Assembly: GCA_012518185.1 (NCBI GenBank)
Contig: JAAYTA010000048.1
Location: forward strand, 1 to 41,232
Direction of reading: 5' to 3'
DNA: 41,232 nt
Source: Methanobacteriota archaeon
GTDB lineage: Archaea; Thermoplasmatota; Thermoplasmata; Methanomassiliicoccales; Methanomassiliicoccaceae
Position 1 is the first letter of the stretch. Each line of letters starts with the position of its first letter. Under the pieces are notes generated by a model. It was given only the letters and a program-made list of their open reading frames with translations, was not told the DNA's origin and ran no database searches. Positions 1 to 41,232 of this stretch are shown here, one piece after another. The position numbers and the translations under genes are program-made.

Positions 1-155
1 ATGGAACTTACGTTCTCACCCTTGTGAATAGAGTGAATGATAGATCCAGAAAGCCTATTGATCGCTCTAGTGGACTTGATGGTGACTTCGCGGACCTGAT
101 CCTTCTCTTCAAGTCGAGACTCTATGCGGTCGGCGATATCTTTCAAGTTATTCAT
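1..155 (-). CDS. Archaeal translin-family protein (N-terminal part, cut by window edge)
   Basis: Reading leftward from an ATG at 153-155 gives an open frame beginning MNNLKDIADRIESRLEEKDQ and running off the window. The pattern of a basic/acidic helix followed by REVTIKSTRAINRLSGSIIHSIHKGE resembles the first helices of archaeal translin homologues (COG2178), all-helical relatives of eukaryotic translin/TRAX that bind RNA or single-stranded DNA. It begins 25 bases after the purD stop on the same strand and is probably the last gene of a hypB-purD-translin unit. Only about 51 codons are visible, so the assignment rests on the N-terminal pattern alone; the archaeal role is not established. Confidence 0.7.
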   Translation of the reverse strand, partial: MNNLKDIADRIESRLEEKDQVREVTIKSTRAINRLSGSIIHSIHKGENVSS

Positions 156-180
156 AATGAAGGAACAAACGGTTTCCTAT

Positions 181-1503
181 TTACGCTTTCCTAAGCTTCG
201 CTATATGCTCAATTCTCTTATTCACTAGCTCTGCTTTCCCTATGTCATGACGTACGAATATCGCTTCTCCATGGATGTGATCAAGTGCCCTCTCACAAGC
301 TTCTTCGGCTGCTTGGATAGAATCATCAATACCAACTACACCTATTGATCGAGATGTCGTGGTCAGAATATCATTTCCTTCTTCATTTACCATAGCAAAA
401 TAAATGCGGGCATCCTCTCTAGCGATGGCGTTCTCATTAATTTCAATTAGCTTACCAGCCTGAGGGCTGGTCCCATATCCCTTTGGCACAACGTATTTGC
501 ACACAGTAGCCTTTCTTGCAAATGATATATCTTTTGAAAGAGAGCCATCTACAATATTCTGACATATGTCGAGAAATGGCGTTTCTAATATGGATAGCAC
601 GTTCATTGCCTCAGGATCTCCAAATCTTGCATTGAATTCTATGACTCGTGGACCCTCACATGTCAGCATGAATTGACCATACAGCACGCCGCGATATGGA
701 TGACCTTCTCTAGCCATAGCTTCAATTGTTAATCTCATAATATTCAGTGCTGCATCACGATCATTGTTATTTACAAACGGTAGTAAATGATCTTCAGCAG
801 AATAGGAGCCCATGCCTCCAGTATTAGGTCCTTTGTCACCTTCATAAGCACGTTTATGATCCTGGACTAACGGCATTGGAATTATATTTCGTCCGTCGCA
901 GAATACCTGTAATGTGAATTCCTCACCCACTGCTCTCTCCTCAAGAATTACGCCTCCCCCACCCATATTCTGCCTGAATATCTCTTCTAGATACTCATCA
1001 GCATCCTGGATGGTCTGTAGATGCTCCCCCATAACTTTTACTCCCTTTCCTCCTGTGAGGCCTATAGGCTTGATGGCAAGCTCTAATCCGGAGTCTCGGA
1101 TGAATTTTTTTGCGTCCTTTGAATTATCGAAGGAGGCAAAATGCAAATTGCCAGGTATATCATATCGCTGCATCAATTCGCGTGCAAAACTTTTTGAGGT
1201 TTCTAATCTAGCGGCTTCCCTTGTAGGTCCCACGCAGGCAATACCCTCGGCCTGAAGTAAATTCACCAGTCCTACTTCTAGAGGAGCTTCAGGGCCCATA
1301 ACTGCCAAATCAACATTAGATGATTTAGCAAATTTAACCACGTTAATTACGTCGGTCTCTTCAATCAGACAAACATCTTTAGCTAATCTTACTATTCCTG
1401 GATTTCTATTTTTCATTGCTGAATATATTTCAGCACCACTGCTATATAGGGCAGCAGACAGAGCATGTTCTCTGCCTCCACCTCCAACGACAAGCACCTT
1501 CAT
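181..1503 (-). CDS. purD: Phosphoribosylamine--glycine ligase (GAR synthetase)
   Basis: PurD joins glycine to 5-phosphoribosylamine with ATP, the second step of purine synthesis, in the cytoplasm. The 440-residue product has the N-terminal nucleotide-binding motif GGGGREHAL (residues 7-15), the ATP-grasp loop KPIGLTGGKGV near 146-156, the signature DHKRAYEGDKGPNTGGMG near 215-232, and the metal-binding FNARFGDPEAM near 293-303. Length is normal for the family and no key motif is missing. It lies 38 bases downstream of hypB and 25 bases upstream of a translin homologue, all on the minus strand, which suggests co-transcription. No other purine genes are in the window. Confidence 0.97.
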   Translation of the reverse strand: MKVLVVGGGGREHALSAALYSSGAEIYSAMKNRNPGIVRLAKDVCLIEETDVINVVKFAKSSNVDLAVMGPEAPLEVGLVNLLQAEGIACVGPTREAARLETSKSFARELMQRYDIPGNLHFASFDNSKDAKKFIRDSGLELAIKPIGLTGGKGVKVMGEHLQTIQDADEYLEEIFRQNMGGGGVILEERAVGEEFTLQVFCDGRNIIPMPLVQDHKRAYEGDKGPNTGGMGSYSAEDHLLPFVNNNDRDAALNIMRLTIEAMAREGHPYRGVLYGQFMLTCEGPRVIEFNARFGDPEAMNVLSILETPFLDICQNIVDGSLSKDISFARKATVCKYVVPKGYGTSPQAGKLIEINENAIAREDARIYFAMVNEEGNDILTTTSRSIGVVGIDDSIQAAEEACERALDHIHGEAIFVRHDIGKAELVNKRIEHIAKLRKA

Positions 1504-1541
1504 ACGAGCACCGCCTTAGATAAAGAGAAGTAGAATAAAAA

Positions 1542-2198
1542 TTAGGCGTGAATATTCAACGCCTTGAAAAGCTCTTCAATACCCTCTCCCGTCTTCGCGC
1601 TGGTACGGAACAAGCGAGCTCCTTTCTTAAATTTAGCATAATCAGCATCTAATCTATCGATATCCATATCTACATGAGGTAAGAGATCGATCTTGTTCAA
1701 TACTGCTATGTCAGATTCTAAGAAAATGAGCGGCTGCTTCCTTATCATATCATCGCCTTCTGTTACCGATATGACAACCATGCGGTGATCTGCACCCAAT
1801 GGGAAATCAGCAGGACAAACTAAGTTACCTACATTCTCAATGAATAGAAAATCGATTGAGTCGAGGTCCAACTCTTCTAACGCATGATCTACTAAATGAG
1901 CATCTAGATGACATTCTTTTCCTGTGTTAACATTCACAGCCGGAACTCCTGCATCTCGGAATCTGTCAAAATCATCCTGACCAGTGACATCACCGGCAAG
2001 CACGGCGGCTTTAATTCCCATACGCCCCATCTCAACAGCCATCTTCTCAATGAGAAGTGTCTTACCAGCACCTATAGATCCCATTACGTCTACTGAGCGG
2101 ATATTATGAGAATGGAGTAGGCGACGGACTTCTTGACCAAGTTTACGATTCTCAGCCAAAATGTCTGCTTCCATACTAATATCAGATATTTTGTGCAC
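1542..2198 (-). CDS. hypB: Hydrogenase nickel-incorporation GTPase HypB
   Basis: HypB is the SIMIBI-class GTPase that delivers nickel to the active site of [NiFe] hydrogenases together with HypA. The 218-residue protein has the P-loop GSIGAGKT (40-47), NKID (168-171) for guanine recognition, and the archaeal metal site: Cys96-His97 in ECHLDAH and Cys128 in GNLVCP. There is no His-rich N-terminal nickel store as in some bacterial HypB. The start is a GTG giving MHKISDI, which matches the usual archaeal N-terminus; an ATG eight codons later is possible. It heads a minus-strand run with purD and the translin homologue. HypA is not in the window, and hypE is 23 kb away. Confidence 0.96.
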   Translation of the reverse strand: MHKISDISMEADILAENRKLGQEVRRLLHSHNIRSVDVMGSIGAGKTLLIEKMAVEMGRMGIKAAVLAGDVTGQDDFDRFRDAGVPAVNVNTGKECHLDAHLVDHALEELDLDSIDFLFIENVGNLVCPADFPLGADHRMVVISVTEGDDMIRKQPLIFLESDIAVLNKIDLLPHVDMDIDRLDADYAKFKKGARLFRTSAKTGEGIEELFKALNIHA

Positions 2199-2449
2199 AG
2201 CATAGCTAGGATGAACGACCTAATAATTATTGTTCTTAAATTGCGATAAAGAAACGAATAATCGAGTCAAATGTCATATGAATCATATGCATTATGGTCA
2301 AATACTTTATTGATAATAATCTAGATCTATTAAATCCAATTTATTAATTTTAAACTTAGAATGTAAACTTTATTTACTGATGAATTTTACTATACTAAGG
2401 GCACGCACTCTTAATTAAGGATGAACAATATCTCGCGCTTGATCAAGCT
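2199..2449. promoter_or_regulatory. Divergent AT-rich promoter region between hypB and gatD
   Basis: These 251 bases separate two genes read away from each other, so both promoters must lie here. The sequence is strongly AT-rich, with several candidate TATA boxes; TTAATTAA at 2411-2418 is 32-39 bases before the gatD ATG and is the best placed for that gene. I see no convincing operator, hairpin or small gene. The box assignment is by position and composition only. Confidence 0.35.
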
Positions 2450-3745
2450 ATGTATTATTCACCACATCTTATGTCAATGCTCCAGAGTATAGATGCTGCC
2501 GAGGGAGATACCATTAGAATCTCTGGTGATGGGCGAGATATTTCCGGTGTACTTCAACCATCTGGAGAATTTAGCCACCCTGACGTACTTGTTGTTAAAA
2601 TGGACAGTGGCTACGATGTGGGCGTTCGGATAACTCCTTCAATGAATGTAAATATAATTGCTAAGGGAGAGGTTAAAACAATACCATCCAGGGTGCCCAG
2701 TAAGGGAAAAGGATTACCCAGAGTGGCAATACTTGGCACTGGTGGAACAATATCTTCATATGCAGATCAGCGCACCGGTGCAGTGCATCCTGCCCTATCT
2801 GCGGAGGACTTACTCAACACTGTTCCAGAAATCGCTGATATATGCGATGTAAACGCTGAGGCTGTATTTTCAATATTCTCAGAAAATATGTCAGTGGATA
2901 ATTGGCAACAACTTGCCGAAGTGACTGCCGACTATCTTAATTCTGGTATAGATGGAGTGATAATACTGCATGGCACAGATACCATGAGCTACACTGCTGC
3001 TGCATTATCATTCATGCTTGGAGATATTCCAAAACCTGTGATTATAACTGGAGCCCAACGATCCTCTGATAGGCCATCATCGGATGCATACATCAATCTC
3101 TATAGTGCAGCGCAATTTATACTCTCTTCAGATGCAGCTGAAGTATTGGTGCTTATGCATGATAGTCCATCCGATACCTCAGTTGCTGTACATAGAGCTA
3201 CTAAGGTCCGAAAAATGCACACCTCTCGTCGCGATGCCTTCCAGAGCATAAATATATCTCCAATAGCGAAATTAGGCTCTGAGGGCGATATCGCATACTT
3301 GGAATCATATAATCAGAAATCTAATGTCAGAGTTTCACCCCGATTAGGTATGGAAAAAGATGTAGCATTTATACAATATTATCCGGGAATGAGTCCCACT
3401 ATATTCGAGAATATAATAGCTAAAAATAAAGGCGTAGTTATTTCTGGAACCGGCCTTGGTCATGTAAATTCAGAACTAATCAAACCTATGCGAAAGGCTA
3501 TCGAGTCTGGAACAGTGATAGTTATGACTTCACAATGCCTAAGTGGCAGCGTAAATCTAAATGTATATTCGACTGGAAGAGATTTACTATCAGCTGGAGT
3601 GATTTCAGGAGAAGATATGCTTCCTGAAACTGCATACGTCAAACTCATGTGGGCGCTAGGACAAACAGATGATGTTGTAGAAGTAAGAAAGATAATGGCG
3701 AGTAATCTTAGAGGAGAGCTCTCCGATAGGAGGCTGATGCAATGA
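2450..3745 (+). CDS. gatD: Glutamyl-tRNA(Gln) amidotransferase subunit D
   Basis: GatD is the asparaginase-like subunit of the archaeal GatDE complex. It releases ammonia from glutamine or asparagine, and GatE uses it to convert Glu-tRNA(Gln) to Gln-tRNA(Gln). The 431-residue protein has a GatD-specific N-terminal beta domain (about 1-85), then an asparaginase fold with LGTGGTISS (95-103, catalytic Thr100) and HGTDTM (174-179, Thr176-Asp177). The lysine in the VRKMHTSRRDAF stretch is the family's catalytic lysine by position. Its TGA stop overlaps the gatE ATG (ATGA), indicating translational coupling. GatDE is found only in archaea, making this pair a strong taxonomic marker. Confidence 0.97.
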   Translation: MYYSPHLMSMLQSIDAAEGDTIRISGDGRDISGVLQPSGEFSHPDVLVVKMDSGYDVGVRITPSMNVNIIAKGEVKTIPSRVPSKGKGLPRVAILGTGGTISSYADQRTGAVHPALSAEDLLNTVPEIADICDVNAEAVFSIFSENMSVDNWQQLAEVTADYLNSGIDGVIILHGTDTMSYTAAALSFMLGDIPKPVIITGAQRSSDRPSSDAYINLYSAAQFILSSDAAEVLVLMHDSPSDTSVAVHRATKVRKMHTSRRDAFQSINISPIAKLGSEGDIAYLESYNQKSNVRVSPRLGMEKDVAFIQYYPGMSPTIFENIIAKNKGVVISGTGLGHVNSELIKPMRKAIESGTVIVMTSQCLSGSVNLNVYSTGRDLLSAGVISGEDMLPETAYVKLMWALGQTDDVVEVRKIMASNLRGELSDRRLMQ

Positions 3746-5598
3746 GCCATGAAGTCACTGTAGGTCTCGAGATACATCAGCAATTGAATACGAGAAAATT
3801 GTTCTGCAATTGTCCTTCCTGTCTTGTAGAGGAAGAAGGGGCCACATTCCAGCGCCGTCTTCGACCTATCCAGTCGGAGGAGGGTAAGATAGATCGTGCC
3901 GCATTAGATCAAGCGGAGAGAAAGATGCAATTTCGATATCAATCGCCCTCATCGGCCAGCTGCCTCGTGGAAGCTGATGAAGAGCCTCCTCATGATGCCA
4001 GCTCTGAAGCAATAGATGTCGCACTTACAGTTGCTGCCCTACTTGGAGCTAAGCCGCTAGATGAGATATATTTTATGCGCAAACTTGTCATTGACGGTTC
4101 TAATACTACTGGATTCCAGCGAACAGCTATGATAGCTCTTGATGGATTTTTAGAGGTAAATGGTAGACGCATATCGATTGATACACTATGTCTCGAAGAG
4201 GATGCAGCAAGAAAGGTAGAGACAGATGGTTCTGAAATCACTTATCGATTAGATCGACTCGGAATCCCTCTGATAGAGATCGCCACTGCTCCAGATATGC
4301 ACTCGCCTGAAGAGGTCAAAGAAGTGGCACAGCGCATTGGTTCTATAATGCGTGCAACTCGCAAGGTGAAGAGAGGTATAGGGACAATACGAGAGGACGT
4401 TAACATCTCCATACCTGGGGGAGCTCGCGTAGAGATCAAAGGTGTACAAGAATTGCGTATGCTACCCACATACGTGGAAAAAGAGATGGAGCGTCAACAA
4501 TCATTATTAGCCATACGTGATATTTTATCTGGAAGAGGTATCGAACCAGTGGCCATAGAGGTGACCGATCTTACTTATCTCTTCGAAGGGTGTAAATCCA
4601 AAGTCATTACCAGCGCATTGAAGAGTGGGGGAAAGGTAATGGTATCGAGACTTCCTGGCTTTACTGGTGTTTTGAGATCTGAGGATGGCAAACTACGTTT
4701 AGGTGCGGAGATGGCACAATATGCTCGTACTAAGGGTGTGAGAGGAATATTTCACTCCGATGAGTTACCTGCATATGGTATCGAGAAGCAATATGTAGAT
4801 GCCATTCGAGATGCTCTTAAATTAGGTCCTCAAGATGCATTTGCTCTATGCGCTGCATCAGCGGCAAAGGCCCGCGAAGCTCTTAAGACTGCAGTAGAGA
4901 GAGCCAACGGAGCCTTAGTAGGTGTTCCTGAAGAAACAAGAGATCCGCTTCCTGATGGTTCATCAGTATATTCACGTCCGCTACCTGGCGCTGATAGAAT
5001 GCATCCTGAAACAGATGTTTTACCTATATCTGTACCAACGGATCGTATGGAAAACATCCTCTCAAATTTACCCGAATTACCTGAAATACGAATAGAACGA
5101 ATTGCTAATGATTATGGCATTCATATTCAACAATCTACTCAGTTAGTCAGGGAAGGATGGGATGACGTATTCGAAGAGATCGCCACTGATAATGAGCTAG
5201 CTGCATTAGCAGCTAGGACACTCACGTCTACCTTATCTGAATTAGAGCGTGAAATTGACATCTCTCAATTAAATGAAAATATCTTAAAGGCCGCATTCGC
5301 TGGCGTATCGTCAGGGACATTTGCTAAGGAAGCTGTCCCCGATGTGCTAAGGAAAATGGCGGAGGGCATGAATATAGATGAGGCAGTTAGCGAACTAGGT
5401 CTATCTGCGATGAGTGCAGATGAGGCTAGAGAAATAGTTGCGCGAGTGATCCGGGAACGTGAAGATTTTGTACGTGAGAAGGGTAAAGCTGCTATAGGGC
5501 CCCTCATGGGTCCAGTTATGGCTGAATTACGTGGTAGACTAGATGGTAAGGCTGCCAATGAATTACTCAGAGAGGAGCTACAAAAATTATTATCTTAG
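3742..5598 (+). CDS. gatE: Glutamyl-tRNA(Gln) amidotransferase subunit E
   Basis: GatE is the tRNA-binding kinase/amidotransferase subunit that phosphorylates Glu-tRNA(Gln) and transfers ammonia supplied by GatD. The 618-residue product begins MSHEVTVGLEIHQQLNTRKLFCNCPS, the GatB/GatE family N-terminus, with the cradle domain following. The GatE-specific AspRS-like insertion falls at roughly 290-410 (GAEMAQYARTKGVRGIFHSDELP), and the C-terminal helical and YqeY-like tail ends the protein. Length is normal for GatE and well above bacterial GatB (about 480). The start overlaps gatD by four bases. Confidence 0.97.
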   Translation: MSHEVTVGLEIHQQLNTRKLFCNCPSCLVEEEGATFQRRLRPIQSEEGKIDRAALDQAERKMQFRYQSPSSASCLVEADEEPPHDASSEAIDVALTVAALLGAKPLDEIYFMRKLVIDGSNTTGFQRTAMIALDGFLEVNGRRISIDTLCLEEDAARKVETDGSEITYRLDRLGIPLIEIATAPDMHSPEEVKEVAQRIGSIMRATRKVKRGIGTIREDVNISIPGGARVEIKGVQELRMLPTYVEKEMERQQSLLAIRDILSGRGIEPVAIEVTDLTYLFEGCKSKVITSALKSGGKVMVSRLPGFTGVLRSEDGKLRLGAEMAQYARTKGVRGIFHSDELPAYGIEKQYVDAIRDALKLGPQDAFALCAASAAKAREALKTAVERANGALVGVPEETRDPLPDGSSVYSRPLPGADRMHPETDVLPISVPTDRMENILSNLPELPEIRIERIANDYGIHIQQSTQLVREGWDDVFEEIATDNELAALAARTLTSTLSELEREIDISQLNENILKAAFAGVSSGTFAKEAVPDVLRKMAEGMNIDEAVSELGLSAMSADEAREIVARVIREREDFVREKGKAAIGPLMGPVMAELRGRLDGKAANELLREELQKLLS

Positions 5599-5626
5599 TA
5601 ATGGCACATTCTCAGTAGAATAATTC

Positions 5627-6202
5627 TTACGGCTCCAAAGGACGTAATTCCTCGACCCAAATTTCTTCAAAGAATAATTGCTGACGTCCAAGTTCAATGC
5701 GTTGGAATGGCCTAAGGATTGTTTCCAATGCGATTTGGTTCATTTCAGTAGACAACAAAAGGATTATTCTTCCATTAGGGAGAAGATGTTCAGGAGCTCT
5801 ATTTAGAAATCGATCTACAACTTCTGTGCCGTCTGGGCCACCTGCCCAAGCCAATGCTAGATTATCATCTTCAGTCCCGGGACAATATGGGGGGTTGAAG
5901 ACGATGAGATCGAATTGTTCTGATATGTTTTGGAACAAATCACTTTCCCGCACATCTCCTGATAACTCATTCCGACGCAGGTTCGCCTCAGTACACTCTA
6001 CTGCCATAGGATTCACATCTGCAGCTATCACTGATTTAGCACTAGCTGCAAGGTGACAAGTTATTAGGCCAGTACCTGGACCCATTTCCAAAACAGACTC
6101 GTCGGGATGAATTTCTAATACACCTAATAGTAAAAAAGTATCTTCCATGGGAGGATACACATTCTCACATTCAACTATGTCGATCTCCTGGCGATATCTC
6201 AT
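5627..6202 (-). CDS. HEMK2/Mtq2-type N5-glutamine methyltransferase
   Basis: This Rossmann-fold SAM-dependent methyltransferase carries the VYPPMEDTFLLL motif typical of HEMK2/Mtq2 proteins, the SAM loop EMGPGTGLIT, and the catalytic NPPY (residues 103-106 from the ATG chosen here). In archaea and eukaryotes such proteins, with a Trm112 partner, methylate the glutamine of the GGQ motif in the class-I release factor; that role is inferred from the family. I chose the ATG at 6202 (191 residues). A TTG at 6238 would add 12 residues but leave only 28 bases before the divergent rhomboid gene. It converges with gatE, 28 bases apart. Confidence 0.88.
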   Translation of the reverse strand: MRYRQEIDIVECENVYPPMEDTFLLLGVLEIHPDESVLEMGPGTGLITCHLAASAKSVIAADVNPMAVECTEANLRRNELSGDVRESDLFQNISEQFDLIVFNPPYCPGTEDDNLALAWAGGPDGTEVVDRFLNRAPEHLLPNGRIILLLSTEMNQIALETILRPFQRIELGRQQLFFEEIWVEELRPLEP

Positions 6203-6266
6203 ATTCCGCTGAATAGTACTAGAGCCTCTTAATTCCAAGGTGCTGCTGACACCAAATCAACTATAA

Positions 6267-7199
6267 GTGAATGGATACATGCACACGGCCATGATAGGTT
6301 TAGCCTCCTATGCGGTAATAGTTATAATCGCCGTCACCTTGATAATGGGGGCAAGGAAACATGCCGACTTAACGCCCATATTAATTCTAAGTAACTTAAT
6401 AATATTTTTTGTAGAATTTCTCAGCTCGCCAGTTATAGGCATACCAATGAACTCACCGGTAGTGCAGGAGTTGGCATTTCAGCCAGCGGATCTCTCACAA
6501 GGAAATTTCTATACACTTTTCACTTCAATGTTCTTACATGCTAACTTTGTAACTCATCTATTAGGGAATATGCTCTTCCTGTTTTTACTAGGAATGCCAC
6601 TTGAGCAACGTATAGGTAAGATACGTTTTGCTGTAGTATACTTTGTATCTGGCATAATAGGGACTCTGTTCATGGGCATAGTGTTAATAGATAGCCCAAC
6701 CACGCTAGTATTAGGAGCCTCAGGAGCTATCTCGGGCCTTATGGGTGCCCTCTTACTCCTATATCCTCGAGATCAGATACCAATGATGTTAGGGATAATA
6801 TTCCTGCCAAGGGTACCTGTCTGGTTAGCTGGTGTTAGCTGGCTCATATTATCAGTATTACAGTATGTTGGACTATCAAATAGTGGGGTAGCATGGGAAG
6901 CACATTTAATTGGCTTCATAGTAGGAGCAGTCGTTGCTGGTGCTATAGGGAGTAAGGAATCAATAGATCATAAAGCTAGATCGAGATCCATGGATCCCTC
7001 CATTTTGGAACCACTTGCTACTACACCTGGCCTACGCAATGCTCTAGAATCAATCAGCAATGAGGAGCATCCTGACGTCAGAAGAGCCTGGTTAGAATAT
7101 TTCGCCGAACATGCTACATGTCCACAGTGTGCAGGTAAGATGAAGTATCAAAATGGCAGAATGGTATGTCCATGCGGATATGAGGTAGAGATACGATGA
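6267..7199 (+). CDS. Rhomboid-family intramembrane serine protease with C-terminal zinc ribbon
   Basis: Rhomboids cleave membrane proteins within the bilayer. The 310-residue protein has about six or seven hydrophobic segments, the HLLGN motif (97-101), catalytic Ser152 in GASGAISG, and catalytic His213 in HLIGF, so the dyad looks intact. After the last membrane segment comes a cytoplasmic-looking linker and a short zinc ribbon with Cys285, Cys288, Cys301 and Cys303 (CPQC...CPC), an unusual addition to this fold. The start is GTG at 6267; an ATG at 6279 is an alternative. The stop overlaps the next gene's ATG (ATGA), so the two are likely co-translated. The substrate is unknown. Confidence 0.9.
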   Translation: MNGYMHTAMIGLASYAVIVIIAVTLIMGARKHADLTPILILSNLIIFFVEFLSSPVIGIPMNSPVVQELAFQPADLSQGNFYTLFTSMFLHANFVTHLLGNMLFLFLLGMPLEQRIGKIRFAVVYFVSGIIGTLFMGIVLIDSPTTLVLGASGAISGLMGALLLLYPRDQIPMMLGIIFLPRVPVWLAGVSWLILSVLQYVGLSNSGVAWEAHLIGFIVGAVVAGAIGSKESIDHKARSRSMDPSILEPLATTPGLRNALESISNEEHPDVRRAWLEYFAEHATCPQCAGKMKYQNGRMVCPCGYEVEIR

Positions 7200-7774
7200 A
7201 TCGGGTAATCTTAGTAGTGACTGGACTATTAAATAGGGATGGAAATCAGATTGTTGAGGCTCATTCTTCTGCCACCTTAATACTATCTGGGAATGCCGCA
7301 ATCCTAGTAGATACTTCTAGCATCGAGCGACGAGCTGAGCTGCTGAATAATCTAGAAGAAATAGGCATACTTCCTTCTCAAGTAGATGTAGTAGTGCTTA
7401 CTCATATGCATCACGATCACATAGGTAATCTAGAGCTTTTTCCAGAGGCAAGGAAGCTGGCTAGGGTGGAAGAGGGCGATTTTGATGGAATTGAACAGAT
7501 AACTAATGATATGGAATTAATTCCCGGAGTAACTTTGATGCATACGCCTGGACATACAGAAGGGAGCATGAGTGTTGTGGTAGACAGTGGAGATGCAACA
7601 TATGTGATCACTGGAGATGCTATCCCGACAAAGGATAATCATGATCGTTGGATTCCTCCAGGAATTAATATTGATCCTGAATTAGCACTGTCAAGCATGA
7701 AGTGCATCTGTCAGATCGGGAATATTGTTATTCCTGGTCATGGAGAGCCATTTACATCGTGCGATGAGCGATAG
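7196..7774 (+). CDS. Metallo-beta-lactamase fold hydrolase (MBLAC1-like)
   Basis: The 192-residue protein has a complete di-metal site: HMHHDH (70-75), His120 in HTPGHTEG, Asp141 in ITGDA and His182 in IPGHGEP. The compact size and the order of motifs fit small single-domain hydrolases of the glyoxalase-II/MBLAC1 type. The substrate cannot be read from the sequence. It overlaps the rhomboid gene by four bases and is 21 bases upstream of a zinc-ribbon gene, in a likely four-gene unit ending in pcm. No added RNase motif or domain is present, so an RNA-processing role is less likely. Confidence 0.88.
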   Translation: MNRVILVVTGLLNRDGNQIVEAHSSATLILSGNAAILVDTSSIERRAELLNNLEEIGILPSQVDVVVLTHMHHDHIGNLELFPEARKLARVEEGDFDGIEQITNDMELIPGVTLMHTPGHTEGSMSVVVDSGDATYVITGDAIPTKDNHDRWIPPGINIDPELALSSMKCICQIGNIVIPGHGEPFTSCDER

Positions 7775-7795
7775 TTTTATCTCGCCGGCAAGTGC

Positions 7796-8413
7796 ATGAA
7801 TGGGCGGATACAAATGTCGGTACCGAACGCCATATACCTGGATTGCCCCAGTTGCGAGGAACATGCCGTCCATGAGGTTCTCAAGGGAAAGCTAGGAAAG
7901 AGGCAGGAAGTCATGGAGGCCACTGTTAAGTGTCAAGAATGTGGATATGTCTATGTAACAGTGGTTCGAGAACCCGAACAGATAATGGTACCCATTATCG
8001 TTTCTGAAAGGAGAACTTCTAGAAAAGAGCACATAGAGCTACTATCGGGAGATATGATCTCCGTCAATGATGAGGTATATCTCGGAGAAAACCATCTGTT
8101 GATAACTGCTATAGAGTGTGATGGGCGCAGAGTGAAACATTGTGCTGTCGAAGATGTCGATACCCTATGGGCGAAGAATTTCGACAAGGTCATTGTCAAA
8201 ATATCAGTAAACAAACACAGTCGTACCCTGGCCGCTCAAGTGGAAGCGCTTCCAGAGGAAGAATTCTATGTCGGCGATCTGATGACAGTAGGCCGAGACA
8301 ATGTTGTAATACACAATATTCGCTCCAAAGAAGGAACTGTCAGAAGAGGAGGGGTGCCTGCAAGAGATATAGTGCGCATATATACCAAGGCAGTTCGCAC
8401 GACTAACGCATGA
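7796..8413 (+). CDS. HVO_0476-family zinc-ribbon protein
   Basis: The 205-residue protein opens with a zinc ribbon, Cys17/Cys20 (CPSC) and Cys46/Cys49 (CQEC). Two tandem beta-rich domains follow; the stretches SGDMISVNDEVYLGENHLLITAIE and VGDLMTVGRDNVVIHNIR look like related halves. This architecture matches the archaeal HVO_0476/COG1326 family, conserved but of unknown function. An internal ATG giving MSVPNAIYLDCP, six codons downstream, is an equally plausible start. Its TGA stop overlaps the pcm ATG, so expression is coupled to the protein-repair enzyme. Confidence 0.85.
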   Translation: MNGRIQMSVPNAIYLDCPSCEEHAVHEVLKGKLGKRQEVMEATVKCQECGYVYVTVVREPEQIMVPIIVSERRTSRKEHIELLSGDMISVNDEVYLGENHLLITAIECDGRRVKHCAVEDVDTLWAKNFDKVIVKISVNKHSRTLAAQVEALPEEEFYVGDLMTVGRDNVVIHNIRSKEGTVRRGGVPARDIVRIYTKAVRTTNA

Positions 8414-9078
8414 TTATGTATGAAATAGAACGCAGTAGACTGGTAAAGCGACTGAAAGCTCATGGCACTGTAACTGACGAAAAGGTTCTCGAGGCCATGG
8501 GACAAGTTCCACGGCATGAGTTCCTCCCTTCGGATCTTAGATCTCAGGCATACGTAGACTCGCCTCTTCCAATAGGTATGGATCAAACTATATCTGCTCC
8601 CCATATGGTAGGCATAATGCTGGAGGAGCTGGAACTACGACCAGGACATAAGGTATTGGAGATAGGAGGAGGCTCCGGATATCATGCAGCGTTGATGGGA
8701 TATATGGTACGTCCAGATGGAATAGTATATACAGTAGAGCGCTTAGAATCTCTGGGGAAAAAGGCTGAAGAAGTAATTGATCACCTAGGGTATAATGATG
8801 TTGTGAAGATAGTGATTGCCGATGGCTCAGCAGGCCTTGCAGAACATGCTCCTTATGATAGAATAACAGTGGCAGCAGCTGCTCCTGGTGTGCCTAAGCC
8901 CTTGGAAGAACAACTAGCCGATGGTGGCCGTATGCTCGTACCTGTTGGAGGGAGAGGTTATCAAGATTTAATGCTCGTAACTCGCAACGGTGATCGGTTA
9001 GAGCGCACTAGCCTGGGCGGCGTAGTATTTGTACCACTTATAGGTGAGCATGGGCACGAAGATCATTCTAGAATGTGA
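8410..9078 (+). CDS. pcm: Protein-L-isoaspartate O-methyltransferase
   Basis: PCM uses SAM to methylate isoaspartyl residues formed by aging proteins and so starts their repair. The 222-residue protein has the family motif DQTISAPHM (58-66), the SAM loop EIGGGSGYHAA (84-94), and the downstream DRITVAAAAPGVPKPL segment. Length is typical. It starts on the ATGA overlap with the HVO_0476-family gene and is the last gene of the plus-strand run. Its 3' end overlaps the convergent HAD phosphatase gene by 16 bases. Confidence 0.96.
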   Translation: MIMYEIERSRLVKRLKAHGTVTDEKVLEAMGQVPRHEFLPSDLRSQAYVDSPLPIGMDQTISAPHMVGIMLEELELRPGHKVLEIGGGSGYHAALMGYMVRPDGIVYTVERLESLGKKAEEVIDHLGYNDVVKIVIADGSAGLAEHAPYDRITVAAAAPGVPKPLEEQLADGGRMLVPVGGRGYQDLMLVTRNGDRLERTSLGGVVFVPLIGEHGHEDHSRM

Positions 9079-9713
9079 GGTAATATATCCCTAATATCCT
9101 TAGAATTAATTATTATATTTGCATTCTTCTTAACGTGCTCATCGATGGGATTGAATGCTATTGACAATCCTGATAGGGCAAACATGGATACATCTACGAA
9201 ACTATTTCCTATAGATACGGTGCTCATTTCGTCAATGCCGTATAATTGTTGAAAACGGCGTAGGGCCGCGCCCTTATTCGTGAGATCCACTCTTAGAATC
9301 CCCTCTCCTGTAAGAACTCCACTGGGATCGCACTCGACACTATTGGCTATATAATCATCGAAACCATGTTCATTAGCGATTTGTTTAGCAGTAATATCTA
9401 ATCCCCCACTTACGATGACCACTTTCGCTCCTGAAGATTGTAATGCATCTACTGTAGAGGATATCCCATCTATTATCGGAACTGGCTCAAGAATAGTTTC
9501 CAAGTCGTTTCGACATATGTCCTTTTTCACATCTAGCCACTTTTTGATATCTTGGCGCATGAATTCCATGTCGTCGATTCGGCCCTGTATGTATGATAAA
9601 AGAGTCTCTTCATTATCAATATCAAAGTGATCGTGTACCCATGTCCACGATGAAGTATAATCAACTAACACTCCATCCATGTCAAAAGCAATGAGGCTCC
9701 ATCTCGATTTCAT
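9063..9713 (-). CDS. HAD-superfamily phosphatase, phosphoserine-phosphatase-like
   Basis: The 216-residue protein has HAD motif I FDMDGVLVDYT (nucleophile Asp11, acid/base Asp13), motif II VIVSGG, a lysine in DLTNKGAAL (motif III), and motif IV GNSFVDVSMF. A helical cap lies between motifs I and II, as in the SerB-like HAD-IB group. Phosphoserine is the likeliest substrate by resemblance, but the motifs do not fix it. It overlaps the pcm end by 16 bases on the opposite strand and lies downstream of the NikR-type gene, 95 bases away. Confidence 0.85.
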   Translation of the reverse strand: MKSRWSLIAFDMDGVLVDYTSSWTWVHDHFDIDNEETLLSYIQGRIDDMEFMRQDIKKWLDVKKDICRNDLETILEPVPIIDGISSTVDALQSSGAKVVIVSGGLDITAKQIANEHGFDDYIANSVECDPSGVLTGEGILRVDLTNKGAALRRFQQLYGIDEMSTVSIGNSFVDVSMFALSGLSIAFNPIDEHVKKNANIIINSKDIRDILPHILE

Positions 9714-9808
9714 AATCTGAGAGATTCAGAGCTTGTTGATTTAGATTGTGGGTAATATTTAGCATTGTAACTGCTCTGAACCATATAGCATTACAATCTA
9801 ATTATAAT

Positions 9809-10183
9809 TCAAGATTGAATAAATTTAACATACTCTATATACTCACTACTCTGCAACTCAGCCAACATCGCCCTGACTATTGCTGCCTTTCCTCTTATCA
9901 GAAATACGTCTAAACATTTTCCATTTTTGAGATGAGAGTGTACTTGCGTTGTGATGATTTCTTGAAATTCATGCCTGTTTTCATCATCGCCTTCAGACAT
10001 ATGTATGGTCACGAGAACTCCCTCAACAGTTCCGCTTAATAAGCCGCGCTCTCTTACTTCAGCCTCAGCAGATCGTATGCATAATCGGATAACTTCGCTT
10101 CTACCAGTTAATCCATATGCTTCCTGCAACATGTCCAAAGTCTCAAGATTTTTCTCAGTCAAAGAGATACTAACAATGGGCAT
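9809..10183 (-). CDS. nikR: NikR-type nickel-responsive ribbon-helix-helix regulator
   Basis: The 124-residue protein has an N-terminal ribbon-helix-helix (IVSISLTEKNLETLDMLQEA then GRSEVIRLCIRSA) and an ACT-like C-terminal domain. The four nickel ligands of E. coli NikR (His76, His87, His89, Cys95) align without gaps to His71, His82, His84 and Cys90, giving the H-x10-H-x-H-x5-C spacing. Nickel or a similar metal is therefore the likely co-repressor. It is transcribed away from a metal ABC transporter, with 126 bases between. A TATA-like palindrome at 10203-10219 is 20-36 bases upstream of the ATG, consistent with a leaderless, possibly self-regulated transcript. Confidence 0.9.
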   Translation of the reverse strand: MPIVSISLTEKNLETLDMLQEAYGLTGRSEVIRLCIRSAEAEVRERGLLSGTVEGVLVTIHMSEGDDENRHEFQEIITTQVHSHLKNGKCLDVFLIRGKAAIVRAMLAELQSSEYIEYVKFIQS

Positions 10184-10202
10184 AGATGGCCTATACAGCC
10201 CA

Positions 10203-10219
10203 ATAATATAAAATATTAT
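10203..10219 (-). promoter_or_regulatory. TATA-like palindrome upstream of the nikR-type gene
   Basis: ATAATAT and ATATTAT form a 7-base inverted repeat around a 3-base spacer. On the minus strand it is centred about 28 bases before the ATG, where an archaeal TATA box belongs. It may serve both as TATA box and as a regulator site, but the sequence is simple AT and the second role is inference. Confidence 0.45.
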
Positions 10220-10226
10220 GTTGATA

Positions 10227-10269
10227 TTAATAAGATATGGGGGAAAAGAAGTGTATTTGTTAATAAGAT
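10227..10269. repeat. Direct repeat TTAATAAGAT x2 in the nikR/metal-transporter intergenic region
   Basis: TTAATAAGAT occurs at 10227-10236 and again at 10260-10269. The 33-base offset is close to three helical turns, so both copies face the same side of the DNA. A symmetric regulator such as NikR could use spaced half-sites of this kind. The copies are exact, but short AT-rich repeats can arise by chance. Confidence 0.4.
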
Positions 10270-10285
10270 TATCTTTAATTATTAA
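10260..10285 (+). promoter_or_regulatory. Inverted repeat overlapping the probable TATA box of the metal ABC operon
   Basis: TTAATAA (10260-10266) and TTATTAA (10279-10285) are exact inverted copies separated by 12 bases. The right arm is 25-31 bases before the ATG at 10310, in TATA-box position for a nearly leaderless mRNA. Binding here would block transcription of the transporter. The E. coli NikR operator has two 6-base arms 16 bases apart; this is similar in span (26 against 28 bases) but different in sequence. Confidence 0.4.
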
Positions 10286-10309
10286 TAATCACATCTACAA
10301 TCTAGTTGT

Positions 10310-11230
10310 ATGAGATCCCCGTCTACGATCGTCCTTACCATAGCGACAATTGTAATGATGATAGCTATGGTATTTCAGGCATCTGCCTCATTCAATGAGT
10401 CAGTTTCAGATGATAGGATCAACGCATTAGTAACAATTGCTCCACAACAGAGAATGGTTGAAGCCATTGGAGGAGAATATGTTTATGTAACTCTAATGGT
10501 GCCATCTGGACAAGATCCACATAGTTATGAGCCTACATATGGAGACATCAAGACGGCAGCATCAGCAGACATATACTTCAAAATCGGCTCGGACATTGAT
10601 TTTGAATTAACTAAAATGAATACATTGATAGAAGTAAATCCTAAAATGGAGATTATAGATTGTTCAGAAAATATCGCTCTAATCGAGCAAAGAGATCACC
10701 ATCACCATCATGGAGAGGAGGGTCATGGCGAAGGAAACGATCCCCATATTTGGCTATCTCCAAAAAATCTAAAGCAGATGGCTAGGAACGTGTGTGATGG
10801 CCTAATAGCACTAGATTCTGAACATTCAGAGGAGTATGAACAAAACTTCAAAAATTATGCGATAAATATGGACTCCCTTCATGAGAGAATCAGCTCTGAA
10901 TTAAGTCCTTATCGGGATGAGGAGTTTATGGTATTCCACCCTGCCTGGGGCTATTTTGCTAAAGAATATGGTCTGAATCAAATAGCCGTAGAGCAGGAAA
11001 AGCAGAATCCTGGACCGAGAGGATTATCAAACATTATAGATAGAGCCAGAGAACGGAATATACACGTGATATTCATATCTCCTCAGATTGATGATAGGGG
11101 AGCTAGAATTATAGCAGATGAAATTAGAGGAGAAGTAGTTTCCTCAGATCCGCTATCTCCCGATCTTGAAACAGAGTTATTCGATTTAGCCATAATAATG
11201 TCAAAAGGCTTCAACGGACAAAGAGGGTGA
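10310..11230 (+). CDS. Metal ABC transporter substrate-binding protein (ZnuA/TroA-like)
   Basis: This cluster A-I binding protein captures a divalent metal outside the cell. The 306-residue product has a signal or anchor segment at about 5-27. Metal ligands by family alignment are His71 (DPHSYEP), His146 (DPHIWLSP), His210 (FHPAWGYFAKEYG) and Asp280 (SSDPLSPD). A His-rich loop (130-139, five consecutive His, then acidic residues) precedes the second ligand, as in zinc-binding ZnuA. Zinc is thus the default guess, but divergence from a NikR-type gene leaves nickel or broader specificity open. It is the first gene of a three-gene transporter operon. Confidence 0.92.
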   Translation: MRSPSTIVLTIATIVMMIAMVFQASASFNESVSDDRINALVTIAPQQRMVEAIGGEYVYVTLMVPSGQDPHSYEPTYGDIKTAASADIYFKIGSDIDFELTKMNTLIEVNPKMEIIDCSENIALIEQRDHHHHHGEEGHGEGNDPHIWLSPKNLKQMARNVCDGLIALDSEHSEEYEQNFKNYAINMDSLHERISSELSPYRDEEFMVFHPAWGYFAKEYGLNQIAVEQEKQNPGPRGLSNIIDRARERNIHVIFISPQIDDRGARIIADEIRGEVVSSDPLSPDLETELFDLAIIMSKGFNGQRG

Positions 11231-11267
11231 TGTAATAGTAAGTAATCCATCATCCAATATCAATATA

Positions 11268-12038
11268 ATGGACTCAGATAGTAAGAATAAGTCCGTTATT
11301 TCTCTACATAATGTTACTGCCGGATATGATAGGCGACCCTTTATAGAGGATATTAATTTTGAAGTCAGAGAAGGTGATTTCTATGGAATTATTGGACCTA
11401 ATGGAGGAGGTAAATCTACTCTTCTTAAAGTCATTCTAGGACTTATTATTCCTATGAGCGGAGAGGTACGAATTATGGGATTATCTCCGGAAGAAGGTAG
11501 ACGATATATCGGATACCTTCCTCAGTACACACATTATGATAGAGATTATCCTATCTCAGTATGGGATGTAGCTTTAATGGGGAGACGGTCAAAGCGAGGT
11601 ATCTCTCCATGGTATACTGCTGAAGATAGAGATGCAACGGAGGAGGCATTAGAATCTGTAAATATGCTTGATCTTCGTGAGCGAAATATTGGAAAACTTT
11701 CAGGCGGACAACGTCAGAGAGCATATATTGCACGAGCTCTAGCATCCAAACCAAGACTGCTGCTGTTGGATGAGCCCACAGCTAGTGTAGATCCCGAAGG
11801 ACAAGAATGCATTTTCAATTTGTTTTCCAAATTAAACAAAGAGATGACAATCGTCATGGTAAGCCATGATGTAGGAATGATAACTTCTCATGTGAGTAAA
11901 CTAGCCTGTATCAATCGTAATATAGTCACTCATGATGAGCCTATAATAACGCAGGAAATGTTGGAAAAGGGATACAGTTGCCCGATGGATCTTATTGCAC
12001 ATGGAGATGTACCACATCGGATTTTACGGAATCATTAA
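11268..12038 (+). CDS. Metal ABC transporter ATP-binding protein (ZnuC-like)
   Basis: The 256-residue ATPase has Walker A GPNGGGKST (43-51), Q-loop region LPQYTHYDRDYPISVWDVALMGR, signature LSGGQRQRAYIARAL, Walker B LLLLDEPTASVD and a switch histidine in VMVSHDVG. The LPQ and VWDV-MGR segments are typical of Mn/Zn-type ATPases. It begins 37 bases after the binding-protein gene and ends 17 bases before the permease gene. No domain is missing. Confidence 0.93.
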   Translation: MDSDSKNKSVISLHNVTAGYDRRPFIEDINFEVREGDFYGIIGPNGGGKSTLLKVILGLIIPMSGEVRIMGLSPEEGRRYIGYLPQYTHYDRDYPISVWDVALMGRRSKRGISPWYTAEDRDATEEALESVNMLDLRERNIGKLSGGQRQRAYIARALASKPRLLLLDEPTASVDPEGQECIFNLFSKLNKEMTIVMVSHDVGMITSHVSKLACINRNIVTHDEPIITQEMLEKGYSCPMDLIAHGDVPHRILRNH

Positions 12039-12055
12039 CAGGGAGAATTAATTAA

Positions 12056-12985
12056 ATGAATGGCAGGGAAAAGACAATTGCTGCAATTGCGATCGTTACG
12101 ATCTTATTCATTATTTCTTTCGTGTATCTTAATGATTATTACTCATTCATCAATAGAATGTTCCTAGCAGGTATTTTAGCTAGTTTAGTCTGTGGAGTAG
12201 TAGGAACTTACGTAGTGGTTCGGCGAGTAGTGTTCATGAGTGATGCTATTGCACACTCTACTTTTGGGGGTGTTGGCATGGCGTTCATGTTACAGAGCAC
12301 TCTAGGGTGGTTATGGTTCGATCCCATGCTTGGTGCAGCCATATTTGCTATCGGAGCTGCAGCAATCTTGAGCATGAGATGGACTAGGCTAAGTGTCAGG
12401 GAAGATTCAGTAATCGGTGTGCTCTGGGTTATAGGAATGGCACTAGGAGTACTGTTCTACAGCATGGTGGATCCTAGAAAAGTCTCTTTGATATCTCCAG
12501 AGAGTATCTTATTCGGAAGCATACTTCTCATAAGTGAGGAAACTCTCTGGATGATGTTAGCTATTCTTGTGGCAATCTATGTTGTAGTATTTTTCCTATT
12601 CAGAGACTTACAAATATTAACTTTTGATGAGGAACATGCTCGCATATCTGGTCTTAATGTACCTATCACTAACTTTATCCTATTGACGCTCATAGCTTTT
12701 ACTATAGTCGCTCTCATACAACTTGTAGGAGCAATACTAGCTATCGCCATGTTAACTATACCTGCAGCGATTGCTGGCACATTTAATGATGACCTTAAGA
12801 GCATGATGCTGTCAGCTGTTACGATATCTCTAATACTCACAGCCTCAGGATCTCTATTATCTATAGCATTAGATACGCCTCCAGGAGCAACTATCGTTAT
12901 CCTAATGGGCTTAGCATTTATCATAGTGATATTCGCTCGCTTCTTATCTCATAATAAGAAGATGCAGACAAGTCTTGAGAGCTGA
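12056..12985 (+). CDS. Metal ABC transporter permease (ZnuB/ABC-3 family)
   Basis: The 309-residue membrane protein has about eight or nine hydrophobic segments and the ABC-3 family motif VVRRVVFMSDAIAHSTFGGVG, with the conserved SDA-H-S core. It would form the channel for the binding protein and ATPase encoded upstream. The start ATG is 17 bases after the ATPase gene, with AGGGAGAA before it as a likely ribosome-binding site. It is the last gene of the operon. Confidence 0.93.
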   Translation: MNGREKTIAAIAIVTILFIISFVYLNDYYSFINRMFLAGILASLVCGVVGTYVVVRRVVFMSDAIAHSTFGGVGMAFMLQSTLGWLWFDPMLGAAIFAIGAAAILSMRWTRLSVREDSVIGVLWVIGMALGVLFYSMVDPRKVSLISPESILFGSILLISEETLWMMLAILVAIYVVVFFLFRDLQILTFDEEHARISGLNVPITNFILLTLIAFTIVALIQLVGAILAIAMLTIPAAIAGTFNDDLKSMMLSAVTISLILTASGSLLSIALDTPPGATIVILMGLAFIIVIFARFLSHNKKMQTSLES

Positions 12986-13090
12986 TGGTGCTAATTAATC
13001 ATGCATATGTCATTTGAATCTAATTGTAGTAATGGCTAATGACTGAGTGAGACCCAAAACTTATTGATTGTGCTATGTGTTGATTCGTCG

Positions 13091-13813
13091 ATGATAGTTC
13101 TGCTAGGGGTCGGCCATGTGTTCGACATCTCCACTCAGGTCCGCAGTATTATCGAAGCGGAGCGACCCGATATAGTATGTATCGAATTAGATCCTCCTCG
13201 ATATCAGGCTTTGATCAATCCACCCAATGGTCGCATCGATGCCCCATTACCTTATCGCCTCTTATCAGTGTTTCAGAAACGTATAGCAAAGAGTTATGGT
13301 AGTGAAGCAGGAGCAGAGATGCTAGCTGCGGTAAATGCAGCGCATGATATTGGTGCCGAGGTGTTAATGATCGATGTAGATGCCTCACACATGTTCCATC
13401 GCCTATGGTCTAAGATGTCATCATCGGAAAAGATTCGCCTCATATTCTCAGCAATTTCTTCATTGTTTCTAAGTCGACGCACTATAGAAGCAGAATTGAG
13501 TAATTATCAGGCAGATGAAGATCGCTATATGAAAGAAATGGCTCAGCAATTCCCAACTATGAAGCAGGTATTAATTGATGAGCGAAATACACACATGGCC
13601 AAGCATATTAACGCAGCTGCTTCCCGTGTACCGTTAGTATTGGCTGTAATAGGGGATGGACATGTAGAAGGTATTGTCCGCTTACTGGATCGAGATGATG
13701 TCCAGGTAATCCGCCTCAAAGAGCTCATGGGAGGCCAGGTTGAAGGAGGAGGAAATAATGGAGATAATTCACAGGCCAAGTTCCATTACCAATATCTAGC
13801 TAGTGTACTATAA
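13091..13813 (+). CDS. TraB/PrgY-family protein
   Basis: The 240-residue product starts MIVLLGVGHVFDIS, close to the GT-HVS motif at the start of the TraB/PrgY fold, and has the matching C-terminal motif VIGDGHVEGIVRLL. TraB-domain proteins include plasmid pheromone-shutdown factors and many archaeal members of unknown activity; a protease-like or haem-related role has been suggested for the wider fold. I prefer the ATG at 13091 because it sits directly before the domain; a TTG at 13064 would add nine residues. Archaeal TraB proteins often have C-terminal membrane segments; none is evident here. The thyX start follows within seven bases. Confidence 0.82.
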   Translation: MIVLLGVGHVFDISTQVRSIIEAERPDIVCIELDPPRYQALINPPNGRIDAPLPYRLLSVFQKRIAKSYGSEAGAEMLAAVNAAHDIGAEVLMIDVDASHMFHRLWSKMSSSEKIRLIFSAISSLFLSRRTIEAELSNYQADEDRYMKEMAQQFPTMKQVLIDERNTHMAKHINAAASRVPLVLAVIGDGHVEGIVRLLDRDDVQVIRLKELMGGQVEGGGNNGDNSQAKFHYQYLASVL

Positions 13814-13819
13814 TGGAGT

Positions 13820-14539
13820 GTGCGCGTCACACTTCTATCATATACTAAGAATGCAGAACATTTATGCGCCGCCGCAGCAAATTCTTGCTATTCAGGACGA
13901 GGGGCATCTGAATTAATAGAGGAAACAGATGAGAGAAAAGTCGAGAATCGGCTCCTAACTCCACTAAAGGCAGGGCATCATTCTGTCATTGAACATGCTT
14001 CATTTACATTCTCTATCGAGGGAGTGAGCAGAGCCTTAACGCATCAGTTAGTTCGCCATCGCCTGGCCAGTTACTCTCAACAATCTCAGAGATATGTAGG
14101 CATGAAAAACGCAAATTACGTTATGCCGGATAGTATAGCGAACGATGAAGAGGCATCGCAACGATATCAGAAACTAATGGATCTTATCTGGGAAGAATAT
14201 CGTTATCTCTCTGATAAACTTCCATTAGAAGATGCCCGTTATGTGCTTCCAAACGCATGTACTACTAATATAACAGTCACTATGAATGCTCGTGAGTTAT
14301 GGCATTTTTTTGAATTGAGGTGTTGCAACCGCACCCAATGGGAACTCCGCAATGTTGCTGATGAAATGCTTCGTCAAGTCAGGGAAGTTTCACCCGTAAT
14401 ATTCTCTAAGGCTGGTCCTCCATGCCTATCAAGGGGCCGATGTCCAGAAGGCAATATGTCATGCGGACATCCTAGAATCGAACTCAAATTCTCTGGTCAG
14501 GACGCCGCATCAGAATCATCAGCCCCAGAAAAGGATTAA
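13820..14539 (+). CDS. thyX: Flavin-dependent thymidylate synthase
   Basis: ThyX makes dTMP from dUMP using FAD, methylene-tetrahydrofolate (or an archaeal pterin) and NAD(P)H. The 239-residue protein carries the diagnostic RHRX7S motif: Arg79-His80-Arg81 through Ser89 in RHRLASYSQQSQR. Other family segments are AGHHSVIEHASFTF (51-64) and the C-terminal AREL-HFF-LR-C region. The start is GTG giving MRVTLLSYTK. It lies six bases after the TraB-family gene, probably co-transcribed. The Cys-rich tail (PPCLSRGRCPEGNMSCGHP) is longer than in most bacterial ThyX and could bind a metal, which is inference. Confidence 0.95.
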   Translation: MRVTLLSYTKNAEHLCAAAANSCYSGRGASELIEETDERKVENRLLTPLKAGHHSVIEHASFTFSIEGVSRALTHQLVRHRLASYSQQSQRYVGMKNANYVMPDSIANDEEASQRYQKLMDLIWEEYRYLSDKLPLEDARYVLPNACTTNITVTMNARELWHFFELRCCNRTQWELRNVADEMLRQVREVSPVIFSKAGPPCLSRGRCPEGNMSCGHPRIELKFSGQDAASESSAPEKD

Positions 14540-14580
14540 ATAGACTATCATCTTAACCAAACTCTAGCCCAGGTGAATTC

Positions 14581-14772
14581 ATGGGAAACATTCGCTCTAC
14601 TTATGTCAAAAGAATAGCCCTCGAACTCGTGCAAAAATACCCTTCAGTATTCAATGACGATTTCGAGAACAACAAAATGCTAGTGTCTAAACTAACTAAT
14701 GTAGAATCAACTACATTACGCAATCGTGTTGCCGGATACGTTACTACGTACTGGCAGAATTTGGAACGTTGA
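14581..14772 (+). CDS. rps17e: Small-subunit ribosomal protein eS17
   Basis: The 63-residue protein starts [21 protein letters not shown], with the helical eS17 core and [15 protein letters not shown] following. This size is standard for archaeal S17e. The ATG is preceded by AGGTGA at 14571-14576, a good Shine-Dalgarno match four bases upstream. It sits between thyX and an ABC exporter rather than in a ribosomal-protein cluster. The family is found in archaea and eukaryotes, supporting the archaeal assignment. Confidence 0.96.
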
Positions 14773-14779
14773 GCAATCG

Positions 14780-14788
14780 TTTTTATTA
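14780..14788 (+). promoter_or_regulatory. Probable TATA box for the ABC exporter operon
   Basis: TTTTTATTA lies just after the eS17 stop, 22-30 bases before the GTG at 14810. This is the right distance for a leaderless archaeal transcript. It also argues against longer starts for the ATPase gene that would overlap eS17. Confidence 0.45.
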
Positions 14789-14809
14789 GGGCACCTGATA
14801 CCTTTCAGG

Positions 14810-15763
14810 GTGACCACTGCAATCGAGATCCGCTCTCTTAGCAGAGTATTCTCCGGTCGAAAGGAAACACTAGCCTTAGATGACATTAATCTCACCGTGG
14901 AGGAAGGTGAGTTATTTGGCCTTCTAGGTCCTAATGGAGCGGGCAAGACAACGCTCATAAAGATCTTAAGTACGCTCTTACTTCCATCTAATGGAACAGC
15001 TCATGTTCTTGGGCATGATGTATACAGCGATGCCAATTCTATCAGAAAGCGCATAAATATGGTATCTGGGGGAGAGATATCCGGCTATGGCCTTCTCACG
15101 ATTCGAGAAAATTTATGGATGTTCACTCAATTTTATGGCGTCCCTAGGGTCGTGGCAAAAAAGCGCATCGATAATTTATTAGATATATTTGGACTTCAAG
15201 ATAAAGCTGATGCCAAGCTTCGAACAGTCTCAACGGGGCAACGACAGAAGATGAATATAATTAGAGGATTTGCTACCGATCCCGAATTAATATTCTTAGA
15301 TGAACCAACACTTGGCCTTGATGTATCGACAAGCATAGACATACGAAACTATCTCCGTGAATGGATAAGCGAATGTAGTAGCCGTACGATGATGCTGACT
15401 ACACATTACATGAAAGAGGCTGAAGAACTCTGTGATAGAGTTGCAATAATAGATAGAGGTAGAATTGTAGCAATTGACACGCCAGCCGGCCTTAAACGCA
15501 GAGTGGGTCGCGGCTCATCATTTCTCATCGAGGCCACACCATTTAATCCGGAGTCCATACAATCTATCCCCGGAGTTAGAGCATTTGTAGCTAGGCCGTC
15601 GGAAGATCATATGCATCTTCGCATGATCCTTGATGATGAATCTGTCATTGCTGATATTATTTCGGAGATAGTTTCTTCAGGCGCTCAGGTCACTAGTCTT
15701 AACAAGAATGAGCCCACACTAGAGGACGCATTCATGCATCTCGTAGGGAGAGGTCTAGTGTGA
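14810..15763 (+). CDS. ABC-2 type exporter ATP-binding protein
   Basis: The 317-residue ATPase has Walker A GPNGAGKTT, the DrrA/NatA-like signature VSTGQRQKMNIIRG, Walker B LIFLDEPTLGLDV and switch His in LTTHYMKEAEELCDR. A C-terminal extension of about 85 residues (after KRRVGRG) is typical of drug and polysaccharide ABC-2 exporters. The GTG at 14810 (MTTAIEIRSL) was chosen because it follows a TATA-like box and clears eS17; a reading from 14726 would overlap eS17 by 47 bases. The stop overlaps the next start. Confidence 0.92.
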   Translation: MTTAIEIRSLSRVFSGRKETLALDDINLTVEEGELFGLLGPNGAGKTTLIKILSTLLLPSNGTAHVLGHDVYSDANSIRKRINMVSGGEISGYGLLTIRENLWMFTQFYGVPRVVAKKRIDNLLDIFGLQDKADAKLRTVSTGQRQKMNIIRGFATDPELIFLDEPTLGLDVSTSIDIRNYLREWISECSSRTMMLTTHYMKEAEELCDRVAIIDRGRIVAIDTPAGLKRRVGRGSSFLIEATPFNPESIQSIPGVRAFVARPSEDHMHLRMILDDESVIADIISEIVSSGAQVTSLNKNEPTLEDAFMHLVGRGLV

Positions 15764-16572
15764 ATGATTGGGCCCTCAATTTTAAAGCAGGCATAGCTAG
15801 AGCACATGCTAGGGCGATAGGAGCTATGAGAGAGCCATCGTGGGTAGTATTCGACGTAATATTGCCGCTACTAGGGGTGGCAGCATATATTTACTACTAC
15901 CGCGCCTTAGGCGCTGACCCTATCTTTGAGGGCTTTGTCATACTAGGTGGAGCCATGACTGCTTTCTGGCTCAATGTCCTATGGGGAATGGCGGCTCAAC
16001 TATACTGGGAGAGGGAAGTAGGAAATTTTCAATTGTTCATGATAACGCCCATGTCACGTATGGCGCTACTAGCAGGCATGGCCTTAGGTGGACTTTTCAC
16101 ATCATCTATCAGGGCACTGAGCACTCTAATACTGGGGATATTAATATTTCAGATAAAAATATCAGTAGCAGAACCACTCGCTTTAGCAACAATATTCATC
16201 CTCACTATGTTAGCAGTGTATGGTATAGGGATGATGCTATCTTCCTTATTCCTAATGTATGGTCGCGATGCCTGGAATATTTCAAATTTACTCCAGGAGC
16301 CAGTCTATTTAGTTTCTGGATTTTATTTTCCAATTCGTGAGCTCGGTCTGACAATATCAGCAGTGGCATCGCTCATACCTGTCACACTAGGTCTAGACGC
16401 GATGCGCCAATTACTGTTTGGACCTGCATCTCAAGGTATCCTCCCAGTATGGGTAGAAGCAATCATATTAGCATTCCAAGCAGCGATCTTCATGATACTT
16501 GCAAAATTCTCACTTGATCGAATGGAACAGCGTAGTAGAAGAGAGGGGAGGCTGACGCTCAGATGGCAATAA
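15760..16572 (+). CDS. ABC-2 type transporter permease (first)
   Basis: The 270-residue protein has about six hydrophobic segments and the ABC2_membrane pattern, including WEREVGNFQLFMITPMSR and LLQEPVYLVSGFYFPIRELG. It begins at a GTG overlapping the ATPase stop and overlaps the second permease by ten bases. The two permeases differ in sequence and probably form a heterodimer with two copies of the upstream ATPase. The substrate is unknown. Confidence 0.9.
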   Translation: MNDWALNFKAGIARAHARAIGAMREPSWVVFDVILPLLGVAAYIYYYRALGADPIFEGFVILGGAMTAFWLNVLWGMAAQLYWEREVGNFQLFMITPMSRMALLAGMALGGLFTSSIRALSTLILGILIFQIKISVAEPLALATIFILTMLAVYGIGMMLSSLFLMYGRDAWNISNLLQEPVYLVSGFYFPIRELGLTISAVASLIPVTLGLDAMRQLLFGPASQGILPVWVEAIILAFQAAIFMILAKFSLDRMEQRSRREGRLTLRWQ

Positions 16573-17423
16573 AGGATCATCTTAGGACGTTAAAAATTTC
16601 TGCCTGGCTTGGATGGCAGATAGAGTCCAATTGGGCCCGCCCCTCTCTATTTCTTCTATACTCGTTTATACGCCCTATCGCAGCCACTTTAATCTTAGTA
16701 ATAATGTATTTAATAGTAAAGCAAAATGTGGCATCTGAGCCTGCTCTTTTCTCCTACATGTATTTAGGGGCAACATTCTACATGTTCGTCTCTAGCGTAG
16801 TATTTGGGATCACATATGTTATCCATACAGATCGAGAACATTACCAAACATTAAGAAATATATACATCTCTCCGATTTCTCTGTACGTATATCTCATCGG
16901 TAGAGCGGCTGGAAAAGTAGCACTTGCTACGCTGGCAGTTATTATATCATTGATATTTGGAATAGTAGTACTAGGTCTACCATTTAACCTATTAATGGTC
17001 GATTGGATCTTATTCGTACCTACTATGGCGTTGGGCATGGCATGCCTTATATCTTTAGGCTTAGCCTTAGCAGGTATATCTTTACTGACGGCAAAGCATT
17101 CAACTTCTATCAATGAGGGAGTGGGAGGGCTAGTGTATTTGCTATGTGGTGCAGTATTTCCTATAACGGTGCTGCCAGCCTGGGGACAAGCAATAGGTCT
17201 TACCATTCCCATTACTTACTGGCTAGAGCTCATACGTCGATCACTTTATCCTGGAGAAGGAATTGAATTACTAGGGGGTCTTCAAGATTTCACTGATGGA
17301 ACAATCATGATATTCTTGCTCATTTCTACCCTAATATTTACTATGTTATCACTAACAATGTTCCATTATGCTGACCGCATTGCTCGTAAAAAAGGTAAGC
17401 TAGACATGATAACAACATATTAG
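16563..17423 (+). CDS. ABC-2 type transporter permease (second)
   Basis: The 286-residue protein has about six hydrophobic segments and the ABC-2 elements TDREHYQTLRNIYISPIS and GLVYLLCGAVFPITVLP. It starts inside the end of the first permease gene. Its stop overlaps by four bases the end of the convergent zinc-ribbon gene. Together with the two genes upstream it completes an exporter; lipid, polymer or drug export are all possible. Confidence 0.9.
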   Translation: MAIKDHLRTLKISAWLGWQIESNWARPSLFLLYSFIRPIAATLILVIMYLIVKQNVASEPALFSYMYLGATFYMFVSSVVFGITYVIHTDREHYQTLRNIYISPISLYVYLIGRAAGKVALATLAVIISLIFGIVVLGLPFNLLMVDWILFVPTMALGMACLISLGLALAGISLLTAKHSTSINEGVGGLVYLLCGAVFPITVLPAWGQAIGLTIPITYWLELIRRSLYPGEGIELLGGLQDFTDGTIMIFLLISTLIFTMLSLTMFHYADRIARKKGKLDMITTY

Positions 17424-17716
17424 CGATATGCCTCATGCCCACACTTACATCGTTCAGGCTTCAAGCCACATCCGAAACATATCGGCTCTATGTTTAATGG
17501 ATCACTACATTCGGATGCAGATCTAATGTTCTCAAAATCATGAGATAAATCATTCATAATCTCCTCAAAACATGATGCGCATATGGAGCGAGCATAGCGA
17601 GGAGATGATCTATTTCCCGAGCGTATGAACATAATACCTTTAGCTATGTCCTTACTACAACAATGACATTTTCTCCGTCTTTTTGCAATTTCTACCCACA
17701 TCCGGTAATCTTTCAT
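17420..17716 (-). CDS. Small Cys-rich protein with two zinc-binding clusters
   Basis: I do not recognise a named family. The 98-residue protein has two likely zinc sites: Cys17/Cys20 with Cys46/Cys49 (CHCC...CASC), and a C-terminal CFGCGLKPERCKC cluster (Cys80, Cys83, Cys90, Cys92). The basic segment WVEIAKRRRKC before the first site suggests nucleic-acid or ribosome contact, which is inference. The first cluster resembles PARP-like or general treble-clef fingers (KCHCCSKDIAKG). It converges on the second ABC permease with a four-base overlap. Confidence 0.72.
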   Translation of the reverse strand: MKDYRMWVEIAKRRRKCHCCSKDIAKGIMFIRSGNRSSPRYARSICASCFEEIMNDLSHDFENIRSASECSDPLNIEPICFGCGLKPERCKCGHEAYR

Positions 17717-17811
17717 ATAATCTATCTATTCTCAAAGAGTAGACGTTTAAGCTCCTTTTCTTATCATTATTCATGTTGATATTCAGATTGCTTATAGGTC
17801 ACAAGGCGAAA

Positions 17812-17820
17812 GATATTAAA
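17812..17820 (+). promoter_or_regulatory. TATA-like box of tRNA-Arg(GCG)
   Basis: GATATTAAA is centred 28 bases before the first base of the tRNA, the expected distance for an archaeal tRNA promoter. Confidence 0.45.
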
Positions 17821-17843
17821 GGATGATACGAATCAGGAACAAG

Positions 17844-17920
17844 GCCCGCGTGGGGTAGCTTGGATATCCTAAAAGATTGCGGATCTTTGGACTTGGGTTC
17901 GAATCCCAGCGCGGGCGCCA
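17844..17920 (+). tRNA. tRNA-Arg, anticodon GCG
   Basis: A full cloverleaf can be drawn: acceptor GCCCGCG/CGCGGGC, D-stem GGGT/ATCC, anticodon stem AAAGA/TCTTT with loop TTGCGGA, and T-arm TTGGG-TTCGAAT-CCCAG. The loop places GCG at 34-36, reading CGC/CGU arginine codons. The discriminator is G at 17917 and CCA is encoded at 17918-17920. There is no intron. The gene ends six bases before the end of the convergent rqcH gene. Confidence 0.93.
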
Positions 17921-17925
17921 TATTT

Positions 17926-19836
17926 TCACTCTAATCCAACTCGCTCTATGATCTCCATATTTCCAGGAGGGAGTATTCTTGAAATTTCCTCTTCTGGAAC
18001 TTCAAAAGCGCGGGCAAGCTTGGATGAAATCTTACCTCGATTGGATTTTCCAGGACGAATTACGACGTATTTGGAAGAACGATCTATAATTGCTGATGGA
18101 GGAGCACACATTATCTTTTTGGATCCTTGATAATCTACTTCTCCCACGACCAACTCTAGACGAAGATGGTAGAGATAATTCCTCCGCCCTCTAATTATGA
18201 ACGCTCCTCGCGGGACAAACTCTCCAGCTTGCGCCATCTTACTTACTTGATCAGGGAGGACCCAATATGCTGCTCCCTCACTGGCCCCAGCTGTCCACGC
18301 TTTAGAATGTGCAAGAGCGAAAGTGCATGCCTCTTCTAACTCCCGCTCAGTGGCATTTTCTCCCTCCTTAATAATCGCGCTTGGTGCGCCATGAAGATCA
18401 GCATGCACGTATCGATCAGCAGGCTTGAGATGTCTCTTGATCAACTGATCATTAGATCGAGCATCTCTTCCAGACATGACAAGTTTATCACCAGAAGTGA
18501 AGAACCACTTATATCGCTCAAACCAAAATTCCTTAGTCTTGCGTGCCACATGTTTTTCAACCAGCCTCTGCTTTTCCCCTTCCTTGATCCGCCTAGCCAA
18601 ACGTTCCTCAGTATCTTTCAGAGCTTTTTTTGCACCTTCCATCTTGTCTCTAAATTCTTTTGAAAGTTTATACAGCTGATTGGCGTTTCCCTCGACACTA
18701 AGAGTATAATCCAATTCTACTTCTTTACCTGATATAGTGGCACTAAGAGTATGATTTTTGGGATTTACCGATGTCACGCCTGATATCTTTTCTCCCTCTA
18801 TCTGTGCATCATCCCATTTCATGCCTCTCAATTTAGATGCAGCTCTGAGCAATGCTTCAGTTCCTAAATAATCGGAATATATGGCCTCAGCTTTTTCAAC
18901 GAATGAATGAGCTTCAGCGTCTTGAGCTTCTATAGCCTTCCTTTGTCGTTCCAGCTGACGTTGTAATCTGGCTAGCTCTGGATCTTCTTTCTCAGGAGGT
19001 TCAAACGAGGAGACATAGGCATAGATGGCATCAGAAAAAGTTTGATAGTCCCTCGTCTCTTCAGAAGCGTATAATTCTAATGGAATCGGCGTTACATCGA
19101 TAGATCTACCATCTTTTAACACCTCCCTAGGACGTCGATTATTGACTGCCTCTTCAATCATAAGAGTCAATGAATCATAGAGCCTTCTTATGTCATCATC
19201 AGTAAGTTCCTTGGCATTAGTGCTCTTATCCACTTCCGCTCTCTTACAAACTTCCTCAGCAGTTTGCCCACCTGTATTGATTGCGGTAGCTAGAGTACGC
19301 ACTGCATCAGAATTCGAGCCTCGTACTGCTTGATAAAATGAAGAATCGTCCATGGACGTCGGATCGAATCTAGCCTGTGGAAAAGTATAGTCTGCACCAG
19401 GTCGTATTTCACGATGGCGCCATCGCCTTGATACGACAGAGCCAACAATTTTCCCTTCCGAAATAACAATGAGATTTCCACCACCGAATAATTCGATGAC
19501 GATTTGGAAAGATACTGGCCCCTTCTGCACTTCTAATATAATTACTCTATCAAATTCTTTTTGATAGACTGAGGTTATGCGACCATTCGTCAATACTTTT
19601 CGAAGATGCACAGCAAATTGTGAAGGGATATCCGGTATGTCTGGTCGTTCTGGAGACATGTATAGCCAACGGAGATCATGGAGAACTAGCTCCTTACGCC
19701 CGTCAGAGGGAGTATTGATGCGAAGCATCACGTTCCTACTGTCCCAGTGGAATATCTTATCAAGATATCCTCCCACTAAAACCTGCATCTCCGAAGTCAT
19801 TGCAAGTATATCGAACGCGCTCATCTCGCCCTTCAT
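17926..19836 (-). CDS. rqcH: NFACT/RqcH-family ribosome quality-control protein
   Basis: The 636-residue protein has the NFACT architecture: NFACT-N starting MSAFDILAM and including LHDLRWLYMS; helix-hairpin-helix and coiled-coil regions near 285-330 and 395-430; and NFACT-R near 440-560 with WFERYKWFFTSGDKLVMSGRDARSND and HADLHGAPSAIIK. Relatives (Rqc2/NEMF, RqcH) bind obstructed large ribosomal subunits carrying peptidyl-tRNA and in several lineages recruit tRNA-Ala to add tails. That role is known from the family, not shown here. An ATG five codons in (MSAFDIL) may be the true start. The gene converges with tRNA-Arg(GCG). Confidence 0.94.
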   Translation of the reverse strand: MKGEMSAFDILAMTSEMQVLVGGYLDKIFHWDSRNVMLRINTPSDGRKELVLHDLRWLYMSPERPDIPDIPSQFAVHLRKVLTNGRITSVYQKEFDRVIILEVQKGPVSFQIVIELFGGGNLIVISEGKIVGSVVSRRWRHREIRPGADYTFPQARFDPTSMDDSSFYQAVRGSNSDAVRTLATAINTGGQTAEEVCKRAEVDKSTNAKELTDDDIRRLYDSLTLMIEEAVNNRRPREVLKDGRSIDVTPIPLELYASEETRDYQTFSDAIYAYVSSFEPPEKEDPELARLQRQLERQRKAIEAQDAEAHSFVEKAEAIYSDYLGTEALLRAASKLRGMKWDDAQIEGEKISGVTSVNPKNHTLSATISGKEVELDYTLSVEGNANQLYKLSKEFRDKMEGAKKALKDTEERLARRIKEGEKQRLVEKHVARKTKEFWFERYKWFFTSGDKLVMSGRDARSNDQLIKRHLKPADRYVHADLHGAPSAIIKEGENATERELEEACTFALAHSKAWTAGASEGAAYWVLPDQVSKMAQAGEFVPRGAFIIRGRRNYLYHLRLELVVGEVDYQGSKKIMCAPPSAIIDRSSKYVVIRPGKSNRGKISSKLARAFEVPEEEISRILPPGNMEIIERVGLE

Positions 19837-19951
19837 GTTCTACCCTTACTGGTGAGATACTCATAAGTCTTACTAATGCATCATTTAATATGGCGAGTTA
19901 TGCACTTTCGGATGAACATATTAATTAATGAGAGAAAACAAGTGAGGACCA

Positions 19952-20305
19952 TTGATAGATATTGAAGACGTAATCCTGCAACGCATAGAGCAGATCGAGG
20001 AAGACGATCCAGAACTAGATGTAGGGTATGAGATCATAGGAGACGAAAATAGAGGCATAATAATTACTGCCTGGGAAGATATTCTGATAAGCGTTGAGTT
20101 TGTGGAATCAGACATTAGCTGGAAGCGCGAACTAGCAGAATTAGAGTATTTGGATGCGAGAAATGAAAATCTTATAGTAGCAGTTATTGTGCCTACTGAT
20201 GCTTATCTTGAAGTCTATAGTCGACTTAGAGATCATTCTATCAAGGGACTTTTAGTATTATCTTACGAATCATTGGGCATACTTTCTACACCAATGACTA
20301 GCTGA
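19952..20305 (+). CDS. Small acidic protein of unknown function
   Basis: I do not recognise this 117-residue protein. It begins with an acidic helix (IDIEDVILQRIEQIEEDDPELD), then alternating beta strands and helices (GIIITAWEDILISVEFVES, NLIVAVIVPTDAYLEVYSRL, KGLLVLSYESLGIL), suggesting a compact alpha/beta domain. No cysteines or catalytic motif stand out. The start is a TTG preceded by GAGG at 19944-19947, a fair Shine-Dalgarno. It stands alone between rqcH (divergent) and tRNA-Thr. The ordered secondary-structure pattern supports a real gene. Confidence 0.65.
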   Translation: MIDIEDVILQRIEQIEEDDPELDVGYEIIGDENRGIIITAWEDILISVEFVESDISWKRELAELEYLDARNENLIVAVIVPTDAYLEVYSRLRDHSIKGLLVLSYESLGILSTPMTS

Positions 20306-20390
20306 ACCACTTGATTAAGCATCCAATAGATCATAGTAATTACTCGATAATGCCAATATCTTATGTAACAGAATCGATCCATCGACGAAA

Positions 20391-20400
20391 GCTATATAGC
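20391..20400 (+). promoter_or_regulatory. TATA box of tRNA-Thr
   Basis: GCTATATAGC, itself a palindrome, is centred about 31 bases upstream of the tRNA start. It is a good archaeal TATA box by sequence and position. Confidence 0.55.
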
Positions 20401-20426
20401 TATCAAGCGGATTCGTGGTTCCCATC

Positions 20427-20501
20427 GCCACTGTGGCTTAGCGGTATAGCGACGCCTTGGTAAGGCGTAGGTCGAGGGTTCAATTCCCTCCAGTGGCTCC
20501 A
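20427..20501 (+). tRNA. tRNA-Thr, anticodon GGT
   Basis: The cloverleaf has acceptor GCCACTG/CAGTGGC, D-stem GCT/AGC with loop TAGCGGTAT, anticodon stem ACGCC/GGCGT around TTGGTAA, and T-arm GAGGG-TTCAATT-CCCTC. GGT at 34-36 reads ACC/ACU threonine codons. The discriminator is T (20498) and CCA is encoded at 20499-20501. There is no intron. Confidence 0.94.
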
Positions 20502-20520
20502 TTTATAATATCTTCAGTTA

Positions 20521-20530
20521 TTTTATAAAG
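20521..20530 (+). promoter_or_regulatory. Probable TATA box of the surface-protein gene
   Basis: TTTTATAAAG lies about 37 bases (centre) before the ATG at 20562, leaving a short leader of about ten bases. It also directly follows the tRNA-Thr 3' end and may overlap its terminator. Confidence 0.45.
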
Positions 20531-20561
20531 AAGCAAATCGTTCTCACTCCGGACGAATGGG

Positions 20562-22184
20562 ATGCGAACTAAGATCTTAGTAGTGACACTAATACTGATA
20601 ATGAGCTTGATAGTCTCACCGATCATATTATGTTCGGCTTCAGTAAATATTTCTGCCAGTGAGAAATCATTAATACAAATAATCTCCCCAAATGAGAATT
20701 TTATTGATGATAAAAACGTTACAATAATATGGAAAATTGATCCTTCAATTGAATATTATACTATATGGATCGATGGTAAGGAACTAGGCAACGAGATCAA
20801 TATAGCAAATGAAAGTATAACATTAGAACTTGAAGATGGCCCCCATCATGTAACGATACTTGCAGGAAGTAATACTGCTGCCTATATTGACAACACCTCT
20901 TTCTTCGTAGATACCAGTTATCCGGAATTGAACATATATTATCCGCACAATGAAAGCATCCTCAACACTAGTAATGTTACTATTAATTGGAAAGCATTTG
21001 ATACATCATCTATAGTCAACGTTGAGATAGAAATATCGCTAGATAATGAGCCACTAGTAATAGATTCAAAAGATATGGATACTAACAACGACACCTTCAC
21101 ATTATACGATCTAGAAGATGGAGATTATGAAGTATCTATTACGGTAACCGACGGCTCAGGCAAGCACACACAACAGGCCATCGAATTCTCGATCGATAAT
21201 ACTGTCCCAACAATAGAAATCATATCTCCCTCTGATGATATAGGAATTTATGACAATAATATAACTATAGAATGGCTAGCTTGTGATGAAGGTGACAATA
21301 TCATTGGCTACGATATATATGTCAATAGAGCTTATCATACGACTGTTGCACCATCTACTAATTTAATTCACTTTAGCCACTTGATGGATGGAGAATATGT
21401 AGTAGAGGTTATTGCAATAGACTCAGCTAATAATACAGCCAGGAGCAATATATCATTCACAGTTGACACCGAAGAGTTCATGGTAATCAATACTTCTCCT
21501 ACTAATGACGCTCTTAAAAATGTCTACGTTAGTATAGAATACTCCAAAGACATAAATCAAGATGCTAGTAATATATTATTGTCAAATAATAATAAATTGA
21601 TCAGTGGAGTGGTGAATTGGGATGGAAATGTAATGACATTTACTCCAGACACTCCTCTGGAGCTTGGAATAACCTATGAAGTATACACTACTGCTGTAGA
21701 TTATAGTGGGAAGAGGCTGGATCATAAATGGGCATTCAACACTACTACTATGTCATATGTCAGCGGATTAATAAAAAATGCTGATGGAACTCCACTGACT
21801 GATGCCAGAGTGTATATACTCGGTACCAACGGTCCAAGCACGATGACTGATGAGCAAGGTCATTTCCGGATAAAAGTTTCTCCAGGCAACCAGACGTTAT
21901 CTATATCAAAGTCTGGCTATGTCACTCGATCTATACCCATTAATACACTGCCTGGAGATGAGAAAATAATGAATCCAGTGCAGCTAACTTCTACCGAACT
22001 AATAGTCACTGTAGGATGGATAGTTGCTATCATAGCTACTATCTTTGTGATTGCTATATATTATTTCAAAAGAGGCGGGAAAGAACGGCACAGGATGATT
22101 CGATTATCAGTCAGAAGTCAAGGAAAAGAGACATCCCGCTCATGGAAAAGAATGGAAGAGCCAAAAAATCGATATCGACGATAG
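20562..22184 (+). CDS. Large secreted membrane-anchored surface protein with Ig-like repeats
   Basis: The 540-residue protein has a signal peptide (about 1-27). Three Ig-like repeats of about 90 residues follow, each opening with a P-x-I-x-I-SP or similar strand (near 40, 125 and 218). Next come a bacterial-Ig-like segment (SPTNDALKNVYVSIEYSKDI, near 308) and a carboxypeptidase-regulatory-like domain (SGLIKNADGTPLTDARVYILGTNG). Near 485-505 is one membrane helix, with a basic cytoplasmic tail rich in Lys and Arg. Many N-x-S/T sites indicate glycosylation. It is probably an adhesin or cell-envelope protein of unknown ligand, transcribed alone. The extracellular part has almost no Cys. Confidence 0.85.
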   Translation: MRTKILVVTLILIMSLIVSPIILCSASVNISASEKSLIQIISPNENFIDDKNVTIIWKIDPSIEYYTIWIDGKELGNEINIANESITLELEDGPHHVTILAGSNTAAYIDNTSFFVDTSYPELNIYYPHNESILNTSNVTINWKAFDTSSIVNVEIEISLDNEPLVIDSKDMDTNNDTFTLYDLEDGDYEVSITVTDGSGKHTQQAIEFSIDNTVPTIEIISPSDDIGIYDNNITIEWLACDEGDNIIGYDIYVNRAYHTTVAPSTNLIHFSHLMDGEYVVEVIAIDSANNTARSNISFTVDTEEFMVINTSPTNDALKNVYVSIEYSKDINQDASNILLSNNNKLISGVVNWDGNVMTFTPDTPLELGITYEVYTTAVDYSGKRLDHKWAFNTTTMSYVSGLIKNADGTPLTDARVYILGTNGPSTMTDEQGHFRIKVSPGNQTLSISKSGYVTRSIPINTLPGDEKIMNPVQLTSTELIVTVGWIVAIIATIFVIAIYYFKRGGKERHRMIRLSVRSQGKETSRSWKRMEEPKNRYRR

Positions 22185-22259
22185 GAATACGCTCGGATCC
22201 CTTATCGCAATATATCATGCTATAGTTTAATTAGAATTTATTAGTGATGGATAATTAAG

Positions 22260-22450
22260 CATAATTAAGCAGTCCCTGGGACTGCTATTAAAGTAATTAA
22301 TAGGAGCAGGATGAACGCGAGCACGTATATTGGCCCTCGTCCGACACTTACAGTCTCTATCCTGCTCCTGAACGTCTTTTCCCCCCCAGATTCTCAGCGA
22401 GTCCCGTGGACCTCGCAGATTATACTTTGGAGCATCGGCTACATATAGGT
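22260..22450. other. GC-rich structured island between convergent genes; candidate non-coding RNA
   Basis: The 306-base gap between the surface-protein and DUF1015 stops holds a block clearly richer in G and C than its surroundings. Elements in order: a perfect hairpin AGCAGTCCCTGGGACTGCT (22268-22286); an 11-base stem AGGAGCAGGAT (22302-22312) / ATCCTGCTCCT (22359-22369) enclosing 46 bases that can form two small helices; T4 followed by C7 (22377-22387); and a hairpin GCGAG...CTCGC (22397-22416). Both strands could be transcribed (TATA-like ACCTATATGT on the minus strand at 22441-22450). It does not match tRNA, the SRP RNA core or RNase P motifs I know. A 45-codon reading frame overlaps it and is listed separately. 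Confidence 0.45.
22311..22448 (+). CDS. Possible 45-residue small protein inside the GC-rich island
   Basis: An ATG at 22311 opens a 45-codon frame beginning MNASTYIGPRPTLTVSILLL and ending SIGYI before TAG. GGAG at 22303-22306 is four bases upstream, a possible ribosome-binding site. The middle is hydrophobic (TLTVSILLLNVF). Against it: its codons use far more G and C in the third position than the neighbours, the opposite strand is also open over the same stretch without a start codon, and the region folds strongly. I keep it as a low-confidence alternative to a non-coding RNA. Confidence 0.22.
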   Translation: MNASTYIGPRPTLTVSILLLNVFSPPDSQRVPWTSQIILWSIGYI

Positions 22451-22490
22451 ATTCATATTGTTTAATAATATCTAATTAGATAATGGAGTA

Positions 22491-23696
22491 TTATTTCATT
22501 CCATATAATATAAATCCAGACCATATTTTTGGCCAGAAATATGTAGTCTTTTTTGGCATCTTTTGCCCTTGTTCGGCAACATTCCATACCAGGTCTAAAG
22601 ATGGAGCACGTACCACTATTGCTAAATCTGCTCCTCCTTCAGACATGCGATTAGCTATGGAAGTAACTTCGTGATCATACTCGACGCTAAGCTCATTAAC
22701 ATCTGTCATTGATGATAAAATATTCTTGAAGATTACTTCTTGGCAGACATAAGCATCGACTGACCATAAAACACCATCTTGCACTTGGAGATACTCTGCA
22801 GTGTAAATATTTCCGTCATTCAGAAATAGGCCGAAAATAGGCAATGTAGAACTGTCAAGATTTTTCTCCATTTCTTCTATATTCTTTATTTTCTGAACTT
22901 TAAAATATTTTTTCATATTTTCAAGCAGATCAGTAGGCTCATAATTCAGATTCCCTATCAAGCGATGGGTAGGAAGGACGAGCATTCCATCGTCATTGGA
23001 TGCCACCATGGTGCATAGGACATATGCTTTATCGCGCTCATCTCTATTTTCCTGTGCATAGCGGTGAGCGGTTTCATAACGATGATGACCATCGGCAATT
23101 AACATCTTTTTTGAGGAAAACATCTCTTGTATGGCAGATGTATCATTCACATCATGTATGCGGAAGATCTGGTGAAGAGTGGAAAAGTCGTCAACTATCT
23201 CGAATAGTTTATCTGCACGCTCGGAAAGATTTTCAAGATCTATATCTGAATAATCATAAAGTCCGAAGATAGATTCGCAATGAGTAGCAGTTGCTCTCAG
23301 TAGGTTGAGTCTATCCTCCTTCACATTTGAGAATGTCTCCTCATGAGGCATTATGATCCCTTTATTATAATCCTCTGTTTTTAATATGCCAATTATGCCA
23401 TTTCTAGAGAGTAATCCTTTTTGTCCTTGGAAACTCTGGCGATATAAATAATAACATTCAGAATCATCTTGCATTAGTTTTTCTGAGGATATCCATCCAT
23501 CTAGCAACCTTGCTGCCTCATCATATCTGCCGTCAAGACCTCCAAGAGTTATGCGAGAAATATTATATTCTTTACTCTGCAGCTCCGCCTGCTCCTCTTT
23601 AGAGATTACATCATATGGAGGTGAAACACGCTCATTTATGTTCTCGTCACTGCCCACATATGGCAGGATACCACGGAAGGGACGAAAATCTACCAT
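22491..23696 (-). CDS. DUF1015 family protein
   Basis: The 401-residue protein matches the DUF1015 pattern: an N-terminal PFRGILPYV followed by RVSPPYDVIS, a central FGLYDYSDID region, and the histidine-rich ADGHHRYETAHRYAQE segment. The family is widespread in archaea and bacteria and has no firmly established general activity; the conserved DGHHRYE motif suggests an enzyme active site. The gene is transcribed alone, divergent from dedA with 106 bases between. Its 3' side faces the GC-rich island. Confidence 0.85.
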   Translation of the reverse strand: MVDFRPFRGILPYVGSDENINERVSPPYDVISKEEQAELQSKEYNISRITLGGLDGRYDEAARLLDGWISSEKLMQDDSECYYLYRQSFQGQKGLLSRNGIIGILKTEDYNKGIIMPHEETFSNVKEDRLNLLRATATHCESIFGLYDYSDIDLENLSERADKLFEIVDDFSTLHQIFRIHDVNDTSAIQEMFSSKKMLIADGHHRYETAHRYAQENRDERDKAYVLCTMVASNDDGMLVLPTHRLIGNLNYEPTDLLENMKKYFKVQKIKNIEEMEKNLDSSTLPIFGLFLNDGNIYTAEYLQVQDGVLWSVDAYVCQEVIFKNILSSMTDVNELSVEYDHEVTSIANRMSEGGADLAIVVRAPSLDLVWNVAEQGQKMPKKTTYFWPKIWSGFILYGMK

Positions 23697-23750
23697 AGAA
23701 ACGTATCTAGTATAGCAAACGTGTTCAATAGACTTATGGCTGCGGAGCAG

Positions 23751-23806
23751 TTTATTTTATAAGTAGGCCTCCATTGCGCAAGATAATGGCCGAGGACATC
23801 CTATGA
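23751..23806 (+). promoter_or_regulatory. dedA promoter with a six-codon leaderless upstream ORF
   Basis: TTTATTTTATA (23751-23761) is a good TATA box. About 30 bases later an ATG at 23786 opens the tiny frame M-A-E-D-I-L, whose TGA (23804-23806) overlaps the dedA ATG (23803) in the arrangement ATGA. A transcript starting near 23786 would present this mini-ORF as a leaderless start, so dedA translation could depend on termination of the mini-ORF. The geometry is visible; the function is inference. Confidence 0.4.
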
Positions 23807-24453
23807 ATTTGCTTGAAACTATTAACAATTTTGTTATAGGACTTATCGATCAAGCTGGTTATTTAGGCGTATATCTAGCGATGTTCATCGAAGGTGTTTT
23901 TACGCCAATACCAAGCGAGATTATTGTCCCCTTAGCAGGATATCTTGCTTATACTGGACGATTCAATATAATCCTAGTAGTGCTCATAAGTTCACTGGGG
24001 GCAGCAAGTGGCTCGACTGTGGCATATTATATAGGGCATCGCTTGGGTCGTCCATTTGTAGATAGATTTGGTAAATATTTCGGATTAGGTCACGATAGTA
24101 TGTGCCGTGCTGATGCATGGTTTGAAAAATGGGGTAATTTTGGAATACTTATCGGACATTCATTACCAGGCGTACGCTCAATAATCTCATTTCCGGCTGG
24201 AATCGCCAAAATGGACGTAAAGCGATTTATTCTATTCACATTCATAGGTGCGACATTTTGGAATACAATTCTCGCAGTGGCGGGCTTCTATCTAGGAGAG
24301 ACTTATCTGCGCATTTCAGAAACTCTCGATGAGTGGAATGTAGATTGGATAATATTAGGTTCATTGGGCATAATACTGATTATTTGGATAGCATATGGAA
24401 GATGGAAGAGGGTAAAATGTAATATTGAGGCCAATGAGCCAGTTGATAGGTAA
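23803..24453 (+). CDS. DedA-family membrane protein
   Basis: The 216-residue protein has the DedA/VTT (SNARE-associated) fold: an amphipathic re-entrant start with FIEGVFTPIPSEIIVPLAGYLA (29-50), GSTVAYYIGHRLGRP, and the diagnostic GHSLPGVRSIISFPAGIAKM with its key arginine, then two further membrane helices. DedA proteins act in lipid-carrier recycling or membrane homeostasis, some as flippases. The start ATG overlaps the stop of a six-codon upstream frame. The protein is full length for the family. Confidence 0.93.
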   Translation: MNLLETINNFVIGLIDQAGYLGVYLAMFIEGVFTPIPSEIIVPLAGYLAYTGRFNIILVVLISSLGAASGSTVAYYIGHRLGRPFVDRFGKYFGLGHDSMCRADAWFEKWGNFGILIGHSLPGVRSIISFPAGIAKMDVKRFILFTFIGATFWNTILAVAGFYLGETYLRISETLDEWNVDWIILGSLGIILIIWIAYGRWKRVKCNIEANEPVDR

Positions 24454-24701
24454 ACCCCTTAGCTCTACTTAATTTCCAATAAGAAACTGCACTCAGAATA
24501 TAATCAGAAGTTATTGAAAATCGTGCAAAATGGAGTAGTACAGACTCTTGGAGTATATATCGAGTACAGTTTATAATCTGTTATTATAATAAATAATCTA
24601 TGTATACAATTGTCAGCGGAACCGAGCGAAGCGGCGAGGATTTCGGGATGAATGTACAGATCTGTTCAGGGCAAAATAAGGGGGTAGCCAGATGGTAAAA
24701 G
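24454..24701. other. Intergenic region with a short GC-rich patch behind a TATA-like sequence
   Basis: Most of this 248-base gap is AT-rich. A GC-rich patch at 24613-24671 (starting CAGCGGAACCGAGCGAAGC) stands out. It includes the palindrome ACAGATCTGT (24655-24664) and follows a TATA-like run TTATTATAATAAAT (24581-24594) at the distance of a transcription start. A small RNA is possible. The longest plus-strand frame from its ATG is only 16 codons, so it is not a convincing gene. Confidence 0.3.
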
Positions 24702-24774
24702 TGGGCTCAGCCGGATTTGAACCGGCGATCTTCGCCGTGTAAGGGCAACGTCATAACCGCTAGACCATGAGCCC
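24702..24774 (-). tRNA. tRNA-Val, anticodon TAC
   Basis: On the minus strand the cloverleaf is acceptor GGGCTCA/TGAGCCC, D-stem GTC/GAC, anticodon stem TTGCC/GGCGA with one G-U pair around CTTACAC, and T-arm GCCGG-TTCAAAT-CCGGC. TAC at 34-36 reads GUA/GUG valine codons. The discriminator is A. Unlike the other three tRNA genes in the window it has no encoded CCA; the 3' flank is CTTTT. A TATA-like TTTAATA (24801-24807, minus strand) is about 30 bases upstream. Confidence 0.94.
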
Positions 24775-25049
24775 ATTCATGTCCTGGAATGAACAAAAGG
24801 TATTAAAACCTAGCTGATGAAGTGGTCAAAACTAACTCAATCTGAATATGATTTGTGTGATTATTGACTAATTTATGGGATTATATATCTACCATGGCCT
24901 ACTTTCTCATCGATCTCCTGATGAATTCTAAATGAATTTAGCTTATTTAATAACCCTCGATATGATTAGATTAAGAAGCAATATCAGCAAAGAGTTCCTA
25001 ACTTTCAAATGCCGGGGAGTCATACAATGTCTCTTAAGGTGCTATATAA
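24775..25049. other. AT-rich gap carrying the tRNA-Val and VIT-like gene promoters
   Basis: Apart from the tRNA-Val promoter near 24801-24807 I see no gene or strong structure in this stretch. TATA-like sequences are numerous. TATATAA at 25043-25048 is too close to the VIT-like gene start (25050 or 25056) to be its TATA box unless the start lies further in. Confidence 0.3.
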
Positions 25050-25643
25050 TTGGCAATGGAAGAAAGTTTTATTGATAGATTACAGGCCGTGCTTAGGGCG
25101 CCTGACACTGGGCCAACAATGAGGCGTTTCTTTGTCAATACAATATTTGACAGCACCTTTGTGATTTTGGGCATTCTAATAGCATCAGCATTCGGAACAG
25201 ATCCTGACTTCAGAATTATAACGACCACGATAATTACTAGTACAGTGGCTCTTGGAATCTCTACTGGCGTAAGTGTTTATGAAGCTGAAACTATGGAGCA
25301 GAAGTTGAGGATGCGAGAGATGGAGCGAGCTATGCTACGTTCATTAGAAGACACTCGCATTGAGCGCATTTCTCAACTAACCATTATATTAATAGCGGGA
25401 GTCAATTTCACTGCTCCCTTATTAGCTGGTCTCGCTACTCTAGCGCCATTTTTCATTCTTGGAGATGGGGGGATACGTGATGCAGCAATTATAAGCGTAG
25501 GATTAGCAATGTTGATCTTATTCATTGTAGGAGCCATGATGGGGCGATCTGGAGGACGCAACCCATGGAAGCAAGGTGCCCGTATGACTATAGCTGGTAT
25601 AGGTGCATTCATAATCTGTTATTGGATTGAATCACTATTATGA
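25050..25643 (+). CDS. VIT1/CCC1-type membrane protein (TIGR00267-like)
   Basis: The 197-residue protein has about five membrane helices. The loop EAETMEQKLRMREMERAMLRSLEDTRIE between helices 2 and 3 is acidic and basic, as in VIT1/CCC1 iron and manganese transporters, and GVSVYEAE resembles their helix-2 glycine/glutamate segment. Small archaeal members of this group (TIGR00267) lack proven function; divalent-cation transport is the family expectation. The start is TTG at 25050 or, more simply, ATG at 25056 (MEESFIDRL). Its stop abuts the convergent hypE stop with no gap. Confidence 0.8.
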   Translation: MAMEESFIDRLQAVLRAPDTGPTMRRFFVNTIFDSTFVILGILIASAFGTDPDFRIITTTIITSTVALGISTGVSVYEAETMEQKLRMREMERAMLRSLEDTRIERISQLTIILIAGVNFTAPLLAGLATLAPFFILGDGGIRDAAIISVGLAMLILFIVGAMMGRSGGRNPWKQGARMTIAGIGAFIICYWIESLL

Positions 25644-26690
25644 TTAACATATCCTCGGCACAGGATCGCCAATAGGCGTCTCAAGTATGCGGTGTCCTCC
25701 CACCTCAGTCCTCAGGACAACTCGATCATATTTACTAGTAGCCTTTCCAACTATAGCTGCATTCTTTCCCAAATTGCTCTGATGTAATACCTCGAGCACT
25801 TCTTCAGCCATATCTGGGACCACGCCAATTATAATCTTCCCCTCGTTTCCAATACTTAATGGATCTAATCCAAGAAGCTCACAAGCGTTCTTGACAGGTT
25901 CAGCAATAGGTATGGTGGCCTCCTCGATCTCTATACCAATGCCAGACTTAGACGACCACTCGTTGATGGCGTTAGCAAACCCGCCCCGAGTGGGGTCTTT
26001 CATACTAACCACTCCTCCAACTTGAAGAACATCCTCGATCAGTTTATTTAAGGGAGCTATATCGCTCTCGACTTCTGTTTCAAAACCATAGCCTTCTCGG
26101 AATGACAATAGGGCAATTCCATGATCGCCTAATGTACCCGAAGCAATGATCACATCTCCTTCAGAGAGATTATCATCAGTTAACCAATTAGATACAATTG
26201 GACGATAAGACCTAGCAACTTCAAGATTGTGATCTAGGAAACGGCTGCGTTTACCAATTGCAGACGTGGTAATGATCATATTGTCTATTGCACCCGATTC
26301 CATAACTTTTGTGTCGCCCGTGACTATTGGAACACCGGCAAGTTCAGAATAATGGCCAACTGATTGCATAGCTCTCTCGAGAATATCAATCTCAAGGCCT
26401 TCTTCCATTATGACTGATTGACCCAGTGCTATTGGCTGGGCGCCCATGACTGAAATGTCATTAATTGTTCCACATACTGCTAGAGAACCTATATCTCCTC
26501 CAGGAAAGAATAATGGCTTGATCGTGTGACCATCCATGGTAAACACGACATCATCTACAACGGCGGAGTCGTCGAAGGAGCGCAATGGGACTTCGACGGT
26601 AAATTGAGGTAAGAATGGTATGATGTGAAGGGAGAGAAGCTCATGCATGAGCTCGCCTCCTGCTCCATGACCCATAGTGACGCGCTTCAT
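25644..26690 (-). CDS. hypE: Hydrogenase maturation protein HypE
   Basis: HypE dehydrates a thiocarbamoylated C-terminal cysteine to thiocyanate, the source of the cyanide ligands of [NiFe] hydrogenase. The 348-residue protein begins with the MGHGAGGELMHEL motif, has the AIRS-type ATP-binding segments FFPGGDIGSLAVCGTINDISVMGA and VTGDTKVM, and ends PRIC, with the catalytic Cys348 at the terminus. All key features are intact. It is transcribed alone; HypF and HypD partners are not in the window. Confidence 0.97.
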   Translation of the reverse strand: MKRVTMGHGAGGELMHELLSLHIIPFLPQFTVEVPLRSFDDSAVVDDVVFTMDGHTIKPLFFPGGDIGSLAVCGTINDISVMGAQPIALGQSVIMEEGLEIDILERAMQSVGHYSELAGVPIVTGDTKVMESGAIDNMIITTSAIGKRSRFLDHNLEVARSYRPIVSNWLTDDNLSEGDVIIASGTLGDHGIALLSFREGYGFETEVESDIAPLNKLIEDVLQVGGVVSMKDPTRGGFANAINEWSSKSGIGIEIEEATIPIAEPVKNACELLGLDPLSIGNEGKIIIGVVPDMAEEVLEVLHQSNLGKNAAIVGKATSKYDRVVLRTEVGGHRILETPIGDPVPRIC

Positions 26691-26763
26691 AATACGAGGT
26701 GATATTTTCTAATTAGTTTAAACCTTCTGGCTAATAGTACAGCAGTCTATACAATAAATGTGT

Positions 26764-27246
26764 TCAAGTAGGCATAACTATAAGATCTTCTAATTTAGGA
26801 TTCGATCTGACAATATCATATGTATAACTTGACTGGATTTTATCTCCAATAATGTTAGTTTCATTCACTTCAAATTCATCGCCACTTTTCCATTCGTAAC
26901 AAATTTTTTCAGCCATATGCATTTCATTGCCAGTTCCATTCCATTCCACGTAAAGCACATCGCCACTTTTCCACTCCCCAATATGATCATGAATCTGCCC
27001 GTACGAGCCGATAGTAAATTGATGAATCTTTTCTTCTTCTTTCGAATATCCAAACAGATTCGCTTCTTGATATTGTTCCTGGCCGTCTAATTCCATTGTA
27101 ATTGTTAACAAAATTCCTCCGCCTATCACTTCCCTACCGTGTAGATCACCAGTACCATAGATGGTCTGATGACCTACAATCCCCCTAACGTCCATATGCC
27201 AATTTCCTAAGAATCGTCTGAGCCTATCTAGTGGTAATGTATCCAT
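26764..27246 (-). CDS. DUF1579-like (lipocalin-type) protein
   Basis: The 160-residue protein is beta-rich with LRRFLGNWHMDVRGIV, REVIGGGILLTITMELDGQEQ, YSKEEEKIHQFTIGSYGQIHDHIGEW and repeated EWKSGD segments. This fits DUF1579 and related heme/lipocalin-like beta barrels, which start L--f-GtW-g-G and bear alternating strands. No cysteine site or membrane segment is present. The role is unknown. It lies 73 bases upstream of hypE on the same strand. Confidence 0.65.
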   Translation of the reverse strand: MDTLPLDRLRRFLGNWHMDVRGIVGHQTIYGTGDLHGREVIGGGILLTITMELDGQEQYQEANLFGYSKEEEKIHQFTIGSYGQIHDHIGEWKSGDVLYVEWNGTGNEMHMAEKICYEWKSGDEFEVNETNIIGDKIQSSYTYDIVRSNPKLEDLIVMPT

Positions 27247-27427
27247 ACGATCGCCACGTAGTGTTTCGAGTTAAAGAGTAATAAATCTGGTCACAGGTTA
27301 ATTCTAAAAGCAATTATTATGGCCAACGCACCCTCCCATTCCCACTTCTAATCTACCAACATTCAAGAAAAATTTTGTTCAGATGATCTGATTATTAAGT
27401 AACTAATCACTCTTTTGATACGATATC

Positions 27428-27435
27428 CTTAAATG
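27428..27435 (+). promoter_or_regulatory. TATA-like box of tRNA-Arg(TCG)
   Basis: CTTAAATG is centred about 32 bases before the tRNA start, in promoter position. The match to a TATA box is moderate. Confidence 0.35.
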
Positions 27436-27463
27436 TGATTATGTCCTCGCATGGAGAAAATAG

Positions 27464-27541
27464 GGGCTCGTAGGGTAGCATGGATTATCCTTTCGGCCTT
27501 CGGAGCCGAGGACGGGGGTTCAAATCCCCCCGGGCCCACCA
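27464..27541 (+). tRNA. tRNA-Arg, anticodon TCG
   Basis: The cloverleaf has acceptor GGGCTCG/CGGGCCC with one G-U pair, D-stem GGGT/ATCC, anticodon stem TCGGC/GCCGA around CTTCGGA, and T-arm GGGGG-TTCAAAT-CCCCC. TCG at 34-36 reads CGA/CGG arginine codons. The discriminator is A (27538), and CCA is encoded at 27539-27541. There is no intron. An open reading frame passes through the tRNA but is not coding there. Confidence 0.94.
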
Positions 27542-27590
27542 CTTCCTTTCTGGGAAGCTGAATAATTTACAAGAGCGATTTGTGGAACCC

Positions 27591-28544
27591 ATGTTACTCT
27601 CTATTGGTCTGCTAATATTGGCTATTGCTCTCATATATCTGGGCGCGCGCTGGCTAGTCGATGGGGCATCCGAACTTGCAGCTTATTTTGGAGTGAGTTC
27701 GATAATTATAGGCCTTACCGTGGTAGGTATGGGTACATCTGCTCCGGAATTGATGCTAGCAATTATATCTGGAGTAGAGGGAGTAGGATCCATATCAGCA
27801 GGAAATGTATTTGGAGCCAATATAGCCAATGCCACATATGTGATAGGTGCGAGTATAATTGCACTTCCAATAGTAGTAAAGTTTAAAGAAATACGTAGGG
27901 AGGCCCTATTCTTATTTGCTGCGTTATTAATCACAACATTCATGGCTCTTGATGGCACCATCTCTAGATTGGAAGGTATCTTCCTCATTTTGCTATCTTT
28001 CGCTCTTATGATATTAACACTAAGGACTTTGAGGAATAATCGGGTAGATTCCTCACTAGCTGAGGAATTTGAATCCATTAAGCCAGATACTAAACATCCT
28101 CTAAAAAGTGCATTATTAGTCATAATTGGACTCGCTATCTTGATTGTTGGGACTGATCTAGCGGTAGATTCAGCTACAGAAATTGCCACGGTTCTAGGCG
28201 TTAGTGAATTCCTAATAGGGCTTACTATTATGACATTTGGAACTACTACTCCGGAATTTGCCGCCAGTCTAATTGCTTCCTTGAGGGGAAACTCTGATCT
28301 AGCATTAGGAAATATTCTCGGCACTATGTTTTTTAACGCCACCATAGTTCTAGGAACGGCTTCAGCGATATCTCCACTCATTATATCGAGTGATCAATTA
28401 TTATTTGGAGTCCTAGCACAGTTGGCGATAGGCTCCCTAATGTTAGCGATAATATATCGTAAAAATTATCTAACTCGTCCTCTAGGCGTAGCTTTAGTAC
28501 TGCTGTATATAATCTATATCTCTGCAGTGCTTATTCTGACATGA
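27591..28544 (+). CDS. CaCA-family Na+/Ca2+ exchanger (YrbG-like)
   Basis: The 317-residue protein has about ten membrane helices and the two inverted alpha-repeats of the family: GLTVVGMGTSAPELMLAI and GLTIMTFGTTTPEFAASL, each with its ion-binding glutamate. It would exchange calcium (or another divalent cation) for sodium or protons. The ATG at 27591 was chosen because an upstream in-frame reading passes through tRNA-Arg. The CBS-domain gene follows 39 bases later. Confidence 0.92.
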   Translation: MLLSIGLLILAIALIYLGARWLVDGASELAAYFGVSSIIIGLTVVGMGTSAPELMLAIISGVEGVGSISAGNVFGANIANATYVIGASIIALPIVVKFKEIRREALFLFAALLITTFMALDGTISRLEGIFLILLSFALMILTLRTLRNNRVDSSLAEEFESIKPDTKHPLKSALLVIIGLAILIVGTDLAVDSATEIATVLGVSEFLIGLTIMTFGTTTPEFAASLIASLRGNSDLALGNILGTMFFNATIVLGTASAISPLIISSDQLLFGVLAQLAIGSLMLAIIYRKNYLTRPLGVALVLLYIIYISAVLILT

Positions 28545-28583
28545 TGGCAAATATAATGAATCAATAAGGAATACTCTGATTGC

Positions 28584-29066
28584 ATGACATATAGGGAGAG
28601 ATCATTCAGTGAGCTATTGGTAGGTGACGTTGCATCAAAATTAGTGCATACTGCATCTACTGTCAGTTCAAAAGCATCGATACGCGAAGTCATAGAGAAG
28701 ATGGCAGCCAATCCACTGTCTCGGAAAGTATATGTTGTAGATGAGCAGGGTAGGTATAGAGGTACAGTTAGTACTGAAACAATTCTACGCTTGTTAGGCT
28801 ATCGTGTCGGCGTTCGAAAAGATGGGGGGATATCCTTCATGCGCTTTCTTGTGGATGCACTAAAGGAGGATGCAGGACATATAATGGTGAAGGGATCCAC
28901 TGTGACTACCAGTACTAAGCTAACCACTGCTCTAGATATAATGGTTAATGAACATCTAAATGATCTGCCAGTGGTAGATGCGGATGGTATTCTAATTGGA
29001 GAAATGGCCAGCCTAGAATTACTGGAAGAGGGAAAGGCACTATTCGATGAGAGTCCTAGGGATTAA
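28584..29066 (+). CDS. CBS-domain pair protein
   Basis: The 160-residue protein is two CBS domains: the first around 15-75 (TVSSKASIREVIEKMAANPLSRKVYVVDEQGRYRGTVS) and the second around 100-150 (TSTKLTTALDIMVNEHLNDLPVVDADGILIGEM). Stand-alone CBS pairs bind adenine nucleotides and regulate partner enzymes or transporters. Its position directly after a cation exchanger suggests regulation of that exchanger, which is inference. Confidence 0.88.
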   Translation: MTYRERSFSELLVGDVASKLVHTASTVSSKASIREVIEKMAANPLSRKVYVVDEQGRYRGTVSTETILRLLGYRVGVRKDGGISFMRFLVDALKEDAGHIMVKGSTVTTSTKLTTALDIMVNEHLNDLPVVDADGILIGEMASLELLEEGKALFDESPRD

Positions 29067-29090
29067 GAGGAGCATTGTTCGGAGTTGAAT

Positions 29091-29276
29091 TCACTCGGCT
29101 TCAGACTCTGATGTCTGTTCAGGTGATTCTTCTACCGAGTCTACATGCACTCCCATTCCTCCCCTCATGCCTCTGCTGAAACCAGAAATTATATCTTTGC
29201 CAGTTCTCAATACTCTGCCAACTACTATTCCTGCCTTTTCAGCTGCTTCACCAACTCTACTATTTTCTCCATTCAT
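29091..29276 (-). CDS. Small 61-residue protein, Gly-rich with acidic tail
   Basis: The product begins MNGENSRVGEAAEKAGIVVG, has a basic, glycine-rich middle (GRVLRTGKDIISGFSRGMRGG) and an acidic tail rich in Glu and Ser. A TATA-like ATATAT (29298-29303, minus strand) lies about 25 bases before the ATG, as for a leaderless archaeal gene, and this is the best support for a real gene. The middle could form an amphipathic membrane-associated helix. I know no named family; the role is unknown. Confidence 0.5.
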   Translation of the reverse strand: MNGENSRVGEAAEKAGIVVGRVLRTGKDIISGFSRGMRGGMGVHVDSVEESPEQTSESEAE

Positions 29277-29297
29277 GGATCATAGATGGCGTGTTTG

Positions 29298-29303
29298 ATA
29301 TAT
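29298..29303 (-). promoter_or_regulatory. TATA box of the 61-residue gene
   Basis: ATATAT on the minus strand is centred about 25 bases upstream of the ATG at 29276, the expected spacing for a leaderless transcript. Confidence 0.4.
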
Positions 29304-29341
29304 GAGCATTAACGCCTATTCCTTCTACTTTATTGATACAC

Positions 29342-30178
29342 TCATACTTGTATGATTAATTCCCTTATTCCTGTTAACTCTAGGCTTTTATGATAAAGTT
29401 CCTCGCGTATTACCGAGTCATAAGCTTGATTATATGCTTCTGTTTCATGTGTGTGATCGAAGAAGCGTCCAGTTATGCCTTCTAAGTCAGGAGATGTTGC
29501 TAAAAACATTATCGAGTCGGCGCCTTCCTGCACATCTCCCTGCGGTGGAGTCCCAATTTCCTTCACCATATTGGTATTGAGGAGTGAGCCAGGATGGACC
29601 GCATTTATAGTGATAGAAGTATCATTGAGTCTAGCTGCCATATCTATCGTGAACATTATCAGAGCTAACTTACTCTGTCCGTACGCATCCCATCCATCAT
29701 AGTTATGAATCATCATCAAGTCATTAAGATCCACATATCTCTGACCTAAAGAGGCTACATTAATCACACGTGATGATGAGCCTTGTAGATTAGGAATCAT
29801 TAGATGAGTAAGTAAAAATGGCGCTAGGTAATTTATAGCCATCCTAAGCTCATAGCCTTCCCTACTGACTTCTCTTCCAGATCCTGGAGGCCCTGCACCT
29901 ATCCCAGCATTATTGATGAGTATGTCAATATTTATTCCTTCAAGATCATGAGCCAACTGTCGAACATTGTTAAGTGATGAAAAATCTGCATTGAAATATT
30001 GTAATCGTTCATTGCCCGTAGATTGAATAATCTCATCAGTTACATAAGCACCCTTGTCTGGACTTCTTCCATGTATTAGTACTTCTGTACCTTTAATAGC
30101 TAGATCATGAGCTACACGTTTTCCAATACCGTCCGTTGAGCCAGTGATCAATACTACGCTGTCGTCGATAGACTTCAT
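29342..30178 (-). CDS. Short-chain dehydrogenase/reductase (retinol-dehydrogenase-like)
   Basis: The 278-residue protein has the SDR cofactor motif TGSTDGIG near the N-terminus, NNAG, the catalytic serine in VINVASLG, and YGQSK (catalytic Tyr and Lys), with HPG following. Arg40-like basic residues after the second strand (IHGRSPDKG) point to NADP preference. The closest architecture is the WW-oxidoreductase or retinol-dehydrogenase group; the substrate is unknown. It is transcribed alone. Confidence 0.92.
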   Translation of the reverse strand: MKSIDDSVVLITGSTDGIGKRVAHDLAIKGTEVLIHGRSPDKGAYVTDEIIQSTGNERLQYFNADFSSLNNVRQLAHDLEGINIDILINNAGIGAGPPGSGREVSREGYELRMAINYLAPFLLTHLMIPNLQGSSSRVINVASLGQRYVDLNDLMMIHNYDGWDAYGQSKLALIMFTIDMAARLNDTSITINAVHPGSLLNTNMVKEIGTPPQGDVQEGADSIMFLATSPDLEGITGRFFDHTHETEAYNQAYDSVIREELYHKSLELTGIRELIIQV

Positions 30179-30515
30179 ACGTATCTACTTTCTGATTGAT
30201 TAGTATTGAAACTATCGATGGAAAACATATCTTAAAATTACTCATCAATTTCAAGACGTTATGATTAGTATGATAGGAGTTCAAAGTTTACAAATCTATA
30301 ATATTTTACTCAGGAATTATCAGTTATCAGTTATATTGTAGTATATCGATAGATTATTCCATCTACGGCATTAATGCAATGCACTGCTATCACATTCGTT
30401 ATGTGTGACAAATTAAGCTTAATGTTTTCTCATAATGGAGTGGTAGAAGGCATATCATCAAATCAGTCTTTACCTATCCTCTTGTCAGGCAGGCCATTCT
30501 GTCTAGGAGATAGAT
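30179..30515. other. 337-base AT-rich gap upstream of mgtE
   Basis: The gap holds the SDR and mgtE promoters. The tandem TTATCAGTTATCAGTTATAT at 30316-30335 is the only clear short repeat. Because mgtE often has a magnesium-sensing leader in bacteria I looked for a strong stem-rich leader and found none. I see no gene here. Confidence 0.35.
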
Positions 30516-31847
30516 ATGGATAAAAAGGAAGTTCATAGATTCATAGAAGATAGGCGTCTAGGCGAACTAAGAGCTCGCTTGATGTCGATCGATAGTCCTG
30601 CCTTGAAGGAGATAATGGGAGATCTAGGTGCTGTAGATCGAGTAATAGTTTTTCGCCTGTTGGATAAAGATTTAGCAATAGATCTATTCGAGAATCTCGA
30701 TGTAGATCAACAAGCTTCGTTGATATCTTCTATGGAGGATCCAGAAGTTCTTGGCCTTATTGAACCATTAGATCCTGATGATCATGCTAGATTATTTGAA
30801 GAGCTTCCGGCCAAAGTAACTAAACGCCTCTTATCTAACATGAGTCCCCAAATGAGAAGTTCAGTAAACCTTTTACTTGGTTATCCAGAGGGCAGTGCGG
30901 GACGTGTAATGAGTCCTCGATACATGGCTGTTAGAGGATATAGAACCGTAAGTGAGGTACTATCAAGCCTACACAAATCCTCTCTACGTCCAGATGAGAT
31001 GGAGAGTATTTTTGTAATTGATCGAGAGAGGCATTATTTAGGATATATAAGGCTTGGACAATTAATTAAAGCAACACCAGATATTGCTGTAATAGATCTA
31101 GTCCAAGGTCGAGATATCTTCGCTCGTACGCTCGATCCACGATCAAAGGCTATTGACCTAATTATGGAGGAGGACATCCCAGTAATTGCAGTAGTAGACA
31201 ATGAGCATCGTTTGGTAGGCGGAATTACTTTCGATGATGCTCTAGATATGGTAGAAGAAGACACTACTGCAGATTTCCATAAATCGGCTTTTGTAACTAC
31301 TGTTAAGACCAATCTTAAAGATACGAGCATAAGAGTACTTTATCGTGCCCGCTTGCCATGGCTATTATTATTAGTCTTTGTTAATATATTTTCTGGAGCA
31401 GGCATTGCTCTATATGAGTCTACAATAGCGGAAAAACTCTCCTTAGTGTTCTTCCTACCCTTACTCATAGATAGTGGCGGTAATGCAGGGACACAATCTT
31501 CTACTCTAGTAATCAGGGCCATGGCTACTGGGGATGTAGGAGCTAAAGACTGGCTACGAATGATAGGGCGCGAAGCCGTCCTAGCATGCACGATGGGAGT
31601 GACATTAGCATTAGCTGTATCATTGATAGGATTAGAACGCGGTGGTCCAGAAGTAGCCCTTATTGTTTCACTAACAATGGTGATTGTTATCCTAATGGGC
31701 TCCCTTATAGGAATGTCCCTTCCATTCCTTATGGCTCGTTTAAACATTGATCCAGCTACTGCCAGCGCTCCATTGGTTACCTCGATAGCTGACATCAGTG
31801 GCGTCTTCATCTACTTCACCATGGCTACTTGGATATTAGGCATATGA
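30516..31847 (+). CDS. mgtE: Magnesium transporter MgtE
   Basis: MgtE is a gated Mg2+ channel of the cytoplasmic membrane. The 443-residue protein has the helical MgtE_N domain (about 20-130), a pair of CBS domains (about 135-255) and five C-terminal membrane helices. LLIDSGGNAGTQSSTLVIRAMA contains the selectivity signature, and ITSIADISG follows the last ion-binding region. Length is normal. It is transcribed alone. Confidence 0.95.
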   Translation: MDKKEVHRFIEDRRLGELRARLMSIDSPALKEIMGDLGAVDRVIVFRLLDKDLAIDLFENLDVDQQASLISSMEDPEVLGLIEPLDPDDHARLFEELPAKVTKRLLSNMSPQMRSSVNLLLGYPEGSAGRVMSPRYMAVRGYRTVSEVLSSLHKSSLRPDEMESIFVIDRERHYLGYIRLGQLIKATPDIAVIDLVQGRDIFARTLDPRSKAIDLIMEEDIPVIAVVDNEHRLVGGITFDDALDMVEEDTTADFHKSAFVTTVKTNLKDTSIRVLYRARLPWLLLLVFVNIFSGAGIALYESTIAEKLSLVFFLPLLIDSGGNAGTQSSTLVIRAMATGDVGAKDWLRMIGREAVLACTMGVTLALAVSLIGLERGGPEVALIVSLTMVIVILMGSLIGMSLPFLMARLNIDPATASAPLVTSIADISGVFIYFTMATWILGI

Positions 31848-32005
31848 TTTATCTTGCATAATATAATCAGGCCAATAGTCGATATCGAATAAACCCTTCA
31901 TAGATGCTAAGCCTGTGGTATATCTCAATCTAGAAGAAATTGATATCACTATTTCCTATATTTAAGATAAATAGTGTGTATTACTGCTACATTAGGGCCA
32001 CTGGA

Positions 32006-32028
32006 TATGATCCCATCTTAGGATCATA
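32006..32028. repeat. Inverted repeat TATGATCC/GGATCATA upstream of the pseudogene
   Basis: TATGATCC (32006-32013) and GGATCATA (32021-32028) are exact inverted copies around seven bases, and TATGATCC occurs a third time at 32059-32066. The site is 55-80 bases before the pseudogene start and may be an old operator or a hairpin in its leader. Confidence 0.35.
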
Positions 32029-32083
32029 AGGAAGATTATCAGTATCTATCTCCTGCATTATGATCCAGTTGTGGTGGCTAGGT

Positions 32084-32820
32084 ATGAAGATCTGGCGATA
32101 TTAGGCAGTCCACGGTGAAGGAGGACAGGCACAGATATTATTAGAAAGATTGAGAAGCACTTATGTTCTCGCGGCAATGTAGGATTAGAGTACTTACATC
32201 TGACTGACACTAATCCTGCAATTTACCACAGCTGTTTTACATGCATTAGTAGAGGCGAAGATTATGTCTATTTAGGGGCGATCAGAAAGTAATCGAAGAA
32301 ATGATCGAAAGATCTGATGGCATAATCTTAATTTCACCAGGATATGTACAGAACGTTAGTGGACTGATGAAGAACTTCATCGATCGATTTGCCTACACTA
32401 ATCATCATTCACGTTTTTCGGAAAATAAATGATGCTAGTGGCCAAAGGAGAAACTGGTCCAGATAAGACTCTTAATAACTTACGAGTTGCTATTTTTGGG
32501 CCGCAAATTGTTAGCGAATTAAATTATGTGAGCTTTCTCTGGCTAATATCTCCACAAGCGAATTCAAAATAAGAAAAAACTAAAGCAAGTGTCTGTTCGA
32601 CTCTATAGCGCCATTATGAATAAGATATAAGACTTACCTTTACTGATTACATATACTTCTGATTCTTCAAGAAGATCTCCAATGAAGTTAGAGAGTGACT
32701 ACCTGCTGACTTCACTTACTATCTGTCCAAAGATGAATATTTCTATGATATTCATATTAGTCTGATGAGGATCAGGGCTGCTATATTAATTAGAATAGCT
32801 GACTTATTCATGAGAATATG
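32084..32820 (+). pseudogene. Decayed NAD(P)H-dependent FMN reductase / flavodoxin-like protein
   Basis: Joining reading frames recovers a flavodoxin-fold reductase: ILGSPR near 32098-32115; CFTC followed by GEDYVY near 32230-32270; VIEEMIERSDGIILISPGYVQ and SGLMKNFIDRFAY near 32290-32393; LLVA-KGE near 32430; and the C-terminal FFKKISNEVRE and LPADFTYYLSKDEYFYD near 32660-32750. The frame is broken by a probable one-base loss after the start ATG at 32084, a TGA after ILGSPR, frameshifts near 32275 and 32430, and stops near 32671 and 32697. Such proteins reduce flavins or act as iron-sulfur flavoproteins. The damage is multiple, so this is a true pseudogene rather than a single recoding event. 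Confidence 0.8.
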
Positions 32821-32888
32821 AAGTCCTATCACGGTAAAGAAAAAATATAGTTTATGGAGCTCCATTGTCTGCTCCACTCCTAATATAT

Positions 32889-34007
32889 TTAATCAATTAG
32901 GTTCTCTGGATTGAGCGATGTTAATTCTTTGATCATGAATCGACCATCTTTACGAATTAGAACATCATCAAAATATATCTCCCCGCCTCCACATGCTGGA
33001 CTCTGGATCAGCACCATATCCCAGTGTACTGCAGAACGGTTACCGTTAAATGCCTCATCATAAGATGAGCCTGGAGTGAAGTGTATGGAACCCGCTATCT
33101 TTTCATCAAACAAGCGATCCAACATAGGTCTGGTGATGTATGGATTAACTCCTATCGCAAATTCTCCAATATATCTTGCTCCTTCATCAGTGTCTAAAAT
33201 ATGATTGAGTGCTTCAGTGTCTGAAGCTACAGCACTGATAATTTTACCCTCACGTAGTGTTAATTCCACGTCTTCAAAGACCTTACCATCATAGATCGTA
33301 CGGGTGTTAAAGTGAATGATGCCGTTAACGGAATTTCGCACAGGGGCAGTGAAAACCTCGCCATCAGGAAGATTAAACTCTCCTGCACACTTGATAGCTG
33401 GAATGCCCTTTATCGAGAATGTCAGATCTGTGCCAGGGGATATTAATCGAACGCGATCAGTTTGTTCCATCAGGGTTACTAAATTATCCATCGCTTCAGA
33501 CATTTTCCTATAATCTAGCGTGCATGTATTGAAGTATAATTCTTCAAAACCATCGCTAGACATTTCGGCTTGCTGAGCCATGGATCGAGTTGGCCATCTA
33601 AGTTTTACCCAGCGTGTATTTGGTACTCGCCAATCACTATGCACAGGTCTCCGCCAATAATTAGTGTATAATGCCATCTTATCAGCCGGTACGTCTGATA
33701 ATTCGGTAACATTGTCGAATCCTTCTATGCATATGTATGCCTGTGAACTCTTGATTTTATGTAATTCGATTTCTCCTACCAGGCGCATAGATTCTACAGT
33801 GGCATCCATAAAGTACGCTCTCAATGCTCTCCATGATTTCTGTGAGATTAGTGGCACACCTCCGACTAAATGTACTTCCTCTATCAATGCCTCCAGCATC
33901 TCATCGGGAGTGTCGAAAGTCTCAATATATACAACCTCTCCTTTCTGAAGCTTTATAGAATAATTTACAATTATTTTAGCGAGCTGACTCATCCTAGGAT
34001 CGCGCAT
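32889..34007 (-). CDS. M29-family aminopeptidase
   Basis: The protein matches thermophilic M29 metallo-aminopeptidases. Metal-ligand segments are in order: CAGEFNLPDGEVFTAP, RYIGEFAIGVNP, SIHFTPGSSYDEAF (His and Tyr) and SAVHWDMVLI (His and Asp). These enzymes remove N-terminal residues from peptides. I chose the ATG at 34007 (MRDPRMSQLAKIIVNYS, about 372 residues) because it gives the usual family start and lies 27 bases after a TATA-like box. A start at 34070 would add 21 residues that include that box. The gene converges on the pseudogene. Confidence 0.88.
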   Translation of the reverse strand: MRDPRMSQLAKIIVNYSIKLQKGEVVYIETFDTPDEMLEALIEEVHLVGGVPLISQKSWRALRAYFMDATVESMRLVGEIELHKIKSSQAYICIEGFDNVTELSDVPADKMALYTNYWRRPVHSDWRVPNTRWVKLRWPTRSMAQQAEMSSDGFEELYFNTCTLDYRKMSEAMDNLVTLMEQTDRVRLISPGTDLTFSIKGIPAIKCAGEFNLPDGEVFTAPVRNSVNGIIHFNTRTIYDGKVFEDVELTLREGKIISAVASDTEALNHILDTDEGARYIGEFAIGVNPYITRPMLDRLFDEKIAGSIHFTPGSSYDEAFNGNRSAVHWDMVLIQSPACGGGEIYFDDVLIRKDGRFMIKELTSLNPENLID

Positions 34008-34030
34008 ATTTTCATGAGCATCATATAACA

Positions 34031-34038
34031 TATTAAAG
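34031..34038 (-). promoter_or_regulatory. TATA-like box supporting the short M29 start
   Basis: CTTTAATA on the minus strand is centred 27 bases upstream of the ATG at 34007. It lies inside the reading frame of the longer alternative start, favouring the short one. Confidence 0.4.
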
Positions 34039-34219
34039 AATAATCTATCGAAAGGCTCGACATATCTCATGCCAGCCCTTACTATATCGGAATAATAGCT
34101 AATTTTACTGATTACCTCAGATATGGCTCACGTTTAATCGCTGAAAAATCTTCAAGGGCAATAGGTAAGCACTAATGCTACACCTATTCAGATTCCAAAT
34201 CCATTCTAGAATTTAATCA

Positions 34220-35527
34220 TCATCGGAAAGAGGTTCGGCCATATTGTGAGCGGTGTCTACGAAGCAGTGAGGATAAGTGTTCCGATGTGCACTTTTCTAT
34301 CGATTGTTTCGAATCGCATTTAGGACATCGAGTCATACCGCAATTATTGATGGCCGATGGGCAACCATAACATGCTAAACCTCTTCCCGCTATCAATTGA
34401 TACTTATGACCACAATGTGAGCATGTAACCCAATCTCCCTTTTGCTTATTGGGAGGGGGATCTCTACGAAAATCCGCATTATAACTTCCTCGCGATGCTA
34501 CAGTTTTCACTAATTCCTTAACATTACTCAACGGCATACCTCGGTGCAGAGAGCAAGAACACATGAAGACATATCCACCACCATCCTTGCAGGCATCCAG
34601 GCATCTTATTGTCTCTTCTCTGATAGCTTGAGGAGGGCCGAGTAGAAGTGTGGTAAAGGCGTTGACTCCTCCCATGATACAGGTCTTATTTCCCCAATGC
34701 TCTTTAGCTTTAGCAAGATCATTATCCTCAGCGAATTGGAATCCAGAAATACCAGTATCTAGTGTCGCATCTACTAAATTAGAAAATTCTCCATGAGAGA
34801 AAATCCCATGAGGGTGGAAGGCAGTAGGCACTCCTTCCTTACGCATAATATCGACTATCTGATCTAATCCAGGAAGTGTATATTTCCTATATATTTCACT
34901 ACCAAATAAATTTGGATTATCAGTAGCTGCTGCTACGAACATAATCTTAGCTCCAGCCTCGCACATGGCAGTACAAAGATCTATAGTAAGCTCATTGGAG
35001 AGCCGAATTATTCGAGAGAATACATCAGGATCACTGACCATGTCCATAGCTAGAATATCTAAACCTCTCAATATTCCAGCTTTGGTGATAGGTCCCTCAA
35101 CATTTCCCACTACTGCTACCTCATTACCTATGCGCCGATTGACTAATTCATAAGCTTTTATTATATTAGAAAGTGGAGCATCTCGGCGAGCATCTGGGAT
35201 CTGGATAAAATCAATTTTTTCCAATGAATCGAGAGGAGCTCTGGTAACTGAAGGTATTCCATGCGATGGAAAAACAACTTCGCCCCCTAACATCTCTACT
35301 TCTATTCCACAATATTGGATACTGCCTACTACAGCATCATGCCCCAGCTCTTGCTGTGCCGCTATTACGGAGCGTGCTGACAGATTAGCGTCGAATTCGC
35401 CAGCACATACTTCTGGAGTTCCTAATCCTGCGACATCTAACCCCAATGTGAGATCACGTAGGAAAACTGGAACACGATCTGGCACATCTCCAACAAGTGC
35501 AGCCATCATGCGCTTCTTTGGAGTCAT
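34220..35527 (-). CDS. UroD/MtaA-type methyltransferase with C-terminal zinc-binding extension
   Basis: The first 350 residues follow the uroporphyrinogen-decarboxylase/corrinoid methyltransferase (MtaA, MtbA, CmuA) fold: VPVFLRDLTLGLD, VGNVEGPITKAGIL, TAFHPHG with the presumed zinc-site histidine, and CSCSLHRGMP with the cysteine. Such enzymes move methyl groups between corrinoid proteins and coenzyme M or tetrahydropterins. A tail of about 70 residues adds eight cysteines (369, 372, 386, 389, 396, 401, 404, 413: CSHC...CYGC...CG..CPKC), not usual in MtaA (about 340 residues). It is divergent from an HTH regulator. True UroD is less likely given these motifs. The methyl donor and acceptor are unknown. 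Confidence 0.82.
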   Translation of the reverse strand: MTPKKRMMAALVGDVPDRVPVFLRDLTLGLDVAGLGTPEVCAGEFDANLSARSVIAAQQELGHDAVVGSIQYCGIEVEMLGGEVVFPSHGIPSVTRAPLDSLEKIDFIQIPDARRDAPLSNIIKAYELVNRRIGNEVAVVGNVEGPITKAGILRGLDILAMDMVSDPDVFSRIIRLSNELTIDLCTAMCEAGAKIMFVAAATDNPNLFGSEIYRKYTLPGLDQIVDIMRKEGVPTAFHPHGIFSHGEFSNLVDATLDTGISGFQFAEDNDLAKAKEHWGNKTCIMGGVNAFTTLLLGPPQAIREETIRCLDACKDGGGYVFMCSCSLHRGMPLSNVKELVKTVASRGSYNADFRRDPPPNKQKGDWVTCSHCGHKYQLIAGRGLACYGCPSAINNCGMTRCPKCDSKQSIEKCTSEHLSSLLRRHRSQYGRTSFR

Positions 35528-35695
35528 GAAGTGACCTCTATTAAGGCTATTAATATTCTAAGATCTGAAGCAATGAATAGCATATCTGTTCAATGATGAA
35601 TGGAAGAACATAGGTTGATAATTAACTTGGCGTGCTAGGCGAGAACTTAGAAATGGAGCGAACAGTACATAATCAAATAACGTGATGATGTTACG
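35528..35695. promoter_or_regulatory. Divergent control region of the methyltransferase and its neighbour regulator
   Basis: These 168 AT-rich bases separate two genes read away from each other. Both promoters and any regulator site must lie here. I see no obvious long palindrome. The HTH protein encoded on one side is the natural candidate to bind it. Confidence 0.4.
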
Positions 35696-36325
35696 ATGCG
35701 AACGGCCAAACTACTCCTTAAGATACCGGGGAATTGGTTCGGGGAGTTATCTGTAAGATGTAATGCTTCTATCAAGGTCCTTCAGTGTATCCCATCCAAT
35801 CGAACTACTGGTCGAAGCCTACTCCGAATAGATGTGTTAGAAGAACCGACGGACCAAAATATAGAAGATGTGATTAATGCAATCAGCCCAGATTGCCATG
35901 TAAATTTAGCCACGCTTGGGCCGGGGAAACACATAGCTAGCGTGACCAATAATGCCTGCCTCATATGCAATCTATTGAATGAGGCAGGATGCTTCCTAGA
36001 CTCGGCAGTATCACAGCCTGATGGTAGGGTAGCATGGACAGTCATTGCTCCACGTTCGAATAACATTGGGCAATTGATAGACATGCTTAGAGAGATGGGC
36101 TGCGAAGTAGAGATGCTTAATCTACGAGATCAGGAAGAAGACGGTCCATTGACATATCATCAGGAGAAGGTGCTTAGAACAGCTTATGATATGGGATATT
36201 ATGACATCCCTCGAAGCGCTACATTAGCTGACTTATCTAAAAAGTTAGGTATAGCTCGTTCCACAATTGATGTAGTCCTTCGAAGAGCCGAAAGGAGACT
36301 TGTCAGCAAACATATAGGTAGGTAG
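35696..36325 (+). CDS. Bat-type HTH_10 transcriptional regulator
   Basis: The 209-residue protein ends in the bacterio-opsin-activator HTH domain (about 152-207): LTYHQEKVLRTAYDMGYYDIPRSATLADLSKKLGIARSTIDVVLRRAERRL. The N-terminal 145 residues form an alpha/beta sensor region with several Cys (CHVNLATLG, NACLICNLLNEAGC) that might sense a metal or redox signal, which is inference. Related archaeal regulators control methyltransferase and other catabolic genes. It stands divergent from the UroD/MtaA-type methyltransferase, the likely target. Confidence 0.88.
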   Translation: MRTAKLLLKIPGNWFGELSVRCNASIKVLQCIPSNRTTGRSLLRIDVLEEPTDQNIEDVINAISPDCHVNLATLGPGKHIASVTNNACLICNLLNEAGCFLDSAVSQPDGRVAWTVIAPRSNNIGQLIDMLREMGCEVEMLNLRDQEEDGPLTYHQEKVLRTAYDMGYYDIPRSATLADLSKKLGIARSTIDVVLRRAERRLVSKHIGR

Positions 36326-36570
36326 CAGGCGGACATATTCGCCAATACAATATCAATGGAGAAGTGCATACGTCTTTTGTAACAACGTATAGTCAATATT
36401 AGCGAGTACTCCTAGGCAGGAGCTGATATTGCCTGATATGTTGCTCTTGAGGAATCATCTCATGAGTTTCGTACTATCAGATCAAACGGATCAATCAACA
36501 TATTCCAATACGATCTCATGGTAATTTATCCTCAAAATCACGACTCAAATGAATAATATGGTGTTTTAAG
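36326..36570. other. Intergenic region with a bipartite stem-loop
   Basis: A stem-loop at 36394-36431 consists of CAATAT/ATATTG outside and CTCCT/AGGAG inside, with an unpaired part between. It could be the 3' end of the regulator transcript or the leader of the NifX-like operon. Another six-base inverted pair, ATACGT/ACGTAT, lies just before it (36368-36390). No gene is seen here. Confidence 0.35.
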
Positions 36571-36903
36571 ATGAAAAATAAGACAGAAAAAGTGGCTATA
36601 ACAGCAACTGAAGAGTCAGTTAATGGTGAGATGGATCAGCACTTCGGTCGATGCCCATATTTCATCATCTCTGATGGAGAACGTAATTATGCGGTGAAAA
36701 ACACAGCTCGTGATGCTACTGGAGGGGCGGGAATAAAGGCTGCACAGTTAATGATAGATCATAGTGTAGAAGTAGTTATCACCGGTAGCCTTGGACCTAA
36801 GGCCTCACAGGCACTGAATGATGCAGGAATCCGCAGTTACGTGGGGGCATCAGGGAATATCGAAGACGTAATTAAGCAATATCGAGAAGGTCAACTAAAA
36901 TGA
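36571..36903 (+). CDS. NifX/NifB-C-type iron-sulfur cofactor-binding protein (first copy)
   Basis: The 110-residue protein is a single dinitrogenase iron-molybdenum cofactor domain (MTH1175/NifX fold): DQHFGRCPYFIISDG (22-36), GAGIKAAQLMIDHSVEVVITGSLGPKASQAL and a short C-terminal helix. Such domains bind Fe-S or mixed-metal clusters in transit. No nitrogenase genes are nearby, so a general Fe-S or metal-cluster carrier is more likely. It starts an operon-like series of four genes. Confidence 0.9.
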   Translation: MKNKTEKVAITATEESVNGEMDQHFGRCPYFIISDGERNYAVKNTARDATGGAGIKAAQLMIDHSVEVVITGSLGPKASQALNDAGIRSYVGASGNIEDVIKQYREGQLK

Positions 36904-36938
36904 ATAATTAGTTGTAAATATTAATAGGAGAAATTGTC

Positions 36939-37298
36939 ATGATAATCTGTGTACCTACAGAAGGAGATCGCGGTCTAGATGAGGCCGTGTGCCAGCATTT
37001 TGGAAGAGCCACAACGTTCACACTCTATGATATTGATACGGGGAATATCCGAGTTGTAGAAAATCGTAGCGAACACATGGGAGGAGTAGGAACTCCTCCA
37101 GAGCATCTTAGTCGCGAAGGTGTCAACATCGTGATTGCTGGCGGGCTAGGTCCTAAAGCTATAGATATGCTCAATAATTACGACATTGAGGTGTTTGTAG
37201 GAGCTGGCGGTACTGTCCGAGAAGCCATAGAACTATGGCGCAATAAATCGATAGAACGAGCTACTAGAGATAATGCCTGTCGAGACCATGCACACTGA
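36939..37298 (+). CDS. NifX/NifB-C-type iron-sulfur cofactor-binding protein (second copy)
   Basis: A 119-residue paralogue of the preceding gene, with CQHFGRATTFTLYDI, EHLSREGVNIVIAGGLGPKAIDML and VFVGAGGTVREAIELW. The C-terminus adds a short CRDHAH tail that could bind metal. AGGAG at 36926-36930, eight bases before the ATG, is a good ribosome-binding site. The pair is clearly homologous but diverged, as expected for long-standing functional specialisation. Confidence 0.9.
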   Translation: MIICVPTEGDRGLDEAVCQHFGRATTFTLYDIDTGNIRVVENRSEHMGGVGTPPEHLSREGVNIVIAGGLGPKAIDMLNNYDIEVFVGAGGTVREAIELWRNKSIERATRDNACRDHAH

Positions 37299-37325
37299 AT
37301 ATGACCTGATGGGTGGAAAATATAC

Positions 37326-38156
37326 ATGAGAATTGCAGTGGCTAGCGGGAAGGGAGGAACAGGGAAGACCATGATCTCTGTCAATCTTTCAACTGTCGCC
37401 GGGCTAGATATGATTGATCTTGACGTAGAAGAGCCCAATGCCTTTCTCTACTTCGAGGATGGAGCTTCGACCAAATCTGGGGTGAATAGGCCAGTCCCAT
37501 CGATCAATGAAGAGGTCTGTGATCTATGTGGAGAGTGTGTAAGGATATGTGCGTTCAATGCACTTATCCGCCTACCTAATAAAATAAAGGTGGATGAGGA
37601 ATTATGTCATGGATGTGGAGCGTGTTCGCGCTTATGCCATCTCCAGGCAATTAAGGAGATAGATCATGAAGTAGGAGATCTGATTACAATTGATTCAGGT
37701 GAAAGACGTCTTAATTACGGACGTCTTAAGATTGGGGAGGCTAATTCTATACCACTGATCGCTGCTGTGAAAGATTCTATCCCCTCTGATAAAACTGTCA
37801 TTGTCGATTGCCCTCCAGGAACTTCTTGTAATATGGTCGAGGCAGTGAAAGATAGTGATTATGCTATTATGGTAACTGAACCCACTCCCTTTGGAGCTCA
37901 TGATCTAGTTATGGCAATAGAGGTATTGGAGCGACTTAACATACCTCATGGTGTAGTAATCAATAAAGATGGCTCATGCGGTGCTGATGTCTCTGCTATA
38001 TGCGCTTCTCGTGGTATCACTGTATTGGGATCGATACCGTTTCGTAAAGACATAGCAGAATTCCACGCTGCAGGAGAATTATTAATCAATCATCAAATCT
38101 ATCGCCAGAAATTTATCGACATATGGAAAACCGTCATGAAGGAGGCGCGTATATGA
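37326..38156 (+). CDS. MinD/ParA-type ATPase with inserted ferredoxin domain (first)
   Basis: The 276-residue protein has a deviant Walker A GKGGTGKT (8-15). Two [4Fe-4S] motifs follow: Cys65, 68, 71, 75 (CDLCGECVRIC) and Cys94, 97, 100, 104 (CHGCGACSRLC). Later come the Walker B-like VDCPPGTS and the switch TEPTPFGAHDL. This is the MinD-ferredoxin family often encoded next to NifX-like proteins; in sulfate-reducing bacteria relatives accompany the ORP complex. The role is probably cluster transfer or assembly. It ends in an ATGA overlap with its paralogue. Confidence 0.92.
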   Translation: MRIAVASGKGGTGKTMISVNLSTVAGLDMIDLDVEEPNAFLYFEDGASTKSGVNRPVPSINEEVCDLCGECVRICAFNALIRLPNKIKVDEELCHGCGACSRLCHLQAIKEIDHEVGDLITIDSGERRLNYGRLKIGEANSIPLIAAVKDSIPSDKTVIVDCPPGTSCNMVEAVKDSDYAIMVTEPTPFGAHDLVMAIEVLERLNIPHGVVINKDGSCGADVSAICASRGITVLGSIPFRKDIAEFHAAGELLINHQIYRQKFIDIWKTVMKEARI

Positions 38157-39007
38157 AAGAAATAATCGTCTTAAGCGGTAAAGGTGGGACCGGAAAGACG
38201 ACTATAATGGCTGCCCTTACAAACTTGACTCCCAATGCTGTACTAGCCGATTGTGATGTAGATGCTCCCAACCTCCACATGCTTATCGACGGCGAAAAAA
38301 TTGAGGAACATGAGTTCATTGCATCAGATGTAGCTCAACTTGATGCATCAATATGCACTCTCTGTGGAATATGTGTGGAGGCCTGCCGCTTCGATGCAAT
38401 ATCTCTAGATGATATTCCTACTGTCGATGATATCTCTTGTGAAGGATGTGGCTTGTGCTCTAGAATATGTCCTGTTAAAGCCATTACAATGGCTGAACGC
38501 GTATCAGGAAGGTGGTCAGCAACGATGACTCCTACTAGCATGATGTTTCATGCTCGTCTGGAGCCGGGGGAAGGAAACTCTGGCATACTGGTCACTTTAC
38601 TGAAGCGACGAGCAAGAGAATATGCTAGCGAAGTGGATGCATCTCTGATATTAGTCGATGGTCCTCCTGGAATAGGATGTCCAGTCATAGCTTCACTGTC
38701 TGGAGCAGATATAGCATTGCTTGTAACTGAACCATCTAAATCTGGGAAAAGTGATGTTGAGAGAATAATTAAGCTATGTCGGCAGATGAATGTTCAGCCA
38801 ACCATCGTGATCAATCGGTGGGATCTCCATCCTAGTATGGCTGAAGATATTGAAGATATGGCTAATGAAGAAAAGATCCCCTTACTGGGCCGGATACCAT
38901 TTGATGAAGATGTCCACTGCAATGCTGCTAAAGGCCTTACAGTTGGAACCGGACCAGCTGGAGAAGCGATTGAACGCATATGGGAAGCAATGCAGAAAAT
39001 GCTTTAA
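38153..39007 (+). CDS. MinD/ParA-type ATPase with inserted ferredoxin domain (second)
   Basis: The 284-residue paralogue has GKGGTGKT (9-16), Cys68, 71, 74, 78 (CTLCGICVEAC) and Cys96, 99, 102, 106 (CEGCGLCSRIC), VDGPPGIG, and TEPSKSGKSD. I chose the ATG at 38153: it overlaps the upstream stop (ATGA) and has GGAGG at 38141-38145 before it; a start at 38123 would overlap by 34 bases. Two unequal ATPases in tandem suggest a heterodimer. The stop overlaps by four bases the end of the convergent mrp gene. Confidence 0.93.
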   Translation: MKEIIVLSGKGGTGKTTIMAALTNLTPNAVLADCDVDAPNLHMLIDGEKIEEHEFIASDVAQLDASICTLCGICVEACRFDAISLDDIPTVDDISCEGCGLCSRICPVKAITMAERVSGRWSATMTPTSMMFHARLEPGEGNSGILVTLLKRRAREYASEVDASLILVDGPPGIGCPVIASLSGADIALLVTEPSKSGKSDVERIIKLCRQMNVQPTIVINRWDLHPSMAEDIEDMANEEKIPLLGRIPFDEDVHCNAAKGLTVGTGPAGEAIERIWEAMQKML

Positions 39008-39825
39008 GATGGGGTCTCTCCGACCCTATCTATTATTTCATCCAATATAGATTTGAAAATTTCCCCCTCTTTATTGAGCACAAATGGTTTACCGTCCTCG
39101 GCACTCTTTGCTACCTTTGGATCTAAAGGAATCTTGCCTAAATATGGGATACCGTATTCCATAGCGGCCTGAAATGCAAGGCTGCCTCCAAGTCCCATTG
39201 CCTCTTCTCCACAGTGTGGGCACACAAATCCATTCATATTGTCTATCAGCCCCAGGACTTTTAATTTGACCAGACTGGCGAATCGTATAGATCTCCTAAC
39301 ACTAGTGAGTGCTATATCTTGTGGAGTAGTGACGATAACTGCGCCATCAGGTTCTGGGATAGATTGAGCAATAGTTAGTGGTTCATCACCTGTACCTGGC
39401 GGTAAATCAATGATGAGATAATCCAGATCTCCCCAATCTACATCCTCGATAAATTGCTTGAGAGCTCCCATCTTAACAGGGCCACGCCATACTACTGGAG
39501 CATCCTTCTCCTCAAGGAAATAAGCTATAGAGATTACCTTGAGACGCGGTAGTACTTCAGCTGGCTGAATAAGTCCATTCAGCATCTCCAAGTGTTCAAA
39601 TGGAGCTCCTAAAAGTCGAGGTATACTTGGACCGTGAATATCTGCATCGAGTATTCCAACTGAATGACCACGCTCAGCCAGACCGGCAGCTATATTCACT
39701 GCTACGGTACTCTTCCCAACGCCTCCCTTACCACTCATTACTACGATCTTATGCTTCACTCCTGGAAGCATGTTTCTCTTCTGATTCTTAGCTGAGTCGT
39801 TGATGACATTAATCTCATCGTCCAT
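39004..39825 (-). CDS. Mrp/ApbC/Nbp35-type iron-sulfur carrier ATPase
   Basis: Mrp proteins bind and transfer [4Fe-4S] clusters to apoproteins in an ATP-dependent way. The product has GKGGVGKST near 32-40, DADIHGPSIPRLLG, VVWRGPVKMGALKQFIEDVDWGDLDYLIIDLPPGTGD, and the cluster-binding CPHC in NGFVCPHCGEEA. The ATG at 39825 (MDDEINV) has GGAG eight bases upstream; starts at 39840 or 39843 would add five or six residues. It faces the NifX/MinD-ferredoxin genes end to end, placing a third related ATPase at the same locus. Confidence 0.94.
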   Translation of the reverse strand: MDDEINVINDSAKNQKRNMLPGVKHKIVVMSGKGGVGKSTVAVNIAAGLAERGHSVGILDADIHGPSIPRLLGAPFEHLEMLNGLIQPAEVLPRLKVISIAYFLEEKDAPVVWRGPVKMGALKQFIEDVDWGDLDYLIIDLPPGTGDEPLTIAQSIPEPDGAVIVTTPQDIALTSVRRSIRFASLVKLKVLGLIDNMNGFVCPHCGEEAMGLGGSLAFQAAMEYGIPYLGKIPLDPKVAKSAEDGKPFVLNKEGEIFKSILDEIIDRVGETPS

Positions 39826-39940
39826 GTATACGCTCCGCATCATCGTAGATGCGTTGCTTCCAATGTCTGATTATAATTTGGTACTGTCGGCGAACGCTCC
39901 CTATATTATTGCTTATTTCAGATGTCGGTGGGCGATAGCA

Positions 39941-40129
39941 TCAGCTTCTCGATCGATGCTTATCTTTAATCTCACTCGATATGGCTCCTTCTAATTCTTC
40001 TGGTATCTCCTTCCCATGCGCTTCCATCATATGCTCGCGCAACCCTTCTATAGCATCTTTAGCACTAGCGGTTGTGATGTAATAATTACACCCTGCCTCA
40101 GGACATTTGGCACCTCTTTTTCTACTCAT
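39941..40129 (-). CDS. Small C2H2-like zinc-finger protein (DUF1059-like)
   Basis: The 62-residue protein has Cys9 and Cys14 (CPEAGC), and His33 and His38 (HMMEAH), giving a CX4C-X18-HX4H site like DUF1059 and related archaeal small zinc fingers. A basic start (MSRKRGAKC) and a charged tail are consistent with nucleic-acid contact, which is inference. It is transcribed alone between mrp and the acetyltransferase gene, which are on the same strand. Confidence 0.72.
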   Translation of the reverse strand: MSRKRGAKCPEAGCNYYITTASAKDAIEGLREHMMEAHGKEIPEELEGAISSEIKDKHRSRS

Positions 40130-40178
40130 ATAGAATCTCCGCTTATGATTTCAATCACAATAGATATGAACATTAGGT

Positions 40179-40646
40179 TCAGAGATCATGCATTAACATT
40201 ATGGAAATAGGCCTGAAGTCTTGTTTAGCATAAAATTTTAGAACATCATCATTCCCGTAGACTGTGAATAGCGCCATAGTTCTAGCATTGTTTTCTCTCA
40301 TCCAATCTATAGACTGGTTAAGCAGTGCCTCTCCTACTCTTCGGCCACGAGAACACTCTTCTACGAATAAAGATTCAACTTCTCCTGCTCCATCGATAAT
40401 TGAACTTATGCAGAAACCCATCTTATTTTTTCCAAAGGTTGCTAGATCCACTCTAAATGGTCCTCTAGAAGCTTTCCTCAATAACTCTGATTTCCTCTCA
40501 TCCCAACGCTTATTATGAAAATAGCTAGAGAAGTGTGTGGAGTGTTTAGATGCATCCATGGTCAATTTAGACCACATATCCTTGATAGAATCAAGCATCT
40601 CTATACCACCAGAGGTTAGAGCAATGCCGTCCGACATACTATTCAT
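40179..40646 (-). CDS. GNAT-family N-acetyltransferase
   Basis: The 155-residue protein shows the GNAT acetyl-CoA loop EVESLFVEECSRGRRVGEALLNQSI (R-x-x-G-x-A form) and C-terminal NDDVLKFYAKQDFRPI. The N-terminal half is variable and would set the acceptor, which is unknown. The start may be the first ATG (MNSMSDG) or the second (MSDG). The gene stands alone, with a 407-base gap upstream. Confidence 0.85.
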   Translation of the reverse strand: MNSMSDGIALTSGGIEMLDSIKDMWSKLTMDASKHSTHFSSYFHNKRWDERKSELLRKASRGPFRVDLATFGKNKMGFCISSIIDGAGEVESLFVEECSRGRRVGEALLNQSIDWMRENNARTMALFTVYGNDDVLKFYAKQDFRPISIMLMHDL

Positions 40647-41053
40647 TATGATCTATTGAGTTATCATGCTTATCTCTAGAAATAGACCAATGCAACTAGA
40701 CTCATTGAAGTATTCTCCACATAAATGCGAAAATAAATTTCGAAATTTATGAAGAGAGAATATGAAAATATCGATCCACACTCCCTACAGAGCATCTCAT
40801 GATAGTATGTTAAAAACATTCTTTTCATTCGTAAGCAAGATTGCCAGAATATTGTAGTCTGCTTTATCGACTTTAGGAAACATAATCTATTGTATATGCC
40901 ATATTAGTTGAGTAGTCTTATGACGATCTATCAGCGATATCAATTATAAATCGCTCAAAAGAGACAGTATGTAGTGTCGTTACTAGATCTAAAAAGGCTT
41001 AGATAAATTGAAGCAGAATCATCTCGACATCGATATATGGAGTGAAGCATTAA
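40647..41053. other. 407-base AT-rich gap with an 18-base perfect palindrome
   Basis: I see no coding sequence. The clearest element is ATAAATTTCGAAATTTAT at 40733-40750, a perfect palindrome about 87 bases upstream of the acetyltransferase ATG, which might be an operator for that gene. The remainder is AT-rich and must contain the promoter of the cardiolipin-synthase-like gene. Confidence 0.4.
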
Positions 41054-41232
41054 ATGTCAACTCTAGATTGGATACTATTGATAAACGCTATCTTAGCTAT
41101 CTCATTGGTCTTTCTGGAGGAGAAACGACCACGTAAGGCGGTAGCATGGTTACTTGTCATGGTCATGCTTCCAATTGCGGGCGTTATCTTATTCATCATT
41201 TTTGGACAAAATTTCCGTAAAACTAAGCAAGC
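41054..41232 (+). CDS. Cardiolipin-synthase-like phospholipase D protein (N-terminal part)
   Basis: The visible 59 codons start MSTLDWILLINAILAISLVF and continue EEKRPRKAVAWLLVMVMLPIAGVILFIIFGQNFR. This is the PLDc_N pattern: two membrane helices flanking a K/R-P-x-x-A-x-A-W-L segment and ending LFGxNxR, as in bacterial and archaeal cardiolipin synthases. Catalytic HKD motifs would lie beyond the window edge. Archaeal members make archaeal cardiolipins, which is family knowledge. Confidence 0.82.
   Translation, partial: MSTLDWILLINAILAISLVFLEEKRPRKAVAWLLVMVMLPIAGVILFIIFGQNFRKTKQ

What the first reader, a model, noticed from the sequence alone, without database searches (positions are those of the whole stretch)
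22260..22450. GC-rich, strongly folding island between two convergent genes: candidate new non-coding RNA
Between the surface-protein and DUF1015 stops, where no promoter for either flanking gene is needed, lies a block much richer in G and C than the surrounding DNA. It contains a perfect hairpin (22268-22286), an 11-base stem closing a 46-base loop with two possible inner helices (22302-22369), a T4C7 tract and a second GC-rich hairpin (22397-22416). In AT-rich archaeal genomes such islands are often structured RNAs. It does not match the RNA families I can recall.
Basis: partly seen in the sequence, partly recalled or inferred. Interest (0 to 1): 0.6.

Follow-up and report, generated by a model that had tools for sequence, protein, structure and literature searches.

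The report
Hidden gene for tiny membrane protein
The GC-rich folding block is mostly not a non-coding RNA: read on the other strand it is an unannotated gene for a membrane protein of about 31 amino acids, kept by one family of methane-producing archaea, and in one genus its start signal is hidden in an RNA stem that evolution has preserved.

Summary
The main interpretation changes. Read on the minus strand, 22360-22265 encodes a small single-pass membrane protein (31 aa...YVLAFILLLLITLIAVPGTA*). It sits in the same place beside the DUF1015 gene in 11 of the 15 held genomes of the family, and was found nowhere else among the sampled genomes of the class. Coding is strongly supported: pN/pS is 0.30 in frame, 0 of 1000 column shuffles reach that, and third codon positions vary most. 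The "perfect hairpin" is a by-product of the conserved V-P-G-T codons, which are self-complementary. The 11-bp stem is probably real RNA structure: it buries the ribosome-binding site and start codon against the ORF's own I-L-L-L codons, and the only three codons with invariant third positions in the genus lie exactly there. The hairpin 22397-22416 lies in the predicted 5' leader and shows one compensatory change. An upstream operator (TATC-N6-GATA) and promoter element are shared with a large surface-protein gene. This genome's copy has ATA where every relative has ATG, so its start here is uncertain. Function is inferred, not shown.

The parts
22265..22360 (-). ORF of a 31-aa single-transmembrane microprotein: (I/M)ETVSVGRGPIYVLAFILLLLITLIAVPGTA*, stop TAA 22265-22267; first codon here ATA (22358-22360), ATG in all relatives
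   Evidence: Homologues at the same place in 10 further genomes; pN/pS 0.30, 0 of 1000 shuffles
22361..22369 (-). Shine-Dalgarno-like segment AGGAGCAGG directly before the start codon
   Evidence: GGAGCAGG invariant in six genus members
22302..22312 (-). 3' arm of the 11-bp helix that hides the ribosome-binding site; codons for I-L-L-L (ATC CTG CTC CTA)
   Evidence: Only codons 17-19 have invariant third positions in the genus
22359..22369 (-). 5' arm of the same helix: ribosome-binding site plus first two bases of the start codon
   Evidence: 11 pairs, 100% paired in six genomes; 9 pairs never vary, 2 vary on one side only
22269..22285 (-).
   Evidence: Codon table; pairing partly broken in relatives (helix 4, 85.7% of cells paired)
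22397..22416 (-). Leader hairpin GCGAG-G-UCC-ACG-GGA-CUCGC with an almost invariant top; basal stem has one compensatory G-C to A-U change (G005) and two G.U variants
22381..22387 (-). Conserved G-tract in the leader (the plus-strand C7 tract)
   Evidence: a G-tract also occurs in the leader of the surface-protein gene that shares the promoter elements
22440..22450 (-). TATA-like element ACCTATATGTA of the predicted promoter
   Evidence: Conserved in the genus and recognisable in sister genera; assignment inferred
22426..22433 (-). GCTCCAAA element between the TATA-like box and the predicted transcript start
   Evidence: Also in the surface-protein promoter
22464..22482 (-). Palindromic operator-like site TATC-N6-GATATTATT
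   Evidence: 33 sites in 14 genomes against 2 for the reversed control pattern; stands before the microprotein gene and the surface-protein gene

Best explanation
The island is a small minus-strand gene. Shown: an ORF of 31 codons (37-38 in sister genera) encoding a short polar N-terminus, one hydrophobic helix and a C-terminal V-P-G-T/S motif is under purifying selection at a fixed chromosomal place in the family. Supported: in this genus the mRNA can fold so that the ribosome-binding site and start codon pair with 11 bases of the ORF, and this pairing is conserved at synonymous sites. Inferred: the gene is transcribed from its own promoter behind the DUF1015 gene; its translation is kept low until the stem is opened (by ribosome entry, a factor, temperature or refolding with the leader hairpin); the product is a membrane-inserted accessory or regulatory peptide expressed together with a large surface protein that shares its operator and promoter elements.
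For: Homologous ORF at the same place in G000-G005, G007-G009, G012, G013 (G005). pN/pS 0.30 in frame; variable columns by codon position 15/11/28 of 31; 0 of 1000 column shuffles reach the ratio. A 19-residue stretch with mean hydropathy 2.7-3.3 in every member. Third codon positions vary at every codon from 2 to 31 except 17-19, exactly the arm facing the ribosome-binding site (1 in 4060 if placed at random). Helix paired in all six genomes. Leader hairpin with one compensatory change. Operator and GCTCC element shared with the surface-protein gene.
Against: This genome has ATA instead of ATG, and its codons 2-10 are relaxed (pN/pS 0.59), so the local copy may start elsewhere or be losing its N-terminus. 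The stem has no compensatory pair and is absent in the sister genera. With codons drawn from the genus pool, 1.5-4% of recodings reach the stem length, so the single-genome evidence is modest, and the pool itself is shaped by these sequences. Start-site accessibility is clearly lower than in recodings in only some genomes, and low also in some sister-genus members without the stem. No expression data were available.
Confidence: 0.82

Rival explanations
1. A non-coding RNA (small regulatory or guide RNA) occupies the block, and the ORF is incidental.
For: Strong folding and conserved helices; the leader blocks GGTCCACGGG and GAATCTGG are more conserved than the ORF; no ATG start in this genome.
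Against: In-frame pN/pS 0.30 with a third-position excess; the protein stays recognisable in sister genera where the RNA helix is lost; no Rfam match.
Confidence: 0.06
2. A type I toxin-antitoxin-like module: a small hydrophobic toxin whose start site is sequestered in its own mRNA, kept silent by an antisense RNA from the plus strand.
For: Size, single hydrophobic helix, occluded start site.
Against: Single copy at a fixed chromosomal place; no antisense RNA or promoter for one was identified; the occluding stem is limited to one genus; purifying selection at one place across a family fits a resident accessory peptide better.
Confidence: 0.06
3. Add-on to the main explanation rather than an alternative: in this particular genome the gene is decaying or restarted. 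ATA is not a start, and either nothing is made or a shorter peptide begins at GTG (codon 13).
For: ATG to ATA at the start; conserved A-H-x-R-R lost; codons 2-10 relaxed (pN/pS 0.59) while 11-31 remain strict (0.18); GTG at codon 13 only in this genome.
Against: A gene long dead would not keep codons 11-31 under strong constraint. A single-base error in this draft genome of 139 contigs would also explain ATA. Weak initiation at AUA is possible.
Confidence: 0.3
4. The hairpins are transcription terminators of the two convergent genes.
For: Position between two convergent stops.
Against: Conserved coding signal and promoter-like elements within the block; no run of T directly behind the main stems on either strand except the T4 behind the 11-bp stem on plus.
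Confidence: 0.03

Closest known systems
Membrane-associated small proteins of methanogens, e.g. MtrR (49 aa) of Methanosarcina mazei (PMC13370731)
   Same: Small, long-unannotated gene of a methanogen; membrane location expected; plausible regulator of a membrane complex
   Different: No sequence relation tested or claimed; partner and role unknown here
Bacterial type I toxins (e.g. DinQ, PMC3567139; LdrA, PMC12643268)
   Same: Short hydrophobic peptide; here too the start site lies in an mRNA stem (general property of type I toxin mRNAs from own knowledge)
   Different: Single-copy syntenic archaeal gene; antisense RNA and toxicity unknown
Start-site-occluding mRNA stems (RNA thermometers, translational riboswitches)
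   Same: Ribosome-binding site and start codon paired with a complementary arm
   Different: The pairing arm lies inside the ORF; no ligand or trigger known; no Rfam match

Membership tests
Known RNA family (Rfam 15) | Score at or above the curated gathering cut-off | tested here: not met
   only tRNAs elsewhere in the window; best match in the block 16 bits against 65 needed
Protein-coding gene | Frame-specific purifying selection | tested here: met
   pN/pS 0.30; 0 of 1000 shuffles; third-position excess
Protein-coding gene | Recognised start codon behind a ribosome-binding site | tested here: inconclusive
   ATG in 10 relatives, ATA in this genome
Known small-protein family (Pfam, NCBIfam) | Match above the curated cut-off | tested here: not met
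   nothing near a cut-off
Type I toxin-antitoxin system | Short hydrophobic toxin-like peptide | tested here: met
   (hydropathy and length)
Type I toxin-antitoxin system | Start site occluded by a helix across the family | tested here: not met
   Perfect 11-bp helix in genus g1 only; longest complement 4-6 bases in sister genera
Type I toxin-antitoxin system | Antisense RNA antitoxin | not testable with these tools
   needs strand-specific RNA-seq
Type I toxin-antitoxin system | Toxicity on overexpression | not testable with these tools
   needs an experiment
RNA thermometer or translational riboswitch | Conserved helix pairing the ribosome-binding site | tested here: met
   (genus g1 only)
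RNA thermometer or translational riboswitch | Ligand- or temperature-dependent switch between folds | not testable with these tools
   needs structure probing and reporters

The most novel reading that the evidence does not exclude
An archaeal regulon in which a palindromic operator (TATC-N6-GATA) jointly controls a large surface protein and at least two unrelated families of roughly 25-38 aa membrane microproteins. One of these is additionally gated by an RNA stem formed between its start site and its own codons, possibly as a toxin-like or envelope-modulating peptide, which would be a new example of translational self-control in archaea.
Probability: 0.15. Interest if true: 0.7.

Novelty: new member of a known kind. 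Interest (0 to 1): 0.42.

Why it matters
It shows how a GC-rich folding island in an AT-rich archaeal genome can be a missed microprotein gene, and why codon palindromes (V-P-G-T) imitate RNA hairpins. The gene family is not in Pfam or NCBIfam. The conserved pairing between a start site and the ORF's own codons makes translational gating in uncultured methanogens a testable proposal, and the shared promoter elements point to envelope biology.

Tried and rejected
Rfam search, strict and permissive: nothing. tRNA or tmRNA in the block: none. Guide-RNA boxes judged by eye: no D-box-like CUGA is conserved in the genus alignment. A longer N-terminus (ESGG..KTYGSR) upstream of the start: rejected because a one-base indel shifts the frame there between relatives although the DNA is conserved. 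Leader motif GGTCCACGGG elsewhere: 17 matches in 14 genomes against 9 for the control, 6 of them this locus, so no sign of a wider leader family. TATC-N6-GATA without its extension is not enriched in the window (2 found, 2.4 expected), so the operator claim rests on the longer form and on its repeated position; about 20 of the 33 long-form sites lie elsewhere and were not explained. Papers on AUA starts in archaea: nothing useful. No structure prediction was run, as a single short helix would say little.

Full report
Observation. The block lies between the stops of a plus-strand gene for a protein with Ig-like and carboxypeptidase-regulatory domains (20562-22184) and a minus-strand DUF1015 gene (22491-23696). 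GC is 0.52-0.54 over 22300-22449, flanked by 0.23-0.35. Both strands fold better than shuffles (z -2.4 and -2.7). No Rfam family matches.

Relatives. The DNA is conserved (73-79% identity over the matched parts) in all five other held genomes of the genus, at the same place. Record titles of matching contigs name Methanomassiliicoccus sp. UBA386 and UBA345, Methanomassiliicoccales archaeon RumEn M1, DTU008 and AS22ysBPME_74, so the window belongs to the Methanomassiliicoccales, class Thermoplasmata (for RumEn M1).

A gene on the minus strand. Extracting the gaps and reading them on the minus strand gives in every genus member a 31-codon ORF such as METAHQRRWSIYFLAFILLLLITLIVVPGTV*, and in sister genera a 37-38-codon ORF ending in the same V-P-G-(T/S)-x (alignment A1). 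A profile search of 150 relatives finds it in 11 of 15 genomes of the family; the few other matches are weak and lie inside much longer frames. 400 genomes sampled across the class give none outside the family at E 1e-4. Two sister-genus genomes (G010, G011) have only 40-49 bases between the flanking genes, so the gene is absent there. Pfam and NCBIfam do not know it.

Coding test. Within the genus pN/pS is 0.30 in frame. Variable columns at codon positions 1, 2 and 3 are 15, 11 and 28 of 31. None of 1000 column shuffles reaches the ratio (mean 0.87, minimum 0.49), and only 12 of them are free of stops in all six sequences. All members carry a 19-residue stretch with mean hydropathy 2.7-3.3.

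What the hairpins are. The 22268-22286 hairpin is the A-V-P-G-T-A codon run. GTN CCN GGN ACN is self-complementary, and in relatives part of the pairing is broken (helix 4). The 11-bp stem pairs the ribosome-binding site and start codon (AGGAGCAGGAT, minus strand 22369-22359) with the codons ATC CTG CTC CTA. In the six genus members every third codon position from codon 2 to 31 varies except codons 17, 18 and 19, which are exactly the codons in this arm; three invariant positions placed at random would fall there once in 4060. All 11 pairs are kept in all six genomes, 9 without any change and 2 by change on one side. There is thus no compensatory change, and the helix is missing in sister genera. 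Computed accessibility of the start site is low in the genus (0.05-0.20 unpaired), but differs clearly from synonymous recodings in only some genomes. Gating of translation is therefore likely in this genus but not proven.

Leader and promoter. Upstream of the ORF is a leader with a hairpin (22397-22416) whose top is nearly invariant and whose basal stem shows one compensatory change (G-C to A-U in G005) plus two G.U variants. Further upstream are GCTCCAAA, a TATA-like element and a palindrome TATC-N6-GATATTATT. The palindrome with its extension occurs 33 times in 14 genomes against 2 for the reversed pattern. Besides this gene it stands before a surface-protein gene of about 660 codons in several genomes, where GCTCCCAA and a G-tract also recur at similar distances. 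Co-regulation is an inference from this.

The local copy. This genome reads ATA where all ten relatives read ATG, and it has lost the conserved A-H-x-R-R. Codons 2-10 are relaxed (pN/pS 0.59) while 11-31 are strict (0.18). A sequencing error, weak initiation at AUA, or restart at the GTG that is unique to this genome at codon 13 are all possible.

Mechanism. Most likely a short membrane peptide, transcribed behind DUF1015 from its own regulated promoter, with translation restrained in this genus by the start-site stem. The membrane helix and the selection on it are shown; the restraint is supported by synonymous-site conservation; the partner complex and the signal are unknown, and the link to the cell surface rests on the shared promoter elements. 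Small membrane proteins that tune membrane complexes are established in methanogens (MtrR, PMC13370731), and archaeal small proteins are proportionally often membrane-bound or secreted (PMC11364881).

Verdict. The finding is real. It is best explained as an unannotated microprotein gene with structured mRNA, not as a new non-coding RNA.

Noticed in passing
G000:C106:10305-10376 and 10575-10661, minus (L188); G004:C36:42338-42421 (L189); loci L204-L213: Downstream of the surface-protein gene lie one or two copies of a second, unrelated microprotein family (MFKFTYLKVCAVVALTYIAISWGYFNGL*), found only in this genus among 61 genomes, with a strong ribosome-binding site and the same TATC-N6-GATA palindrome upstream.
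   Followed up: partly
G000:C106:10893-12890, minus (L190): A predicted secreted or membrane-anchored protein of about 660 aa without a Pfam match shares the operator and promoter elements of the microprotein gene.
   Followed up: partly
window 22464-22493: The operator-like palindrome lies only 8 bases behind the DUF1015 stop codon, so the DUF1015 3' end and the promoter of the next gene are tightly packed.
   Followed up: no
L035 1089-1488 (G006): In the most divergent family member the same gap is very AT-rich, lacks the microprotein, and holds a different GC-rich inverted repeat (GCGCAGGGGAA...TTCCCCTGCGC).
   Followed up: no
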